Source: Deltaproteobacteria bacterium
Lineage (GTDB): Bacteria; Bdellovibrionota_C; UBA2361; JAGFJO01
Length of the DNA stretch: 64,000 nt
Reading direction: 5' to 3'
NCBI GenBank assembly: GCA_024102635.1
Contig: JAGFJO010000111.1
Location: 1-64,000 of the forward strand
Below the pieces are notes generated by a model. That model had not been told where the DNA came from, did no database searches, and worked only from the letters and a program-made list of their open reading frames with translations. Both the position numbers and the translations under genes were made by a program. Within the stretch, counting starts at the first letter, position 1. Each line of letters begins with the position of its first letter. Below are positions 1 to 64,000 of the stretch, piece after piece.

Positions 1-98
1 GGCGGGTTGTCGTCCGCGTCAGCGGACGAAACTAAGAATTGAGCCGAGAAAAGGTTCTCGGCGGGTTGTCGTCCGCGTCAGCGGACGAAACTAAGAAT

Positions 99-109
<11 letters not shown>
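1..109. repeat. 59-bp-period tandem repeat carrying the 3' end of tRNA-Lys
   Basis: A 50-bp block at 1-50 recurs without change at 60-109, separated by 9 bp. Each copy holds a hairpin (GTCCGC, loop GTCA, GCGGAC) and ends in TTGAGCCGAGAA, the 3' acceptor end of the tRNA-Lys gene encoded on the minus strand. The copy at 60-109 is joined to the intact tRNA; the copy at 1-50 is an orphan tRNA end. Seen directly. The hairpin could end transcription of the tRNA, but no clear U-tract follows. The array touches the window edge and may continue to the left. Confidence 0.85.
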
Positions 110-171
<62 letters not shown>

Positions 172-182
172 ACACGAGAAAA

Positions 183-274
183 TCTACCGACTGCCTGTCC
201 TCCGTAGCCTTGATTGTCTATCCCAAAACTGAATAGCAGTTCAAGGCGAAGGGGGAAGCTATCGGCCCACACGA
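183..274. repeat. Dispersed fragments of the 5' half of tRNA-Lys
   Basis: Two short stretches upstream of tRNA-Lys copy parts of it. The bases TCTACCGACTG near 183-193 match the D-arm region of the intact gene, and the 18-bp AGCTATCGGCCCACACGA at 257-274 matches the 5' acceptor end plus its flank at 160-177. Neither can fold as a tRNA. They look like remnants of duplication or recombination at the tRNA gene. Confidence 0.6.
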
Positions 275-381
275 CACTGTCACTCTGACGGTCTTTCGGG
301 CACCATATTGATAGCTCAAAGCTCGGCTTATGGCAAATGGAAGGGAAGGGCAGCAGCGATGCTGCCCTGCGGAAATCACAG

Positions 382-840
382 TTAAAAGATACTTTTTACA
401 AGCGAGACCCCTTTCCCTATCAGGCCTCCTATTCCGCCCCCAGCGCTACTCATTAATCCGCTCAGAGTGCCGAAGATCGATTTACCGATCCCGGTGATCT
501 CCTTCAGCAGACCCGTTCCGAATGTCGAAGAGTGAGAGCTTTGCGGAGTTACTGCCCCAAAAAGACTCGCCCCCCCTGAGTGGCTGCAGGAGCTACTGGT
601 ATCAGTAGGCGCGCCGCCACCCGTCAATTGAGACAAAAATCCGGTAAGTGCCGTTACAAGGGTCTCAATCGCCTTTCCTAATCCCTCTACCAAATTAGCT
701 ATAGGATTATAGGGAAGAGAAGTTGTCGGCGGCTCAAATCCGCAGCCGCCATGACGGACGGAACGATCTAAGCTTGCAAATGGCAAGTTAGAGGTTGGCG
801 GTACCACAGCTTGGTTTCTATTGAGTGATGGTATGTGCAT
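382..840 (-). CDS. Small glycine/serine-rich protein with amphipathic C-terminus, function unknown
   Basis: I do not recognise this 152-residue protein. The start at 840 is chosen because GAGAGGA lies 5 nt upstream; an in-frame ATG at 921 would add 27 residues but has no good SD. The middle is rich in Ser, Gly and Thr with a few Cys. The last 45 residues alternate glycine-rich and hydrophobic-plus-lysine turns (for example GIGKSIFGTLSGL and GLIGKGVSLVKSIF), which would make amphipathic helices that could bind membranes. No signal peptide or lipobox is visible. It stands alone between the tRNA-Lys fragments and ychF. A membrane-active peptide precursor is only one possibility. Confidence 0.5.
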   Translation of the reverse strand: MHIPSLNRNQAVVPPTSNLPFASLDRSVRHGGCGFEPPTTSLPYNPIANLVEGLGKAIETLVTALTGFLSQLTGGGAPTDTSSSCSHSGGASLFGAVTPQSSHSSTFGTGLLKEITGIGKSIFGTLSGLMSSAGGGIGGLIGKGVSLVKSIF

Positions 841-1000
841 AAATTTCCTCTCATTTACGTGTGTAAAGTCGCCGGCTCGCCCTAGCTGGCTGAGGCCCGG
901 TTTCTTTCCTATTTTCGGCATGGATTGACAAAAGTTTCCTTCGGCCCGGTCCTAACGAGAGAAAGGACGAAAGAATAAGAAGAATAAAAATCGTGGAGAG

Positions 1001-2113
1001 TTACACGTTGAACCGGAAGTGAACTATATCTCCATCCTGCATCACATACTCCTTACCCTCTACTCGGAGTTTGCCGGCTTCTCTCGCCTTTGCTTCGCTG
1101 CCCGTGGAGACAAAATCAGTGTAGCTGATTACCTCGGCCCGGATGAAACCTCGTTCAAAGTCGGAGTGAATTTTTCCGGCACACTGCGGAGCCCGTGTCC
1201 CGAAAGGGGCCGTCCAAGCATGCGTCTCCTTTGGACCGACCGTGAAAAAAGTGATCAAATTAAGAAGTTTGTATCCGGCTATTACAAGCCTATCCAAACC
1301 TGAGCTTTGTAAACCCAACGACTGCAAAAACTCATCCCTTTCGCCGGCCGTTAGCTCAGCAAGCTCCGATTCAACCTTTCCGGATATCGTAATACATTGG
1401 GAATCGTGTTCTTTCGCATAACGCGCTACGCGCGCGATCGTACTGTCTCCCTCGATCGACATAGGGGCTGTTATTTCGTCCTCAGATACGTTGAGCACAT
1501 ACAACACCGGCTTGCTGGTGAGCAAAGTCTCTGTACAGGCTATCAGAACATCGGGGAGTGCGTTGCTTTGAAAGTTGACGGCCAACTTTCCTGAAGAAAG
1601 ATGCCTTTCCAAGCTATTTAGTACATCAAGCCGGGCTTTTGCGTCTTTGTCTCCTGATTTGGCGATCTTTTCGGTTTTCTGAATCTGCTTTTGAACCGAA
1701 TCAAGGTCGGCCAAAACCAATTCTGTATTTATAGTTTCGATATCGGAGAGCGGATCGACTTTACCATCGACATGTACGACGTCTGAGTCCTCAAAGCAGC
1801 GAACCACATGGGCTATAGCGTCAACGCTTCGTATATGTCCTAAGAACTGATTCCCTAGTCCCTCGCCCTTGGAGGCTCCCCGTATTAGACCGGCGATATC
1901 GACGAAGGTGATCTGGGTGGGAATAATTTTCTGAGAGCCGGCTAGTTTTGCCAGAATTTCTAGTCTTGGATCGGGGACTGGCACTGCACCGGTATTAGGT
2001 TCGATAGTGCAGAAAGGAAAATTTGCCGCCGCCGCTTTGGCAGAAGTTAGAGCATTGAAGATGGTCGATTTTCCAACGTTAGGTAGACCAACAATGCCGC
2101 ATGTAAAGCCCAT
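1001..2113 (-). CDS. ychF: Ribosome-binding P-loop ATPase YchF/OLA1
   Basis: This 370-residue protein belongs to the Obg-like YchF family, cytoplasmic ATPases that bind ribosomes and take part in translation and stress control. The P-loop GLPNVGKST is at residues 9-17, switch [16 protein letters not shown] follows, and the nucleotide-specificity motif is NVSE, the ATP-preferring variant of NKxD. The C-terminal TGS domain ends with the family-typical HFRFNV. The ATG at 2113 is preceded by GAGGAG and gives the normal N-terminus MGFTCGIVG; the longer frame reads into the repeat array. It is monocistronic, and its 5' leader is the tRNA-associated repeat region. Confidence 0.96.
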
Positions 2114-2124
2114 AAAATTCACTC

Positions 2125-2574
2125 CTCGCGCGCTGCTCACTCCGTTCGGGTGCGCTCGGAGCACACGCTTGCCCCGTTTTTTTGGTTCAAGTCCCGCTGG
2201 GGCAAATCATCCCGCTGCGAACGCTATTCAAAACATGGCCCCACCAGGACTCTTCGCGCGCAGCTCACTTCGTTCGCATGCGCTCAGAGCGCTTCGCGCT
2301 TGCCCTATCTCTCTGTTTCCCCCTTCGCCTTGTTTTGACAACCTCAATTCAAGTAGCTTTTCAAGGCTTCGGAGGACAAGCAAGTCCTGTCGGGGCAAGT
2401 CATACGGTTGCAACTGCTATTCAAAATATGGCCCCACCAGGACTCTTCGCGCGCAGCTCACTTCGTTCGCATGCGCTCAGAGCGCTTCGCGCTTGCCCTA
2501 TCTCTCTGTTCAAGTCCTGTCGGGGCAAGTCATACGGTTGCAACTGCTATTCAAAATATGGCCCCACCAGGACT
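2125..2574. repeat. X-Y-X-Y-X direct-repeat array containing tRNA 3' ends
   Basis: Two modules alternate. Module X (64 bp) lies at 2188-2251 (diverged), 2381-2444 and 2511-2574 (the last two identical). Each ends with TGGCCCCACCAGGACT or a near copy, the last 16 nt of the tRNA encoded at 2559-2632. Module Y (66 bp) lies at 2252-2317 and 2445-2510, identical to each other, with a diverged copy near 2125-2173. Y is rich in short palindromes such as GCGCTCAGAGCGC. The last X copy is the true 3' end of the tRNA gene. The array fills the space between the tRNA and ychF, so it lies in the tRNA 3' flank and the ychF leader. Confidence 0.9.
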
Positions 2575-2632
2575 TGAACCTGGGACCAACCGGTTATGAG
2601 CCGGCTGCTCTGACCAACTGAGCTATAGGGCC
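2559..2632 (-). tRNA. tRNA with CAT anticodon (Ile2 or elongator Met)
   Basis: The minus strand folds into a 74-nt cloverleaf. The acceptor GGCCCTA pairs with TGGGGCC, the D-arm is GCTCAGTTGGTCAGAGC, the anticodon loop is CTCATAA and the T-loop TTCAAGT. The discriminator is A and no CCA is encoded. The anticodon stem-loop CGGCTCATAACCG resembles the lysidine-modified Ile2 tRNAs of other bacteria as much as elongator Met, so the amino acid cannot be fixed from sequence alone. It is not initiator-like: position 1 pairs with 72. Confidence 0.93.
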
Positions 2633-2808
2633 ACATACAGGACTGCTATGCAGCCCCCAATTTAAACACACAAAATCACTCCGGTAAAGAAACGGCCGGC
2701 CCGCGTTATAGTGGTAGATATTACAGCTCTACCGTAGTTGAGAGTCGGGATAGGTGGGGAGGGGCGGTTGAAGTTTACGTCTCAACCGGCTTAGTATTAG
2801 GCTTGGGC

Positions 2809-2833
2809 GGGTGATCTCTTTTTGAGATGACCC
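2809..2833 (+). other. Hairpin in the leader of the zinc-ribbon gene
   Basis: GGGTGATCTC and GAGATGACCC form a 10-bp stem with one mismatch around a T5 loop, ending 16 nt before the ATG at 2850. A weaker stem (GGTTGA/TCAACC) lies at about 2766-2787. These could affect translation or mRNA stability; no known riboswitch matches. Confidence 0.4.
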
Positions 2834-2849
2834 ATTTATAAGGCATCAG

Positions 2850-3581
2850 ATGGGGGATGAGAAGAAGACTCTTTTAGAACAGTTGATCAAACTTAGCAAA
2901 GTTGATTCCTCTCTAGCGGGAATTTTTGCTGAGAAGAAAAGAATGGAGAAAACGCTAGCAGAGCTGGCGTCAGAATTCAAAAAAGCGGACCAAGAGCGTC
3001 AGGGCAAAAAGAAAACCTACGAAGAGAAAAAGAACCGTTATCAGAAAGAGGAAAAGCGGCTTCGAGACGAGCAAGAGAAGCTCGTATCAAGAAGGAAAGC
3101 GCTCACGACCCTCAATAACTATAAGCTGCAGCAGGCCGCCGAAAAAGAGATTGAGCATGCCTCCCGGCAATTGGGCAATCAGGAAGAGGTTTTGCTGGGA
3201 ACACTAGAGGAGGTTGATTCACTCAGTTCGGAGGTTGATAAACTGGATAAAGAGGTGCAGTCGTTTAAAGAGCGCTATTCTTTATTGGTAGGAGAGCAAA
3301 AAGAAACGCTGGTTAACCTTGAACAGCGTGAACAGGAGTTGCAAGAGCAGCGCCTCGCCTTGGTAAGCGGAATCGACGCTAGATCTCTAGGTTTATACGA
3401 TAAAGTGCGTGAGCGCTTCCCGATGGACGCAGTGGCTGCCTTAAAGGACTCCTCCTGTTCAGGGTGCTATATGCAGGTGGGACCGCAGGTTGTCGTTCAG
3501 ATCTCAAGAGGCGATAGTTTGGTGCGCTGCCCGGGCTGTGGTAGAATAGTGTACTTGGAAACTGAGCAAGCCGGGGCGTAA
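2850..3581 (+). CDS. Coiled-coil zinc-ribbon protein (COG1579 family)
   Basis: This 243-residue protein is almost wholly helical, with a charged Lys/Glu/Gln-rich antiparallel coiled coil over about residues 5-165. It ends in a C4 zinc ribbon with CSGC near residue 201 and CPGC near 226. This is the layout of the COG1579 (CT398-like) family, proposed to act as nucleic-acid-linked or adaptor proteins; the molecular job is not settled. The ATG has AAGG 6-7 nt upstream. rnpB starts 35 nt after the stop on the same strand, so the two may be co-transcribed. Confidence 0.85.
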   Translation: MGDEKKTLLEQLIKLSKVDSSLAGIFAEKKRMEKTLAELASEFKKADQERQGKKKTYEEKKNRYQKEEKRLRDEQEKLVSRRKALTTLNNYKLQQAAEKEIEHASRQLGNQEEVLLGTLEEVDSLSSEVDKLDKEVQSFKERYSLLVGEQKETLVNLEQREQELQEQRLALVSGIDARSLGLYDKVRERFPMDAVAALKDSSCSGCYMQVGPQVVVQISRGDSLVRCPGCGRIVYLETEQAGA

Positions 3582-3615
3582 AGTAATTCGTCTGGGCGAG
3601 CAGTTCAGAGCTTTT

Positions 3616-4028
3616 GAAAGGAGTCCGGCGTGTGGTTGCTGGCCGCTTCCGGCTCCGCAGCAATGCGGTGTAGGCAAGCGGCTGGAGGAAAGTCGGGACT
3701 TCATAGGACAAACTGGCCGTTAACGACGGCTTCGGGCGACCGAAGGAAAGTGCCACAGAAAAGAAGGTGCCGAACTGCGAGTAATGAATGTTGCTTGCGG
3801 AGGCGAAAGTGAAACGGTGGGGTAAGAGCCCACCAGCAGAGGGGTGACTCTCTGGCTTGGTAAACCCCAGTTGAAGCAAGACCGAATAGGGGAGTACATG
3901 GTGCGGTCCGTACAAACTCCCGGGTAGAGTCGCTTGAGCCCGTTGGCAACAGCGGGCCCAGAGGAATAGCCACACCCGCCGTATGATTGTCGGCAGGACA
4001 GAATCCCGCTTATAGCCGGACTCCTTTC
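3616..4028 (+). ncRNA. rnpB: RNase P RNA, bacterial class A
   Basis: The 413-nt RNA is closed by a perfect 14-bp P1 helix (GAAAGGAGTCCGGC at 3616-3629 with its complement at 4015-4028). Hallmarks inside are the conserved CR-I block GGAGGAAAGTCGGGAC near 3684-3700, the GCGAAAGTGAAACGGTGGGGTAAGAGCC-type core split around 3800-3831, and the 3' conserved segment with GGACAGAATCCCGCTTATAG just before P1. This is the catalytic RNA that matures tRNA 5' ends. Ends are taken from P1 and may be off by a few bases. There is no strong terminator right after it. Confidence 0.96.
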
Positions 4029-4088
4029 AATAGCTTTAACTGCAACTAGATCTTCTGCCCCAAGGAGCCGACAACCCAGTTCAACCCC

Positions 4089-4117
4089 TTGATTCGTCAA
4101 GAAAATCATTTGATAAT
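4089..4117 (+). promoter_or_regulatory. Candidate sigma-70 promoter for the glycan cluster
   Basis: TTGATT at 4089-4094 and GATAAT at 4112-4117 are 17 bp apart, matching 4/6 and 5/6 consensus positions. It lies about 90 bp upstream of the first glycosyltransferase and downstream of rnpB, a sensible place for the promoter of the operon to 12255. Prediction by eye only. Confidence 0.45.
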
Positions 4118-4205
4118 AACGTCCTGAATTACGCTCCGGAGCAGATTCGTAGAGACTTATTTATCCGGCTTTAAGATTAATCTTTTACCTCCCTCTGACG
4201 TCGAG

Positions 4206-6701
4206 ATGTCGGTAACACCGTTGTTTTCATCCGGCCCCGATAGCCGTCCGAATGGGGATGCTATATCGCCGGAGGAGTTATTAGCGAAGAAGGACGCCGA
4301 GATTCAGAGGCTTGGCGAGGAGGTAAATGCTTTGCGCCGGCAAAAGGATGGGCTCGAGCAATCCTTGAATGCCGTTTTGAGCTCGCGGTCGTGGAGGGCC
4401 ACTGAGCTGCTTCGCCGAGGCGGACGCGCGTTAAAATTATTCTGGCCACTCTGGAGAAATAGGAAACATCGCTTTGAGGCGGTGTGTGGCCGCAATGTGT
4501 CATTAACAGAGGGCTGCTTTGAGGTAACTGGCTCAAGCCCGACCCTGGCGTTAATGCCCGTTCGGGGGCGAGTTCCTACCGGGTGGGCGAAGCTTACAGT
4601 CCGAACCAGCAGTAATAATATCCCTCTTTTTTTTCTACTTTATTTCGGCCGTCAGGGAGAGTTTAACCCTGCCAACCGAATATGGCTATCGCTGCATGCG
4701 CAAGAGGTTTCGCAGGTTGTTCGCATCCCGGAATGGACCGACAATCTAAGATTAGACCCTTTTGATAGCGGGGTAAGATTTCAATTTGAGTCGTTTCAGA
4801 TTCAGGAGCTGGGGAAGCTTCAAGTTGCGGCAGGGATCATTTCTCAGCAGCTAAAGCCGATCCTTCTGCATCCTCCGCTGCTTGTAAAAAAAGTCGCTAA
4901 GCTAATTAGTTTACTTAAAGAGGGTGGATGGCATGCGTTAAGAGTCCGCCTTTTTGCCAACGACTATACCAGCAACTATCAAGAGTGGGTGCAAAAGTAC
5001 GACACGCTAGATGATGCGTCGCGGTCCAAGATTAGATCTCACTGTTTGCAGCTTTCGTATCGCCCTCTCATCTCGGTAGTAATGCCTGTATTCAACGTCC
5101 CTGAAAAATGGCTGAGAGCCGCGATCGAATCGGTCTTGAACCAAATTTATGACAACTGGGAGCTGTGTATCGCAGACGACGCTTCAACGGAGCCTCATGT
5201 TCGTCAGGTGCTCGAGGAGTATCAGTCGAAGAATGATAGGATTAAGGTGGTTTTCCGTAATCAGAACGGCCATATCGCGAAAGCTTCGAATTCGGCTTTG
5301 GAGCTGGCAGGCGGGGATTACATTGCTTTACTTGATAACGACGATGAACTTACTGAAGACGCGCTTTATCAGATGGCAGTGGCCGTCAATGCTAATCGAG
5401 AGGCCGGGCTCATATACAGCGATGAGGATAAGATTACGCCCTATGGAATGCGCTTCAATCCATACTTCAAGCCGGATTGGAATCCGGAACTTTTCTTGGT
5501 GCAGAACTACATATGTCACCTCAGTTTGTATAGGCGAGATATAGTCTCTCAGGTGGGCGGCTTTCGTGAGGGACTAGAGGGTGCGCAGGATTGGGATTTG
5601 GCGCTGCGGGTGATCGAGAAACTAGCGCCTCATCAGATAGTCCACGTCCCGCACGTGCTTTACCATTGGCGTGTTATAGAGGGCTCTACCGCGCAGTCCA
5701 CCGGCTTCAAGCCCTACGTTATGGCGGCACAGACACGCGCGGTTAGTGAGCATCTGGAGAGAGTGGGTGTGTCAGGTGCTCAAGTAGAAGTGTTGCCTGC
5801 CATCTCTCATCTTAAGGTGTCACACCCTCTACCGGCTGAGACGCCGCTGGTCTCTATTATTATTCCTACTCGCGATCAGTGCGCCGTACTGAAACGGGGG
5901 TTGGATAGTATATTCGATAAAACCTCATACAAAAATTATGAGGTCATTATAGTCGACAATGGAAGCAGCGATGCAGACACCCTGCAGTATCTCGGCGGCC
6001 TTCGAGACGAAGGAAAGATTACGTTGTTGAGAGACGAGCGGCCTTTTAACTTTTCACGTCTCAACAATGAAGCCGTGTCATCTGCGCGCGGGGAGATATT
6101 GGCATTTCTTAACAATGACCTTGAGGTCATCTCGGGGAAATGGCTGAGTGAGATGGTTTCGCAGGTAATACGGCCGAACGTAGGCGCCGTCGGCGCGCGG
6201 CTGCTTTTCCCAAATGACTTAGTGCAGCATGCCGGTGTTATTCTTGGAATCGGAGGAGTAGCGGGGCACAGCCATAAAGGAAGACCTCGGCAAGATCCGG
6301 GCTATTTTAACACCTGTATACTTACCCACACAGTATCGGCGGTAACGGCTGCCTGCATGCTTGTTCGTAAGGAGGCATTTCTGCAGGTAGGCGGATTTGA
6401 TGAGGAATCTCTTGCTGTGGCCTTCAATGACGTTGATTTCTGTTTAAAATTGATGGCTGCCGGATATCGGAATATTTACTGTGCGGAAGCCGAGTTATAT
6501 CATCATGAATCTGTGAGCCGGGGCCATGAGAACACTCCACAGAAGTTCCGCCGTTTTGAACGGGAGATTGAAGTAATGAAGAAGAGGTGGGAGCGAGAGT
6601 TGTCGAATGACCGCTATTATAATCCCAATTTGACTTTGTTGACGGAAGATTACACCTTTTCGTTCCCTCCGCGATGTACTAAACCTTGGAGCGATATATG
6701 A
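4206..6701 (+). CDS. Large two-domain GT2 glycosyltransferase
   Basis: The protein has 831 residues. It starts with a short coiled coil (about 25-60) ending in a Trp/Arg basic patch, then a linker or sugar-binding-like region to about 280. Two family-2 GT-A domains follow: one begins [11 protein letters not shown] near 287 with acidic motif LLDNDDE near 375, the other begins [11 protein letters not shown] near 547 with FLNNDLEV near 633. The tandem layout is typical of cytoplasmic enzymes that add two different sugars to O-antigen or capsule repeat units. It opens a plus-strand cluster and its stop overlaps the next start (ATGA). The donor sugar cannot be told from sequence. Confidence 0.9.
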
Positions 6702-7513
6702 AACTTTCCATTGTAATTCCTTGCTATAACGAGCTGAGCACCATTGAAAAGATAGTGGAGGCGGTCAAGGCCGCACCCATAGCAAATAAAGAGATCGTTA
6801 TTGTGGATGACTATTCGAAGGACGGCACGCGCGAGCTGTTGAAATCAAAGGTCGAGAAGCTTGTCGACAAGGTAGTTTATCATGAAGTTAATATGGGCAA
6901 GGGGGCCGCTTTAAGGACGGGCTTCAAGCATGCAAGCGGCGATGTCGTGGTAATTCAGGACGCAGATCTCGAGTACGATCCTCGCGAGTATCCAATTCTC
7001 ATTGAGCCGATTGCGGCCGGAAAAGCAGATGTGGTATTCGGCTCGCGCTTCATGGGGGGACAGCCGCACCGTGTTGTATATTTCTGGCACTATTTGGGAA
7101 ATAAGTTTTTAACGATTCTTTCTAATATGTTCACCAATGTGAATCTTACGGACATGGAGACGTGTTATAAAATGTTCCGCCGTGAGGTCGTTCAATCGAT
7201 TGAGATAGAGGAGAACCGCTTCGGATTTGAGCCGGAGATAACCGCCAAAGTGGCGCGCGGTGGGTGGAGGATATACGAAGTGGGGATCTCCTATTACGGT
7301 AGAACCTACGCTGAAGGCAAAAAGATAGGTTGGAAGGATGGCGTAAGGGCGATAGTTTGCATTCTCAAATACAATCTGCTTAGAAAGTATCAACCGCTAA
7401 AGCAGGCCGCTGCGCAGCAAGCCGAAGGAGAGCGGAAGGCGGCAACGCCGCCCATCGCTGCGGATAAAAATGGGAATTCCGCTGCGCTGAAGAATCAGGA
7501 CGCAGCGGCATGA
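6698..7513 (+). CDS. DPM1-like polyprenyl-phosphate glycosyltransferase (GT2)
   Basis: This 271-residue enzyme has one GT-A domain of the dolichyl-phosphate mannose synthase type: [10 protein letters not shown] at the N-terminus, [10 protein letters not shown], the DxD-like QDADLEYDP, and GSRFMGG. It has no C-terminal membrane helices, so it is probably a peripheral protein at the inner membrane, transferring a hexose from a nucleotide sugar to polyprenyl phosphate. The ATG at 6698 (GGAG 6 nt upstream, ATGA overlap with the upstream stop) is preferred over an upstream TTG at 6686. The last 40 residues are Ala/Gln-rich and look disordered. The next gene again overlaps by ATGA. Confidence 0.88.
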
Positions 7514-8394
7514 AGCAGTCCCTGATTGTAACCGTAATGCATGCATTACGGGTGTATCAGTGGCCTAAAAATCTGCTGCTCTTCGTGCCGCTTTTCGCAG
7601 CGCATGAGTTGACAGATCAGCGGAAACTGAGCGCTGGAATCGTTGCTTTTGCCTGCTTCTGTCTGGCCGCTTCCGGTTTGTATCTAATCAATGACATAAG
7701 AGATCGCGAGAGCGACAGAAAGCATGAGAGGAAGAAACATCGGCCGATTGCATCCGGAGCGTTGAGCGTCAATGCCGCTTTGGCGACTGCGGTGGGTTGT
7801 TTATTGCTGGCTTTTTCCTGCTCGCTCGCTCTACCGGAGAAGTTTCAAAACTATCTTCTGCTATATGCGCTTTCATCGTTGCTGTACTCGACTTACCTAA
7901 AGCGCCTGCTGGTGCTGGATGTGATTTCGCTGGCCCTCTTTTATACACTTCGAATACTCGCCGGCGGGGCCGCAACGGATATTCGCGTCTCGGAATGGCT
8001 GGTTTCATTCTCGCTCTTTCTTTTTATGAGTCTGGCTTGCCTTAAGCGGTTCTCCGAGCTGCGCGTCCTTAAGAGCCGGAGCGAGGTGCAGGCCGCAGGC
8101 CGTGGTTATTCAGTGCAGGATACCGAAGCTATTTCGCTTTTTGGCGGATGCTCGGGCTACATCGCCGTTGCAGTGCTCGTTCTTTATATAAGCAGTGAAG
8201 AGGTAAAGGCCTTGCATCGTCAACCTCAGTTTTTATGGCTTGTGACTCCGATTGCGCTCTATTGGATTACGCGCATATGGATTCTTGCCTTTCGCGGTAT
8301 TGTAGATGACGATCCTGTGATATTTGCATTGCGGGACAAAGTGACTTACGTGGTGGCCTTCGCTGCTACGGGAGTACTATATCTGGCTATTTAG
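7510..8394 (+). CDS. UbiA-family prenyltransferase, decaprenyl-phosphate phosphoribosyltransferase-like
   Basis: A 294-residue integral membrane protein with about eight or nine hydrophobic helices. Both Asp-rich motifs of UbiA enzymes can be placed: [20 protein letters not shown] (first) and a second acidic loop near [15 protein letters not shown]. The N-terminal [11 protein letters not shown] and the KHRPIASG tail resemble DPPR synthase (Rv3806c family), which moves phosphoribose onto polyprenyl phosphate. Next to two polyprenyl-phosphate GT2 enzymes, this suggests a lipid-linked pentose or another lipid-linked precursor for the envelope. The specific substrate is inference from family resemblance. 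Confidence 0.82.
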
Positions 8395-8409
8395 CGGAGC
8401 GGTGTAACG

Positions 8410-9390
8410 ATGGCTCAACTTACTATTAGGTTAGCCGTGATAATCTTTGCCGTTGCGTCCGGATGCGCACTTCCCGGCTCTGAGATCGAAGAGCAAATTT
8501 TTGTCCCGCGGCGTGAGGTGGTGGCTGCGTCCTTGTTCACTGAGGGCAACAGATTATACAACTCAGGGCGATTTCCAGAGGCCGAACTTAAATATAGGCA
8601 GGTGGAGTATCTTTATCCGGGAACCGCTAACACCGGCGTTAATCTAGCTCTAGCGTTACGCGGAATGGGGGACTTTAATCAATCGTTTAGAATATTGGAG
8701 CGTATCGTTTCGGAAAACAGTGACTATCTCGATTACCGGTTCTTTCTTGCAGAGACATACTATCAGGCCGGGCGGTATAACGAGGCGGTATCACAGTACG
8801 AGCTTCTTCTCACTATGTCGAGTGAAGCCTCAGATATACAAAAGGCACAGGCCGCTGCTAGGGCGATGGCAGCGCTGAGTTTCGAGATTGGACGGGAGGA
8901 AGAGGCGCTGTGCAATTCTCGCCGCTCGTTTGTGATTAACAGCGGCCCCGCCGATCTGGTGCGCCACGCTAGAATCCTTATTGCTACGGCGGGTTTCACC
9001 GAAGCAGAGGAGACCATTAAAGGTTTTCTTAGCCAGCACCCCGAAAATCAAGACCCCGCCATTTTTAAGCAGCTTGCGCTTGCATTAATAGGCGGTGAAA
9101 AATGGGAAGAGGCGGCAAGTAATTTCGAACTGGCCGCTGCCCAAGCCGGAAGTTCTCCTGACGCGGAGCTGGCCGCGGTGGGGGCACTGCTCGAAAGTAA
9201 AGGGCGGGAGAACCTCTTAGCAGTAGGGCTGAAGGCAGCTTTTGGATCTAAGGACGAAGATGAAGATTCTGACCCTGAGGAGGTGCTAGCGTCCATTTTT
9301 AAGGCTTACAACCCTCAATCATACTTATACTGGCCTCCCATTATGGTGGAGTTCGTGAGGCACTCCCTTCAAGAAGCAAACGATGAGTAA
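8410..9390 (+). CDS. TPR-repeat lipoprotein in glycan cluster
   Basis: The 326-residue protein has a signal peptide with lipobox VASGC, the acylated Cys being residue 19. From about residue 38 on it is built of helical TPR-like repeats (NRLYNSGRFPEAELKYRQVE, YQAGRYNEAVSQYELL and others). It has no catalytic motif. It is probably anchored at a membrane face in the periplasm as a scaffold for glycan polymerisation or export, as TPR lipoproteins do in exopolysaccharide systems. The next gene starts 8 nt before its stop. Confidence 0.8.
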   Translation: MAQLTIRLAVIIFAVASGCALPGSEIEEQIFVPRREVVAASLFTEGNRLYNSGRFPEAELKYRQVEYLYPGTANTGVNLALALRGMGDFNQSFRILERIVSENSDYLDYRFFLAETYYQAGRYNEAVSQYELLLTMSSEASDIQKAQAAARAMAALSFEIGREEEALCNSRRSFVINSGPADLVRHARILIATAGFTEAEETIKGFLSQHPENQDPAIFKQLALALIGGEKWEEAASNFELAAAQAGSSPDAELAAVGALLESKGRENLLAVGLKAAFGSKDEDEDSDPEEVLASIFKAYNPQSYLYWPPIMVEFVRHSLQEANDE

Positions 9391-10348
9391 AGGGCATTTC
9401 ATATCGGTAGTGCTGCCTATCTTCAACGAAGAAGATGCGATTCCTCAGCTATTGCAGCGGCTTCGCGATGTGTTGCAGAGACTTCCAGGTAAGTTCGAAA
9501 TCATTGCTGTGGACGACGGCAGTAGAGATGGCAGTCTAGAGTTGCTTCAGAAGGCAAAGGAAAATTTCTCTCAGCTTGCGATAGTTCAGCTGGCAAGAAA
9601 CTATGGTCAAACTGCAGCATTGGCCGCCGGTATCGATCATGCCCAGGGAGACATTGTGATTACAATGGACGCGGATCTGCAGCATGACCCGGGTGATATT
9701 GAGAGGTTCATAGAGGTGCTGGATGAAGGTTATGATGTGGTGAGCGGCTGGCGGGAGGTGCGGACGGATAGTTACGCATCGAGACGACTTCCATCACTTA
9801 TCGCTAATTTCTTTATGCGCTGGATGAGCGGTATTCCGATTAGAGACTTCGGATCGACCTTCAAGGGCTATAAGGCCCAGTTACTGAAGGAGATCGACTT
9901 ATTCGGGGAACTTCACCGGTTTATTCCGGTGCTCGCACACAGGTTAGGTGCGCGCATGAAGGAGATTCCGATCACGGTCCATCCACGTGAGAAGGGTAGC
10001 TCCAAGTACGGGCTCGGCCGGATTTTCGGAGTTTTCGAAGATCTGGTTTTTCTGGAGTTCTACTCGAACCACCTTACAAAGCCTATCCGCGGCTTTGGCC
10101 GTTTGTTTATTCTGTTTTTTGCTATTGGATTCTTTATATCCCTCTGCCTCATGGTGATTTGGTGCTTGGGAATAATCGACCGTGTGCTTGACCATGGAGC
10201 TATGCTGCTCTTCTCGGTGTTTCTAATGATAGTTGGGGTACAGTTTCTCGTTACCGGCATATTGGCCGAACTTTTAAGCCGCATTTACCTTCAGACCGGT
10301 AATCGAAAGATCTATTCGGTACGTGAAGTGCATAAAGCGGAGGCTTAA
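9383..10348 (+). CDS. GtrB/ArnC-like membrane GT2 glycosyltransferase
   Basis: This 321-residue protein has a GT-A domain (ISVVLPIFNEEDAI, VDDGSRDGS, ITMDADLQHDP) followed by two C-terminal membrane helices near residues 235-260 and 275-300. That is the layout of polyprenyl-phosphate glycosyltransferases such as GtrB, DPMS and ArnC, which make undecaprenyl-P-sugar at the cytoplasmic face for later transfer in the periplasm. It is the second enzyme of this kind in the cluster, so two different lipid-linked sugars may be made. It overlaps the TPR gene by 8 nt. Confidence 0.9.
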   Translation: MSKGHFISVVLPIFNEEDAIPQLLQRLRDVLQRLPGKFEIIAVDDGSRDGSLELLQKAKENFSQLAIVQLARNYGQTAALAAGIDHAQGDIVITMDADLQHDPGDIERFIEVLDEGYDVVSGWREVRTDSYASRRLPSLIANFFMRWMSGIPIRDFGSTFKGYKAQLLKEIDLFGELHRFIPVLAHRLGARMKEIPITVHPREKGSSKYGLGRIFGVFEDLVFLEFYSNHLTKPIRGFGRLFILFFAIGFFISLCLMVIWCLGIIDRVLDHGAMLLFSVFLMIVGVQFLVTGILAELLSRIYLQTGNRKIYSVREVHKAEA

Positions 10349-10359
10349 CCGGGCTAAGT

Positions 10360-12255
10360 ATGTGCGGAATTACGGGAATCATCAGCCAAGAGGGTGCCGC
10401 TCCCGATCAAGCACTTATCGGTCAAATGAGCGAGCTTCTTGCGCATCGCGGACCTGACGGCTCCGGTATCGAGCTTTACGGAAGCGTAGGTTTCGCACAT
10501 CGGCGGCTTAGTATTATCGATCTTGCTTGCGGTTCCCAACCGATGTGGTCCACTTGCGGGAACCTTCTGCTGACCTACAACGGCGAGATCTTCAATTATC
10601 TGGAATTAAGAAGCGAGCTTGAAGCCGGCGGCCAGCAGTTCCGTACTAAGAGCGATACCGAGGTAATCCTTAACGCATTCAGGTCTTGGGGAGAACGGTG
10701 CTTTACAAGGCTTAACGGGCAGTTTGCCTTCGCTCTATTTGATAAACAGAACGACGCAACCTATCTAGTCAGAGATCGCATGGGCGAAAAGCCCCTTTAT
10801 TATAGTAGGGAAGGGCGCGAATTAGTTTTTGCCTCCGAACTTAAGCCGCTTCTGCACTACAGGGAAAAGCGGGGTATCCCCTCTAAGCTCTGCCGGCCGG
10901 CGATGGCGGATTTTCTGGCACTCAACTACGTTCCTTTTGACCTCACCTTAGTGCAGGGGATCGAGAGCGTCACACCTGGTACGTTTATTCAGCTCACTAA
11001 AGAGGGAGTCAGCGTTAGGCGGTATTGGCAGCCCTCTACCAGCAATTTTAATGGAGATTCAGATGCGGCAATGCAGCAGTTCGAGGCGCTGCTCGGCGAC
11101 TCGGTGCGCCTTAGGCTGCGCAGCGATGTGCCTGTAGGACTGTTTCTCTCGGGCGGCATTGATTCAACCCTGATCGCTCATGCCGTAAAAAGCATCGGCT
11201 GCGAAATGACTGCTTTTTGCGCTCATTTTGAGGAGAGCAATTTTAGTGAATTGAAGAATGCCGAACTCGTCAGCCGCAAACTCGGGCTGAAGCTTCGTTC
11301 AATCAGAGTTTCGCAGCACGAGCATGAAACCTCCGATTTAATCGAGCGTCTCGTGTATCACGGGGATGAGCCGCTTGCTGATTCGTCGGCTCTGCCAGTG
11401 TACCTTTTGAGCCGAGAGGCCGCCCGTGAGGTAAAGGTGGCGCTATCCGGAGAGGGGGGAGATGAGCTGTTCGGGGGATATTTAACTTACCGCGCTACGG
11501 AGCTTGCCAAGCGCATACCGCGGGCCGTAAGAGCCTTAGGGCCCTGGCTTGCGCCGCTCGCGATGCGGCTGCCTGGAGGCAAAGGGAAAGTAGGATGCAG
11601 GGAGATGGTGACACGCTTCTTGCGCAACCTGGATCTGCCGCCGGGTGCGGCACATTTTGCCTGGAACGGAATGCTGCGCCGCCATCAGAAATTAAAATTG
11701 CTCACTCAGGAGGCGGCAAGCGGCTTGGACGAGCCTGAAAGCTTCATTTCATTGGCGAAAAATCTTGGGGTCGATTTTGATCGGCCGAAGGTCTCGCAGC
11801 TTTTGCTTGCCGATCAGAAAAATTATTTAGCGAACGACATATTGGCCAAGACCGACCGCATGAGCATGGCGCACGGCCTCGAACTGCGCCCGCCACTAAT
11901 GGATTATCGTCTTGTGGAGTTTTCGCGCAGCTTGCCGGAACATTTGCTGGCAGGCGTGAAGCGAAGCAAGGTTCTGCCTAAAATGCTGCTTAAATCCAAC
12001 CTGCCGTGGTACCCGCATAACGCGAAAAAGCAAGGTTTTAGCATCCCGGTGCACCTGTGGTTCCGAGGAAAGCTCAAAGATTTTGCCGACTCAATCTTTA
12101 CATCGGAATTCGCTGCCAATTGCGGAATTTATGAACGGGCGGAACTAAACCGGCTATGGCAAAGCCATCTGAAGGGACAAGCCGATATCGGCTTCGAGTT
12201 GTGGGGAATCATGATATCGATTTTGTGGCTGAGGCGCTTCAAGATCACGCTTTAG
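10360..12255 (+). CDS. asnB: Asparagine synthase (glutamine-hydrolysing), class B, glycan-cluster type
   Basis: This 631-residue amidotransferase has the N-terminal nucleophile glutaminase domain with Cys2 (MCGITGI), RGPDGSG and the NGEIFNY motif. The C-terminal synthetase domain has the PP-loop SGGIDST near 264-270, SGEGGDELFGGY and KTDRMSMAHGLELRPP. Such AsnB-like proteins are common in exopolysaccharide and O-antigen loci, where some amidate uronic acids or amino-acid substituents instead of making free asparagine; context makes that plausible here. It is last in the cluster and runs 11 bp into the convergent gene. Confidence 0.93.
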   Translation: MCGITGIISQEGAAPDQALIGQMSELLAHRGPDGSGIELYGSVGFAHRRLSIIDLACGSQPMWSTCGNLLLTYNGEIFNYLELRSELEAGGQQFRTKSDTEVILNAFRSWGERCFTRLNGQFAFALFDKQNDATYLVRDRMGEKPLYYSREGRELVFASELKPLLHYREKRGIPSKLCRPAMADFLALNYVPFDLTLVQGIESVTPGTFIQLTKEGVSVRRYWQPSTSNFNGDSDAAMQQFEALLGDSVRLRLRSDVPVGLFLSGGIDSTLIAHAVKSIGCEMTAFCAHFEESNFSELKNAELVSRKLGLKLRSIRVSQHEHETSDLIERLVYHGDEPLADSSALPVYLLSREAAREVKVALSGEGGDELFGGYLTYRATELAKRIPRAVRALGPWLAPLAMRLPGGKGKVGCREMVTRFLRNLDLPPGAAHFAWNGMLRRHQKLKLLTQEAASGLDEPESFISLAKNLGVDFDRPKVSQLLLADQKNYLANDILAKTDRMSMAHGLELRPPLMDYRLVEFSRSLPEHLLAGVKRSKVLPKMLLKSNLPWYPHNAKKQGFSIPVHLWFRGKLKDFADSIFTSEFAANCGIYERAELNRLWQSHLKGQADIGFELWGIMISILWLRRFKITL

Positions 12256-12814
12256 GGAGACGTTGCGGGGTTAATTGCGCCGGATAGCAATCTCCGTTCT
12301 TGGCTATCATACTCTCTTCGTAATCGGCGGTGAAACGGCCATACCAATAGCGCCGGAATGATTCTAGAATCTGGAAACCCTGATCGGGGCGGCTAAGGGC
12401 TCCACTAGTGAGAGCCTGTAGCAATATAGAAGTTAAAACAAAATTCAAATGACCTGCTCGCTGAGTTTCATCGTGCAGCGGTAACAACTCTGTAATCTCG
12501 CCGCACAAGGCCTGCGCTTCTGCGCGTAGCGTAGGTGGAGTTTTATCAAGCGCATCAATGCAGCGGCTCTCGGCGACTAATCCATCATCGGAGCATCTTG
12601 TGCGGCGAAGCCATTCGGTCGCTGCGCACGAAAGCACTCCGATAAATTCATTCTGCTTGTAGTAGCGGGTTTCAACGGAACCGTAGACACGCTCTGCTAA
12701 GCAGCTGAGAAGCGTCATGAAAAAACCTTCAAAGAGGCTGCTGCCGCCAACCGACGCGCAGCGGGTTATGATTTCGGCATATGGTTTACGATGATCGGAG
12801 GAGATGTACGGCAC
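12245..12814 (-). CDS. Protein with two DUF6899-like repeats, function unknown
   Basis: The 189-residue protein starts with GTG (frame MPYISSDHRKPY). The MPYI start, an YKQNEFIGVLSCAATEWLRR segment (about 53-72), AGHLNFVLTSILLQAL (about 122-137), a second ESFRRYWYGRF segment and the ending YEESMIAKNGDCY all recall the DUF6899 family, small proteins frequent in phages and Candidate Phyla genomes. In that family one GELNY...NEVVGVLECAKLEFYRR...YEDxKxxENGD unit is usual. Here the elements appear twice, in two helical halves, which suggests a tandem duplication in which the first half decayed. Assignment is by motif memory only. It starts 15 nt after dnaB on the same strand. Confidence 0.55.
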   Translation of the reverse strand: MPYISSDHRKPYAEIITRCASVGGSSLFEGFFMTLLSCLAERVYGSVETRYYKQNEFIGVLSCAATEWLRRTRCSDDGLVAESRCIDALDKTPPTLRAEAQALCGEITELLPLHDETQRAGHLNFVLTSILLQALTSGALSRPDQGFQILESFRRYWYGRFTADYEESMIAKNGDCYPAQLTPQRLPKA

Positions 12815-12829
12815 TCGGATATACCTCTC

Positions 12830-14284
12830 TTAGAAAGGCTCAATCTCTATGTCGGAGATTAGCCCCGCATCTATCTGAAAATCTGATTGCTCCGAACTCT
12901 CCATGACCTGCTCCTCCAGCGTGTCGAACCTGGTAAATTCCGGAGAGAATGCAAGCCGCACTACTCCGGTAGGGCCCGTTCTTTGCTTGGCGATTATTAG
13001 CTCCGCGACACCTTTATCGATTGTCTCCGGATTATAAACTTCGTCACGATATATGAACATTATAATGTCGGCGTCCTGTTCAATGGCTCCCGACTCGCGC
13101 AGGTCGGACATTAAGGGACGCTTATCAGTGCGCGATTCAACAGAGCGGTTGAGCTGGGATAGTGCGATTACCGGCACGTTTAACTCCTTGGCGACAGCTT
13201 TCAGAGTGCGTGAGATGTCTGCAATCTCTTGTTCACGGCTATGACTGTACGCCGGGCTTCTCATAAGCTGCAAGTAGTCGACGATAATAAGGGAAAGGGG
13301 GTGCTCTCGATGCAAGCGGCGGCATTTTGCCCGCATCTCTGTTACTGCCAGTGACGGAGTATCGTCAATGAAGATCTTAGCTTCCGCAATGTGGCTTGCA
13401 GCGTCCACTAGCCGAGGGAAATCTCTTTCTGCAAGATGACCGGTTCTAACTTTGGAATTATTAACCCGCGCCTCAGAGCACAACATGCGCAGAACCAACT
13501 GCTCCTTGGACATTTCAAGCGAAAAAACGGCGACATTGTGCTTCTTGTGTATGCCTACCCACTGCGCCATGCTCAGAGCAAGGGCGGTTTTCCCCATTGC
13601 GGGCCTTGCGGCAATTATAATGAGATCTGAGGGCTGAAAACCGGCGGTCATGTGGTCGAGCTTGGCAAAGCCCGTGGGAGTGCCGGTTACCAGCTCCTTC
13701 TTATCGTAGAGCTGTTCTACCAGCCTAATCGAGTCCTGCACCAGATCCCCGACTTTATGAAATGATGAACGGATGCGGCGATCCGAAACGGCCAAAATGC
13801 GCTGCTCAGTGGCATCCAGAAAGTTTTCAACTCCCTCGTCCAGGCTGAATGCTTGGCCGATGATCTCGGAAGCTTCGTGAATCACTCTACGCCTCAGCCC
13901 CATCTCTTTTACGAGCTTAGCGTAGTAGGCGATATTCGCAGCGCTAGGAACTAGAGATGCAAGGCGCGCCAGATTTTCAATTCCGCCGGACTGTTCGAGC
14001 AGTCCCATCGAGCGCAACTGTTGACTTACACTGACAACGTCGATCGGTTCGCGGTGGTCACTGAGCGCCGTCATCGCGCTGAATATTGCCTTATTCGCCG
14101 CGCCATAAAAATCGGCGGCGCTTACAATCTCCAGGGCGTTGTTTATCGCTTCATTGTCGAGGAGAATCCCGCCCAGGACGGACTCTTCGGCCTCCCTAGA
14201 GTGGGGAGGGATTCTGGCGGATGCCAGGGCTCCGCCGCCGCTATTTTCGAAATGCTCGTTGTTAATGCGCCGTTTAGTCGACAT
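12830..14284 (-). CDS. dnaB: Replicative DNA helicase DnaB
   Basis: The 484-residue hexameric 5'-3' helicase of the replication fork. The N-terminal all-helical domain begins PPHSREAEESVLGG near residue 24. The RecA-like domain has Walker A ARPAMGKT near 225-232, Walker B LIIVDYLQLM, and the LSQLNRSVESR and RESGAIEQDADIIMFIYRDE motifs. There is no intein. The C-terminal tail is acidic and longer than the core needs. It is the third gene of a minus-strand run (YkuD lipoprotein, NYN, dnaB, DUF6899-like) with 14-15 nt gaps on both sides. The usual rplI-dnaB neighbourhood is absent. Confidence 0.97.
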   Translation of the reverse strand: MSTKRRINNEHFENSGGGALASARIPPHSREAEESVLGGILLDNEAINNALEIVSAADFYGAANKAIFSAMTALSDHREPIDVVSVSQQLRSMGLLEQSGGIENLARLASLVPSAANIAYYAKLVKEMGLRRRVIHEASEIIGQAFSLDEGVENFLDATEQRILAVSDRRIRSSFHKVGDLVQDSIRLVEQLYDKKELVTGTPTGFAKLDHMTAGFQPSDLIIIAARPAMGKTALALSMAQWVGIHKKHNVAVFSLEMSKEQLVLRMLCSEARVNNSKVRTGHLAERDFPRLVDAASHIAEAKIFIDDTPSLAVTEMRAKCRRLHREHPLSLIIVDYLQLMRSPAYSHSREQEIADISRTLKAVAKELNVPVIALSQLNRSVESRTDKRPLMSDLRESGAIEQDADIIMFIYRDEVYNPETIDKGVAELIIAKQRTGPTGVVRLAFSPEFTRFDTLEEQVMESSEQSDFQIDAGLISDIEIEPF

Positions 14285-14298
14285 TCACAGCACCGCCG

Positions 14299-15057
14299 TT
14301 AATCACGCCAAATAGTCTCAGAATCAGACAGATCTATCCATTTCGCAGCAGACTTCATCAGGTCGTGTGTTGCGAATTGCCCAAAATCGGCGGTGGTAGT
14401 ATCAATGCCGATCGTCTTTATAAGAGAGATTGCATAGGTGATCTCACGGCTGGGGCATACGATGGTAACCATGCGGTGCTCCGGCTCTCCAGCTCCCGAC
14501 GACAATGGCTTGACCACCACACTCTGTTTTTGAATGCTCTGTGTCTGGGCAGTTTTTGGATCTTCTTCCGGTTCTGTATGGGAGCCTCGAGGCAGCTGTC
14601 TGACGAGGGGATTTAGTCTTTGTATATGAGAACCGCGAGCCGGAGTAGTCGATGCCGGTTCCGCTGCACGGTATTCGCTCAATTCCGAGAACTGCTCCAC
14701 GCCCAAGGCGAATGCGGTTATATCAGCCGCCATCTCTACATCAATGCTCACCTGCCGGTTTACTCCTTTTGGCGGCAGACGTTTGACCACTACGGTCAGT
14801 CCCGCCCGGCTAACGGCATCGAGAAAGGCTCTCTGCCTCGAATCATCTTCATAAGGTATCAGTGTGTAGTAACGTGCCACGGTAGGAAACACTCCTGACA
14901 CCACTCCTCTAACCAACGCGCTCATGTCTACCTTGCGGTTGACTCGGCGGCTGGCTCGGTCCAATCCGGTACCATCTATGAAGAGACCGAGTTTTTTCTT
15001 CTCGCGGCGCCGAACGATGCCGCTGCCCAGCTCCTCGTACTTACTACCACTACCCAT
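14299..15057 (-). CDS. NYN-domain (PIN-like) protein, putative ribonuclease
   Basis: This 252-residue protein has a NYN/LabA-like fold: β-strand KLGLFIDGTGL near residue 22 supplies the first catalytic Asp, and a split second acidic patch is seen in SIDVEMAADITAFALG near 103-118. Between these, VARYYTLIPYEDD fits the usual strand order. A linker rich in Pro, Gln and Arg follows, and a second strand-containing piece (VTIVCPSREITYAISLIKTI) comes near the C-terminus. Family members act on RNA, with catalysis by clustered Asp residues and Mg2+. It ends 14 nt before dnaB, so co-transcription is likely. Confidence 0.75.
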   Translation of the reverse strand: MGSGSKYEELGSGIVRRREKKKLGLFIDGTGLDRASRRVNRKVDMSALVRGVVSGVFPTVARYYTLIPYEDDSRQRAFLDAVSRAGLTVVVKRLPPKGVNRQVSIDVEMAADITAFALGVEQFSELSEYRAAEPASTTPARGSHIQRLNPLVRQLPRGSHTEPEEDPKTAQTQSIQKQSVVVKPLSSGAGEPEHRMVTIVCPSREITYAISLIKTIGIDTTTADFGQFATHDLMKSAAKWIDLSDSETIWRD

Positions 15058-15150
15058 ATTTGCTCTTTTATTGTGCGATGCCGCAAGCTAACAGATGTCA
15101 GTTGAAAAGGAAAGAAAGAGTTGCCGTTGAAAGTCAACTGCAGGGTGTGG

Positions 15151-15768
15151 CTACTTAACCTCGATCACCGAACCGACTTGCAACTGATTGTAGATTTTAG
15201 CCATCTCAGGCTCCGGTATTCGGATTCCTCCGACCTCCTCAGACCAAACCGGGCCACAATGTATCGGTGTGTCTTTGTTGATGAAGATAGCGTATTCGCC
15301 AAGCGCCCCCCTGCGAAACCTTGCGCGATCACCCTGTGGGGGGACGGGAAGGCTTCGTTGCTCAAAATATCGGTCAGTCGCGTACCATAGGGGGCTTCGC
15401 TGCATGTGCAGCACTTGGTAACTTCCCGGACTCAAACCTTCTCCGCCTTCGAGCTTAGAGCTGGTTATGACGCGGCTTCCTTCCATTAAGGTGAGCTCGG
15501 AAGAGCTTAGGTTAATCGAAAGCCAGATACCGCTGGGGCTTCCAATTATTGGAATAAAGCCCAGCATGTTAAGGGAGCGGGGAGAGGAGACCTCGGGTAC
15601 CGGCCTAGACAACACTATTTGTCCGCTTGGGAGCCATTTTTTATCGGGTTCGGTAACAGCAGGATGCGAGCGACCGCACCCAGCCATGCCGAGCATAAGA
15701 ACAAGAAGAGCAGCACAGAGTCCGCGGCACAAGCCATCACAAGGCAATTTCATAAGTCCGATCTTCAT
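15151..15768 (-). CDS. Lipoprotein with degenerate YkuD (L,D-transpeptidase-like) domain
   Basis: The 205-residue protein has a signal peptide with lipobox LGMAGC (Cys about 31) and a C-terminal YkuD-like domain. The strand GIWLSINLSSSELTLMEG, the segment SPGSYQVLHMQ, IHCGP (His170) and IRIPEPEMAKIYNQL with GSVIEVK all line up with L,D-transpeptidases. The catalytic SHGCxR motif reads EEVGGIR, so both the His and the nucleophile Cys (Gly181) are lost. A Cys at 171 sits next to the first conserved His. It is therefore probably not an active transpeptidase and may bind peptidoglycan or serve as a scaffold. It heads the run leading to dnaB. Confidence 0.72.
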   Translation of the reverse strand: MKIGLMKLPCDGLCRGLCAALLVLMLGMAGCGRSHPAVTEPDKKWLPSGQIVLSRPVPEVSSPRSLNMLGFIPIIGSPSGIWLSINLSSSELTLMEGSRVITSSKLEGGEGLSPGSYQVLHMQRSPLWYATDRYFEQRSLPVPPQGDRARFRRGALGEYAIFINKDTPIHCGPVWSEEVGGIRIPEPEMAKIYNQLQVGSVIEVK

Positions 15769-16010
15769 AACCTTCTCCTATTTCTAGCAACACCAGCTGA
15801 AACAGAAAAACAAAATACAAAACAACCGGCTACTGCGGTGATCACTTCTTCAAGAGAATAACTGGGTTATGTCGTGATTGGCAACTGGTCATTTTTTAAC
15901 TTAATTACGGTGGCTTATATGGTTTAGGTTCAGCATCATGGCACAGCGTGCCGACATGAACTAATACGGTACAGAATGGGCAGTTTTAACTTTTGTAAAA
16001 ATGTTATAGG

Positions 16011-16949
16011 ATGGCCTCGATTTTTTGCGAGTTGACTGTGCAGGACCAGATAAACACCGACGATATGCCTACACAGGTAGCCTCCGGCAGTACCCTTCGC
16101 AGTGCAGTTTATGTAGCTTCAAACGGTGGTGTTGAAAGCAGGGGTGATTTCAGTGGGGGTCCCGCGAGGACGGTCGCACTTCTAACGATCTTCATTCTTT
16201 GTAGTCTCCCAGCTTGTACCCTCATACCCGCTGTGATTGTTCCATCCAGCGAGGATGACTCGTCTTTAGAATTCAAAGCGGGTGATGCGAAGCCTGTTGT
16301 AGAGAACGGTCTTGAAAGCGAACTTGCTGCCGACGAAGCCGGTGCGCGCTATTTCATTCCACTTAGGCAGGAGTCCACCCTGCCGAAACCGCACCGTAAG
16401 ATGACTGCGGAGGTTAGGAACGAGATTAACATTTATCTGAAGGGTAGCAGGCGCTTTATCCGCGAGTCACTTGAGCGCCGGGCTCAACATGAGGACTCCC
16501 TCGGCGGCATTCTGGAGTCAGAAGGAATTCCCAAGGACCTTTTAAATCTTGCGATAATTGAGAGCGGTTTTAGTAACGATGTGAAGAGTCCGGCCGGTGC
16601 AGCCGGAATTTGGCAGTTCATGAAGTCCACCGCCCGAATGTATGGATTGAAGATATCGCTTATTATGGACCAGCGGCGTCACGTCAAACTATCAACCTTG
16701 GCTGCTGCACGGCATCTTAAGGACCTTTACGCTAAATACAGCGACTGGGATCTGGCGCTTGCCGCCTACAATGCCGGCAGCGGGAAAGTAGACTCTGCCA
16801 TTCGCCGCTTCAAGCAAAGAGACTTTTGGAAGCTCGCGCGCAGTGGAGCTTTCAAAACTGAAACGGTACGGCACGTTGCTAAATTTTATGCTGTAACTCA
16901 CATAGCAGACAACGCAGCAGCTTACGGCATCTCTTATCGAGGAACCTAG
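16011..16949 (+). CDS. Lytic transglycosylase, SLT domain (MltD-type)
   Basis: A 312-residue envelope enzyme that cleaves peptidoglycan glycan strands to 1,6-anhydro products. A hydrophobic stretch TVALLTIFILCSLPAC near residues 54-69 ends in a lipobox-like SLPAC, so it may be a lipoprotein with an unusually long n-region. Another ATG at 16065 removes 18 residues, and no good SD decides. The SLT domain covers about 160-300: IIESGFSNDVKS with the catalytic Glu, GAAGIWQFM, and LALAAYNAGSGKV. No LysM repeats follow, unlike full-length MltD. ispF starts 40 nt downstream. Confidence 0.87.
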   Translation: MASIFCELTVQDQINTDDMPTQVASGSTLRSAVYVASNGGVESRGDFSGGPARTVALLTIFILCSLPACTLIPAVIVPSSEDDSSLEFKAGDAKPVVENGLESELAADEAGARYFIPLRQESTLPKPHRKMTAEVRNEINIYLKGSRRFIRESLERRAQHEDSLGGILESEGIPKDLLNLAIIESGFSNDVKSPAGAAGIWQFMKSTARMYGLKISLIMDQRRHVKLSTLAAARHLKDLYAKYSDWDLALAAYNAGSGKVDSAIRRFKQRDFWKLARSGAFKTETVRHVAKFYAVTHIADNAAAYGISYRGT

Positions 16950-16989
16950 CTTAAGCCGTGATTTCTGGCCGCTATAGGGAGTCTTAAAA

Positions 16990-17466
16990 GTGGAATTTAG
17001 GGTCGGTCATGGAATCGACATTCACCGGCTGGTCGAGGGGCGCAAATTAATTCTAGGCGGAATCGAAGTGCCGCATGAAAGGGGGCTGCTCGGGCATTCC
17101 GATGCGGATGTGCTGACGCATGCAATCATCGACGCAATACTTGGAGCTGCCGGGCAAGGTGACATCGGAACCTTCTTCCCTGATAGCGATGCAAAATGGA
17201 AGGATGCCGACAGCATGCAGTTACTGTCGCTTGCATACAGCCGGGTACGGGGTCTGGGCTGGCGAGTAGTAAATATCGATTGCAATATCTTAGCCGAGGC
17301 TCCAAAGCTATCACCTCATATCTCCTCTATGAAACAGCGCATCGCTTCGGCGTTAGATCTTCACTGTGAGGCTGTCGGCATCAAGGCCGGAACTGCCGAA
17401 GGTCTGGGGCCAATCGGCAGAAGCGAGGGCATGGCGGCCCACGCGACGGTACTGCTCGGACGTTAG
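16990..17466 (+). CDS. ispF: 2-C-methyl-D-erythritol 2,4-cyclodiphosphate synthase
   Basis: The 158-residue enzyme of the non-mevalonate isoprenoid pathway. Metal ligands sit in GIDIHRL (Asp and His near residues 9-11) and later HSDADVLTHAIIDAILGAA; GDIGTFFPDSD, NIDCNILAEAPKL and KAGTAEGLGPIGR are all family motifs. Start is GTG at 16990 with GGGAG about 8 nt upstream. IspD is not adjacent, although the two are often fused or neighbours. It feeds the polyprenyl synthase at 47299-48345. Confidence 0.96.
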   Translation: MEFRVGHGIDIHRLVEGRKLILGGIEVPHERGLLGHSDADVLTHAIIDAILGAAGQGDIGTFFPDSDAKWKDADSMQLLSLAYSRVRGLGWRVVNIDCNILAEAPKLSPHISSMKQRIASALDLHCEAVGIKAGTAEGLGPIGRSEGMAAHATVLLGR

Positions 17467-17493
17467 ATGGGCCGCGAGTCTAGACAGCAAAAA

Positions 17494-17523
17494 GGCTGCT
17501 GCTAAGTATTTTTCTTAGTAGCC
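17494..17523 (+). terminator. Hairpin after ispF, possible terminator
   Basis: GGCT-(GCTG)-CTAAG pairs with CTTAG-T-AGCC around a TATTTTT loop. It lies 27 nt after the ispF stop. No U-tract follows the stem, so termination, if any, may be Rho-dependent. Confidence 0.3.
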
Positions 17524-17652
17524 GGACCCTCAAAAACATTAAATATGGCTCGAAATCGGCAATATAGCCCGGTGGGATTATGCACCTTACAGTGATTCAG
17601 GCGGCATAACTCTTTGTAGGTTCGCCCTAGGGGTTCAAATGGAGGTATTGCC

Positions 17653-19197
17653 ATGTGTAGTTTGAAGCGCACTAGCGCTTTGTTCGCATTTCTATTCGCT
17701 GTTCTTTTTAGTCCTTATGTTCAGGCACAAAATGAAACGGTTCATGGCGCGGCGATCGTTCCAGCGCGCGGCGGAGGATGCTTTTTTACGGGGAGCAATG
17801 CGCCGCTTTCGAATCCGTTCGTCGAACCCTCAGTTTCAAATGCGATATACTGCTTAAGCCGTTTCGGCAATATTGTGACCTACCAGGGTGAGGGGGCTCC
17901 AAACAGTCCTGCAGTGGGACAGACCACATTCGCTCCATCTGCCAAGACGACATTTAGCGACACTCTGGATAATACATACTCGCAGATGGCGCTGAATAGT
18001 GAGTACCGCTACTGCGGAGGACAGAGCTGTTATCCCGGTGAGAAAGAGGATGGGTCGGGCCGGCGCGCTTTTCTTGCCCTCAATATCCCAAAAACTGTCA
18101 AGGCTATTAATGCCAAGGATGAACCAAATGAAAATCTAGCTTTTAGAATGGCCTCGACTTACATCGTAGACGGTAAAGGCATCGGGTATTCGATCGAAGG
18201 TGATCAGCAGCTGCTTGTTCTCGCCAAGGATGAAAAGCGCATTTTCGAAATTACTCCTGTTGCCCCCGATTTTAATGATCAAGCCGCCCTTCGAGATGCA
18301 AGTAGGAACCCTTACAGCATCCGCTGGGTTACTCCGGATCTTTCGAGTACTCCGCACAAAGAGATTCCCAGCGGAATCTTTTTCAAGTCCGAATTCTATG
18401 CCGGGCAGTGGCGCTACTATGTGCACGTAGACGGCTCGCAGCTTCCGGCCATTGGAAAGTATATAGTGAATTTTGTGCTTAGGAGGGAAACGCCGGTGGT
18501 GGTTTCCGTTAAGTACCGCAGCCCCGAGTACAATCAGCAGTACTGCCCCAAGGGAACTTGTGATTTTAATGCCAAGGTCTATACAACCGGAACATTCACC
18601 GTCGCATACGGTACTGAACAGTGCCTGAAGCGAGGGGGGATTGCTCTTCCGTCGTACGCGCCGCTAATGGCTGTATACACTAATACGCTAGGGGTTCTGA
18701 AAAAGAGCTTCAAGCTGGTCTTTGAGACACTGGATCGATTGCCGCAGAACAATAAATTCCGCGATAAAGCCCGCAGAACCCGCCGTCAGATTCAGCAGGC
18801 GCACACGTTCGTGAAGGGCGCCATCGACTTCGAGCAGTCCAACCTGAGGAGTTTGACGGAGTTGTACACCTCGGCTGAACTCGGGGCTCTTAGCGAGCAG
18901 CTGGTAGCTAAAGCTGTGGAAGCTATTGTCGAACCAAAGGGAGTAAAGAATCGGCGAAATACAAACTCATTACGCAGGCTGATCAAGAACTATACCCGGA
19001 CCGTCAAATACGCCAAGGCAAATGCGAAGGGCGGAAAGGCTGTGGCCCGCAAATATGCAAAACTTGAGAAGTCGCTAAAGAATGCCATAATCGCAGCTGA
19101 TAAGGCATTTAATGAGTACGCCACTCAGATGCAGGTAACTATGGAGAGAGACCGCGATATTCGCGAGAATTCTTTCCGCTGCACCGAAGTGTTCTAG
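17653..19197 (+). CDS. Secreted protein of unknown function with basic helical C-terminus
   Basis: I do not recognise this 514-residue protein. It begins with a Sec signal peptide (cleavage after VQAQ or nearby, about residue 25). The next 330 residues look like β-rich domains with scattered Cys pairs (CYP-, YCPKGTCD). The last 170 residues are strongly basic and helical (KARRTRRQIQQAHTF, RRLIKNYTRTVKYAKANAKG). The ATG has GGAGG 8 nt upstream. It sits alone between ispF and a convergent UPF0173 gene. A cell-surface or DNA-binding adhesin-like role is possible but not supported by any motif. Confidence 0.7.
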   Translation: MCSLKRTSALFAFLFAVLFSPYVQAQNETVHGAAIVPARGGGCFFTGSNAPLSNPFVEPSVSNAIYCLSRFGNIVTYQGEGAPNSPAVGQTTFAPSAKTTFSDTLDNTYSQMALNSEYRYCGGQSCYPGEKEDGSGRRAFLALNIPKTVKAINAKDEPNENLAFRMASTYIVDGKGIGYSIEGDQQLLVLAKDEKRIFEITPVAPDFNDQAALRDASRNPYSIRWVTPDLSSTPHKEIPSGIFFKSEFYAGQWRYYVHVDGSQLPAIGKYIVNFVLRRETPVVVSVKYRSPEYNQQYCPKGTCDFNAKVYTTGTFTVAYGTEQCLKRGGIALPSYAPLMAVYTNTLGVLKKSFKLVFETLDRLPQNNKFRDKARRTRRQIQQAHTFVKGAIDFEQSNLRSLTELYTSAELGALSEQLVAKAVEAIVEPKGVKNRRNTNSLRRLIKNYTRTVKYAKANAKGGKAVARKYAKLEKSLKNAIIAADKAFNEYATQMQVTMERDRDIRENSFRCTEVF

Positions 19198-19235
19198 CGG
19201 AAGAGAGCTGCCCTGGAATTGCGTAAGAACTCGAC

Positions 19236-19952
19236 CTAGAGCTTCAACTCTTGTCCGGGCTCTAGTACTGCGATCTCTACATCATTGAGTTCTGAAATAG
19301 CGCTGCATTCGCGCTTGAACTGCTCCGCGGTGCCCGTAAGCATGTCGAATGTCCCGAAGTGAATCGGGACTGCAGTTTTGGCTCCGATAACTTGTAGCGC
19401 TAAAGCGGCCTCACGAGGTCCCATAGTGAAGCGATCTCCTATCGGCAGAAGAGCGACCGCAGGCCTATATAAATCGCGAATCAGCGACATGTCGGAGAAA
19501 AGCAGGGTGTCCCCTGCATGATATATAGATTGTTTTTCGTCACTCAATACCACACCGCATGCTTCACCGGCATAGCGGCTTCCACTGGAAGTCTCATAGG
19601 AACTTGAATGAAAGGCGTTAGTTAAGGAGATCTTAAGATCTCCGTGCTGCATACTACCTCCCTTGTTCATGGCAAGCACATTTGTCTGAGGCACGCCCTC
19701 CTCCACCAGCAGCATTGCAAGCTCAAATGTAGCCGCAACTGTGCATCCAAACTGCTTTGCTAATCGCAGCACATCTCCCGCGTGATCGGAGTGTCCATGA
19801 GTAAGTACGATAAGATCGAGCTTGTTAGGATTAATGAGCTTTTTGGGGCAACGTGGATTGCCCTCCAGCCAAGGGTCGATGGCCGCAACAACATCGCCGG
19901 CATGGATGAACACGGCCGAGTGCCCGGCATAGGTGATCTTATCGATAGCCAT
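19236..19952 (-). CDS. UPF0173 metal-dependent hydrolase (metallo-β-lactamase fold)
   Basis: The 239-residue protein has the MBL signature THGHSDHAGD (zinc ligands), HAGDTLLFSDM and HFGTFDML, with the typical UPF0173 start ITYAGHSAVFI and DPWLEGNP. Members are cytoplasmic, related to UlaG-type hydrolases; the substrate is unknown. Start at ATG 19952 is set by AGGAGAG 3-4 nt upstream; the longer frame is not needed. purN lies 88 nt upstream on the same strand. Confidence 0.92.
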   Translation of the reverse strand: MAIDKITYAGHSAVFIHAGDVVAAIDPWLEGNPRCPKKLINPNKLDLIVLTHGHSDHAGDVLRLAKQFGCTVAATFELAMLLVEEGVPQTNVLAMNKGGSMQHGDLKISLTNAFHSSSYETSSGSRYAGEACGVVLSDEKQSIYHAGDTLLFSDMSLIRDLYRPAVALLPIGDRFTMGPREAALALQVIGAKTAVPIHFGTFDMLTGTAEQFKRECSAISELNDVEIAVLEPGQELKL

Positions 19953-20040
19953 AATCTCTCCTCTTTCTTCCCATAGTTTGATACGCATCGTCCGAAAACC
20001 CTGCGACTTTTCATCCGGGTCCTAGCGTACCATCTCTCCT

Positions 20041-20688
20041 CTATCTAGGGATAATGAAACCCTTTGCGGCCGCGTCCAACTTAGCTTGCGGCTCAATCTG
20101 CACCTGCCCATTTGTAGGTCTTATCCAGCCGCGGGCAATGGAATTGACTACCCACGGATAAAGTTTGTGCTCTAAAGCCAGCACTTCGCGCGAAAGATCA
20201 TCAGCTTGGGAGTCTGGCCGAACTTTAAGTTTGGCTTGCGCGATAATAGGACCGGTATCTACACCTGCATCAACAAAATGAACTGTACAGCCGTGTTCCC
20301 GTTCCCCGCCTTCAATCACTCTCTTATGAGTATCAAGGCCGGGAAATTTGGGAAGCAGGGAAGGGTGAATGTTGATCATCTGCCCGGTAAAAATCTTGGT
20401 ATACTGTTCCGGAACCAACATCATAAATCCGGCAAGGCACACCAAGTCCGCCCCAGCTTCAAGAGTACTCTCGAAAATTGCAGACTTAAATTCAGCTAAA
20501 GAGGGATAGTCCGCGCGGGAAAGAGCCTTTGTTTCGATCCCTGCCTGCTGCGCTAAAACAAGGCCCCCTGCTTCAGGATTGTTGCTAATAACCAGCTTTA
20601 CTGTGTAATGCCATGCGTTCTCAATCAATTGCAGCATGTTTGAACCGCTGCCTGATATGAGTACCGCTATTTGAAATGGATCTTTCAC
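20041..20688 (-). CDS. purN: Phosphoribosylglycinamide formyltransferase
   Basis: The 215-residue enzyme of purine synthesis that transfers a formyl group from 10-formyl-THF to GAR. ISGSGSNM near the N-terminus binds the substrate phosphate. The catalytic triad Asn-His-Asp sits in NIHPSLLP and VDAGVDTGP. GTG start at 20688 with GGGAG upstream. There is no purM next to it, although the two are often together. It may be co-transcribed with the UPF0173 gene downstream. Confidence 0.96.
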   Translation of the reverse strand: MKDPFQIAVLISGSGSNMLQLIENAWHYTVKLVISNNPEAGGLVLAQQAGIETKALSRADYPSLAEFKSAIFESTLEAGADLVCLAGFMMLVPEQYTKIFTGQMINIHPSLLPKFPGLDTHKRVIEGGEREHGCTVHFVDAGVDTGPIIAQAKLKVRPDSQADDLSREVLALEHKLYPWVVNSIARGWIRPTNGQVQIEPQAKLDAAAKGFIIPR

Positions 20689-20818
20689 CCGTCTAACTCC
20701 CTGACGCCCGGGATATTCGCGCTACTCCCTGAGCGACACAATATTTGTTAATGAAGCCGGCTGCCAAATCTTGTATAATTGACCAATCAATTGCAAGTTT
20801 TTAAATTTTAGGCCGGCC

Positions 20819-21196
20819 ATGAGCAAACACTCCACAGTTAGAGGATATGCAGCTACTAACCATGCAGTTAAAGGCGCAATCTGGTCAGCTGCTTTATGTG
20901 TAACTATTCTCGTCAATGATGTAGCGCGAGCCGACGGTCCTGCTGCAGCCTCCGAACGAGAAGGCTCTCAGGAATCGGCTGCGTCGTTCGATGGGCGGCT
21001 TCCGCCGGTATTACCCGGTGAGGTAGTAGCTGACGGAGATAGGAAGATGAAAGTTTGGTCGACTTCAGGGCCTGTTCCTGTCAATGACCCACCGGCAGCA
21101 CCAGGCGCTCCTCATCCCGGAATAGCGCCGGGTACGGCGGGCATCGGGGAAGTGGGAGTGATCATCGATAGGGACTCCGGAAAAAAGCGCAGGTAG
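20819..21196 (+). CDS. Small secreted Pro/Gly-rich protein, unknown
   Basis: A 125-residue orphan. An N-terminal hydrophobic stretch AIWSAALCVTILVNDVARA serves as a signal peptide with a likely cut after ARA. The mature part is acidic then Pro/Gly-rich (PVNDPPAAPGAPHPGIAPG) and ends in basic KKRR, so it is probably unstructured. A TATAAT box at 20774-20779 lies 40 nt upstream without a good -35. No function can be suggested. Confidence 0.55.
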   Translation: MSKHSTVRGYAATNHAVKGAIWSAALCVTILVNDVARADGPAAASEREGSQESAASFDGRLPPVLPGEVVADGDRKMKVWSTSGPVPVNDPPAAPGAPHPGIAPGTAGIGEVGVIIDRDSGKKRR

Positions 21197-21228
21197 CCGT
21201 CCTGTAGAAAGAACCGGTCCGGGCTGAA

Positions 21229-21555
21229 TTACTGAAGGCATCCTATTAGCCACCGGCTATATTTTTCAGAGACAAAGCTGCTTTCCAGAACAACGAATTC
21301 AGGTGTCGTGTAGGGATGAAGTTCGTGGACGCGCCTCTCCAGCCGCGAAATGAGCTCGCTTTGTGACTTAATTACCATCAACGACTCCGGTTCTTGTTGG
21401 ATCTTCTGCTCCCAGCTATAGATGGATTCGATTGCGGGAACTAAGTTTACACATGCCGCAAGTTTCTCCTCTACCAGTTTAAGAGCGATAGTTCGTCCGG
21501 TCTCTACATTCGGAACAGTTACCAGAATTATTATTATTCCCATATTCCTCATTTC
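21229..21555 (-). CDS. cutA: Divalent-cation tolerance protein CutA
   Basis: About 108 residues of a small trimeric ferredoxin-like protein: ILVTVPNVETG, EKLAACVNLVPAIESIYSWE, and HPYTTPEFVVL are family motifs. CutA is linked to metal tolerance in E. coli, but its biochemical role remains unclear. Start is uncertain: ATG 21555 (GGAGGGG 12 nt upstream) and 21546 are both possible; the frame continues to 21591 without family-like sequence. It is convergent with the small secreted gene. Confidence 0.9.
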   Translation of the reverse strand, partial: EMRNMGIIIILVTVPNVETGRTIALKLVEEKLAACVNLVPAIESIYSWEQKIQQEPESLMVIKSQSELISRLERRVHELHPYTTPEFVVLESSFVSEKYSRWLIGCLQ

Positions 21556-21685
21556 TGTATGACCCCTCCAGCTTGTACTACGGGCTGACATGCCGGTCTA
21601 ACCTATGGGATCCTTTAGGATCTGAAGCGAGGCTATTCGATTGATGCAGTTGCCTCTTTGAGAGTGTTATTCTATTCTTGAAGCC

Positions 21686-22195
21686 ATGAAAATCAATAAA
21701 TTCTTACAAGTAGCATTGGTGAGCGGATTCCTGTTCGTTTCTTTGAGCTTTCTGGTTTCTCAAAGTGCTCTGGCAGCTGCTGGTGATGAGAAAAAGAAGG
21801 AAGACAGTCTTCCCCGCTCGGGCAGCCTCTCTTCTACCATTACGGGTAGCTACGGCAGCCAGCAAGTGCCCGAGCCTTGGGGAGGCACCGATGTTGCCGG
21901 TCAGGGAACCGCGCCTATCTCTGGGTCAGTATCAAAAGGCCCCTCGGGCCAGTGGATTATGAGAATTTTTAATAATTCCGACGAGACCTACTCGGTTGAT
22001 GTATCCGTGACTCAATATAATCGTTCGGGCGCTAGCTTAAAGAAAGATTTTTTCTCTGCAACATTAAGGCCCGCTCAATCGAGTGACCGGACAATATCAA
22101 ACGCACCAAATAGCGAGAATGCTTCTCTTGAATTGGTAAGCTGGAAAAAATTGACCTCCAAGAAGGAAGCTGAGAATACTCCTGCCGCCAAGTAG
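21686..22195 (+). CDS. Secreted protein of unknown function
   Basis: A 169-residue orphan with a Sec signal peptide (LVSGFLFVSLSFLVSQSALA, cut near residue 31). A Ser/Gly-rich linker leads to a single β-rich domain (WIMRIFNNSDETYSVDVSVT, DRTISNAP, ASLELVSW) that looks like an immunoglobulin-like fold. The C-terminus is charged. The next gene, mrp, starts 27 nt downstream, but functional coupling is doubtful. Confidence 0.62.
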   Translation: MKINKFLQVALVSGFLFVSLSFLVSQSALAAAGDEKKKEDSLPRSGSLSSTITGSYGSQQVPEPWGGTDVAGQGTAPISGSVSKGPSGQWIMRIFNNSDETYSVDVSVTQYNRSGASLKKDFFSATLRPAQSSDRTISNAPNSENASLELVSWKKLTSKKEAENTPAAK

Positions 22196-22221
22196 CAGGA
22201 GAAATGCCAGCCGATTGAATT

Positions 22222-23007
22222 ATGATGAAACATATCGTTCCCGTAATGTCTGGCAAGGGCGGAGTAGGTAAATCCACCGTCGCCGTAAATCTTGCGATCG
22301 CACTTGCAAAATTAGGGCACCGCGTGGCGCTAATTGACGCTGATTTTTATGGGCCGAGTATTCCAACATTAATGGGGGGCGGTGATGTCATTCCCGACCA
22401 CGAAAACCGTCTTATACCTCCGGAAAAGTACGGGATTAAATACATTTCGCTAGGATTTTTTCTTTCCAATCCGGACGACGCCGTAATTTGGCGCGGTCCT
22501 ATGTTCAACAAGGCATTGAACCAGCTTTTCAGTGATGTTAATTGGGGGGAGGTTGAATACTGCATCGTTGACATGCCTCCCGGAACCGGCGATGCACAAA
22601 TATCACTGACCCAGAATTTGAAGTTATCGGGCGCGTTGGTCGTGACCACCCCTCAGGAGGTTGCTTTGGCTGATGTCCGCAAAGCGATCAATATGCTTTC
22701 AAAGGTGAATGTAGATGTGTTGGGTATTGTCGAGAATATGGCCGGGTTCGTTACCCCGCAGGGCGATCTTATTGAAATCTTCGGTTCGGGCGGGGGAGAG
22801 CGGACTGCAAAGCAGTTTGGAGTCCCGCTGCTCGCAAGCATTCCTATCGACACCTCGATCCGCGAAGGGGGCGATAAGGGTGTGCCGGTAAGCTCCGAAG
22901 GCGATGAGTCACAGGCCGCAAAACTGTATCGCGAGCTGGCATTGCAATTGGTGGATATTCTTGATAAAAAACATTCCTCTGAAGAAGCGCTTAGGGTGAT
23001 TAATTAG
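22222..23007 (+). CDS. mrp: Mrp/ApbC-type P-loop ATPase lacking the CxxC motif
   Basis: The 261-residue protein belongs to the MinD/Mrp family of Fe-S cluster carriers. It has the deviant Walker A SGKGGVGKST (10-19), DADFYGPSIPTLMG, Walker B-like CIVDMPPGTGDAQ, and the C-terminal IFGSGGGERTA. In canonical Mrp a CxxC (CSNCG or CPHCG) holds the bridging cluster at the dimer interface; here the site reads TPQGD (about 178-182). No N-terminal MIP18/DUF59 domain is present. Cluster binding through that site is therefore unlikely; cyanobacterial and plastid relatives also lack it. Confidence 0.92.
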   Translation: MMKHIVPVMSGKGGVGKSTVAVNLAIALAKLGHRVALIDADFYGPSIPTLMGGGDVIPDHENRLIPPEKYGIKYISLGFFLSNPDDAVIWRGPMFNKALNQLFSDVNWGEVEYCIVDMPPGTGDAQISLTQNLKLSGALVVTTPQEVALADVRKAINMLSKVNVDVLGIVENMAGFVTPQGDLIEIFGSGGGERTAKQFGVPLLASIPIDTSIREGGDKGVPVSSEGDESQAAKLYRELALQLVDILDKKHSSEEALRVIN

Positions 23008-23032
23008 CCTCCCTTTCCACAAGGAAGTCATC

Positions 23033-23467
23033 GTGTTTAATATTCTTTTAGTCATTCACTGCCTGCTCTGCATTTTTTTGGTGGGCTTGGTGTTGCTGCA
23101 GCAAGGAAAGGGCGCCGACATGGGCGCTGCATTCGGCGGTAATAGCACGACTCTTTTCGGCGCTGCAGGCGCAACCGATTTTGTTACTAAGCTCACCACC
23201 GGCATTGCAATTGCCTTTATGGTGACGTCGATCCTCTTGGTTCGAGGGTACACGCAGTTTGCAACATCTCCAAACGCGGTCGAGAATCCTCTCGAGGGAT
23301 CGGTTATGGGACAGGCGGCCCCCGCCGCAGAGAGCGCAGTAACCGTGCCTGAAGTACCCGCACCGCAGCCTGAGCCGGCCACGGGCGGCGAAGCCGGTGC
23401 TGAAGCGGCGCAGCCCGCCGGGGAACCTGCTGCGCCGAGTGGAGAGGACAACGGCGGTGCCAAATAG
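23033..23467 (+). CDS. secG: Protein translocase subunit SecG
   Basis: A 144-residue membrane protein with two helices (about residues 3-22 and 54-73) and the conserved QQGKGADMGAAFGG loop and TLFGAAGA. It is part of the SecYEG channel. The C-terminal 60 residues are a Pro/Ala/Glu-rich tail, longer than the E. coli form and common in deltaproteobacteria. GTG start at 23033 with AAGGAAG upstream. tRNA-Leu follows 25 nt after the stop, a frequent secG-tRNA-Leu arrangement. Confidence 0.95.
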   Translation: MFNILLVIHCLLCIFLVGLVLLQQGKGADMGAAFGGNSTTLFGAAGATDFVTKLTTGIAIAFMVTSILLVRGYTQFATSPNAVENPLEGSVMGQAAPAAESAVTVPEVPAPQPEPATGGEAGAEAAQPAGEPAAPSGEDNGGAK

Positions 23468-23492
23468 AGTGCCTAGAAAGGCTCGAATTTTT

Positions 23493-23579
23493 GCCCAGAT
23501 GGTGGAACTGGTAGACACGCCAGCTTGAGGGGCTGGTGGACGCAAGTCCGTGGAGGTTCAAGTCCTCTTCTGGGCACCA
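23493..23579 (+). tRNA. tRNA-Leu (anticodon GAG)
   Basis: An 87-nt class II tRNA with long variable arm. Acceptor GCCCAGA pairs with TCTGGGC, the anticodon loop is CTTGAGG, the T-loop is TTCAAGT, and ACCA is encoded at 23576-23579. It lies right after secG, and no repeats of its ends are seen nearby. Confidence 0.96.
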
Positions 23580-23683
23580 TTTTTTTGTTGAAAGCTTCAT
23601 ATCCTTAGAGCCGGCCGGCTCCCTGTTCTGTTGTCGTATGCTCACAGTGGCGCTCCTATGGGTGGTACCCTATCATCAGATGC

Positions 23684-25015
23684 ATGAACGTAATCATAAA
23701 GGCGTTGTTGCTTTCTCTACTGGCCGCGCCAGTTGCAGGGGAAGCAGTTAGCGCAGCTGCCCAGGGCTTGGATGGATATATGGCACGGCGCGATGAAAAC
23801 TATCAGTGGAAGCGTTCGGGCCGCTTCGATCACAAAGGCCTTGAGGTGGTTGATTTGAAGTTGACCTCGCAGGTGTGGCAGGGCAGGGCGTGGAAGCACA
23901 ATCTGCGTGTAGTTCTCGCTCCAAAACCGGAGGCCTATGCACTTCTATTTCTCGCCGGCAGCGAGGACGGGTCGAAGAGTTTAGATTTTTTAAGCGAATT
24001 CGTCCGAGCAAGCGGCATGTCTGCGGCGGTGCTGACCAACGTTCCAAATCAGCCTGATTTCGACGGCAGAAAGGAGAACGCTTTGATGGCGTTCACTTTT
24101 CACCGCTACTTAGAAACTGGCGATGATAGCTGGCCGGTTATATTTCCGATGGTACGGGCAGCAGCTCGCGCTATGGATACTTTGACTGCATTTTCATCCT
24201 CCGAACTTGGATTTTCGATCGATAAATTCATACTTAGCGGAGCTTCAAAGAGAGGGTGGACGGCATGGCTAAGCGCTGCGGTTGATAGCCGGGTGCAAGC
24301 CATAGCTCCGATGGTATTCGATATGCTTAATATGCGTGAACAGATAAGGCTGGCGCAGGCTAGTTATGGCAAGGAGAGCGAAAAGATCGCCGACTTTAGC
24401 CGTTTCGGAATAATCGACCGGATCGACGAGCCTCGTACTTCCCAGTTGCGAACCTGGGTGGACCCGTATTCCTATGTAGAGCGCTTAAATATTCCGAAAC
24501 TAATATTGCTCGGCACAAATGACCCGTACTGGGTCGTAGATAGTTTAAATCTTTATTTCGATGAGCTTAAGGGACGAAAGCATATTTATTATGTTCCGAA
24601 CGGAACACACTCGATCTCTTCAGTTAAAGAGGTGCGCGAATCGCTCGCTTCTTGGGCCTCGGCGGTGAGAGCCTGCGATCTTCCCCGCTTGCAGTGGAGG
24701 CAAAACTCCCCCTCTGAGCTACTTAGAAGCATTAGCATCACGGCAGATAGGCCGATTTTGAATGCCCGGTTGTGGCGGGCTGAATCCGCAGGAGATGATT
24801 TCCGGGGCGCTAAATGGAGTGGTTCCGAGGTGCGTACCAATTTTCAAAAGAGTACCTTGAAAGTGAGCTTTGAGGCCGAAGAGGGGCAAAATATGGCTTA
24901 TTTCGTGGAATTGACGCTCGAGGCAGCGGGGCAACTAATTAGACTTTCAAGCCCAATTACCGTGATCGGCCGCAACCGGGTAGTCAAGCGGGGTATATTC
25001 GCTGCCTTACATTGA
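23684..25015 (+). CDS. PhoPQ-activated pathogenicity-related (PqaA-like) protein
   Basis: The 443-residue protein has an N-terminal signal peptide (AAPVAGEAVSAAAQG) and an α/β-hydrolase-like body of the PhoPQ-related family. GASKRGWTAWLSAAVD holds the putative nucleophile Ser near residue 186, followed by RVQAIAPMVFDMLNM, DPYSYVERLNIPKL, ILLGTNDPYWVVD, and the His-containing VPNGTHSI. Known members are linked to polymyxin resistance in Salmonella and to autophagy control in Dictyostelium; the substrate is not known. It is monocistronic. Confidence 0.87.
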   Translation: MNVIIKALLLSLLAAPVAGEAVSAAAQGLDGYMARRDENYQWKRSGRFDHKGLEVVDLKLTSQVWQGRAWKHNLRVVLAPKPEAYALLFLAGSEDGSKSLDFLSEFVRASGMSAAVLTNVPNQPDFDGRKENALMAFTFHRYLETGDDSWPVIFPMVRAAARAMDTLTAFSSSELGFSIDKFILSGASKRGWTAWLSAAVDSRVQAIAPMVFDMLNMREQIRLAQASYGKESEKIADFSRFGIIDRIDEPRTSQLRTWVDPYSYVERLNIPKLILLGTNDPYWVVDSLNLYFDELKGRKHIYYVPNGTHSISSVKEVRESLASWASAVRACDLPRLQWRQNSPSELLRSISITADRPILNARLWRAESAGDDFRGAKWSGSEVRTNFQKSTLKVSFEAEEGQNMAYFVELTLEAAGQLIRLSSPITVIGRNRVVKRGIFAALH

Positions 25016-25079
25016 CATGCCGATGGGCTTAATATAGGCTAGCTTGATTATTCAGCTACTTAAGTAATTTTTGGGTGCC

Positions 25080-25298
25080 ATGAAAGAGGGAATTCATCCG
25101 GAGTATTTTCAAACAACTGTCTATTGTGGTGGATGCGGATCCACTTTCGATACTGGATCAACCGTGCCGGAGATCAGAGTAAACGTCTGCTCGGTTTGTC
25201 ATCCTTTCTACTCAGGTAAACAGAAACTTCTGGATGCCGAGGGCCGTGTTGACAGGTTCAAAAAGAAATACGCCAAATTTCAGTCGGAGCAGAAATAA
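25080..25298 (+). CDS. rpmE: 50S ribosomal protein L31 (zinc-binding form)
   Basis: A 72-residue L31 of the C+ type, with CGGC near residue 17 and CSVC near 39, then [12 protein letters not shown]. The four Cys bind zinc. The ATG at 25080 gives the conventional start MKEGIHPEY. The frame continues 3 residues upstream from a TTG. It is followed after 16-22 nt by the thioredoxin-like lipoprotein. Confidence 0.95.
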
Positions 25299-25320
25299 GC
25301 TGAAGATTTTCACCGTGAAA

Positions 25321-25869
25321 ATGTTTCATTTCACGCGTGAACTAATGCTTCTTATCTTGATCCTTTTCTTAGGCGCTTGCCAGCAGCAAGACACCGGTCT
25401 AAATCCGGGAAATCATCCGCCACGAATAGAGCTACCCGATCTGGAGGGCAAAAAGCACTCGCTCGAGGACTATCGAGGCAAGGTGGTGCTTCTTAATTTT
25501 TGGGCTTCTTGGTGTTTGCCTTGTGTGGCAGAGCTCCCGGCGTTACAAAATCTCTATGACCAGCTGCGCGATAGCGGCTTTGTGGTCATTGCAGTCGGGA
25601 TTGACGACGACGAAGCATCGCTTGCCGAGTTCAAGCGTAGATTCGGCCTTTCATTCCCTGTGTTAGTAGACAAAAGCGGCACGGTAAAAAGCCGCTACCG
25701 AATCAGCGGAGTTCCTGAAAGTTTCGTGCTGGATAGCGAGGGTAAACTGGTGCTTTTCCCGGATCCGCAATCCGATGTTCCTTCAATCAAGATATTCGGC
25801 CCGCGTGAATGGAGCAGTCCCGACATGGTGGCGCGCATCAAAGCATTTATTGACCAAGAGGGCCGGTAA
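25321..25869 (+). CDS. TlpA/ResA-type thioredoxin-like lipoprotein
   Basis: About 182 residues. A signal peptide ends in the lipobox FLGAC (Cys near residue 20), then an AhpC/TSA-Redoxin domain with the CxxC site FWASWCLPCVAELP near 66-79, and FGLSFPVLVDKSGTV, ISGVPESFVLD (cis-Pro). It acts as a periplasmic disulfide reductase, as in cytochrome c maturation or general thiol repair. ATG 25321 or GTG 25315 may be the start. It overlaps no neighbour; the phosphatase starts 2 nt after its stop. Confidence 0.9.
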   Translation: MFHFTRELMLLILILFLGACQQQDTGLNPGNHPPRIELPDLEGKKHSLEDYRGKVVLLNFWASWCLPCVAELPALQNLYDQLRDSGFVVIAVGIDDDEASLAEFKRRFGLSFPVLVDKSGTVKSRYRISGVPESFVLDSEGKLVLFPDPQSDVPSIKIFGPREWSSPDMVARIKAFIDQEGR

Positions 25870-25871
25870 CA

Positions 25872-26969
25872 TTGAAGTCGCTAAGGCTATTTCGAGCTCT
25901 AACAGTGCTGGTAATGCTGCTGATCGTGCTGCGTGTAGTGGCCGCAATAATGCCTTCGGCGCAGTTCGGCGAGCAGTTCCATCCGGCACAAACCCCGGCC
26001 GCGCCGTTATTCGACCGCTCCCAAGCTGTGGAAAGCGTGCTCATCGGAGGTGATGGCGGGCGTATGCATCGGCGCATGGGGACTGCGATGGCTTCCTGGC
26101 TCGAGAGATCGCCCCGTCAGCGTAGCGCTCTTTTCCTAGGTGACAACATTTATCCCGCCGGAATGCCCGACCCATCTCAGGCACGCGAGTACGAGCGCGC
26201 GGAGGAGTCTTTGAGACGCCATATCCTTCCACTCAAGCCGCTGGGAGTGAATTTCCTTTTTATACCCGGAAACCACGATTGGGACTTTGAAGGAGAGATG
26301 GGTTTTGATCGGATTCTGAGACAGCAGGAGTGGTTAAATAGAGAATTGGGGCCGGGCCACTTTTCCCCGAAGGGTGGTTGCGGCGGGCCCGGATTGGTAA
26401 AGCTTACCGATCATGTGCAAGCGTTAGTCTTCGATACGCAGTGGTGGTTGCACCAGGCACAGAGGGGGGAGTCTAAGGAAGCCGGCTGTGAGGCCTCGAC
26501 ACCTGAAGAGATGAGAGAATTGGTGAATAGGCATCTTTCGGCAACTCCTTCGAATGTTATTACAATTGTTTCGACACACCATCCTTTCCGCACCTATGGA
26601 CGTCACGGGCGTTCAACGCGATGTCCTTCGGGAAGTTTATGTCCCGAGAATAAGCAAATGGTGGCAGAACTATCCGCGATGGTTGAGCCGTTCAATCCCT
26701 TGATCTGCGCCGGAGGTCACGACCACGGATTGCAGTTAATAGACGGCGGAGAGCGGGGGTGCAGGTACTACGTTGTGTCCGGTGCTATTTCGGACACAAC
26801 ATCAGTCAGTTACGACGAAGGAACTTTATATGCATCAGATTTGCGCGGATTCATGATGCTAGACCGCACCAGAGACGGTGCATTCTATCTTTCAATCATA
26901 ACGGTGCAGCTTACAGGAGACTCTCAGTATCACGACCAAGTTGAGTTCTCGCTTGCGATATCCAAATAA
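25872..26969 (+). CDS. Metallophosphoesterase (acid phosphatase-like), membrane-anchored
   Basis: The 365-residue protein starts with a hydrophobic helix (ALTVLVMLLIVLRVVAAIM, about 8-26), which may be a signal anchor. The calcineurin-like domain shows all five metal-binding blocks: GGDGG, LGDNIYP, GNHDWD, THHPF and GGHDHGLQ. It resembles purple acid phosphatase type 5 in the DNIYPAG segment. The catalytic part is predicted to lie in the periplasm. Start is TTG (25872), 2 nt after the TlpA-like gene, so they may be one operon. It is convergent with the kinase gene at 11 nt. Confidence 0.88.
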   Translation: MKSLRLFRALTVLVMLLIVLRVVAAIMPSAQFGEQFHPAQTPAAPLFDRSQAVESVLIGGDGGRMHRRMGTAMASWLERSPRQRSALFLGDNIYPAGMPDPSQAREYERAEESLRRHILPLKPLGVNFLFIPGNHDWDFEGEMGFDRILRQQEWLNRELGPGHFSPKGGCGGPGLVKLTDHVQALVFDTQWWLHQAQRGESKEAGCEASTPEEMRELVNRHLSATPSNVITIVSTHHPFRTYGRHGRSTRCPSGSLCPENKQMVAELSAMVEPFNPLICAGGHDHGLQLIDGGERGCRYYVVSGAISDTTSVSYDEGTLYASDLRGFMMLDRTRDGAFYLSIITVQLTGDSQYHDQVEFSLAISK

Positions 26970-26980
26970 CACCCCTCAGC

Positions 26981-28831
26981 TCAGCGGTAGAGGGGGATGG
27001 CATAACGCTTCGAAAGAAAATTCTCAAGCCCCTTTCGCTGCCAATCAGAGAGCTGTCTGTTGAAAACGGCAAACTCAGTAAGATCCCCGCTAAAAAAATC
27101 AGTGGGTGTAGAATTGTCCCACTCTTGGCCTATAACGGCCTGAGTAGCCCCTTGAAAGCTTAATTTACCGTCGAAGAGTACCCGCGCGATGCGAAAACCG
27201 TTTTGATAGATCTCAAGCTCTTGCTCACTGAAAAGAAATAAGTAGATGGCAAAATTGTGAATATTGGAATAGTAAGGCTCGTTCTCGAGATAAATTCCTC
27301 TGTTATCGATATCATTTCGCCGTACCCAGATACGTCTGTGCCGTGTGAAACCAACCCTTACAAGATCTACCAACCTATTGCCGGTATAGGCAGCGAAAAG
27401 CCATTGCGGTTTACTGTCACGGGTGCGGGCTACGAATGCGATGCTAATTCCGGATCCGTCTTTCAACGCGCCGGCGATGCCGTCGGCAATAAAAAAATCA
27501 TTCTGCCCATCAAACCTGACGGCCGGAAAACCGTTTAGCGCTGCGTACTGTAATACCGGCTGGCGGCTATGGTCCGGTTGAGAAATAACGACGCTACTAG
27601 TGCCGGCACTGCTTTTCCAAACATTAATGGCGGAGCCATTACCCACAGTCAGGCTTGACGATTCGAAATGAGCCACTAGGCCCGGAATACTCGAGGGTGT
27701 CGCTGCCCGCAGGCTGGCCATTCTATCATACCAGATGTATGCCGTTGTTATAGCCATTGCCACCAAAGTGATCACTGAGTAGATCCAGATCTTCCTTGGG
27801 GTCGTCATTTTCTTTAGAAAGATTGCGGTAGATGTGCCGATGGCGCTACTGCCTATACGCCTTGTAATCCCCGAAATTATGCTTTCAGGATTCCCAAGTG
27901 GGGTATAGGTAACTGAACTTCTGTGAAAGAGCGAGTCTACAGGGAGATTCGCGGTCAGGTCGGCTGATCCTTCGCCGGTGGCCGATTCATTTGAAGAGTT
28001 CCATTCGCCCTCAAGGGCTTTTAGGTCGCGGGACATATCTTCTGCCGATTGATAGCGGCGCGACAGGTCAAAAGACATAGCCTTCTCGACGATGCCGATA
28101 AGACGCGAATCCACATCCGGGGCCAGTTGAAATAAAGGAGTGGGTTTATGATGCAAGCGATCGCGTAGGACTGCGAGCGCATCCTCGGAAGGATAAGGCG
28201 ACTGTCCTCCGATGAGCTCGTAACCTATCACTCCCAAGGCAAATATATCGCCTCGATGGTCACAGTCTCCGGTTTGAAGATATTCAGGAGCTAAGTAGCG
28301 CGGTGTGCCAACCGCGGCCCCGTTGTTAGTAAGAGTGGCGGAGTCGGAGAGCCGGGCGACGCCGAAATCACTTATTTTAACGGTTCCATCACTGGTCAAC
28401 AGAATGTTAGCCGGCTTGAGGTCTCGGTGAATTATTGAACGCGCATGTATAGCGGCGAGCCCTTCCGAAATCTGGCGCAGAAATCGCATCGCCCCGTGTT
28501 GTGTGGCCCGCCTATTCTGCATGCGCTGCAGTAAGTCACCGCCATTGACATACTCCATTGCATAGGCTTGATAGGTATCCTCATCAAAGTACTCGTACGC
28601 GCGCACCACATTTATGTGGTTTATGGAATACGAAGCGATTATCTCCTGGCGGAATCGTTTGACTGCTTGGGGCTTTACTAACACTCCGGGGTAAAGGATC
28701 TTAAGCGCGACAAGAAAGTCACGATGCGTTGCATCGCATGCAAGATATACGGCCCCGGCCGCCCCAGCGCCAAGGCTCTTGATGATTTCGTATCGCTTGC
28801 CGAAGAGAGATCCCGGCTGCAGGCTCCACAT
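26981..28831 (-). CDS. Membrane Ser/Thr protein kinase with C-terminal LamG-like domain
   Basis: The 616-residue protein has a Hanks-type kinase domain (about 12-270): GAGAAGAVY loop, Lys in VALKILYP, HRDLKPANIL, DFGVARL and APEYLQTGD. A membrane helix lies near 347-369 (WIYSVITLVAMAITTAYIW). The outside part (about 385-616) is a concanavalin/LamG-like β-sandwich with GLVAHFESSSL, VWKSSAG and FPAVRFDGQNDFF. The arrangement is that of a receptor kinase with a carbohydrate- or ligand-binding sensor in the periplasm. No PASTA repeats. No phosphatase of the PP2C type is adjacent, but the convergent metallophosphatase is 11 nt away. Confidence 0.9.
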   Translation of the reverse strand: MWSLQPGSLFGKRYEIIKSLGAGAAGAVYLACDATHRDFLVALKILYPGVLVKPQAVKRFRQEIIASYSINHINVVRAYEYFDEDTYQAYAMEYVNGGDLLQRMQNRRATQHGAMRFLRQISEGLAAIHARSIIHRDLKPANILLTSDGTVKISDFGVARLSDSATLTNNGAAVGTPRYLAPEYLQTGDCDHRGDIFALGVIGYELIGGQSPYPSEDALAVLRDRLHHKPTPLFQLAPDVDSRLIGIVEKAMSFDLSRRYQSAEDMSRDLKALEGEWNSSNESATGEGSADLTANLPVDSLFHRSSVTYTPLGNPESIISGITRRIGSSAIGTSTAIFLKKMTTPRKIWIYSVITLVAMAITTAYIWYDRMASLRAATPSSIPGLVAHFESSSLTVGNGSAINVWKSSAGTSSVVISQPDHSRQPVLQYAALNGFPAVRFDGQNDFFIADGIAGALKDGSGISIAFVARTRDSKPQWLFAAYTGNRLVDLVRVGFTRHRRIWVRRNDIDNRGIYLENEPYYSNIHNFAIYLFLFSEQELEIYQNGFRIARVLFDGKLSFQGATQAVIGQEWDNSTPTDFFSGDLTEFAVFNRQLSDWQRKGLENFLSKRYAIPLYR

Positions 28832-29042
28832 AGTCCTATCTCTTAATGCAATACTATTAAGTTTCGGATCGGAGGAAACCGTCTAAATCTTTAAGTAAAG
28901 CCTGTGATTAGGCGTAACTAATAGAGCTGCCTCAGTCTTCACGAAAAAGAAGTGAAATCTTGCCCCCTTAGATTAAGAGAGCCTGACGGCGTAGTGAGAC
29001 AATGATTTAAAATTCGGAACCATACCCTCTTTGTTGTGGATA

Positions 29043-29819
29043 CTAAGAGCATTCTAGAGCTACATCACCATCCGTGGAGCTTAGGCTGATGGACTGCAAA
29101 GCTCCATCGTCAACCTCGACCTCCCCCTCGCTTTGGACTATAGCCGCAGGCGCGCCGTTTTGGGCAATGCTAAGAGCTGCCTGTGCCTCATCACCATTTA
29201 CATTAATAGTGGAAGAGAAAACCACCTCGTGCCCACCGGTAACGCTGTCGGCGTCGAAAGAGATACTAAACGAATTGTTGGACGACTGAGCGGTAGAGAT
29301 TGAGTTTGCGACGAATTCAACCGAGTTGTCGCCGTTCAGTCCGGTCGTAAGAGTGCAGTCTAAAGTACCGCTCAGGTTGGAGGAGAATACTGCTCCATTG
29401 ATCACGGTAGTGAATTCGCGATTCGGGTGAAGCAGTTTGGCGATCACAGTGTAATTGAAGGGTAGAGCGGCTGTTTGGGGACCGATCTCTATACCTATCG
29501 GGCCCGGCAGCTCCTTTGATCGTATCTGTGAGGTGAAGAAATGTCTGTTGATAAAGAAATCAAACTGAATTGGCAGATGTTGGTACTCCACGTGAGCGAC
29601 GTAGGCGTCTACGAGCAGTTTCACTCTTTCGCCTTCAACGACCGGCGTAACGGATAAAGATGGCGAGCGCCGTTTTGAGTCAAGGTCGCCGCTTATTCCC
29701 TCTGATGTCAGTGTGACGGCGGACTGCGCAGAAGCGCTCTCTGAAAGAGCTGTCAGTACGGCAGCATTGCATGCAGCAAGAAAAGCAAGCGCAACTAGTT
29801 TAGAGTGAATCGTGAACAT
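29043..29819 (-). CDS. Secreted β-rich protein, unknown function
   Basis: A 258-residue orphan. The first 31 residues are a signal peptide (LVALAFLAAC, SESASA-Q); both a lipobox-like LAAC at residue 17 and a signal peptidase I site at ASAQ can be argued. The mature protein is acidic and rich in Ser, Thr and Val, alternating in the manner of β-sandwich proteins, with Cys in LDCTLT and a Cys next to the C-terminal residue. SD GGTGGGGGG precedes the ATG. Nothing in the neighbourhood explains it. Confidence 0.68.
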   Translation of the reverse strand: MFTIHSKLVALAFLAACNAAVLTALSESASAQSAVTLTSEGISGDLDSKRRSPSLSVTPVVEGERVKLLVDAYVAHVEYQHLPIQFDFFINRHFFTSQIRSKELPGPIGIEIGPQTAALPFNYTVIAKLLHPNREFTTVINGAVFSSNLSGTLDCTLTTGLNGDNSVEFVANSISTAQSSNNSFSISFDADSVTGGHEVVFSSTINVNGDEAQAALSIAQNGAPAAIVQSEGEVEVDDGALQSISLSSTDGDVALECS

Positions 29820-30020
29820 TACTTAACCCCCCACCTTAAAAAAACACCGATCAGTTAGATGCCGGTTGAAATGGATGAAGCGCGATAAACCTAGCGCCCC
29901 TTATAACACGCCGTTCTAGCACCTGTAAATATAGTTTTATGAGTGACGATTATTGCTAGGTAGGCAGGGGGCTTAAACTTTTGCATAATCAGACAGGTGG
30001 TTTGAGTACCGGCTGTAATA

Positions 30021-30515
30021 ATGACCTTGCTATCCGAAAGCCTTAGTCAAAAATTCCTTCGGCGTTTTACTTTATCTTTGCTATTTATGTCCGCTTACGG
30101 TTGCGGCGTGATTAGAGAGCGTGAAGATAACTCTCCTGAACTTGCTTCGATTATCAGCAAGCCGCTCCCGCCCGAGAAAAACGAGGAGTTGCTCACCGAG
30201 GTAGGAGAGAACTGGCTTTTTGGACAAGGACTTGGGAGTACCGCTCTCACTGCCGGTTCAATATTTGTTTTTCCCCCTTATGCGCTGTATGTTGTGGGCA
30301 ACGGTATCCTGACGATCAGCGGCTATGAGCCGCTCTACATTACGGACGCGCTGCCCCAGTCCGAGAAAGAGGGGTTTAACGATATTTATGATTCAGTGAC
30401 CGGCGCGCCCGGGCGCTTCACCGCTGCGGTTGCCGGCAAGGAGTACCGCACTGAAGAGGCTGCTAAGCAGCGCCTTCACTCGCTGCTTTCGGAGGAGGCA
30501 GATCAGGCGCAGTAA
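30021..30515 (+). CDS. Small lipoprotein, unknown
   Basis: The 164-residue protein has a signal peptide with lipobox MSAYGC (Cys near residue 28). A short acidic region follows, then a hydrophobic stretch ALTAGSIFVFPPYALYVVGNGIL (about 73-95) that may form a membrane hairpin. The rest is polar. No motif is recognised. nadK lies 103 nt downstream and may share its transcript. Confidence 0.65.
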   Translation: MTLLSESLSQKFLRRFTLSLLFMSAYGCGVIREREDNSPELASIISKPLPPEKNEELLTEVGENWLFGQGLGSTALTAGSIFVFPPYALYVVGNGILTISGYEPLYITDALPQSEKEGFNDIYDSVTGAPGRFTAAVAGKEYRTEEAAKQRLHSLLSEEADQAQ

Positions 30516-30617
30516 AATAGCTATGGTTTTTATTCTGAAAGATAAAAATGCCGTGATTCGCCGCCGAGCTGTAGATGGGGCCGAGTCAAACTTAGTGCGC
30601 AGGGGACAAATATAGCA

Positions 30618-31505
30618 ATGGCGCTCATCGGTCTCGTTGTAAAACCTGGTATTCCCAAGGCACTAGATCTAGCGGCTGAGTTAATCCTGTGGAGCGAAGA
30701 GAAAAATCACGGCCTGCTGTTGGAATCCAACACCGCCAAGATTGTAGGACGGCGGGTCAAAAGCAAGCAGCTCTCGTCATGCCCACCTGAACAGCTCGCG
30801 CTGTCGGCCGATCCGATAGTTACGCTCGGCGGAGACGGTACTCTAATAGGCATCGCCAGATATGTCGAAGGCCGCTCTCCAGTAATGATCGGGGTAAACT
30901 TCGGTCATCTAGGCTTTTTGACGGAGATCTCTCCGGACGAGTTATTTGTTGTTCTTGAGAGCGTGCTGTCGAACGGTGTCAGATATGCGGACCGCTCTAT
31001 GCTTTCGGCCTGCGTGCTGCGCGAAGGAAAGCAGGTTTATAGCTCGCAAGTTGTAAATGATGCAGTGGTGCAGAAGGGGGTTAAGGAGAAGCTTCTTGAG
31101 CTCGACCTGGAGGTAAATGGAGAGGACGTGACCCGCATCCGTGCCGACGGGGTGATTGTCTCAACCCCTACAGGCTCCACGGCTTACTCCCTTTCAGCCG
31201 GAGGATCGATAGTCCACCCGACTCTTGAGGTATCGTTAGTCACTCCAATATGTGCCCATTCTCTCACCAATAGACCTCTGATTCTCGGCATGGATGCGGA
31301 GATCTGTGTTACGATTCCGCAGTATGAGGGGCAGGTGTTTTTGATAATAGATGGGCAGGTGTCTTTCGAGCTCAAAGTAGGAGACAGGCTTAGCGTAACG
31401 CGAGCTCAGAATCGAGTAAGATTCGTTCGCTCACCGGCAAAGAGTTACTTCGAAATTCTGAGAACTAAGCTTAATTGGGGGGTTGCTAACAAAGCCGAGC
31501 TTTAA
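30618..31505 (+). CDS. nadK: NAD kinase
   Basis: The 295-residue cytoplasmic enzyme makes NADP from NAD and ATP. Motifs are the GGDGT loop (TLGGDGTLIGIAR, near residue 71), NFGHLGFLTE, VNDAVVQKG, ADGVIVSTPTGSTAYSLSAGG and PLILGMDAEI. ATG with AGGGGA upstream. recN follows about 100 nt later on the same strand, as in several proteobacteria (nadK-recN). Confidence 0.96.
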   Translation: MALIGLVVKPGIPKALDLAAELILWSEEKNHGLLLESNTAKIVGRRVKSKQLSSCPPEQLALSADPIVTLGGDGTLIGIARYVEGRSPVMIGVNFGHLGFLTEISPDELFVVLESVLSNGVRYADRSMLSACVLREGKQVYSSQVVNDAVVQKGVKEKLLELDLEVNGEDVTRIRADGVIVSTPTGSTAYSLSAGGSIVHPTLEVSLVTPICAHSLTNRPLILGMDAEICVTIPQYEGQVFLIIDGQVSFELKVGDRLSVTRAQNRVRFVRSPAKSYFEILRTKLNWGVANKAEL

Positions 31506-31604
31506 TGTGTCTGGCGCACGCGCCGCGGTGTGATCGCCAGCCAGACCGGCTCCTTTAGATATGTTAAACCGGGATTGAAGAACAGCAGCGGTAAGTTAAG
31601 CAGT

Positions 31605-33248
31605 ATGCTGACGGCAATTGAGATATCCAACTTCGCGATAATCGAACATCAGACAATCGGCTTTTCGCCGGGACTTAACGTCATTAGCGGAGAAACTGGC
31701 GCCGGCAAGTCTATTATATTGAGTGCTCTGGAGATAATTTTGGGGGGCAAGCCGAAAGTCTCTTCGATCCGCGCTGCCGCGGATCAGCTTGAGGTGCAAG
31801 CGCATTTTGATCTTGGGGTTCTTCCGGCGCAGATAAAAAATGAACTGCCTGACTCGGTGCGCGGAGACGAACTGCTTATTAGCCGTTCCTTCAACCGGCA
31901 TGGCAAGGGACGGGTGTATTTTAATGGACGTCTGGCTTCAGCTGCCCTGCTTGAGGAGGTTTCGGGAAAGCTGGTGAACATCTGCCGTCAAGGGCAGCAG
32001 ATGCTGCTTTTGGAGCCTCGTTATCATAGAGAATTGATTGATGACTTCGGGACTCCAAGCGACCTGCTTAGCGAGATGTCGGAAGCAATGCGCAGCTGCC
32101 GGGAGCTTCAGGAGCTTTTTGATAAAGCCGCTGCTCTTAAGAGGGATTTCGTGCGACGTCAGAATGAAATCAACGAGATCATAAGCGATCTTCAGCCACT
32201 CTCGCTGCGCGCGGGCTTGCGAGCCGAGCTGGAGACAAGTATACGGAGATTGGAAGGCTCCGAACGGCTGGTTGAGAATCTGCAGCAGGCATTGGCGCTG
32301 CTCGAGGGAGAACAGGGTATACTGACACAGCTATCCTTATGCCAACCCCGTTTTTTGCAAGCCGCCCGGCTTGATCCCGACGCAGCTTCTTTTTCGGAAC
32401 GCGCAGCGTCACTTAAGACGGAAGCCGACGATCTGGCGCACTCCATCTCCGAACACCTATACAAGATCGACATTGATCAGCAGTCGCTCTCGGAGCTTCG
32501 CGATCGGCTTGCTAATGTTGCCCGGATGGAGCGGAAATACCGCTGCGCTGACGATGAGCTTCTCCAGGTTCTGGTAGGGGCGGAGCGTGAAATGACAGTT
32601 GCGCCTGAGCTTGATGCCGGCAAGCTGGAAGGACAGTTGAGCGCGGCGCGCGTGCGGGCCGAAGAGCTAGCTCGCCGTCTAAGCACAGTTCGAAGAGAGT
32701 CGGCGGAGCGTTTGGTGAAAGCGATCGAAGCGGATTTGGCGGAGCTGAATATGCCCGACGTAAGGCTTTCCGTGGCAATTGAAAAGGCGGAATTAAACTC
32801 GACGGGGTGCGACAGAATTGAGTTCTTGATCTCGACCAATAAGGGTGAACCCTACAAAGCACTAAAACACGTCGCATCCGGCGGCGAGCTGAGCCGCGTA
32901 ATGCTCGCTCTTAAAAAGAATTTGCGCGACCGCTCCAACGTAAATGTGTTGGTATTCGACGAAGTGGACAGTGGCGTTTCAGGAAAAGTCGCTAGGGCGA
33001 TGGGCCGAAAATTAAGAGAGTTGGCACAGAACTCGCAGGTAATATGCATAACTCACCTGGCTCAGATTGCATCGCTCGCAGACCACCACTTGCTGGTTGA
33101 TAAAAAAGTCGGTGAGCGCACCGTAAGCATAGTAAGAGAGATTCAGGGAAAAGAAAAAGTCGAAGAAATTGCAAGAATGCTGGCTGGTTATAAGGTTACT
33201 AAGGCAGCACGAGAGTCGGCCAAAGAGTTACTGGCATCTAAGAACTAG
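31605..33248 (+). CDS. recN: DNA repair protein RecN
   Basis: A 547-residue SMC-like ATPase for double-strand break repair. Walker A GETGAGKS at residues 29-36, a central coiled coil (about 150-370), the ABC signature ASGGELSRVMLA and Walker B VLVFDEVDSGVSG near the C-terminus, and ITHLAQIA. Internal ATG 31605 gives the family's normal N-terminus MLTAIEISNFAIIE; 25 further in-frame codons upstream look non-family. It is adjacent to nadK. Confidence 0.95.
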   Translation: MLTAIEISNFAIIEHQTIGFSPGLNVISGETGAGKSIILSALEIILGGKPKVSSIRAAADQLEVQAHFDLGVLPAQIKNELPDSVRGDELLISRSFNRHGKGRVYFNGRLASAALLEEVSGKLVNICRQGQQMLLLEPRYHRELIDDFGTPSDLLSEMSEAMRSCRELQELFDKAAALKRDFVRRQNEINEIISDLQPLSLRAGLRAELETSIRRLEGSERLVENLQQALALLEGEQGILTQLSLCQPRFLQAARLDPDAASFSERAASLKTEADDLAHSISEHLYKIDIDQQSLSELRDRLANVARMERKYRCADDELLQVLVGAEREMTVAPELDAGKLEGQLSAARVRAEELARRLSTVRRESAERLVKAIEADLAELNMPDVRLSVAIEKAELNSTGCDRIEFLISTNKGEPYKALKHVASGGELSRVMLALKKNLRDRSNVNVLVFDEVDSGVSGKVARAMGRKLRELAQNSQVICITHLAQIASLADHHLLVDKKVGERTVSIVREIQGKEKVEEIARMLAGYKVTKAARESAKELLASKN

Positions 33249-33416
33249 TGATACGTCTCTCATATTCAACAAACGCCGTTTTTTGAAGTGGGGGTAGGTT
33301 GCATTGACCGTCCGCAACTTTTTTCGTAGCTTGTGAGGTTCGACGGTCGCCGGAATGAGCATTCTAGAGGCCGGCAGCGATGAAGCAACGCTGCTCGGGG
33401 GTATTTGAGCTCATAT

Positions 33417-34463
33417 ATGAAAGGTAGGGCAAAATCAGAGAGATCGTCCAGGGCGCTTTCGTTATGGATAGTGCCTAGCGGCGATGGCAAGGTTAGAAAG
33501 CTCAGACTTTCCTATCTCTCTTTATTCCTTTTAGCGTGCGCAGCCGGAGCGATCACTGTCACCTTAGTCCTTCTTGCAGGCGATTACACCCGTACACATT
33601 GGCAGAGGCTGCGCGGATACATGCTGATGCGCCAGCTGGAAGCTGAAAGGGATGCGCTGGTATCGAGAGAAAACGAACTGCACCAGGAGATTGAGAATCT
33701 GCGACTGCTGCAAGCGCAATCCCTGGACTATGAAAGGGACGTCCGCCAGAAGTTGAGCGAGCTCTCCCAGGTCCTACAACGAGCCACTGATATAGATCTG
33801 GCTGAGGACGCCGGGTCGGAACAGGCCGCTCCTCTTGAAGGGGGAATCGGTGGGGCCGAACTCGACTGCACCGCGCCGGGAGCGGCTTTGGAGCGCTGTC
33901 CGGCAGCCGGCATTTTACTCAACCGTGCCATCGTTCCGGTAATGCCTGGTGAGCAGGTGGCTTTGCTTTCCGGGTTGGGAGGCGAGTCTCAGCCGGCCGC
34001 TGAAGGGCTCATCTCCTTGCTGGACCGATATGTAGAGTTTTTTGAAGCGCTGCCGCTCGGCAAGCCCTCGAGCGGAGGTAAAATAAGCTCGGGGTTTGGT
34101 TTTCGTTATTCGCCGTTTACACGGCACCTCAGTTTGCACGAGGGGATCGATATCTCCGTTGGGCATGGATCAGAGATTAGCGCAACGGCTGACGGCGTGG
34201 TGATAAATATCGAGAATAACCCCACCTATGGTTTAATGGTTGACGTTCAGCACAATGAGCGGCTCGTAACCCGCTATGCGCATCTTTCTAAAATAGCCGT
34301 CTCTTACCTTGAAAGTGTCAAGGCCGGCTCTCTGATTGGCTATTCCGGTTCCACCGGCCGGTCTACCGGGCCGCACCTTCACTACGAAGTACACGTAGAC
34401 GGAGAACCGAAAAATCCGAAAAAATTTATCAATCTTTCCGGCACTCTGAAGCAGCTACTATAG
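33417..34463 (+). CDS. Membrane-anchored M23 peptidase with coiled coil
   Basis: A 348-residue protein with one N-terminal membrane helix (YLSLFLLACAAGAITVTLVLL, about 33-53), a coiled coil (about 65-125), a low-complexity linker and a C-terminal M23 LytM domain. Zinc ligands are HEGID and HLHYEV; FGFRYSPF, GHGSEISATADG and YSGSTGRSTGPH also match. It cleaves peptide cross-links of peptidoglycan or, if regulated like NlpD, activates amidases; as all ligand residues are present it is probably active. Start ATG 33417 preferred over TTG 33405. Confidence 0.92.
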   Translation: MKGRAKSERSSRALSLWIVPSGDGKVRKLRLSYLSLFLLACAAGAITVTLVLLAGDYTRTHWQRLRGYMLMRQLEAERDALVSRENELHQEIENLRLLQAQSLDYERDVRQKLSELSQVLQRATDIDLAEDAGSEQAAPLEGGIGGAELDCTAPGAALERCPAAGILLNRAIVPVMPGEQVALLSGLGGESQPAAEGLISLLDRYVEFFEALPLGKPSSGGKISSGFGFRYSPFTRHLSLHEGIDISVGHGSEISATADGVVINIENNPTYGLMVDVQHNERLVTRYAHLSKIAVSYLESVKAGSLIGYSGSTGRSTGPHLHYEVHVDGEPKNPKKFINLSGTLKQLL

Positions 34464-34768
34464 TCCTCTTAGCGCGCAGAGAGCTTTTTACGGCTCTAAC
34501 TAGCCAGCAGTAATTAACTTTTGTCCCTGCTGGGCGCTTAAATGATCGGTAAAAACATAAAAGACAGTCCCAACTTGCTGAATCGAAAGTAATTTTATAG
34601 GAGCCGCTCTATTCCTTGTTGTCCCGGACGGTTGCCCGTTCCGGCAGCCTAGCACTGGCAGAGCGATTCTCCTTGCGAACTTTTTTTTAAGTGCGCTCTA
34701 GAAAATCCGCGAACTGTACGATCACTTAATTGGGCGGAATTGTACCGCTAGCGTTTTGGGGAATTTCA
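34464..34768. other. 305-bp intergenic region with several hairpins and a T8 run
   Basis: It contains the CCAGCAG/CTGCTGG stem (34504-34533), a stronger CCGGACGG-TTGC-CCGTTCCGG hairpin (about 34625-34645), complementary CGCTCT and AGAGCG flanking it, and T8 at 34681-34688. The last three together could be a small RNA with a terminal U-tract, or the attenuator/terminator of the M23 gene. No family is recognised and no ORF of use is seen. Confidence 0.4.
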
Positions 34769-35878
34769 ATGCATTTGGCAAGCGACGAGGATCAGTGGCG
34801 GCTGGCAGAGCAGCGTCTGCGGGCCAGTATGTATTTCGCCGCATCCTTCACGACAGCGATACGCACTCTAAGGGCGAATGAGGCACACAACATAGATCGG
34901 GGCAACGATCCTAAGGAGCTCTCGGAGAATAGCCGGTTCTTCCTTCGCAGGCTGTTTAGAGCCCCGAGCATCCTCGCTCCGCTGTACTTTCTGTCGCTCA
35001 CGTATCACGAAGAGAAACTCGCCGACAAGAGTTATGTCTCCCGCGACTACCTTGTCTCTCTATATAAGCCGGGAGAGTTGGCAAGTATTCTAGCGCTCAT
35101 CTATCTCTACCATAATCTGCGCCGGGTTTGCGATCCGGAAGACTGGGGGCGCTATTCAAAAATAGTAAATGACATAATTGAAATCGGCGGTCTTATCGGA
35201 AGGCATCTGCCTGAACTAGGTTTTGCAAATAGTCTTCTGGCGACCGGAGTGCGCCATCTTGCTGCTGCAGTATTCTTGCGAACCGATCCGGCGAACTTCC
35301 GCATATACCGCCGTGACTCCAAGATTCAGCAGCGGCTGCTCTCACTTGAGATTGAAAGGCGTATATGGGAGTGCACTCATGTGGAGATCGGTACGCGGAT
35401 TTTGCAGCTCTTCGGCTTTGGTGTGCCGTTCGCGGCTTCCTTCCACCGTGCTGCTCTGACCCCCAATCGCAAGGAGCTTGACTTAAAGTCAAACCGGCTG
35501 AGACTCACGCTCGTTTGGAGCGAAGCTCTTTATCTCGGGGTTAAACCTCCTGTAATTAAGGGCGAAGAACAGCTGATTGCATCCGAGTCAATTTTGGATC
35601 GGATTCTAGATGAGGCCAGCCGCATAAGAGAGAAGGGCAGCAAGCATGCCTGGCTATCGAAGCGGAAAAACGCCATCTCGCCAACACTTACACCGCAGCT
35701 GTATAAGGCGGGGGAAGGGGACGCAGCAACTGCAAATATCAAAGCCACCGAAATCAAGGAGGTTGACGAGTTCCTGATAGACTTTGACGAGATGCCCGAG
35801 CAGATGCAGAGTCAATTCAGCGAAACTCAGATCAGCGATCTAATGAGCGAGATCGGCGACCTTATTGAAGAAAAATAG
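34769..35878 (+). CDS. Helical protein of unknown function, possibly HDOD-like
   Basis: A 369-residue cytoplasmic protein, start ATG 34769 chosen for GGGG 7 nt upstream (a TTG at 34730 is the alternative). It is nearly all helix over the first 270 residues. The bundle of FFLRRLFRAPSILAPLYFL and SILALIYLYHNLRRVC, ending in ATGVRHLAAAVFLRTD, has the look of a HDOD-type signalling fold, but the conserved HDOD residues cannot be placed with confidence. The C-terminus (about 320-369) is acidic and disordered. It stands alone on its strand, convergent with recD2. Confidence 0.55.
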   Translation: MHLASDEDQWRLAEQRLRASMYFAASFTTAIRTLRANEAHNIDRGNDPKELSENSRFFLRRLFRAPSILAPLYFLSLTYHEEKLADKSYVSRDYLVSLYKPGELASILALIYLYHNLRRVCDPEDWGRYSKIVNDIIEIGGLIGRHLPELGFANSLLATGVRHLAAAVFLRTDPANFRIYRRDSKIQQRLLSLEIERRIWECTHVEIGTRILQLFGFGVPFAASFHRAALTPNRKELDLKSNRLRLTLVWSEALYLGVKPPVIKGEEQLIASESILDRILDEASRIREKGSKHAWLSKRKNAISPTLTPQLYKAGEGDAATANIKATEIKEVDEFLIDFDEMPEQMQSQFSETQISDLMSEIGDLIEEK

Positions 35879-36020
35879 AGCCGCTCTCAAAAGATGTGTC
35901 CGCAAGGACAATTCTTTTGGCTTTCGCTCCAGCTAGTCCGCCATAGAGAACGGCATAACGCTTCCGAATTACAAGTGCGACATTTTCAGCGAACACCGGT
36001 TCATGACGGCGAAGCGCGCT

Positions 36021-38249
36021 TTATAAGTGACGATCCTCTATCATCTCGACCAAGCTGGTGCAGCGGCGCTTTGTAGGAGCCCGGCGGCTCGCCATCGCCA
36101 GAGCTCGTTTTGATCCTACCACAATCAAAAGTTGCTTTGCGCGAGTTACTGCTGTGTACAGTAGCTGCCGTTCCAAAAGCATGTAATGTGAATCGCTCAG
36201 TGCAAGGATGACGCACGGGATCTCCGAGCCTTGCGAGCGGTGCACTGTAACAGCATACGCAAGTGAGAGCTGGCCGATATCTCCAGACTCGTACTTTATT
36301 AGCCGGCCGTCCCATAGCTCTACAACGAGAGAATGTGACGGGCGATCTACACTGTGAATCACCCCTAAATCGCCGTTATATACACCGTAAGTGTCGATCT
36401 GGTAGTTGTTAACACGCTGGCAGACTCTATCTCCAATTCTGTAGATCGAGCCGTGATGCTCTAACTCCTGCTCCACATCGAATAGTCCTGCGGGATTCAG
36501 GCGCTGCTGCAGACGCTTATTCAACTCTATTGTTCCGAGCGGACCGCGGTTCGACGGAGTAAGCACCGTTATAGATTCCCTCGCTATGTTAAACTTGCGT
36601 GGGATCTGGTCAGCCATAAGCTTTTCGATTAGGACAGCACATTCCTCACTATCGCGCTTTGCAATGAAGTAGGCGTCACTCTTTACGACGCCATCCGGCT
36701 CAGGAATCTCGGGGAAAACGCCCGCATTGATCATCTGCGCAATAACATTAACTCGAGATTCCTCGCCTCGCCTAAAAAGCTGGGTAAGTGCAATGGTAGG
36801 AACCTTGCCAAGCGCAATCAGATCAGCAAAGAGCTTGCCTGGACCCACGGAGGGTAGCTGATCCTTATCTCCGACCAACACAAGTGTCGCATCGGAGGGA
36901 ATAGCGCTGAACATGTCTTTAGCCAAAAGAATATCTATCATCGAGCTTTCATCAAGAATGACTGCATCGGCAGGCAGGGGATCGTTTATGCCGTGCAGAA
37001 ACGAGCCACGGCGCGGATCAAAGCGCAAAAGGCGGTGGATTGTGCTGGCGGATTGCTGGCACACTTGAGCCATTCTTTGGGCTGCGCGCCCGGTCGGCGC
37101 AGCCAGCACTAATCGGCGTTTGGCGCGGGCAAAGACCAAAGCCAAGGCCCGTATTATCGTAGTCTTTCCACACCCCGGCCCTCCGGTCACTATCAAGATC
37201 GGATGCCGCAGGGCTAATCTGACAGCCTCTTTTTGTTCGGGCGAGAAGGTTACACCCAAGCTGCTAGCCGCTTCATGCAGGCACGACTCGACGGCCCGCT
37301 CATCTAAAAGGGGAGCCGGCCATGGCTCGAGACGGCTGGATATGAACTTGGCGACGAATTCTTCAGCTCGATACAAATGCGTCAGATAAACTTTCTCTTT
37401 TTTCTGAATTAAGAAGCGCTCTTCGATAAGCGCCGCTATGTGAGGCCGCAAGTCAGTTTGCTCCTCAAGACCTAAAAGAGCGCCAGCTCTCTTCACCAGC
37501 TCTATATCGGGAAGAAAGCAGTGCCCCTCGTCGGCAGCACGTTCGAGAGCATAATAAATCCCCGCCTTGAGGCGCTGCGGCGAAGCCGGTTCGAATCCCA
37601 AATTGAGCGCGATTTCGTCAGCAGTTAAAAATCCGACACCTCGCAGCTGCCGCGCAAGCAGATAAGGATCTTTAGAGACAACTTCGACAGTATTTTGTTT
37701 ATATTGATCGAATATGCGATGCGCTAAATTTGGAGTTATGCCGCGCTCGACAAGAAACTGAATTATCTCCTGCGTTACGCGCTGTTCGGAGAAGGTCTTG
37801 TGTATAATCTCTGCCTTGCGCCGTCCGACCCCGCTTAGCTTAGCCACCTTTTCTGGTTCGCGATGAATTATCTGCAAAGTTTTCTCACCAAACGCCGCCA
37901 CTAAACGCCGAGCAGTTTTGGGACCGATTCCCTTTATGAGTCCGCTTGATAGATAGTTTTCAATTCCCTCGGCCGAGGTGGGCGCCACCTCCGTGATAGA
38001 TACTGCGCTCAGTTGCCGTCCAAAGCGCGGATGCTCTTTGTACTGGCCCCTTATTACAAGGTTGGCTCCGATGCGAGGCTCGATGAAATTACCGACTACC
38101 GTCACCGGATCGTGTTGCTCCGCGCTTTTCACTTGCAGAACACAATACCCGTTCGAGGGGTTGCGGTACGTTACGCGGCTTACCACCCCCCGCAGCATCT
38201 GATTATGCTCTTGAGCGGTATTTAGACTCTCTTCAAAGGAGTTGCTCAT
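36021..38249 (-). CDS. recD2: RecD2 family DNA helicase
   Basis: The 742-residue SF1B 5'-3' helicase has an N-terminal OB-like domain, helix-hairpin-helix pairs (IKGIGPKTARRLVAAFG, LSGVGRRKAEII), a WH-like insert and the RecA-like pair. Walker A GGPGCGKTTII lies near 357, motif II ILDESSM, and the C-terminal VHRSQGSEIPCVIL. RecD2 works without RecBC in DNA repair and replication restart. No recB or recC is nearby. It is monocistronic and divergent from hemC. Confidence 0.95.
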   Translation of the reverse strand: MSNSFEESLNTAQEHNQMLRGVVSRVTYRNPSNGYCVLQVKSAEQHDPVTVVGNFIEPRIGANLVIRGQYKEHPRFGRQLSAVSITEVAPTSAEGIENYLSSGLIKGIGPKTARRLVAAFGEKTLQIIHREPEKVAKLSGVGRRKAEIIHKTFSEQRVTQEIIQFLVERGITPNLAHRIFDQYKQNTVEVVSKDPYLLARQLRGVGFLTADEIALNLGFEPASPQRLKAGIYYALERAADEGHCFLPDIELVKRAGALLGLEEQTDLRPHIAALIEERFLIQKKEKVYLTHLYRAEEFVAKFISSRLEPWPAPLLDERAVESCLHEAASSLGVTFSPEQKEAVRLALRHPILIVTGGPGCGKTTIIRALALVFARAKRRLVLAAPTGRAAQRMAQVCQQSASTIHRLLRFDPRRGSFLHGINDPLPADAVILDESSMIDILLAKDMFSAIPSDATLVLVGDKDQLPSVGPGKLFADLIALGKVPTIALTQLFRRGEESRVNVIAQMINAGVFPEIPEPDGVVKSDAYFIAKRDSEECAVLIEKLMADQIPRKFNIARESITVLTPSNRGPLGTIELNKRLQQRLNPAGLFDVEQELEHHGSIYRIGDRVCQRVNNYQIDTYGVYNGDLGVIHSVDRPSHSLVVELWDGRLIKYESGDIGQLSLAYAVTVHRSQGSEIPCVILALSDSHYMLLERQLLYTAVTRAKQLLIVVGSKRALAMASRRAPTKRRCTSLVEMIEDRHL

Positions 38250-38355
38250 TGCACGACTATATCAGCAAATTCAAGAGGATAAACGGTAAAAGAATCTCCT
38301 ACGGATAGCAGTTTCCGTTTTGCAGTGTTACATTATCGTCGAAAAGAAGCGAAAA

Positions 38356-39291
38356 ATGCCACTCATGATGAAAAAAATCACAATCGGCACAAGGAAAAGT
38401 GCGCTCGCGCTCTGGCAAAGCGAGTTCGTTAAACGTGCTCTGCTTGTGCAGTTCCCTGACTTGTCGGTGGAACTGCTAAAAATCGAGACTCGAGGCGATC
38501 GTACTCAGAGCAGTGATGAGCCACTCCCCGAGATCGGCGGTAAGGGGCTATTCACCCTCGAACTGGAAGAAGCTTTGAAAGAGGGGCGGATAGATATTGC
38601 GGTACACTCGCTAAAGGATCTCCCCACTGCGCCGGGCGGGGCCTTTGAACTGGGCGCCATTCTGCGGCGAGCCCCATCGGAAGATGTGTTAGTAACGCGC
38701 GGGCAGGAATCATTTTGGGATCTGCCGCATGGCGCAACTATCGGCACCTCTAGTTTAAGGCGTGCCGCCCAGGTGGCCAGACTGAGGCCCGATCTGCGAT
38801 GTGTCAGCATTCGGGGAAATGTCGACACCCGCATTTCAAAGGTTCGAGAGAGGTCCTTCGGGTTCGATGGGACCATCTTGGCGCAGGCAGGTATCGAGCG
38901 CCTGGGGCGTGTCTCCGAGGCATCTTATATCTTTGCGCCGGACGAGATGCTCCCGGCGCCGGGGCAAGGGGCATTGGCGGTGCAGATTCTGGCGCAAAGA
39001 GGTGATTTGAGGGACATTGTGGGTACGTTGCATGATAAAGAAACGGCTGCATGCGTGGCGGCAGAGAGGGCTTTCCTGGCGCGGCTGCAGGCCGGATGCA
39101 ATACTCCGGTTGCCGCATTGGCTCGGCGCGAGGGCAGGGTAATTAACTTCAAGGGCAGGTGCCTTTCACCCACCGGCGATCGATTAATCGAGGTGAGCGG
39201 ATGCAGCGATCTTTTGGAAGCAGAACTCCTCGGAACAAGAATGGCGGAAGAGGCGCTTGACAAAGGGGCGGCCGCGCTTATTAGCCGGTAG
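38356..39291 (+). CDS. hemC: Porphobilinogen deaminase
   Basis: A cytoplasmic enzyme of about 311 residues that joins four porphobilinogens. Motifs: IGTRKSALALWQ, KIETRGDRT, GGKGLFTLELEEAL, VHSLKDLPT, GTSSLRRAAQ and the dipyrromethane-anchoring Cys in LQAGCNTPVA near 240. ATG 38356 is taken; 38365 and 38368 are close alternatives that would give MMKKITIGTRK or MKKITIGTRK. hemD follows 19 nt later, so they form a heme unit. Confidence 0.96.
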   Translation: MPLMMKKITIGTRKSALALWQSEFVKRALLVQFPDLSVELLKIETRGDRTQSSDEPLPEIGGKGLFTLELEEALKEGRIDIAVHSLKDLPTAPGGAFELGAILRRAPSEDVLVTRGQESFWDLPHGATIGTSSLRRAAQVARLRPDLRCVSIRGNVDTRISKVRERSFGFDGTILAQAGIERLGRVSEASYIFAPDEMLPAPGQGALAVQILAQRGDLRDIVGTLHDKETAACVAAERAFLARLQAGCNTPVAALARREGRVINFKGRCLSPTGDRLIEVSGCSDLLEAELLGTRMAEEALDKGAAALISR

Positions 39292-39310
39292 GGTCAATGG
39301 GATATCTGCA

Positions 39311-40150
39311 ATGACCACATCTGTAACGGGATACACGGCCATTATCACCCGAGCAGAGGACAGCTGTGATTCCCTGGCGGAGTCGTTCGGCAAAATAGGA
39401 ATACTTGCGATCTCCTTTCCTGTTTTTCGGATCGAGACCTGCGCCTATAGTGATCAGATCAAAGAAGCCTTCCAAGAGCTTCATAAGGGGAGCTTCGAGT
39501 GGCTGATACTTACCAGTATTAATGGTGTCAGATCTCTTCATGGACTGCTTGAACAGGCTAAGGCAGCCGGAGACGTTACCTCAACACGGCTCCCGCCGGA
39601 ATTAAGCGTTGCAGTTCAAGGAAAAGCGACGGCCACAGCCTTCAAGCAGCTTTTCGGACGCGAGCATACTCTTTTGCCGGGCACGGCAGTGGCAGAGGAT
39701 CTCTGCGAGGCATTGCTGCGCGCTGGGGTTTCGGGAAAACGGATATTGCTTGCTATGGCCGCTAGAACTCGCGGCATAATCAAGCCCCAGCTGGAAAGGG
39801 CCGGCGCGGATGTAAGAGAGCTGGTGGTATACAGCAACTCCCTCATCACTCCGGGCGCCGAGGCGTGCGATATAGTGCGAATGCAGAATCCCGCTAAAAC
39901 AATCTTTATTTTCTTTAGCCCGTCGGCGGTAGTGGGAACGATCCAAGCCCTCGGAGAGAATGGCACTGAATTTCTTGCGAGATGCTGGATCGCATCGATC
40001 GGACCGATTACCAGCGCTAAACTGAGAGAGATAGGCGTTTCGTGCGATTTAGAAGCTTCGGAGCACGATGAGCAGGGGGTTGTGAAATTGATAAGGGAGA
40101 ATTTAGATTATCTAAAGACTTCTGCCAAAAAAATTAAATCGTCTCATTAG
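39311..40150 (+). CDS. hemD: Uroporphyrinogen-III synthase
   Basis: A 279-residue protein following hemC. Sequence is poorly conserved in this family, but ITRAEDSCDSLAESF, ILTSINGVRSLHGLL, VQGKATATAFKQL and FFSPSAVVGTIQAL fit both domains and the two-domain hinge. It closes and inverts ring D of uroporphyrinogen. ATG 39311 gives a standard N-terminus; 18 extra upstream codons overlap hemC. The next gene starts 10 nt downstream. Confidence 0.9.
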   Translation: MTTSVTGYTAIITRAEDSCDSLAESFGKIGILAISFPVFRIETCAYSDQIKEAFQELHKGSFEWLILTSINGVRSLHGLLEQAKAAGDVTSTRLPPELSVAVQGKATATAFKQLFGREHTLLPGTAVAEDLCEALLRAGVSGKRILLAMAARTRGIIKPQLERAGADVRELVVYSNSLITPGAEACDIVRMQNPAKTIFIFFSPSAVVGTIQALGENGTEFLARCWIASIGPITSAKLREIGVSCDLEASEHDEQGVVKLIRENLDYLKTSAKKIKSSH

Positions 40151-40160
40151 GGAGGAATGG

Positions 40161-40508
40161 ATGGCCCAGAATCAGGATCTAAGCTCGATGAAGTGCGTGC
40201 CGTGTCAGGGTGGGGTGCCGCCCCTGAGCAAGGAGGAGCAGGCCGGTTACCTAGAGGGACTGCAGGGATGGAAGATTATAGACCATCACCACTTGTTTAA
40301 GGGGTATAAGTTTGAAAGTTTTCCTAGCGCCGTTGAGTGGGTCAATCGCGTTGCAGAGCTAGCTGAGAGCGAGGGGCACCACCCCGATATTCACCTGTCA
40401 TATAGTCAGGTCAATATAGAACTGTGGACGCATAAAATCGACGGGCTTACAGTCAGCGACTTCGTCTTTGCGTCGAAGATGGATAAGCTCCCGGGAACTC
40501 CGTCCTAG
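40161..40508 (+). CDS. phhB: Pterin-4a-carbinolamine dehydratase
   Basis: A 115-residue protein of the PCD/DCoH family: GWKIIDHHHLFKGYKF, WVNRVAELAESEGHHPDI with the active-site His pair, and VNIELWTHKIDGLT. It recycles tetrahydrobiopterin oxidised by aromatic amino-acid hydroxylases, but no hydroxylase gene is in the window; in other bacteria it may work on molybdopterin. SD AGGGAGG precedes the ATG. Confidence 0.93.
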   Translation: MAQNQDLSSMKCVPCQGGVPPLSKEEQAGYLEGLQGWKIIDHHHLFKGYKFESFPSAVEWVNRVAELAESEGHHPDIHLSYSQVNIELWTHKIDGLTVSDFVFASKMDKLPGTPS

Positions 40509-40601
40509 CTTAAGGACGGGATTCTCTTTCGCGACGCTCTTCGCGGTGCTAGCATACCTTCAGTTTTTGACCGCATCGTATTTTACTGCCGAAACTTAGC
40601 T

Positions 40602-41921
40602 ATGAGACCGAATTCAATCCGTTTTACTCTCGTCATTCTTGCATTTATCGTCTCGATTCCATTCGAAGCTTTTGCCCAGACAGATATCTACATCAGAGGA
40701 TCGGGAAAGCTTTTTCCTATTGCCCTCCCACAGCTCTGTTTGCAGCAGGGGGAGAGTCAAGCAGTTAAGGAGATCCCGCAAATTATCGCACGCGATCTCG
40801 ATCTCTCCGGATACTTCGAAGTGGTGAGTCCGGACGCATATATCGAGACTCCCGGTAAATGCGGGGGGCCGGAGAGCGTTGTTTACACGGACTGGACAGT
40901 GATCGGAGTTGAGGGCTTGGTGCGCGGCACCGTCATCGCCAACGGCGGCAACTTGACGGTACAACTCTATCTGTATGACGTTCAGAAAAGGAGCATGGTA
41001 CTGGGTAAAGAGTATAGTGGGGATGCCAGCCAGATAAAGAAGATCTCGCACCGCTTCGCCAATGAGATTCTCAAGTTTTTTACAGGGGAGTACGGTCCCT
41101 TTGGCACCCAGATCTCTTTTTCGTCTAGAGTAGGAAGATTCAAAGAGCTGTTCGTGATGGATATTGACGGCAGCGAGATTCGCCAACTTACAAACGATCG
41201 CGGTTTGGCGATCTCTTCGTCCTGGGCCCCCGACGGCATTCATCTAGTGTACACGTCCTACCGAAACCGGGTGCCCGACCTGTTTAGGATGAATATTAAC
41301 TCGCGGTCAGTCACTCAATTGACAAGAGGGGAGCCTCTAGAGCTTGGCGCCAAATACAAACGTTCGGAACCAGCATCCGAGCTGTTGCTCGCCTCTATTA
41401 CTACCGGCCGGGATTCCGATATCGTACTTCTTAACATGAGCGGGGCGGTCGTTCAGCGCATCACCCCCTCAAACGGAGCCATAGATGTATCCCCTGAATG
41501 GTCTCCCGATAATTCGCGCATCGCTTTTTGCTCCAACCGTGGAGGCGGACCTCAGATATACACTATGGCTGCCGACGGGTCGAACGTGAAGCGCATCAGT
41601 TTTGTTACCTCTAACTACTGCACATCTCCTTCATGGTCTCCAAAGGGAGATAAGATCGCATTCGTTTGCCGGGCCGACGCCGGATTTCAGATCTTTGTGG
41701 CAAATGCCGACGGCAGTAACGCGTTACAGCTTACAAGCTCCGGAAGCAACGAGGACCCGGACTGGTCGCCCGATGGTAGGTATCTTGTTTTTGCTACAAC
41801 TCAGGGACGCGCAGGCTCTTTTGTATTGGCTATGATGAGAAGCGATGGCACTAGTATGAAGCAGCTCACCTCCAGCCGTGGCGGCGACAGCGAGCCCAGT
41901 TGGGGCCCTTGGGAGCAATAG
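40602..41921 (+). CDS. tolB: Tol-Pal system protein TolB
   Basis: A 439-residue periplasmic protein with a cleavable signal (AFIVSIPFEAFAQT), an N-terminal α/β domain (YIRGSGKLFPIALP) and a six-bladed β-propeller of WD40-like PD40 repeats (SSWAPDGIHLVYTS, PEWSPDNSRIAFCSN, PSWSPKGDKIAFVC, PDWSPDGRYLVFAT). It links Tol to Pal at the outer membrane. tolQ, tolR and tolA are not nearby. Confidence 0.95.
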   Translation: MRPNSIRFTLVILAFIVSIPFEAFAQTDIYIRGSGKLFPIALPQLCLQQGESQAVKEIPQIIARDLDLSGYFEVVSPDAYIETPGKCGGPESVVYTDWTVIGVEGLVRGTVIANGGNLTVQLYLYDVQKRSMVLGKEYSGDASQIKKISHRFANEILKFFTGEYGPFGTQISFSSRVGRFKELFVMDIDGSEIRQLTNDRGLAISSSWAPDGIHLVYTSYRNRVPDLFRMNINSRSVTQLTRGEPLELGAKYKRSEPASELLLASITTGRDSDIVLLNMSGAVVQRITPSNGAIDVSPEWSPDNSRIAFCSNRGGGPQIYTMAADGSNVKRISFVTSNYCTSPSWSPKGDKIAFVCRADAGFQIFVANADGSNALQLTSSGSNEDPDWSPDGRYLVFATTQGRAGSFVLAMMRSDGTSMKQLTSSRGGDSEPSWGPWEQ

Positions 41922-42053
41922 GCGCGCTACAACATTGTTTGGCCTATAAAATTCAAATCTCATTTAAAGCATATTGCATCTCACAACCGTGTGCTGTAAT
42001 TAATAGGTTGTTCAGTGTTTACAAACCATTAACGAAGGCTTCAGCAGGTTAAT

Positions 42054-42083
42054 TTGACATTGCAGGAGCTTTTTTTTTGTGAT
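42054..42083 (+). promoter_or_regulatory. Candidate promoter upstream of pal
   Basis: A perfect TTGACA (42054-42059) is followed 18 bp later by TGTGAT (4/6). A T9 run fills the spacer. If used, pal can be expressed apart from tolB. By eye only. Confidence 0.3.
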
Positions 42084-42131
42084 GTTCTTCGTTCATTGGT
42101 TTTAAGTTTTTAACTTCGAGGAGACCCTTGT

Positions 42132-42578
42132 ATGCGTATTAGGAAGATCATGGTGGTGCTTGTTGTGGCAGCCCTTGCGTCAGGCTGCGCCTGCCGCACT
42201 AAGAAAGTCGGACCTGGAGACTCAAATATAGGCATTGCCGAAGAGGGAAAGGAGCTTAAGGATATTAATTTTGCTTTTGACTCTTATCAGCTAGATTCGG
42301 TAGCAAGAAGCCTTCTACAGAAGAACGCAGAGTGGTTGAAAGCCAACCCGTCGCGCCGTGTGCAGGTAGAGGGGCACGCCGATGAACGCGGCACTAACGA
42401 ATACAATATGGTCCTCGGCGCCAATAGGGCCCGCTCAGCACAAGACTACCTCCGCTCGCTCGGCATTGAATCGGGCAGGATGAGCACTGTTAGCTACGGC
42501 GAAGAGTTGCCGCTTGATCCTCGGCATAATGAAGAGGCTTGGGCCAAGAACCGAAGGGCTCATTTCAACGTCAACTAG
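42132..42578 (+). CDS. pal: Peptidoglycan-associated lipoprotein Pal
   Basis: A 148-residue outer-membrane lipoprotein. Lipobox ALASGC with the acylated Cys near residue 19, then an OmpA-like domain (DINFAFDSYQL, VEGHADERGTNEYNMVLGANRA, GRMSTVSYGEELP, NRRAHF). The conserved Asp and Arg that bind meso-DAP are in the GHADERG and NRRA segments. GAGGAG is 10 nt before the ATG. It partners TolB upstream and is followed by a terminator. Confidence 0.95.
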   Translation: MRIRKIMVVLVVAALASGCACRTKKVGPGDSNIGIAEEGKELKDINFAFDSYQLDSVARSLLQKNAEWLKANPSRRVQVEGHADERGTNEYNMVLGANRARSAQDYLRSLGIESGRMSTVSYGEELPLDPRHNEEAWAKNRRAHFNVN

Positions 42579-42623
42579 CAGTATTAGACTAAGTACGCCG
42601 CATTGCTTGAAGGGCGGCGCCTG

Positions 42624-42664
42624 AGGGGCGGGTAGGCTGTGCTTACTCGCCCCTTTGCTATTTT
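42624..42664 (+). terminator. Intrinsic terminator after pal
   Basis: A 14-bp stem (AGGGGCGGGTAGGC with GCTTACTCGCCCCT, two G-U pairs) with a TGT loop is followed by TTTGCTATTTT. It is the clearest Rho-independent terminator in the window and ends the tolB-pal transcript. Confidence 0.75.
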
Positions 42665-42786
42665 GGCTGTATACTTAGAACCGCCTTGCCATAGTGGTAT
42701 TAAAATTCGGATCATGTTTAATCTAATTAAGAAGGAAGCGCTGTGATACAGTGCTTCGGAATCACTGATTGTTCGAGGTTTGGTTT

Positions 42787-43530
42787 ATGTTAAATGCACT
42801 ACAGCTTTTTCGAATAATTCGCAGAGCCGGATGTAGCGTAGGGCTGCTGCTTGCTCTCTCCGCATGCGGAGAATCACTCTCAAGGCTGAAACAGGATATA
42901 AACAGACTTGAGCAGTCGATCTCTGATGTCCGAGGCTTCCAAGCCGAGCACACCGCTCAGATCTCCGAACTGCGAAGCGAACTACGCGTCGTGAATGGCA
43001 GGCTGGATGAAATTCAACATTCACAAACTTCAAGTATAGGCACCGACCTGAGCGCCTTGAAGCAGGATCTTTCATCCATTAAGCGAAGGGTTCCGCCTCC
43101 GCCCATCGTCCCGGCTGATGCGCTCGAAGCGGATGAGACATTTGTGTCGAACCTACCGCCGGATGTTGCAAAGCTTTTCGGCGATGCACTGCTTGAGATT
43201 CGCCAGGCTAATTTCTCGACATCGATCCCTATGCTTAGAAGCGCATTGGACATTAGCTATGGAAGAGACTGGTCGGCCAACATCCTTTTTTGGCTCGGGG
43301 TCTCTTACGACGGAACTGACGATAACCGCAATGCTTTAGCCTCTTACAATGAAGTAGTCTCCCGTTTCAGCCGGCATGAGCGCGCGCCTCTTGCACTTCT
43401 AAGGCAATCCGCTGTCTTCGTAAGGCTCGGGGATGTGCAATCTGCAAAGCTTACATTGCGAAAACTAGTCGCCGATTACCCCAAAAGCAAGGTGGTGGGA
43501 ACGGCCAAAGAGAAGCTTAAGAACCTCTAA
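42787..43530 (+). CDS. cpoB: CpoB/YbgF-like coiled-coil TPR protein of the Tol system
   Basis: About 247 residues. A lipobox-like LLALSAC lies near residue 27, so it may be a lipoprotein, unlike the soluble E. coli form. Next comes a trimeric coiled coil (RLKQDINRLEQSISDVRG... about 33-75) and a C-terminal TPR domain (LGVSYDGTDDNRNALASYNEVV, LVADYPKSKVVGTAKEKL). In E. coli CpoB coordinates Tol with cell-wall synthesis during outer membrane constriction. ATG 42787 has GAGG about 8 nt upstream. ribF follows 3 nt after the stop. Confidence 0.9.
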   Translation: MLNALQLFRIIRRAGCSVGLLLALSACGESLSRLKQDINRLEQSISDVRGFQAEHTAQISELRSELRVVNGRLDEIQHSQTSSIGTDLSALKQDLSSIKRRVPPPPIVPADALEADETFVSNLPPDVAKLFGDALLEIRQANFSTSIPMLRSALDISYGRDWSANILFWLGVSYDGTDDNRNALASYNEVVSRFSRHERAPLALLRQSAVFVRLGDVQSAKLTLRKLVADYPKSKVVGTAKEKLKNL

Positions 43531-43533
43531 CGC

Positions 43534-44469
43534 GTGATTCAGGTTCTCAGATATCCGAGATTGCCTGTGTCCTCATCAGGGCTTATCGCAACCCTTGGTA
43601 ATTTCGACGGAGTGCATCGTGGTCATCAGCTACTGCTGAGCAGAATTCTTGCATTGAAGCAGAAGAATGAGTCGATGCAGAGCGCTCTAATCTCCTTTTA
43701 CCCCCATCCGGCGTTGGTGCTCGGCAAGACCGGTGAGCTTAAAAGGCTCTCTTGTCTACACGACACGGTAGAGCAGCTAGAAAGGCTTTCGCTCGACATA
43801 CTGTATCTGATCCGATTCACCCCGCAGTTTGCTACTCTTACCGCCGAACAGTTCATAAACGCCATCCTGATAGACGCTTTGAACGTACGGGTGTTGGTTG
43901 TAGGACCGGATGCCAGAATCGGCCGGGGTGGGGAGGGCGATTCCTCCGTAATAGCTGAAGCGATGATGAAGGCGGGAAGGAGTGTTGAGATAGCCCCATT
44001 TCTTTCGGAGCATGGGTCCCGCATCAGCTCGCGCCAAATTCGAGGGGCTGTTAGTAAGGGCGATATGCATGAAGCGGCAAAGGGACTCGGCCGTCCTTAT
44101 CTCTTGAGAGGCCGAGTGGTCCCCGGTGCCGGTCGAGGTTCTAAAATAGGTATTCCCACCGCCAATCTCACGGTCTTGGGACGCAATAAGCTGATTCCCC
44201 CGAATGGCGTATATGCGGCCCGTGCGGAGGTGAACGGGCAGCATTATCCTGCAGCCGTCAATATCGGCACCCGCCCCACCTTCGAGAGTAGCGGAGCGGC
44301 CAAGATCGAGGCGCATCTTCTGAATTTTCAAAGCCGTCCGCTTTATGGAGAACGTGTCGCCCTGAAACTAGTCCAGAAATTGCGCGATGAGCAGAAGTTT
44401 AGCTCAGCAGAATCTCTGCTTTCCCAGGTGCTAGCGGATATAGAGCGAGTGCGAAAAGTGCTCCAATAA
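43534..44469 (+). CDS. ribF: Bifunctional riboflavin kinase/FAD synthetase
   Basis: A 311-residue enzyme. The N-terminal nucleotidyltransferase half has GNFDGVHRGHQLLL and GPDARIGRGGEG; the C-terminal riboflavin kinase half has GRGSKIGIPTANLT, PPNGVYAARA and NIGTRPTF. It turns riboflavin into FMN and FAD. Start GTG 43534 lies 3 nt after cpoB. rluD starts 4 nt after it: a translation-coupled run. Confidence 0.95.
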   Translation: MIQVLRYPRLPVSSSGLIATLGNFDGVHRGHQLLLSRILALKQKNESMQSALISFYPHPALVLGKTGELKRLSCLHDTVEQLERLSLDILYLIRFTPQFATLTAEQFINAILIDALNVRVLVVGPDARIGRGGEGDSSVIAEAMMKAGRSVEIAPFLSEHGSRISSRQIRGAVSKGDMHEAAKGLGRPYLLRGRVVPGAGRGSKIGIPTANLTVLGRNKLIPPNGVYAARAEVNGQHYPAAVNIGTRPTFESSGAAKIEAHLLNFQSRPLYGERVALKLVQKLRDEQKFSSAESLLSQVLADIERVRKVLQ

Positions 44470-44473
44470 TAAC

Positions 44474-45448
44474 ATGAGCCGTACTTCAAATTTTACTCGA
44501 ATCGAGGTTACTGAGGAGTCCCGCTTGGATCATGCAATATTGCGTGACGGAGATTTTAAAGCGATGTCGCGTTCAGCCATTCAGCACCTAATAGAATCAG
44601 GATGTGTAAAACTGCAGGGGAAGGTGGTAACCCGAAGCGGCATGAAAGTGCGAAAGGGACAGGTGATAGAACTGCGGCTGGAAGCTCCGGACAAGGAATC
44701 GTTGGAGCGGTACGATCTGGCTCTTGAAACCCTCTATGAAGATGAATTCCTCATCGTAATAAACAAGCCTGCGGGACTCTCGATGCACCCCGGTGCCGGG
44801 ATTCGCTCTAAAACTCTACTGAATGCAATAGCAGGCAGATTGGCTGTTGCACCGGAAAATTGGCCCGCCGGAGCCCGCCCGGGGGTAGTGCACCGGCTCG
44901 ACATGGATACTACGGGATTAATAGTTGTTGCAAAGGACCCTGTAACTCACCGTCATCTCAGCGCTCAATTCGCAGAGCGCACGGTGGAGCGGCAGTACGT
45001 CGCATTGGCTCTCTGCACCCCACGCGGCAACCGGGTGCTCAGGCAAGAGCAAAGGGGCACCATCGAGACGAAAATGGGGCGAGACCCTCGCAGCAGGATA
45101 AAAATGGCGGTACTGAAGGAGGGAGGCCGTACTGCCGTTACTCACTGGGAAGTCATTGAGCGTATGCATTACGCCTGCTATCTCCTACTAAAGCTGGAGA
45201 CCGGCCGCACGCATCAGATACGAGTTCATCTTAACCATATTCATTCTCCTATAATCGGCGATAAGGTATACGGAGACTTCTCGCTCCTTCCGTCGAATCT
45301 CCGCCTGGCTGCCGATAAATTTGCGCGTCAGGCGCTGCATGCTCGTACCTTGGGATTCGTTCACCCGAGTTCCGGTAGATCTCTGCAATTCGAGCGGGAG
45401 CCGCCTAAGGATTTCCTTGAGCTGGTGGAACTCTTCCGGCAAAATTAA
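44474..45448 (+). CDS. rluD: 23S rRNA pseudouridine synthase, RluD family
   Basis: A 324-residue enzyme with an N-terminal S4 RNA-binding domain (LDHAILRDG...MSRSAIQHLIESGCVKLQG) and a catalytic domain with HRLDMDTTGL (catalytic Asp), GLSMHPGAGI, YVALAL and GRTHQIRVHL. It converts uridines of 23S rRNA to pseudouridine. Neighbour pgeF is 5 nt downstream, a common pairing. Exact target bases (RluD or RluC) cannot be told. Confidence 0.93.
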   Translation: MSRTSNFTRIEVTEESRLDHAILRDGDFKAMSRSAIQHLIESGCVKLQGKVVTRSGMKVRKGQVIELRLEAPDKESLERYDLALETLYEDEFLIVINKPAGLSMHPGAGIRSKTLLNAIAGRLAVAPENWPAGARPGVVHRLDMDTTGLIVVAKDPVTHRHLSAQFAERTVERQYVALALCTPRGNRVLRQEQRGTIETKMGRDPRSRIKMAVLKEGGRTAVTHWEVIERMHYACYLLLKLETGRTHQIRVHLNHIHSPIIGDKVYGDFSLLPSNLRLAADKFARQALHARTLGFVHPSSGRSLQFEREPPKDFLELVELFRQN

Positions 45449-45453
45449 CTGAT

Positions 45454-46200
45454 ATGAGCTTTGTTGAGGTTGAGAGAGGTCCGTTTCAGATCCTTGCGCA
45501 TGGGGCCTGGCTCGAAAACGGCCTCATGCATGGCTTCTGCAATGGATCGGTAAATTTCAAGGGCGATTGCAGGGGCGCCGCACGCGAGGCGTTCGAAAGG
45601 GCTTTCGGCCTTAAGCAATTACTCCTAATGACTCAGGCACACACAGATCGTGTCTGCGTCGTGGATCTAGGTCAAATCGGGTCAATGGCAGATGCTGAGG
45701 TTTTAGTTAACCTTGAGGCGTACGACGCGGCCGTTATTTGCGGCGTTTCTCCGCAGACCGAGCCAACTGCTGCTATAGGGATACTGACTGCCGATTGTCT
45801 GCCGATGATTTTGAGATGCGGCAGATTACAGACACTCGCCGTGATCCATGCAGGATGGCGCGGATTAGCTTCCGGGATAATTGCCAACACCGTCGATCGA
45901 TTCGGAAGCTCGCATGGTGAACTTCTCGAGGTGCTTCTCGGTCCCTGCGCAGGGAATGATCAATATCAGGTAGGGCGAGAGGTTATAGATAGAATAGGTG
46001 AAAGTGCTGTATCGAAAGTAATGGATGATAGATTAATTCTAGATCTGCAAGCTACAGCCTTCAACCAGTTGCGCTGCTGCTGGCGAGGCGAGTTAGAGGT
46101 TATCTCGGCGCCTGTATGCACCATCTTGAACTTTAACTTCCACTCCTATAGGAGAGAGGGAGACTCTGCCGGCCGTAATCTCTCCTTTGTATCGTTCTAG
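45454..46200 (+). CDS. pgeF: Purine nucleoside phosphorylase YfiH/PgeF (laccase-domain family)
   Basis: A 248-residue protein of the DUF152 family. Motifs: TQAHTDRV, TADCLPMIL, HAGWRGLASGI with the catalytic His, GPCAGNDQYQVG and YRREGDSAGRNLSF. Family members were first called polyphenol oxidases and later shown to act on adenosine/inosine nucleosides, or peptidoglycan editing in E. coli. Immediately follows rluD. Confidence 0.92.
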   Translation: MSFVEVERGPFQILAHGAWLENGLMHGFCNGSVNFKGDCRGAAREAFERAFGLKQLLLMTQAHTDRVCVVDLGQIGSMADAEVLVNLEAYDAAVICGVSPQTEPTAAIGILTADCLPMILRCGRLQTLAVIHAGWRGLASGIIANTVDRFGSSHGELLEVLLGPCAGNDQYQVGREVIDRIGESAVSKVMDDRLILDLQATAFNQLRCCWRGELEVISAPVCTILNFNFHSYRREGDSAGRNLSFVSF

Positions 46201-46304
46201 GTCCTGACGTGCTGACACTAGAATGGTGGTTCTGCATATACATAATTTCGTTTGCTAAATACACTCCGGTAGGGAAGAATTTTGCCGCACTTTTCAATAT
46301 TATT

Positions 46305-46334
46305 TTGACAGTGCAGTGTGGCAGTAAGTAAAAT
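46305..46334 (+). promoter_or_regulatory. Strong sigma-70-like promoter
   Basis: TTGACA (46305-46310) and TAAAAT (46329-46334) are 18 bp apart. This is the best match to consensus seen in the window. It lies 125 bp upstream of the small YdcH-like gene, leaving a long leader. Confidence 0.6.
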
Positions 46335-46459
46335 AGAGAGAATGCAGCCATTCAGAATTCCTGCGCAGCCTGCTTTTTCATTAGTCTTATTCTTACGAAA
46401 TATAAGCCTGGAAACATCCGGTACCCCGGAGTAAGGCTCTTTTATAAGGAGGAGAAAAG

Positions 46460-46693
46460 ATGGAGGATGTAGATCGTCAGAAAATCCTGCAAACTATGCC
46501 TGGCGACAAGAGGCTAAAAAGGCTCTACGAAAAACACCTAAAACTGGAACGTAAATTGGCTTCTTATAGCGGCCGAAGCTACCTTACATCAGCCGAAGAG
46601 GTGGAAAGCAAACGCTTAAAAAGAGAGAAGCTTCACGGGGTCGATCGGATGATGAATCTTCTCCGCGAGAATCCTTTCAATTACGCCGCTTAA
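46460..46693 (+). CDS. YdcH/DUF465-like small protein
   Basis: A 77-residue, charged, helical protein. KRLYEKHLKLERKLAS and SKRLKREKLHGVDRMMNLL match the DUF465 (YdcH) pattern of a short coiled-coil hairpin (LxxxH..L followed by LKKxKLxxKD). The role is unknown. The ATG has a textbook GGAGGAG 5 nt upstream, and a consensus promoter lies 125 bp upstream, so expression may be high. It is convergent with the following gene. Confidence 0.72.
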   Translation: MEDVDRQKILQTMPGDKRLKRLYEKHLKLERKLASYSGRSYLTSAEEVESKRLKREKLHGVDRMMNLLRENPFNYAA

Positions 46694-46719
46694 ACTTCTC
46701 GAAGTAACGGATTGAAAAT

Positions 46720-46745
46720 CTGAGGGGGAATATATTCCCCCTCAG
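46720..46745. terminator. 26-bp perfect palindrome between convergent genes
   Basis: CTGAGGGGGAATA is followed directly by its full reverse complement with no loop base in the middle. Its place between two convergent stops suggests a bidirectional terminator, but there is no T-run outside the stem; a cruciform or protein-binding site is the other option. Confidence 0.5.
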
Positions 46746-46767
46746 CGTCGATAAACTGAATTTGAAG

Positions 46768-47082
46768 TTAGGCTGCGCGGCGGCGCGTACTAATCCGCCT
46801 TGTTGCGTAAATTATGTGGTGCCGCGTTTTTTCCGGATCGAATCCCAGCTGACGGCAAATCGCATGAAAGGCAAAGATATAATCCTCTTCTTCATCGAAC
46901 ATGTACTTCAAGGCCTCCTCTTGAAGTTCACCGCCGGAATTAAAGTCTTCAATAGTACGGAGAATTATTGCACGCATTAACTCATGAATAGGGTCGTAGC
47001 CCTTTCCGAGATCGTAGGCCATATCCATTTGAGGAAGTTTGTCACCACTGCTCACGTTCAGCTCCTGATTTTCGGTTGACAT
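46768..47082 (-). CDS. Small conserved-looking protein, unknown
   Basis: A 104-residue protein with no signal peptide. The region HELMRAIILRTIEDFNSGG, FDEEEDYIFAFHAIC, LGFDPEKTRHHII and ending ATRRISTRRRAA has the look of a family found in deltaproteobacterial genomes, without known function. The basic tail could bind nucleic acid. SD GGAGG lies 4 nt before ATG. Confidence 0.6.
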   Translation of the reverse strand: MSTENQELNVSSGDKLPQMDMAYDLGKGYDPIHELMRAIILRTIEDFNSGGELQEEALKYMFDEEEDYIFAFHAICRQLGFDPEKTRHHIIYATRRISTRRRAA

Positions 47083-47298
47083 GTTGCCTCCTTAGAAAAA
47101 TCCTGTGAGCAGCAGACCAATTGGAAAGCCGCGAATGATGACCTTAAAACATGCCGCCATACCCGTCCGGTAGGAGGCTACGATTGAAGCCGGGGTGAAA
47201 AGGTCAGCTCCACCACCTGCATAATAGATTTATGGGGAATTGTTGAAGGGAGGTTACCTATGCCGCGCAATATTATAAGCGCAGGGAATGATTGGAGT

Positions 47299-48345
47299 TT
47301 ACTCCATGCGCTCAATACAGTATGACACTAAGTCCTTAAGGCCTTGAAAACTTGGAAGATCCACCTCTACCAGGCGGCTAATTTCATCCAGTCGGCTCTC
47401 CGCCTCGACGGCGAAAGAACGGGCTATCTTCCTTGCCTCTATAATTACATCTGAGCCCCGTAGAAACTGCACTGCGTCTGCAATCTGCTGGTCCTGAACG
47501 GACTCCTCTCCCAAAAGCATTCTAGCGGCTACTGGATCTCCCGATTTCAGCCAAAGCACATTTACCAGAGAGGGCTTTTTCTCCCGAATATCAGTACCTG
47601 ACGCCTTGCCAAGAAGGTCTTCCGACGCGGTTACGTCCAGAATGTCGTCCAGCGCTTGAAAGGCCATCCCCAAGCTCTCTCCGAAAGCAGAAAAGTGGGT
47701 GATTACCGTATCTCCGGGGCGTGCCAGAAAGGCAGCGCTCTCACATGCCAGCCGAAAGAGGGAAGCAGTTTTGCGACGCGCAATGTCTAGAGCAGAGTCA
47801 ATTGAATGAGTTACTTTTGCCAGAGGTGTCTCCAGGATCTCCCCCTCAGTCAGCTCAACACAGGCCCGCTCCGTGGCGTCAATAATGTACTGATCGAGGT
47901 GGGCACAAAGGCTAAATGCGCGCACGAGCAAAAAGTCCCCACTAAGTAAGGTATCTCCCAAGCCGAACTTAAGGTAGGGCGACTGACTGTGCCGTCTTAG
48001 CTGGGCATTATCGATTATATCATCGTGCAGCAGAGTCGCCATGTGTATGAGTTCAATTCCGGCTGCTACATCAACTAAGTCCTGCGAAGAAGAAGTGTCA
48101 AACTGCAACGCTTTTGCAGTCATAAGGCAGATTGCCGGCCGAATTCTCTTGCCTCCAAGATCGAAAAGATAGGCACATATCTCCCGCAACCTCGGAGCGT
48201 GAGAAGCGAACTTTTGCCGAATTAGGTTCTCAACCTTGGCAAGGTCATGAAGAGAGCTAAGGCAGAGCATTAATCGCTCGCGAGAGTGCGAAGTAGTGGC
48301 GCTCATCTTTGAGGTGCTGTTATTCGAACTCTCGGCGCTTTGCAT
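47299..48345 (-). CDS. ispB: Polyprenyl diphosphate synthase
   Basis: About 348 residues of a trans-isoprenyl synthase. First Asp-rich motif LLHDDIIDNAQLRR and second FQALDDILDVTASED, with GGKRIRPA and KKPSLVNV (substrate lid). It makes the long-chain polyprenyl chain for quinones or lipid carriers. The frame extends into the tRNA-Glu gene (48361-48437); that part is just translated tRNA, so start is placed at 48345 or, less likely, 48306. Neither has a clear SD. Confidence 0.93.
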   Translation of the reverse strand: MQSAESSNNSTSKMSATTSHSRERLMLCLSSLHDLAKVENLIRQKFASHAPRLREICAYLFDLGGKRIRPAICLMTAKALQFDTSSSQDLVDVAAGIELIHMATLLHDDIIDNAQLRRHSQSPYLKFGLGDTLLSGDFLLVRAFSLCAHLDQYIIDATERACVELTEGEILETPLAKVTHSIDSALDIARRKTASLFRLACESAAFLARPGDTVITHFSAFGESLGMAFQALDDILDVTASEDLLGKASGTDIREKKPSLVNVLWLKSGDPVAARMLLGEESVQDQQIADAVQFLRGSDVIIEARKIARSFAVEAESRLDEISRLVEVDLPSFQGLKDLVSYCIERME

Positions 48346-48360
48346 CGTGGTAAGGCAGAG

Positions 48361-48437
48361 TGGCGTCCCCAACGGGATTCGAACCCGTGTTCCCAGCGTG
48401 AAAGGCTGGTGTCCTAGGCCGGCTAGACGATAGGGAC
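48361..48437 (-). tRNA. tRNA-Glu (anticodon TTC)
   Basis: Minus strand. Acceptor GTCCCTA pairs with TGGGGAC; anticodon loop CTTTCAC; T-loop TTCGAAT; discriminator G, and CCA is encoded (48361-48363). The gene sits 15 nt upstream of the polyprenyl synthase start and probably is cut out of the same transcript. Confidence 0.96.
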
Positions 48438-48696
48438 TGACTGTCAGCAAGATATGCCGGCCTTAGGCCGCAATATCGAGTAATTCAAATAACCTATTGA
48501 AAAGAATCGGTCAAGATCCGCGGCGTTGAATTGGGTAGCGATAGCTTCGGTACAATGTACTGAAGCAAGATACAACGCTTGGTTAATTTGGAAGAAAACG
48601 CCAGGGCAGCAAGAAGTTCTCGTCGAAATTGAACATGGTCGAACACCTGCGTTCATGTAGTGCGACAGTTTCAGGCCTGTTTTTATGATGAATAGA

Positions 48697-49389
48697 CTAG
48701 CCCATCAAAGAGAGCACACCTTGAGGAGACTTAAGAAGCCGGAAAAATGCATGCTTTGAGCCAGGCATTGCGATCTCGGCCACAATGACGCCGACTAAAA
48801 GTGCGAAATAGATCGGCACAAAAGAGAGAATCGACATGCAGAAAGCGGTAAACACATGCAGGTCGCCCACGGCCCGCAAACTAAAGATCATAACCAACAA
48901 CATATCAAGTGAGATTACGAACAGCGCGTAGGGAAGGACCTTCGAAAAGTTACCCTCCGGCATGGTTCCCCCAAGAAGCATGTGAATCATGGAGAGATTA
49001 CCCGAGATCAGGTAGTTGAATCCATAAAGAATTAACAGAGCAGCCGAAAGAGGGGCCAAGGTATAGGCTGCGCATGCTAGCAGGTCGGTGATCGCCGGAC
49101 GTAGTCCAAATATTAGCAACATCAAGCCTTCCAGAAACACAAATGCAAATAGAGTGAACAATGCTACTAACGCTAGAGACGAGATTGCATCAGATTTCAC
49201 TGCCAAATAGTTGCTTTGAGCTAAGAGGAGCATTGGACCGAAAACTACCGCTGCAAATAAAATTAGGAACGGAAGGATGTGACGGCGAACTCCAGGCTGG
49301 AACAGCACTTCGGCTGTTTCACCCGGTTGAGTGACAAGCCCGAATAGGGCATCTAAAAAAGAAAGGTTCTCAAAATCACGCCGAGCCAT
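48697..49389 (-). CDS. Yip1-family membrane protein
   Basis: A 230-residue integral membrane protein with five hydrophobic helices (ILPFLILFAAVVFGPMLLLA, LALVALFTLFAFVFLEGLML, CAAYTLAPLSAALLILYGFN and two more). The N-terminal VTQPGETAEVLF and the AAYTLAPL segment fit Yip1/YIF1-like bacterial proteins of unknown role. ATG 49389 is used. It is divergent from queG. Confidence 0.75.
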   Translation of the reverse strand: MARRDFENLSFLDALFGLVTQPGETAEVLFQPGVRRHILPFLILFAAVVFGPMLLLAQSNYLAVKSDAISSLALVALFTLFAFVFLEGLMLLIFGLRPAITDLLACAAYTLAPLSAALLILYGFNYLISGNLSMIHMLLGGTMPEGNFSKVLPYALFVISLDMLLVMIFSLRAVGDLHVFTAFCMSILSFVPIYFALLVGVIVAEIAMPGSKHAFFRLLKSPQGVLSLMG

Positions 49390-49461
49390 AAGCAAAATAC
49401 TCTTAATAGAAGGTCGTGCCTTTTTCGTTCCTTGCTCCTAATATTAGTGAAGCAATTGGCT

Positions 49462-50634
49462 ATGAAACCACTCACTAACAAAGATATTAAGGGTTTAGCC
49501 GCAAGGCACGGGCTTAACCTTCTGTGGGCCGGACCACCCCCTGCAATCTCCTCAGCTGTCACCCGCCTTCAGAGGTGGCAAGAGAGCGGATTCGCAGGAG
49601 AAATGGGGTACATGCTCAGGCCCCCGCAGATGTATGTGGATATTGCAAACTTCTTGCCAGAGGTGAAAAGCGTCATCCTAGTGACTGTTCATTATGAGGG
49701 GCCGCTTGGCGGTTCCCGGCCTGAAGGGCACGGCAGGGTAGCCAGATACGCGTGGGGCAGGGACTACCACCGGGTGTTGAAGCGGAAACTTAAAGCGCTG
49801 ATGATGGAGCTGCAAAAGTTAGTGCCGCATGAGCTTACTTACCGCATTTTCGCCGACGCCGTTCCATTGCTTGAAAGAGCTTTCGCTGAGAGAGCCGGAC
49901 TGGGCTTTATCGGAAAGAACTCTATGCTCATTCAACCGGGAGCAGGCTCCTACTTTTTCATTGGTGAAGTGGTTACCAATCTGCCCATCGAGGAAGAATC
50001 GCCCAACTCTTCGCGCGGCAGTTGCGGAGAATGCACCAGATGCATAACTAGCTGTCCAACCAACGCCATCGTATGGGATCGAGTGGTAGATGCTCGCAAA
50101 TGCATCTCATATCTTACAATCGAGAAGAGAGGTTCACTATCCCATTGGGAGCGCGAGGCGATTGGCGAATGGGTATTTGGCTGCGATCTCTGCCAGGAGG
50201 TTTGCCCGTTCAATCATATTGCGCACAAAGGCCGGCGAAGTATAAACATTTTGAGTGAGTTCAATGCCGAAGAGGGGTGCGGACCGTTCCTCTCTCTAGA
50301 TTTGGTGCTCTCTATACGAACCAGCGAGGAGTTCACGAAGCGCTTCGCCGGAACTCCCCTCATGCGCCCCGGGCGGAGCGGACTCCTTCGCAACGCATCG
50401 ATTGTCGCCGCTAACACCGGTTGCGGTGCGTTGGAGGCAGCATTGACCGTTGCAGCTAGAGAGGACTCCTGCGAAGTTGTCAGACAGCATGCGCTTTGGG
50501 CTTTGTTCTCGCTTTTCAAAAAGTGCAATATAGGCTCGAGGAAGCGCCTTGAGCAGATTATAATGGAAGCCGAACGGGATTCGGGAGCACATATAACGGG
50601 AGAAGTAAAATGGATAAAAGAGCAGCTGCAATAG
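49462..50634 (+). CDS. queG: Epoxyqueuosine reductase
   Basis: A 390-residue enzyme that carries out the last step of queuosine synthesis in tRNA, using cobalamin and two [4Fe-4S] clusters: CGECTRCITSCPTNAI near residue 192 and CDLCQEVCPFN near 242. Earlier YARGRDYH-like YAWGRDYHRVLK and AERAGLGFIGKNS are family marks. HEAT-like C-terminal repeats follow. ATG 49462 gives a normal start. The next gene begins 25 nt before its stop. Confidence 0.95.
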   Translation: MKPLTNKDIKGLAARHGLNLLWAGPPPAISSAVTRLQRWQESGFAGEMGYMLRPPQMYVDIANFLPEVKSVILVTVHYEGPLGGSRPEGHGRVARYAWGRDYHRVLKRKLKALMMELQKLVPHELTYRIFADAVPLLERAFAERAGLGFIGKNSMLIQPGAGSYFFIGEVVTNLPIEEESPNSSRGSCGECTRCITSCPTNAIVWDRVVDARKCISYLTIEKRGSLSHWEREAIGEWVFGCDLCQEVCPFNHIAHKGRRSINILSEFNAEEGCGPFLSLDLVLSIRTSEEFTKRFAGTPLMRPGRSGLLRNASIVAANTGCGALEAALTVAAREDSCEVVRQHALWALFSLFKKCNIGSRKRLEQIIMEAERDSGAHITGEVKWIKEQLQ

Positions 50635-51239
50635 CGCACATGAACCTGGGAGCCGTCGCTATATTCGCTGTGCTTTCGCTTTTGCTTAATATGGCAGGTT
50701 GCGCTCCGGGTCTTGGCAACACTCTTGAAGTGCAATTGGCAGAGCAAGCGGAGATTAGGCCCCTCAAAGAGAGCGTCGCCGGCAGTTCTCCTCGCATTCA
50801 GGTGCTAAAGTTCACTGATGCAAGGCCGGTTGAAGCAATCGCCCAGATTGATGGCAGGGTCATTAAACCGCGAGGCGACCTGGGTACGGCTGTAAGTACA
50901 GCGCTGGAGCACTACCTGGGCAAGAATGGCGTACGCCTCTCTATGTTCGATGCTGCAATCATGCGAGGCGAGATAAAAGAATGGAAAGTCTTCGTCACCC
51001 CCGGCTTTCCGTCAACCACAATGGAAGCAACTGCCGCTTTAGTGATCGAGCTTTTGGACAAAAACCAAAAACTTATCCATAAGGCTCGATATAGCGGGTC
51101 GTTCAACCAGCAGCACCCCTTTATCGGTGAGCACGAAGTATCTGCCGCGCTCGGAAAGGCCCTGGATTTCGCCCTAAGAGAGGCTCTCTCCGACCCGCAG
51201 CTTATAAACAAGATCTCCACGCTGCCTCCGATGGGTTAG
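50610..51239 (+). CDS. YajG-like lipoprotein
   Basis: The 209-residue protein has a lipobox LLNMAGC (Cys near 31 from the ATG at 50610). The remainder resembles YajG/LPP20-like lipoproteins: KFTDARPVEAIAQIDG and AVSTALEHYLGKNGV, then a β-rich domain and AALGKALDFALREALSD. ATG 50610 has GGGAGAAG upstream; ATG 50640 is also possible. It overlaps queG by 25 nt. Role unknown. Confidence 0.75.
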   Translation: MDKRAAAIAHMNLGAVAIFAVLSLLLNMAGCAPGLGNTLEVQLAEQAEIRPLKESVAGSSPRIQVLKFTDARPVEAIAQIDGRVIKPRGDLGTAVSTALEHYLGKNGVRLSMFDAAIMRGEIKEWKVFVTPGFPSTTMEATAALVIELLDKNQKLIHKARYSGSFNQQHPFIGEHEVSAALGKALDFALREALSDPQLINKISTLPPMG

Positions 51240-51251
51240 GTTTACGCCAGC

Positions 51252-51788
51252 TTACTTTTCGATTCCATCACTGGCAGCAGGAGTGGCAGGCGCACTTTGC
51301 AAATCGGCTGTTCTTATTATTTCTTTAGAGATTCTGTCCAGCATCGCGTCGAAGAGCAGTGGATCGAGCTCTCGGTGCAATTTTAGAAGGTCGTAGGCCT
51401 TCTCAAGATCGCCTTTCTCCTCATACCAATTAGCGACATAACGGTAGCGGTCCGAAATAAGCCCTCGGTGTATCCCATTGTCGAAAGCTTCTTGATATGC
51501 GCCAATGGCTTCGCCGTCGTTGCCCCTTGCCAGTTCTAAATCGCCTATCAATAGGTAGTAAAAGTAGGGATTCTCCCATTCCGGACGCTTCGCTATTCTG
51601 AGACGGGCCTGCATATGGGATTTGTATGCCTCAATTGCGTCATCGAACCTTCCTTGCCTAGTAAGCTCCTCGGCCTCTTGCAGGCGGTAATATCCACCGA
51701 GTGCAAAAGTGTTTACGATTGTTCTGCAAGAAACGGCCGTTGTAAGCGATCCGGCCAAAATTAGGAAAGCTGCGAGTTTAACTCTCAC
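51252..51788 (-). CDS. TPR-type lipoprotein
   Basis: A 178-residue protein, GTG start. A signal peptide ends in TTAVSC (Cys near 21); TPR-like helices follow (LTRQGRFDDAIEAYKSHM, LELARGNDGEAIGAYQEAFD, YEEKGDLEKAYDLLKLH). It overlaps the LpxL-like gene by 11 nt, so these are translationally coupled; a role in envelope lipid trafficking is plausible but unproven. Confidence 0.75.
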   Translation of the reverse strand: MRVKLAAFLILAGSLTTAVSCRTIVNTFALGGYYRLQEAEELTRQGRFDDAIEAYKSHMQARLRIAKRPEWENPYFYYLLIGDLELARGNDGEAIGAYQEAFDNGIHRGLISDRYRYVANWYEEKGDLEKAYDLLKLHRELDPLLFDAMLDRISKEIIRTADLQSAPATPAASDGIEK

Positions 51789-52662
51789 TTTGCAAGCGCT
51801 CCGTCAGGTAATTAATATATCTCTTAGAAGACAGCCTCTCGCCGTCCGGTAAAGTGCGCCATCTCTTATGTATCCATACCCACTGCTCAGGGTGGTGACG
51901 TATGTGCTTTTCAAGTTCAATGTGGTACTCGTGCAAAATCTCTTCGATGCTTTTTTCCGCATCAAGCCGTTTCACATGCACTTTATATCTGCTGTCGGAG
52001 CCGCGGGTGATAAAAGCGGTAGTTATGATGGCGTCCATTTTTTTTCCAATAGCCACCAAACCTGAAGGACAGCGGACCGGTACTCCAAAAAACGGGATCA
52101 ACGAGCTCGACACATCGGTGTCCTGGTCTATTAAAGCAGCCACGACACGTCCAGATTTCAGGTCACTCACAATCTCTTTTACTCCAGAGCTATTGGAACG
52201 CCATATAGTCTTAATGCCGTAAGTGGCACGTATATCAGCCAGGATAGCTTGCAACGAATGACTGCGAGCCTCACGGCCAATTGTAGTGACAGCGATACCA
52301 CTAGCAATAATGTACGCCGCCAATAGGTCCCAGTTGCCCAGGTGTCCGGTTAGCGTCACAATTGGGCGCTTTTCCGAGATCACGGAGCGGATTATCTCAG
52401 AGTCTTCGGTTTCAACGAATTGCTCCAGGCGCGACAGGATAGGGGTTAGATTGATGCACTCCATCAGAGTTTGACCTAATCCGGCATACAAACGCCTTAT
52501 GAGGTCCGGGGAGTAGTGCTCCTTCAAAAAAAGCCTCATTTGCAGCTCGGCGATCCTCCTTTCTCGGGTCGGCACATACGAGAATACCGACCCTAGGAAG
52601 CGGCCCAATGCTACCCTTACACGCAGCGGAAGGCGGCCAAGAAGAGCTATCAGCAGCTTCAC
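51778..52662 (-). CDS. LpxL/HtrB-family lauroyl acyltransferase
   Basis: A 294-residue membrane-associated acyltransferase. The catalytic HX4D motif is HLGNWD; the RHHPEQWVWIHKRWR ending is standard for LpxL/LpxM proteins. It adds a secondary acyl chain to lipid A. GTG start at 52662 overlaps the stop of the M50 gene (GTGA), which decides it over the longer frame that would enter that gene by 87 nt. It implies an LPS-bearing outer membrane. Confidence 0.9.
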   Translation of the reverse strand: MKLLIALLGRLPLRVRVALGRFLGSVFSYVPTRERRIAELQMRLFLKEHYSPDLIRRLYAGLGQTLMECINLTPILSRLEQFVETEDSEIIRSVISEKRPIVTLTGHLGNWDLLAAYIIASGIAVTTIGREARSHSLQAILADIRATYGIKTIWRSNSSGVKEIVSDLKSGRVVAALIDQDTDVSSSLIPFFGVPVRCPSGLVAIGKKMDAIITTAFITRGSDSRYKVHVKRLDAEKSIEEILHEYHIELEKHIRHHPEQWVWIHKRWRTLPDGERLSSKRYINYLTERLQSES

Positions 52663-53768
52663 ATCATGAACTCGTCGTTTATCTCGGGAGCGCTCGGGGT
52701 GTCGACGGACTTGCTCAAAAGTAGAAATTCTATCGCCTTGGAACGGCAAAATAGTCCGTGGAAACGCCCATCCTCGTCCTTCAGGACTGCTATGTTAATC
52801 TGCTTGCGGAACATATCATCGAGCACCCGCCCCAAGTCATCGCCTTTCAGGTACGTTGGAATTTCTCTCTTCGCTAATTGAACAATATAGTCGTCGGCGA
52901 TGCCGCCCGAGGCATTTCTAATAAAGCTTTCTCTTTCAATCACTCCCAACAGCATATCGTTATGCACAACAGGAAAATGCTGCTGATATGACTTTACGAT
53001 AATCGGAAGCGCCTGCGATATCGTCATGCGGTGCGGCAAGCAGATTAAACTGCCCAATTCGATACAGGCTTGTCCAGCGGCAAGCCCGCTGGCTGCGTCT
53101 GCTGTTTGCATCCTGAGCTGTTCTTTCAAGCAGCTTATCGTAACAAGAGCGGCCGCGGCATAGAGCAGGGGATGCGCCACAACTATAGCGCTTGCCAGAA
53201 GGGTCATAGAAATAAGCTGATTAACCCTCTTAATGACAGTTTGAGCAAAACTTAACTGCCACAAAGTAAGCACCGCTCTCAACATGCGTCCTGCATCCAA
53301 ACCTGATAATGGCAGTAAATTCACCGCAACGAACGCCAAATTAGCCGTCACGGCAAGTGCTGCAAAGCTGGTCGGGATCTGACCTGCCGATAGTTGGGTA
53401 AGATCAGCGAACGGCATAAACGCCAGCGCTGCACATAAACTGGCGATAATGCCCGCGCCATTGATAAAAAAATCTGCCCCGGGGTTAAGACGCCCGGAAT
53501 AAGAGAAGATGGACCCGAAAGGGTAAAGCATTATGTCACGGGGCCGCACCCTGAAGAATGCAGCAGCGATCATATGCCCGCTTTCGTGAGCCAGTAGAGC
53601 GGCGCCGTACATCGATGCAGCCAAAATACTGACTGTCGGTTTCTCGGGAAATATCAGGTGATCGAGCAGGAAAAGTATAACCCCGGCCAGTAAAGCGGGA
53701 TGTACCTTGAGCTCCACACCCCGTAGGCGTAACTGGCTCAAACCACGAATAGAGCCTAAAAAATTCAT
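52659..53768 (-). CDS. M50 site-2 metalloprotease with CBS domains
   Basis: A 369-residue integral membrane protease. HESGH (residues 61-65) binds zinc; the second ligand Asp is in LLPLSGLDAGRML near 155-167. Six or so membrane helices precede a C-terminal CBS pair (about 240-355). Such S2P-CBS proteins cut membrane-bound substrates and sense nucleotides. It is first in a minus-strand operon with LpxL and the TPR lipoprotein. Confidence 0.9.
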   Translation of the reverse strand: MNFLGSIRGLSQLRLRGVELKVHPALLAGVILFLLDHLIFPEKPTVSILAASMYGAALLAHESGHMIAAAFFRVRPRDIMLYPFGSIFSYSGRLNPGADFFINGAGIIASLCAALAFMPFADLTQLSAGQIPTSFAALAVTANLAFVAVNLLPLSGLDAGRMLRAVLTLWQLSFAQTVIKRVNQLISMTLLASAIVVAHPLLYAAAALVTISCLKEQLRMQTADAASGLAAGQACIELGSLICLPHRMTISQALPIIVKSYQQHFPVVHNDMLLGVIERESFIRNASGGIADDYIVQLAKREIPTYLKGDDLGRVLDDMFRKQINIAVLKDEDGRFHGLFCRSKAIEFLLLSKSVDTPSAPEINDEFMM

Positions 53769-53816
53769 AATGTGTATTGTAACTACCTAACAGCAAACGG
53801 CTCAAAATGAGCCAGC

Positions 53817-54029
53817 CTAACTATAACCAGTATGAGCGGTTAGGATATTATTAAACATTCTTGCGAGATTAGAGAAGAGTTTAATCACAAGATCTATGAA
53901 CTGAGTAACTACGGGAATTTGGACGTCTAGTCCAAGCGCCCTGAGCACGATCTGGATTAGTGAAAGCGCTACGAGAAGCTTCAGTAAGAAGCGGCCAAAT
54001 TTGGCTATGCGTTCAGCAAATTCTTCCAT
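53817..54029 (-). CDS. Small hydrophobic protein, unknown
   Basis: A 70-residue frame with KFGRFLLKLLVALSLIQIVLRA and FIDLVIKLFSNLARMF as two amphipathic or membrane stretches and an acidic start. ATG with poor SD. Being 48 nt upstream of the M50 gene on the same strand, it could belong to its transcript. Real coding is not proven. Confidence 0.4.
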   Translation of the reverse strand: MEEFAERIAKFGRFLLKLLVALSLIQIVLRALGLDVQIPVVTQFIDLVIKLFSNLARMFNNILTAHTGYS

Positions 54030-54207
54030 TATTCCGGTTTTCTTACCTAGTATATACCGAAGGAGGGAGTTATTTCAAACACCTATCTAGATTGTCCATA
54101 CATTTTGTATTACATGTATTTACTCGGTCCGCGCACGCTGTCTTCTGCTGTGTGATCGTAGTCATTACACAAAGGCTAGATTTAACCGTGCGCCTTGTAG
54201 ATAAATA

Positions 54208-54246
54208 ATGCCCTTGGCTTGCACCCACTTAGCTGCGAGCGGGCAT
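54208..54246 (+). other. Hairpin just upstream of the nucleotide-sugar dehydrogenase
   Basis: ATGCCC-(ttg)-GCTTGC pairs with GCGAGC-GGGCAT around a 12-nt loop, ending 1 nt before ATG 54248. This would hide any ribosome site for that ATG and favours the ATG at 54266, which has a GGTGAG 10 nt upstream and outside the stem. Confidence 0.45.
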
Positions 54247-54247
54247 C

Positions 54248-55543
54248 ATGGTGAGAAATATTGAGATGGATAATTGCATTGCTGTTGTGGGTCTTGGATA
54301 TGTGGGATTACCGCTCGCCTTGGAACTCGCAAAAAAATTTCCTACTTTCGGTTTTGACATCAACGAGGAGCGGGTTGCAAGGCTTAAAGAAGGCGTCGAC
54401 GTAACCAACGAGGGGCACGACGAGGACTTGAGAGGCACCAAGTTGAATATTACAGCCAGCATAGAGGACGTCCGGGAGTGTAATTTCTTTATAGTGGGGG
54501 TGCCGACCCCTGTTGATGCCAACAACAATCCCGATCTTAGACCGTTAATGAAGGCGTGCGATCTGGTCGGATCAGTTCTGCAAAAGGGTTCCGTAGTGGT
54601 GTTCGAGTCTACGGTGTATCCGGGGGTAACAGAAGAGATCTGCGGGCCGAGGCTGGCGGAAGTGAGCGGCTTGAAAGCGGGAGTCGACTTTAACTTAGCT
54701 TACTCACCAGAGCGGATTAATCCGGGCGACAAAGAGCATTCACTAACCAAAGTCACAAAGGTAGTAAGCGCCGACAGTCAATCCACGCTAAAAAGGGTGG
54801 AGGAGGTATACAGTTCGATAATCAGTGCTGGAATTCATTCAGCTCCTTCTATTAAGGTGGCAGAGGCCGCTAAGGTAATCGAGAATACCCAGCGCGATCT
54901 GAATATTGCATTGATGAACGAGCTGGCAATTATCTTCGATCGCATCGGCATAGCAACTCGGGACGTGCTGGCGGCTGCCGGGACCAAATGGAACTTCATT
55001 AAGTTTTCCCCCGGCTTGGTGGGTGGCCACTGTATTGGCGTAGATCCTTATTATCTTACAACCAAAGCTGAACAGCTCCGTTATCACCCATATGTTATTC
55101 TGGCTGGAAGGCGCATTAATGACAGTATGGGGCAGTATGTAACTCAGAAGTTCATTAAATTAATGGTGAACGCCGGGATCGCCATCAAGGAGGCGCGAGT
55201 GGGCATCCTTGGGGTAACCTTTAAAGAGAACGTTTCGGATCTTAGAAATAGCCGTGTGCCTGACATTATTTCGGAACTGCGTCAGTTCGGGCTATCTCCG
55301 TTGGTGCACGATCCGATGGCAGATCCGGAACAGGCCGTTGATGAATACGGTATCCGTTTGTGCCACTGGGAGGAGATGCAGGACTTGGACGGGCTTCTCT
55401 TAGCAGTTTCTCATGATGAATATATGGCGCTCTCTGCTGAGAAGCTTTTTTCGAGACTGAGACGGCCATCGGTTTTTATAGACGTGAAATCAATAATTGA
55501 CAGGGATAGCGTGCCTGCCGGGGTTTCTTATTGGAGTCTGTAG
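54248..55543 (+). CDS. UDP-HexNAc 6-dehydrogenase (TviB/WbpA-type)
   Basis: The 431-residue NAD-dependent enzyme oxidises UDP-GlcNAc or UDP-GalNAc to the uronic acid. N-terminal Rossmann VVGLGYVGLPLALELAKKF, central VFESTVYPGVTEE, and the catalytic Cys in GGHCIGVDPYYL. It is closest in look to TviB of Vi antigen. Start may be 54266 (see hairpin). With the epimerase 60 nt downstream it should supply UDP-GalNAcA or a related acid for surface polysaccharide; the rest of the pathway is not here. Confidence 0.92.
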   Translation: MVRNIEMDNCIAVVGLGYVGLPLALELAKKFPTFGFDINEERVARLKEGVDVTNEGHDEDLRGTKLNITASIEDVRECNFFIVGVPTPVDANNNPDLRPLMKACDLVGSVLQKGSVVVFESTVYPGVTEEICGPRLAEVSGLKAGVDFNLAYSPERINPGDKEHSLTKVTKVVSADSQSTLKRVEEVYSSIISAGIHSAPSIKVAEAAKVIENTQRDLNIALMNELAIIFDRIGIATRDVLAAAGTKWNFIKFSPGLVGGHCIGVDPYYLTTKAEQLRYHPYVILAGRRINDSMGQYVTQKFIKLMVNAGIAIKEARVGILGVTFKENVSDLRNSRVPDIISELRQFGLSPLVHDPMADPEQAVDEYGIRLCHWEEMQDLDGLLLAVSHDEYMALSAEKLFSRLRRPSVFIDVKSIIDRDSVPAGVSYWSL

Positions 55544-55603
55544 TTGCATTTCCGGTTCGCGCTGCCCTGCATAAACTTAGCATAAGCATGGACTGCGGCG
55601 CAT

Positions 55604-56629
55604 ATGACATTAAGCATTCTTTCCATTCCTGATGAACTTTCGCGAAAACGGCGCACCTGGCTAGTTACAGGCTGCGCCGGCTTTATAGGGTCTCACCTCC
55701 TCGAAACTCTCCTCGCTAATGGGCAAACAGTAAAAGGCATTGATAATTTTGATACCGGACGGCGGGAGAATCTAGACGCTGTAAGGGCTCGGGTGGGAGA
55801 TAAAGCTTTCGAGAATTTCACCTTTGTTGAAGGAGATGTAGCGGACCCGGCATTATCACAGTTCATGTCCGATGTTGAGATCATTCTTCACCAGGCGGCT
55901 CGCGGCTCGGTGCAGCGCTCCATCGATGACCCGTTGGGTACCAACCACGCGAACGTGACCGGGTTTCTGAATGTCATTAAATGCGCCTGTGACACTAAGC
56001 TTAAGGCCCTGGTTTACGCCTCTTCCAGCTCTGTATACGGAGATAATCCCGATCTGCCCAAACAAGAGACTAATATCGGTGTGCAGCTCTCGCCGTACGC
56101 CGCCAGCAAGCGCGCTGATGAAATATATGCCGCCGCCTTCAGTAAGCTGTTTGCCATTAATGTAATCGGCTTTCGCTATTTCAACGTATTCGGCCCGCGG
56201 CAGAATCCCAATGGGCCGTATGCGGCTGTAATCCCCACCTGGCTGAACGATCTGAAGAACGGAGTGCCTTGCACCGTATTTGGAGACGGCACAACAAGCC
56301 GGGATTTTTGCCACGTAAGTAATGTCGTGCAAGCGAATTTGCGGGCGGCCTTTTACCTCGAGCGTGCCTCAGGAGAGTGTCATGTCCTTAACGTGGGCGG
56401 CGGGCGTGCTACCTCACTTAATAGACTCTACGAGATAATTTGTGCTGCGGCAGGGCCCTTTCTCACCCAGAAACCGGGGCCAGTCCGGTATGCTCCGTTC
56501 AGGCCGGGAGATATCTCACATTCCTTGGCGGACATTACAAAAGCATCGGAGTTGATAGGCTATGAACCCCAGGTGACTACCGAGGAGGGGCTAACAAGCC
56601 TCACCCAAGAGTGGCTCTCTTCTTCCTAG
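55604..56629 (+). CDS. UDP-HexNAc C4-epimerase (TviC/WbpP-type SDR)
   Basis: The 341-residue extended-SDR has TGCAGFIGSHLLE at the N-terminus, HQAARGSVQRSIDDP, ASSSSVYGD, the YAASK catalytic pair and FRYFNVFGPRQNPNGPYAAVIP. It matches TviC/WbpP-type epimerases that act on UDP-GlcNAc or UDP-GlcNAcA. Operonic with the dehydrogenase. Confidence 0.92.
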   Translation: MTLSILSIPDELSRKRRTWLVTGCAGFIGSHLLETLLANGQTVKGIDNFDTGRRENLDAVRARVGDKAFENFTFVEGDVADPALSQFMSDVEIILHQAARGSVQRSIDDPLGTNHANVTGFLNVIKCACDTKLKALVYASSSSVYGDNPDLPKQETNIGVQLSPYAASKRADEIYAAAFSKLFAINVIGFRYFNVFGPRQNPNGPYAAVIPTWLNDLKNGVPCTVFGDGTTSRDFCHVSNVVQANLRAAFYLERASGECHVLNVGGGRATSLNRLYEIICAAAGPFLTQKPGPVRYAPFRPGDISHSLADITKASELIGYEPQVTTEEGLTSLTQEWLSSS

Positions 56630-56680
56630 AGGTGAAGGCAGCCGGGGCGGCCTGACCCGAAAATTTCGGAGGAGACTGCA

Positions 56681-57772
56681 TTACTCGAAATCGAGATCCT
56701 TAGCCGGGTTTTGATCAACCCCGATTCGACGTTTGTCATAAGCTTCCACCATTTGAACACTTGCATGGCGTGAGAACTCCTGCACCTCTCTGTGACCTAT
56801 TCCGTCGGCAAGAAGTTTAGTTATGGCAGTGGCACGGGCCGAATGAGGAGATACGTAGTCGCCTGCTCCGGCCAAGCGGCAGTAATACTTAAAGAGCTTG
56901 TAAAGTCCGCTATCGGAGAGGGGCTGGGGGGTGGCAATGGTTCCGCCGCGCCCCCTATAACTAACGAATAGGTAGTCTCCGGCCTGGGCGCCTTCGCGGC
57001 GGCGTAATTCAAGCACCCGCTCAATCTCTCTGGCAGCCCATTTAGGAAGCGCCTGATCCGCATCCTTTCTTCCTTTTGTAGCGCGCAAACGAAGGTACAT
57101 CGTACCTCCGGAAGACCAGCGCACATCTCCTATGCGAATTGAAACCGCCTCACTACGCCGCAGTCCTCCGCCAAAGAGCGCCGCCAAAACCGCCTTGTCA
57201 CGAAGCCCCTTAGGGGTCGCGCCATCGGGTGCTGAGATGATGCTCTTGACAAGAGCAAAATCAATCATTTCAGTGGGGCGTTTCTGCCCGGAAGCGCCGG
57301 GAGGAGGAGGAACTCGATCGCTATCAAACGGGTTGCTGTTGATCCCTACATCAGCCGAGATCAGCATGCGGTAGATCCTCCGTAGCGCTGCGAACTTCTT
57401 CCTGACTGTTGCGTTGGCAAGCGTACTTTGCAGACCGTCCCGGCGCTGAGAATGTCTGCCTTTAAGCGTCACTGCGCGTGAAGAGGAGGACGACCCTTTC
57501 ATCCGTGGAGCCTGTCCGGCCCTCTTCTCGAGCCAGTTGCGGTATGCAATGGCGCTAAGGTCATCCGCCTGGATAATTCTAGCGGCTGCCTCCACAGAGC
57601 CAGGTTTACAGTTAAGGAAGCTGCACCACTCCTCTATAATGCCCAGATAAGTGCGTTGGGTGGTCCGTGATTTCAAAGAGAGAAAAGCTGCAATTCTAAG
57701 CCACACCTGGTCCTGTCGGCCGGCGCCGCTCTTATGCCTTACTGCAAGTTCGGCCGTTCTTTTGCTGCCCAT
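56681..57772 (-). CDS. Tyrosine recombinase (XerC/XerD-like)
   Basis: A 363-residue recombinase. The N-terminal SAM-like domain is LSLKSRTTQRTYLGIIEEWCSF; the catalytic domain has LRRSEAVSIRIGDV (Arg), ATKGRKDADQ (Lys), HSARATAIT (HxxR), RHASVQMVEAYDKRR (His and nucleophilic Tyr). All active-site residues are present. It could be a chromosomal Xer protein or the integrase of a small island. It is convergent with the uronic-acid pair and no attachment site or tRNA is adjacent. ATG 57772 is used. Confidence 0.87.
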   Translation of the reverse strand: MGSKRTAELAVRHKSGAGRQDQVWLRIAAFLSLKSRTTQRTYLGIIEEWCSFLNCKPGSVEAAARIIQADDLSAIAYRNWLEKRAGQAPRMKGSSSSSRAVTLKGRHSQRRDGLQSTLANATVRKKFAALRRIYRMLISADVGINSNPFDSDRVPPPPGASGQKRPTEMIDFALVKSIISAPDGATPKGLRDKAVLAALFGGGLRRSEAVSIRIGDVRWSSGGTMYLRLRATKGRKDADQALPKWAAREIERVLELRRREGAQAGDYLFVSYRGRGGTIATPQPLSDSGLYKLFKYYCRLAGAGDYVSPHSARATAITKLLADGIGHREVQEFSRHASVQMVEAYDKRRIGVDQNPAKDLDFE

Positions 57773-57851
57773 AAGCCATGGTAACCGCAGCACACGGAAG
57801 CGGCAATCTGGATAACTTCAATCTGAAGAATATCGGCAAAATTAGCAGTAC

Positions 57852-58481
57852 CTAGGCGGAGCGCGATTGGAGGAGATTTTCATACAGTTCAGCAACCCGG
57901 CGATTAAGCTGCTCCATGGAGCCGTCATTGACTATAACTATATCCGACAAAGCCGCCTTCTTGTCGGCTGGCATCTGGGCCGCCAACTTTCTTTCAGCCA
58001 GCTGGCGGGTACAGCCATCGCGGCGCATCACCCGCTCAATGCAAACGTTGTCCGGTGCAGTGACTAGGATTGTCGGTGAAAGCTCAGGATATTTATTAGC
58101 GCTCTCAAACAACAGCGGCACAACATAGATAATAATTGCAGGAGGATGGGCATTTTTCAATTCGGCAAGGCGTTTCTCGAAAAGCAGCCTCACTTTGGGA
58201 TGTACAATCTTCTCCAGCCGCTGCCGCAGTTCGGAATTGCTAAAAACGATCTGTCCTAGTTTCTTGCGATCAATCTCACCGCTGCTCTTCAAAATATCTT
58301 TACCGAACGCAGTAATGATCGCTTCATAGGCGCTGCCATCAGGAGACATAACCTGTCGAGATAAAACATCTGCATCAATTATCCCCGCACCCAATGCACG
58401 GAGCCTCTCGGCAACGGCGCTTTTTCCACTGCCGATACTTCCGGTTAGTCCGGCGATTATAGGCTCTCTTTTCTTTTCCAT
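57852..58481 (-). CDS. coaE: Dephospho-CoA kinase
   Basis: A 209-residue cytoplasmic P-loop kinase for the last step of CoA synthesis. GLTGSIGSGKSAVAERLR, DADVLSRQVM, and VPLLFESANKY match the family. Upstream of the tyrosine recombinase by 80 nt on the same strand; its neighbour on the other side is divergent. Confidence 0.95.
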   Translation of the reverse strand: MEKKREPIIAGLTGSIGSGKSAVAERLRALGAGIIDADVLSRQVMSPDGSAYEAIITAFGKDILKSSGEIDRKKLGQIVFSNSELRQRLEKIVHPKVRLLFEKRLAELKNAHPPAIIIYVVPLLFESANKYPELSPTILVTAPDNVCIERVMRRDGCTRQLAERKLAAQMPADKKAALSDIVIVNDGSMEQLNRRVAELYENLLQSRSA

Positions 58482-58586
58482 ATCAATAGTTGCACAGCGC
58501 GATCCTATTGCTTACACTTGGTGAATTCAATAGGCTACGGAATAGGCTTTTGGGGCTCAAGCCGTTAGCTACGACAGGATTTGCAT

Positions 58587-59054
58587 ATGGCCAGTGAAAA
58601 TGACGGTAAGGGCGTAGAGGCTGAGGCCGCTGGGAGCGGTGACGAGGATTCCAAGAGTGCGGGAGATGCCCGTCCCGCCGAACGCGCCGCCCCGGAGCGT
58701 AGCCGCAAAGCCCGCGATGCAAAGGAGCTCCTTACAGAGGAGATACTGTACCGTTCTCAGCGCGCCAACGCACATCTCAAAAATTGCCTTAGCGGCAAGA
58801 TAATCTTCGACCTGGATGGAAAAGGCGAGCGGTATTTCATCGATTGGAGCGGAGACACTCTTAAGAGCGGCCCCTGTGAGGACAGCGATGGAGATTGCGT
58901 GATTAAAGTCAGCGAAGCAACCCTGATGAAGATTGCATCTGGAGATCTAAACCCCCAGGTAGCGATGCTATCGGACAAAGTTAAAATTCAAGGCAAGTCG
59001 TCTCTCGCGATGTACATCTTCAATCTGATAGGGGCCAGGCAGTTCTTGCACTGA
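58587..59054 (+). CDS. SCP2 sterol-binding-domain protein
   Basis: A 155-residue protein. The first 50 residues are Ala/Glu/Arg-rich and disordered, then an SCP2-like lipid-binding domain: GKIIFDLDGKGERYFIDW, CVIKVSEATLMKIASGDLNPQVAML and DKVKIQGKSSLAMYIFNL. It may bind lipids or fatty acyl groups. ATG 58587 has AGGA upstream. A short tandem repeat covers its stop. Confidence 0.88.
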   Translation: MASENDGKGVEAEAAGSGDEDSKSAGDARPAERAAPERSRKARDAKELLTEEILYRSQRANAHLKNCLSGKIIFDLDGKGERYFIDWSGDTLKSGPCEDSDGDCVIKVSEATLMKIASGDLNPQVAMLSDKVKIQGKSSLAMYIFNLIGARQFLH

Positions 59055-59083
59055 GAACTTGCACTGAGATCTTGCACGGAGAA
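59045..59083. repeat. 3 x 13-bp tandem repeat over the SCP2 stop codon
   Basis: CTTGCACTGAGAA is repeated three times with one mismatch in each of the second and third units. The first copy holds the TGA stop. Likely slippage product; a fourth-frame extension of the protein would result from one unit change. Confidence 0.75.
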
Positions 59084-59117
59084 CCTTGGGTAAATCGCGG
59101 AGCGATGACGGCGGCGA

Positions 59118-60122
59118 TTAGGCCGCCCCTCCCCATATTGGAAGTTTGAGCGAGAAGGTCGTTCCAACTTCAGGGGAGCTCGACGCGTGAACCGACCCAC
59201 CCGCTTTCTTTAAGATCTCCTTCACGATGTAAAGGCCTAGCCCGCTTCCTGGAGTGCCCTTGCTGGTGCTGCCCCGCACATAGCGATTGAAGATCGTAGA
59301 GATCTCGTCCGGCGGAATGACACTGAGGCTATTGTGAATCTCCATCACTCCCATACTATTTTGCACCGCGGTCGTTATGCCGATCTTACCTTCAGGAGGG
59401 GTGTACTTAAGGGCATTGCCGTACAGATTAGCAACTACTCTCTCCAGCAGCAGCCTTTCGATTGCAACCTCGATAGCCTGCGGCCCCGGCTTGAACTCTA
59501 CCTTTGGGCGCTCAAAATCTTCCCGCCAGGTATAATGCAGGACCGATTGAATGGTCGAGTTGAGCTCGCTCTTTGCAGTCCCGGACTGCTGCGGCAGGGC
59601 ATCAAGCTGCGCGAGATGCTGGTAGTTGCGAATAAGCTCGATTGACCTGGACGAGGTGCTTCTTATGCGGGCAAGTATGTCGCGCTGCTTTACGTTCAGT
59701 CCCTCTCCGGCAGCGGTGTCGAGCAGGGCGTCAGCATACCCGAAAATAGCCCCTAAAGGATTCTTAAGATCGTGGGCGACGCCAGCCAACGCTTCCTCCC
59801 GTTCTCGAAGCGACAGTATTCCGGCCTGATTGCGCGTCAAAATTACAAGGAAATGCGGCGAAGCGCCGTTGCCGCATACCGCCGTTACAATCGCCGCGAG
59901 GTCCGAGCCGGACTGCACCGTTTCAATGACAGATGCGCCGCTACAGGACAGAATGGCCCGCACCGCAGATGGAGTGAGCGCCTCCGCAATCATCCGGCCG
60001 GCTGACAGGCCGCACTGCTCAACCGACGCCCGGTTCGACCAAACGATCGCGCCGTTGCCGTCGACCAATAAAAGGGGATCTTGTAGCGCATTAAAATGAT
60101 CGTCTAAGGTTGCAGCGCACAT
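59118..60122 (-). CDS. Soluble PAS sensor histidine kinase
   Basis: A 334-residue orphan kinase. A PAS-like domain (FNALQDPLLLVDGNGAIVWS; about 10-110) leads into HisKA with LAGVAHDLKNPLGAIFGYA (phospho-His near 117). HATPase: N-box VVANLYGNALKYT and G2 PGSGLGLYIVKEIL. The G1 box, usually DxGxGIP, is NSLSVIP. No membrane helix, so it senses inside the cell. No response regulator is next to it. Confidence 0.9.
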   Translation of the reverse strand: MCAATLDDHFNALQDPLLLVDGNGAIVWSNRASVEQCGLSAGRMIAEALTPSAVRAILSCSGASVIETVQSGSDLAAIVTAVCGNGASPHFLVILTRNQAGILSLREREEALAGVAHDLKNPLGAIFGYADALLDTAAGEGLNVKQRDILARIRSTSSRSIELIRNYQHLAQLDALPQQSGTAKSELNSTIQSVLHYTWREDFERPKVEFKPGPQAIEVAIERLLLERVVANLYGNALKYTPPEGKIGITTAVQNSMGVMEIHNSLSVIPPDEISTIFNRYVRGSTSKGTPGSGLGLYIVKEILKKAGGSVHASSSPEVGTTFSLKLPIWGGAA

Positions 60123-60196
60123 ACATTTACCGGCTCACGCCTTAAAACACTCTTTAGATTATTGAGCTTTCAAGGCGAATTAAATAAAGTTTTAAC

Positions 60197-61378
60197 ATGA
60201 TCCTGGCAAGCCAGACAGAGATATTCGATACGGACGTGATGGGAGAACTCAACCGCTTGAAGATTGAGCGGATAAAGAGCGGTAGCGCTCTGCTCGACCT
60301 TTCGATGATTAATCCCGACATGACACCTCACCGCTTTTTAATGGACAAGCTCTCGGAGGCCTCCATCAATCCGGCTCACCACCGCTATTCTGTTTCTCGC
60401 GGAATTCGAAAATTGCGCCAAGCATTTGCCGATAAGTACGAGCAGAAGTTTCAGGCGACGGTCGACCCGGAAACCGAAATTTGCGTGACTATGGGGATGA
60501 AAGACGCTCTGGTAAATCTTCTTTTTTGCGCTACCCGTCCCGGCGACACGGTACTGCTGGGAAAGCCGACCTATCCTGCGCATTTATCAGCCTGCCGTTT
60601 AGCCGGACTGAATCTCGATTTCTTTTCCATCGACTCGGATCCCGGAACTACTCTGCGCAACGTGCAAGAAAAAATCCAATCAAGCAGGCCGTCTGTAGTG
60701 CTATTTAATTTCCCGAATAATCCGACAGGCATTTCTGTAAGCCGGGAGTTTTTTCAGCAGGTCATCGCTGGCTTCTCGGCATCAGAAACACTTTTTGTAA
60801 ACGACTTTGTATACGGAGAGATGGGTTTTAATGGAGCGCCGCAGCCCAGCTTGATGAGTGCGCCTAATGCCTCTGCCAAGTGCGTCGAAATTTATAGCCT
60901 TTCGAAGGCTTACTGTGTGCCGGGGTGGAGGATAGGGGCGCTGCTCGGCAACCCGGAGCTGGTCAGCAAGCTGGCCAGATTGAAGTCGCACATCGATTAC
61001 GGTATCTTTCTGCCGCTGCAAATCGCTGCGGCGGCTGCGCTCACCTGCTCCAGTGATCTGATAAGCGGTGTAGTGTCGGAATATCACCGCCGGGCCCGCG
61101 ATCTGACCTCGGGACTGCAGCGCCTCGGCTGGCGAGTAAATGCACCACAAGCCGGAGCAAGCGTATGGGCTTCTCCGCCCGAAGCCGCTGCCTCGGTTGA
61201 CAATGGAAGCTTTTCGCTTGCCCTTGCCCGCAGGCTGCTCTTGGAACACTCGGTACTTGTGATGCCCGGTTGCCTTTTTGGCTCCGAGTTCGATTCGTTC
61301 GTGCGTTTCGCTCTGGTTGCAGGATGTCCACAGATTCATCAGGTGGTTCAGCGGCTTGAGATTATGGGGGCGAAGTGA
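60197..61378 (+). CDS. Class I/II PLP aminotransferase
   Basis: The 393-residue enzyme of fold type I, aspartate-aminotransferase-like. MDALVNLLFC-type TMGMKDALVNLL, NFPNNPTGISV, NDFVYGEMGF and SLSKAYCVPGWRIG with the PLP Lys match. It resembles AlaC/LL-DAP-aminotransferase-like proteins, but the amino acid cannot be assigned. Stop overlaps the next start by GTGA. Confidence 0.9.
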   Translation: MILASQTEIFDTDVMGELNRLKIERIKSGSALLDLSMINPDMTPHRFLMDKLSEASINPAHHRYSVSRGIRKLRQAFADKYEQKFQATVDPETEICVTMGMKDALVNLLFCATRPGDTVLLGKPTYPAHLSACRLAGLNLDFFSIDSDPGTTLRNVQEKIQSSRPSVVLFNFPNNPTGISVSREFFQQVIAGFSASETLFVNDFVYGEMGFNGAPQPSLMSAPNASAKCVEIYSLSKAYCVPGWRIGALLGNPELVSKLARLKSHIDYGIFLPLQIAAAAALTCSSDLISGVVSEYHRRARDLTSGLQRLGWRVNAPQAGASVWASPPEAAASVDNGSFSLALARRLLLEHSVLVMPGCLFGSEFDSFVRFALVAGCPQIHQVVQRLEIMGAK

Positions 61379-62529
61379 AACATTCATCGCGCGGCTTACT
61401 ACTGTATCACGTCGCTTTTGCCGTTCTTATGAGCGTGCCCGCAGCCATCGCATCGGCGCAGGATAAGTGCGCACAAGCCGGCAGGATGCTGAAACAGGGA
61501 GTTGCTCTGGGCGACGGGTCGAAGCAGGAGGAGCAGTTCTACCGTGACGCAGTTGAAGCCTGCCCGCACATGGCTGAAGCTCATTATAACTTGGGCATCG
61601 CGCTGCTCCGGCAATCTCGCAATGAAGATGCCCGACAATCGTTCGAGAAAGCGCTCGAATTACGAGATGATGCTAATTTTCGCGTCGGCCTAGCCAGGGC
61701 AAAGATCGAAATGGGCGAGATCGAAGCTGCCAAGGAGCAGTACACGAAGATCCTGACTGCTGATCCTAAAAATGAAAAGGCCTTGCTCGGCATGAGCGTT
61801 ATCCAGGAACGCCAAGGGGAGCTTGATAAGGCCATTGAGTCCATAAATAAGGTGATTGAAGGATCCCCCAGTAATTCTCTGGCACTTTTCAATCTCGGCG
61901 TTATATACGAAAAGAAAAACAACCTAAACGGCGCGATCGACAGTTATCAGAGAGCTGTTCGCGCAGAGGGCAACCACTTGAATGCCAATCTTTATCTCGG
62001 TTTGGCGCTGCAGAAGGCCGGTCGCTTTGCTGAGAGTGAGCGCTACCTGATAAAAAGCGCGGAGCTCGAACCGGATAACGCCGATGTTCACCGGGCATTG
62101 GCCGCAAACTACCAGCAAGCTAAGGACTTCGAGAAAGCCGAACTCGCGCTAAGAAAAGCGATCACAATTGATGAAACCGATATCTCCTCGAGGGTGAACC
62201 TGGCTGTCGTTCTAATCGGCAAAAAGCAGGAGAGCCTTGCTGAAGAGATCTTACTGAAAGTAGTTGCAAGCGATGAAAGTAATGCTCGCGCTATGGGTAT
62301 GCTTGGCTGGGCACAGCTAGAGCTTGGAAAGTTTTCTGATGCTGAGCGCTCTCTGCACAGAGCGTTGGAGCTCGATCCAGCCAGCGCCTCTATTCGAAAC
62401 AACCTGGGGGTGCTCTACCAGAGGCTCGGGCGAAAAGAAGAGGCCAAAGCTCAATTCTTGGAGGCGCTGCGGCTGAACGATAGCCTGCAGGCGGCACGAG
62501 ATAATCTTGCAATTCTAAGCGAGAAGTAG
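61375..62529 (+). CDS. Secreted TPR protein
   Basis: The 384-residue protein starts at GTG 61375 with a signal peptide (FAVLMSVPAAIASAQ) and has about nine TPRs in a row (AHYNLGIALLRQSRNEDARQ, ALFNLGVIYEKKNNLNGAID and others) to the end. It is probably a periplasmic scaffold. It overlaps the aminotransferase by 4 nt, implying coupling, though no common function is obvious. Confidence 0.88.
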   Translation: MKHSSRGLLLYHVAFAVLMSVPAAIASAQDKCAQAGRMLKQGVALGDGSKQEEQFYRDAVEACPHMAEAHYNLGIALLRQSRNEDARQSFEKALELRDDANFRVGLARAKIEMGEIEAAKEQYTKILTADPKNEKALLGMSVIQERQGELDKAIESINKVIEGSPSNSLALFNLGVIYEKKNNLNGAIDSYQRAVRAEGNHLNANLYLGLALQKAGRFAESERYLIKSAELEPDNADVHRALAANYQQAKDFEKAELALRKAITIDETDISSRVNLAVVLIGKKQESLAEEILLKVVASDESNARAMGMLGWAQLELGKFSDAERSLHRALELDPASASIRNNLGVLYQRLGRKEEAKAQFLEALRLNDSLQAARDNLAILSEK

Positions 62530-62963
62530 ATAGCAGCACCCCAAGCCTGTCCCTGAACTTGTTATTCATTGCTATTTCGGAGATCGCTTCGAGCATCGCA
62601 TGTCAAACTCTCTTATCTCGCAGTTCTCACTGAACTCTTTGTTTAATTATCTGCCCTAGCTCAATTGCTATCGAATACGGTCATCAACCTTGGGAGTCAG
62701 GCAATCAAATGCGATGCGGTTAAAATTCGCAATCTAATCCTTTCCGATACTTACTATTACAAACGCCGTACCTTTTATTTCGGCTAGCGCCACCCACCTT
62801 TGCCCCATATATTTGAGTCATGCAACGGATTGAGTTTTCGGTCCGTCGGTTATAGTGCCACAGTGAGATATCAAAGCATGGGGATATCAGAGCATGGCCG
62901 CTATCCTATCGGGAGGGATAGGAAAAGAGGTATCGTTCAACAAGAGTTTTGCAGGAGAAACTA
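62530..62963. other. 434-bp non-coding region with direct repeat and hairpin before a methylase
   Basis: No convincing ORF. The last 100 bp hold two 15-bp direct repeats (GATATCAAAGCATGG at 62867-62881 and GATATCAGAGCATGG at 62883-62897), then a hairpin (CCTATC/GATAGG, 62905-62922) and AGGAG before the GTG at 62964. These could be operator sites controlling the methylase. Confidence 0.5.
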
Positions 62964-64000
62964 GTGGGCAAGGTGCTTGCAATCAGAATGGTCGAGACTC
63001 CGCAGCCATACTGCCGGGAGATCGACTTTCTCGATCAGGAAGGAGATGAAAGTTCGCACTCGCTGCACTACTCGCTGACTTTCCCGCATAGCTTTTGCCC
63101 TGATTTTCCGGCTTATTTTATATCAAGATTTAGTCAGCGAGGAGAGGTTGTTCTAGACCCTTTTTGCGGGGCAGGCACCACGGCCCTTGAAACTGCGCTG
63201 CAAGGCCGCATTTCGTTTGCATCCGATAAAGACCCGCTGAGCGTGGCCGTAACCGGTGCAAAATTAGCGCCTTCGGATCTAACGGAGGTCACCTTAAAAC
63301 TTCAGCTAATCAATCTGCGAAGGCCCGTGAACTTAGACAACTTCAACCGGGTTTTTGCCCCGTTTTATGACGTAGAGACCTATCGGGAGCTGTTGAACCT
63401 TCGGCAGTATACCAGCGCTAATACTGATCGCGCCTCGCGCTTTATTGCCCTGCTGGCTCTAGGGTTGCTGCATGGGAACAATGCCGGATACTTTTCGGCC
63501 TATTCCTTACCGAACGTTTCTCTGTCGCCAGAGGAGCAGGAAAAGTTGAATTTTAAGAGGGGGCAGTCGCCTGACTACCGTTCGCTTGTCCCGCGGCTAT
63601 TAAGACGTGCAGCATCTGTCTTCCGAGATGGCATCCCCTCTGTTCTGCACCAGATGGCTCCCCACCACCGGTTATGTGAAAGCGATGCGAGAGATTTAAG
63701 TTTCGTTCCGAGCGCAGCCGTGGATCTGGTGGTTTCCTCGCCCCCGATACCCGGCGAGAACGCCCAGGTATCTCAACAGTGGCTTCGTTACTGGTTCAGT
63801 AATCTCTCTGGCCGAGGCAGGGCTTTGGAGCTTTACGATGGCAGTTCTTTGACTGATTGGCGCGACTTCATGAATGAAGTGCTGTTCGAGCTGGCGCGAG
63901 TGGTGCGCCCGGGGGGACGTTCAGTTTTAGATCTTCGCGAAGTGCGTGTAGAAGGCAGATCCGAATGTTTAGACGAACATGTAAGTGAGCTCGTACGAGA
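62964..64000 (+). CDS. DNA methyltransferase-like protein (partial, runs off the window)
   Basis: An uninterrupted frame of 345 codons from GTG 62964 (AGGAG 7 nt upstream) to the window edge. It has a SAM-binding motif VLDPFCGAGTTALETAL near residue 64 and a second motif VDLVVSSPPIPG near 254, the DPPY-like catalytic site of N4/N6 methylases. RPGGRSVLDLREV follows. The order FxGxG before SPP is of the γ or related circular type. No restriction enzyme is seen inside the window. The C-terminus is missing, so it could be DNA or TRM11-like tRNA methylase. Confidence 0.85.
   Translation, partial: MGKVLAIRMVETPQPYCREIDFLDQEGDESSHSLHYSLTFPHSFCPDFPAYFISRFSQRGEVVLDPFCGAGTTALETALQGRISFASDKDPLSVAVTGAKLAPSDLTEVTLKLQLINLRRPVNLDNFNRVFAPFYDVETYRELLNLRQYTSANTDRASRFIALLALGLLHGNNAGYFSAYSLPNVSLSPEEQEKLNFKRGQSPDYRSLVPRLLRRAASVFRDGIPSVLHQMAPHHRLCESDARDLSFVPSAAVDLVVSSPPIPGENAQVSQQWLRYWFSNLSGRGRALELYDGSSLTDWRDFMNEVLFELARVVRPGGRSVLDLREVRVEGRSECLDEHVSELVR

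Follow-up and report, generated by a model that had tools for sequence, protein, structure and literature searches.

A conserved lipoprotein with the fold of an L,D-transpeptidase, predicted to be inactive and encoded beside a lytic transglycosylase

Introduction

Why would a bacterial lineage maintain a lipoprotein with the fold of an L,D-transpeptidase (LDT) in which the catalytic residues have been replaced? The question is raised by a 205-aa protein encoded at 15151..15768 (-) of the stretch of DNA analysed here, which is 64,000 nucleotides long and is referred to below as the window. The gene was defined by its open reading frame and its homologues, and its product reads TPIHCGPVWSEEVGGIRIPE where an LDT would read IHG...SHGCIR. 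The original prediction, made from the sequence alone, had described it as a YkuD-like lipoprotein without the catalytic Cys and the motif His, the rest of the fold being kept, and as a possible conserved pseudoenzyme in which a neighbouring Cys might act as replacement nucleophile.

LDTs of the YkuD family (PF03734; ErfK/YbiS type, LdtMt1/LdtMt2) and the protein described here, called pseudo-LDT, have in common the fold, the W..P..Y/F segment, the LG..AL strand, the active-site IH, the C-terminal helix and the final strand. Unlike these enzymes, the pseudo-LDT is without the catalytic Cys or the motif His, has a shortened loop, and carries a lipobox and an SGxIxISRPxP segment ahead of the domain. 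We provide here an analysis of its fold, active site, distribution and gene neighbourhood, and weigh the functions that these suggest.

Results

The lipoprotein and its predicted fold

The open reading frame includes a lipobox, MLGMAGC (MAGC at 15676..15687 (-), with Cys31 as the lipidation residue). A Cys is aligned at this position in 35/35 rows of the family alignment, although in one of them (L033) the aligned Cys precedes the protein's Met, so that no true lipobox is present. Judged by sequence, the protein is probably lipidated; its location in the outer membrane is assumed from the lipobox. An N-terminal motif, SGQIVLSRPVP (residues 48-58; 15595..15627 (-)), which occurs as three repeats in some relatives, precedes the YkuD-fold domain (residues ~80-205; 15154..15531 (-)). 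Plasmid records gave no match.

The 205-aa protein has no match in Pfam or NCBIfam; with PF03734 it scores 12.0 bits (E 0.65), short of the curated score of 23.4. This profile is nevertheless matched by 16/35 family members at E<=0.1, the best at 9.5e-7, and a profile-profile comparison with twelve canonical LDTs of its own group gave E 1.3e-7 and a probability of 94%. Together the profile comparison and the PF03734 matches point to common descent with LDTs. No LytM domain was matched by Pfam in the window's protein, which has a YkuD fold instead.

An AlphaFold model made with 13 sequences contains a confident domain (pLDDT ~92 for the YkuD-fold domain) that spans mature-chain residues 51-175, with block means of 89-95, and is preceded by about 46 residues of low confidence. 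The predicted fold matches that of LdtMt1 (5e51_D; Foldseek E 5.8e-7; VIA-align 2 Z 15.1, 2.5 A over 114 residues), of B. subtilis YkuD (Z 15.0) and, at Z 11.9-12.3, of Bd1075, Pgp2 and Csd6, in agreement with the initial view that the rest of the YkuD fold is kept. A search of PDB sequences with the profile of the family alignment returned nothing at E<=1; the relation to experimentally determined structures is therefore supported by the match in fold and by the profile-profile alignment with canonical LDTs.

A remodelled active site

The family alignment (A1) comprises 35 homologous sequences, the window's protein included. Left out were a sequence with a run of N at the motif (L035, G025); two divergent sequences with insertions, neither of which has a Cys motif when read (L036, G017; L037, G012); one at a contig end (L039, G028); a degenerate copy which has lost IH and GG and has no Cys motif (L040, G030); a copy split at contig ends whose C-terminal piece reads EIGG (L041 and L042, G004); and the canonical outgroups L043 and L045.

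In the profile-profile alignment, E178-V179-G180-G181-I182-R183 (15220..15237 (-)) pairs with T-H-G-C-I-R of these twelve canonical LDTs, so that in the SHGCIR register S corresponds to E178, H to V179, G to G180 and the catalytic C to G181. The position of the catalytic Cys is Gly181 in 35/35 aligned sequences, and the (S/T)HGC motif with its nucleophilic Cys is absent. Residue 178, the Ser/Thr position, is Glu or Asp in 34/35 rows; residue 179, the position of the motif His, is V, I, L or T and in no row His (0/35). Gly180 is not invariant because the G031 copy reads EVSG rather than EVGG. The absence of both catalytic Cys and motif His in the window's protein is thus a property of the family, and the Gly proved to be shared by relatives, none of the aligned sequences having an intact Cys, as a conserved pseudoenzyme would lead one to expect.

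Two features go beyond the original prediction. The active-site His that precedes the motif, His170 (His170-Cys171, 15256..15261 (-)), is kept in 33/35 rows and is Tyr in the other 2, so that of the two conserved His only that of SHGC has been lost. In addition, the spacing between His170 and residue 178 is exactly 7 residues in 35/35 rows, compared with 9-35 in the canonical sequences measured. Trp128, Ala130, Tyr134, Arg138, Pro143, Leu156 and Gly157 are invariant in the alignment.

The proposal that Cys171 is a replacement nucleophile did not survive. At position 171 Ser predominates (25 rows), followed by Cys (5), Thr and Asp (2 each) and Asn (1); the five Cys rows are scattered over separate parts of the tree, and 28/35 YkuD domains are without any Cys. 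When equated by motif, position 171 corresponds to Ser337 of LdtMt2 and His170 to His336; in LdtMt2 it is the backbone carbonyl of Ser337 and not its side chain that supports the catalytic His (PMC11410929).

Distribution, descent and selection

Homologues were sought by a protein search of the genomes of 143 relatives and by a profile search of the 45 genomes of the phylum-level group. They were found in 42/45 genomes of the group, 40 of which have the YkuD part; in G039 and G042 only the N-terminal lipoprotein segment matches in the profile search. Phylogenetic analysis of 37 members together with 35 LDTs recovered the pseudo-LDT family as one clade (support 100/99, 200/200 bootstrap trees).

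A profile search of 382 genomes, with a threshold of E<=0.001, gave matches in 21 that do not belong to the group. The matches read (twenty stretches from 19 genomes, plus L045 of G085 and L043 of G142) all retain the catalytic Cys; the motif expression flagged 2/22 rows as without SHGC, and these read TEGC and TNGC, with the Cys kept, L169 reading SDGC. Loss of the Cys is therefore, as far as searched, a trait of this lineage.

Across 55 pairs within one genus pN is 0.125-0.41 and pS 0.62-0.85, synonymous sites being near saturation, which is why the contrast between the two was used and not a dN/dS ratio. The family is under purifying selection, with strong constraint on the protein. The universal Gly, the acidic residue 178, the motif His that is never His and the fixed 7-residue loop indicate an ancient family trait and not a recent mutation.

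Gene neighbourhood

The steadiest neighbour of the pseudo-LDT gene is a divergent gene for an SLT lytic transglycosylase, also a putative lipoprotein (16011..16949 (+); PF01464, E 2.2e-25), and the two have in common the intergenic region 15769..16010. Downstream and co-directional lie the gene for an NYN-domain protein (14299..15057 (-); PF01936, E 1e-6) and then dnaB, the replicative helicase (12830..14284 (-); PF03796/PF00772); ispF (YgbB; 16990..17466 (+); PF02542, E 3.9e-65) adjoins the transglycosylase. The NYN-domain gene, 14 bases from dnaB, is a conserved feature of many loci in the group. Further along the window, 17653-19197 (+) encodes a predicted secreted protein of 514 aa, for which no Pfam match was found at E<=0.001.

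Neighbourhoods were compared at 37 loci, one per genome, from ORFs of at least 90 aa, the longest being kept on overlap. The set drops L037, a duplicate of L094, and excludes L033 (the second copy in G023), G025, G028 and G004. The transglycosylase is immediately upstream and divergent in 34/37 loci and within two ORFs in 35/37, and the outer neighbours of the pair vary between loci. The NYN-domain gene is immediately downstream in 24/37 and within four ORFs in 28/37. In the window's transglycosylase PF01464 alone passes the Pfam cut-off, with no LysM found; the Glu-Ser (ES) motif is present in 35/35 copies and, by a simple rule, a lipobox-like site in 34/35, the single miss being LNGC.

This adjacency despite varying outer neighbours, the SLT-only copy in the window, the lipoprotein-like character of the transglycosylase family and its universal Glu-Ser motif all argue for a partnership, as does G030, where no orthologous transglycosylase was found and neither IH nor GG is left in the lipoprotein. 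With ispF and dnaB on either side of the pair, some of this conserved synteny may reflect inheritance and not function. Nor is the pairing obligate: G037, G039 and G042 keep the transglycosylase and are without the YkuD part, and G031, like G030, has only more distant paralogues, with no orthologous transglycosylase beside its lipoprotein. We considered, and dropped, a rule linking every loss of the transglycosylase to decay of the lipoprotein. The G031 lipoprotein keeps IH and a single G and scores 156.3 bits, whereas those of G017 (124.5 bits) and G012 (86.2 bits) score lower with the transglycosylase kept; decay and partner loss thus do not coincide cleanly.

Other L,D-transpeptidases in the carrier genomes

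PF03734 is matched in 17/45 genomes of the group, and besides the pseudo-LDT family another YkuD protein is present in 16/40 carrier genomes, one canonical LDT in the case of the window's own genome. The remaining 24/40 have none at E<=0.001, a count of detectable YkuD proteins below whose threshold divergent LDTs could fall. YkuD_2 (PF13645) occurs in two genomes, both of which already have another YkuD protein, and adds none to the 24. The other YkuD matches of the group that were read, two G004 matches without a locus being excluded, carry (S/T)xGC, except L118 and L128, which the motif expression left undecided.

Discussion

The protein is very probably a pseudoenzyme, a lipid-anchored LDT homologue whose loss of catalysis is predicted from alignments and models. 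Kept by nearly all of an uncultured bacterial group beside a wall-cutting enzyme, such an apparently inactive version probably binds or regulates the wall instead of building it. Clade-wide, the catalytic Cys-His motif is replaced by [ED]-[IV]-G-G, the loop ahead of it is shortened and the altered site is maintained by purifying selection. The cleft has been kept and conserved, unlike the chemistry, which is predicted to be lost. In the mechanism that we propose, the pseudo-LDT would be anchored in the outer membrane by its lipid, and through the former donor-peptide cleft, with His170, acidic 178 and the invariant residues Trp128, Tyr134 and Arg138, it would bind stem peptides and/or a partner. 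Once bound, it would position or control the lytic transglycosylase encoded head to head with it, in the manner of DipM. Sensing or binding of peptidoglycan would be a plausible role. The weaker part is the transglycosylase link, for which we infer a partner role from the gene neighbourhood, and the chances of the whole reading, that the pseudo-LDT binds peptidoglycan and/or controls the adjacent transglycosylase, seem to us evenly balanced.

A simpler role, less probable in our estimate yet to be taken seriously, would be that of a structural tether: the domain would only bind peptidoglycan non-covalently, fastening the outer membrane and regulating no enzyme. Pal and OmpA domains fasten the outer membrane in this way. 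The lipobox found in nearly all rows, the stem-peptide binding of the LDT cleft in enzymes and the presence of the pseudo-LDT where no LDT is detected would all fit, as would the second YkuD domain of LdtPae1, which its authors speculate to bind peptidoglycan (PMC10434034); the tether leaves unexplained the head-to-head lytic transglycosylase of 35/37 loci. It is improbable that the site has been re-tooled, with Ser or Cys171 running a different chemistry together with His170 or acidic 178. Position 171 is indeed Ser or Cys in 30/35 rows, residue 178 is acidic in 34/35, and Legionella Lpg1514, a protein of the YafK type, shows that the YkuD scaffold can use a Ser (Ser132) for serine-dependent turnover of beta-lactams, an activity reported not to need the Cys (PMC13400389). 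Position 171 is, however, Thr, Asp or Asn in 5/35 rows and His170 is Tyr in 2; moreover, the residue comes immediately after the His and matches, by motif, LdtMt2 Ser337, which acts through its backbone (PMC11410929). Lpg1514 also differs in keeping its Cys174 while using Ser132, the corresponding Cys having gone from the pseudo-LDT.

A regulator or decoy of canonical LDTs would find a target in the window's own genome, which has one; we consider this quite unlikely since the 24/40 carriers with no other YkuD match at E<=0.001, to which PF13645 brings no change, imply that an active LDT is not a required partner. That the gene is a decaying relic or the product of a sequencing error could be suggested by the score of the window's protein below the Pfam cut-off, and is contradicted family-wide by the Gly, loop length and clade conserved over 35 rows and by pN well below pS; we give it almost no credence.

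For the preferred reading, binding of the wall and/or control of the transglycosylase, DipM offers the nearest functional analogy: its LytM domain, which is inactive, binds the lytic transglycosylases SdpA and SdpB, and DipM stimulates SdpA (PMC10336132). In both systems the domain of a wall enzyme has lost its catalytic residues and has been conserved; they differ in fold (LytM in DipM, YkuD here) and in that the function here is deduced from gene neighbourhood alone. In structural terms, the nearest precedent is found in P. aeruginosa LdtPae1, whose second YkuD domain (QLGKIR) has no catalytic Cys (PMC10434034). Cys-less YkuD domains are therefore not without precedent; that of LdtPae1 is in tandem with, and fused to, an active one, whereas here the domain forms a free-standing lipoprotein kept group-wide, of which no other example was found in the literature searched, which covered few subscription journals.

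Regulation of wall-degrading enzymes by inactive LytM homologues is known, and the pseudo-LDT is kept even in members of the group without a detectable LDT. Should it control the adjacent transglycosylase, a wall-cutting enzyme would be held in check in a new way, and the protein offers a direct test of the role of the LDT cleft without its chemistry. More tentatively, and with some doubt, one might envisage a group-wide "degenerate LDT" system in which an outer-membrane pseudo-LDT, in place of enzymatic LDTs, reads the wall peptides and gates a lytic transglycosylase, itself a lipoprotein, that is dedicated to it. Such a system could conceivably, if the analogy holds, correspond to the degenerate LytM regulators, but built on the LDT fold.

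Variants of the lipoprotein

Several variants were observed among the relatives. The second copy in G023 (L033:4371-4943, G023:C73) apparently has an ordinary signal peptide in place of the lipobox. Small lipoproteins in G042 (L099:240-668) and G039 (L100:6864-7145) contain repeated SGSIxLSxxVP...GYLP segments and no YkuD domain; the segments resemble the N-terminus of the pseudo-LDT proteins, and they occur in the one family of genomes in which the YkuD part is missing at its usual locus. In the members from G033 and G036, three segments of this kind precede the YkuD domain.
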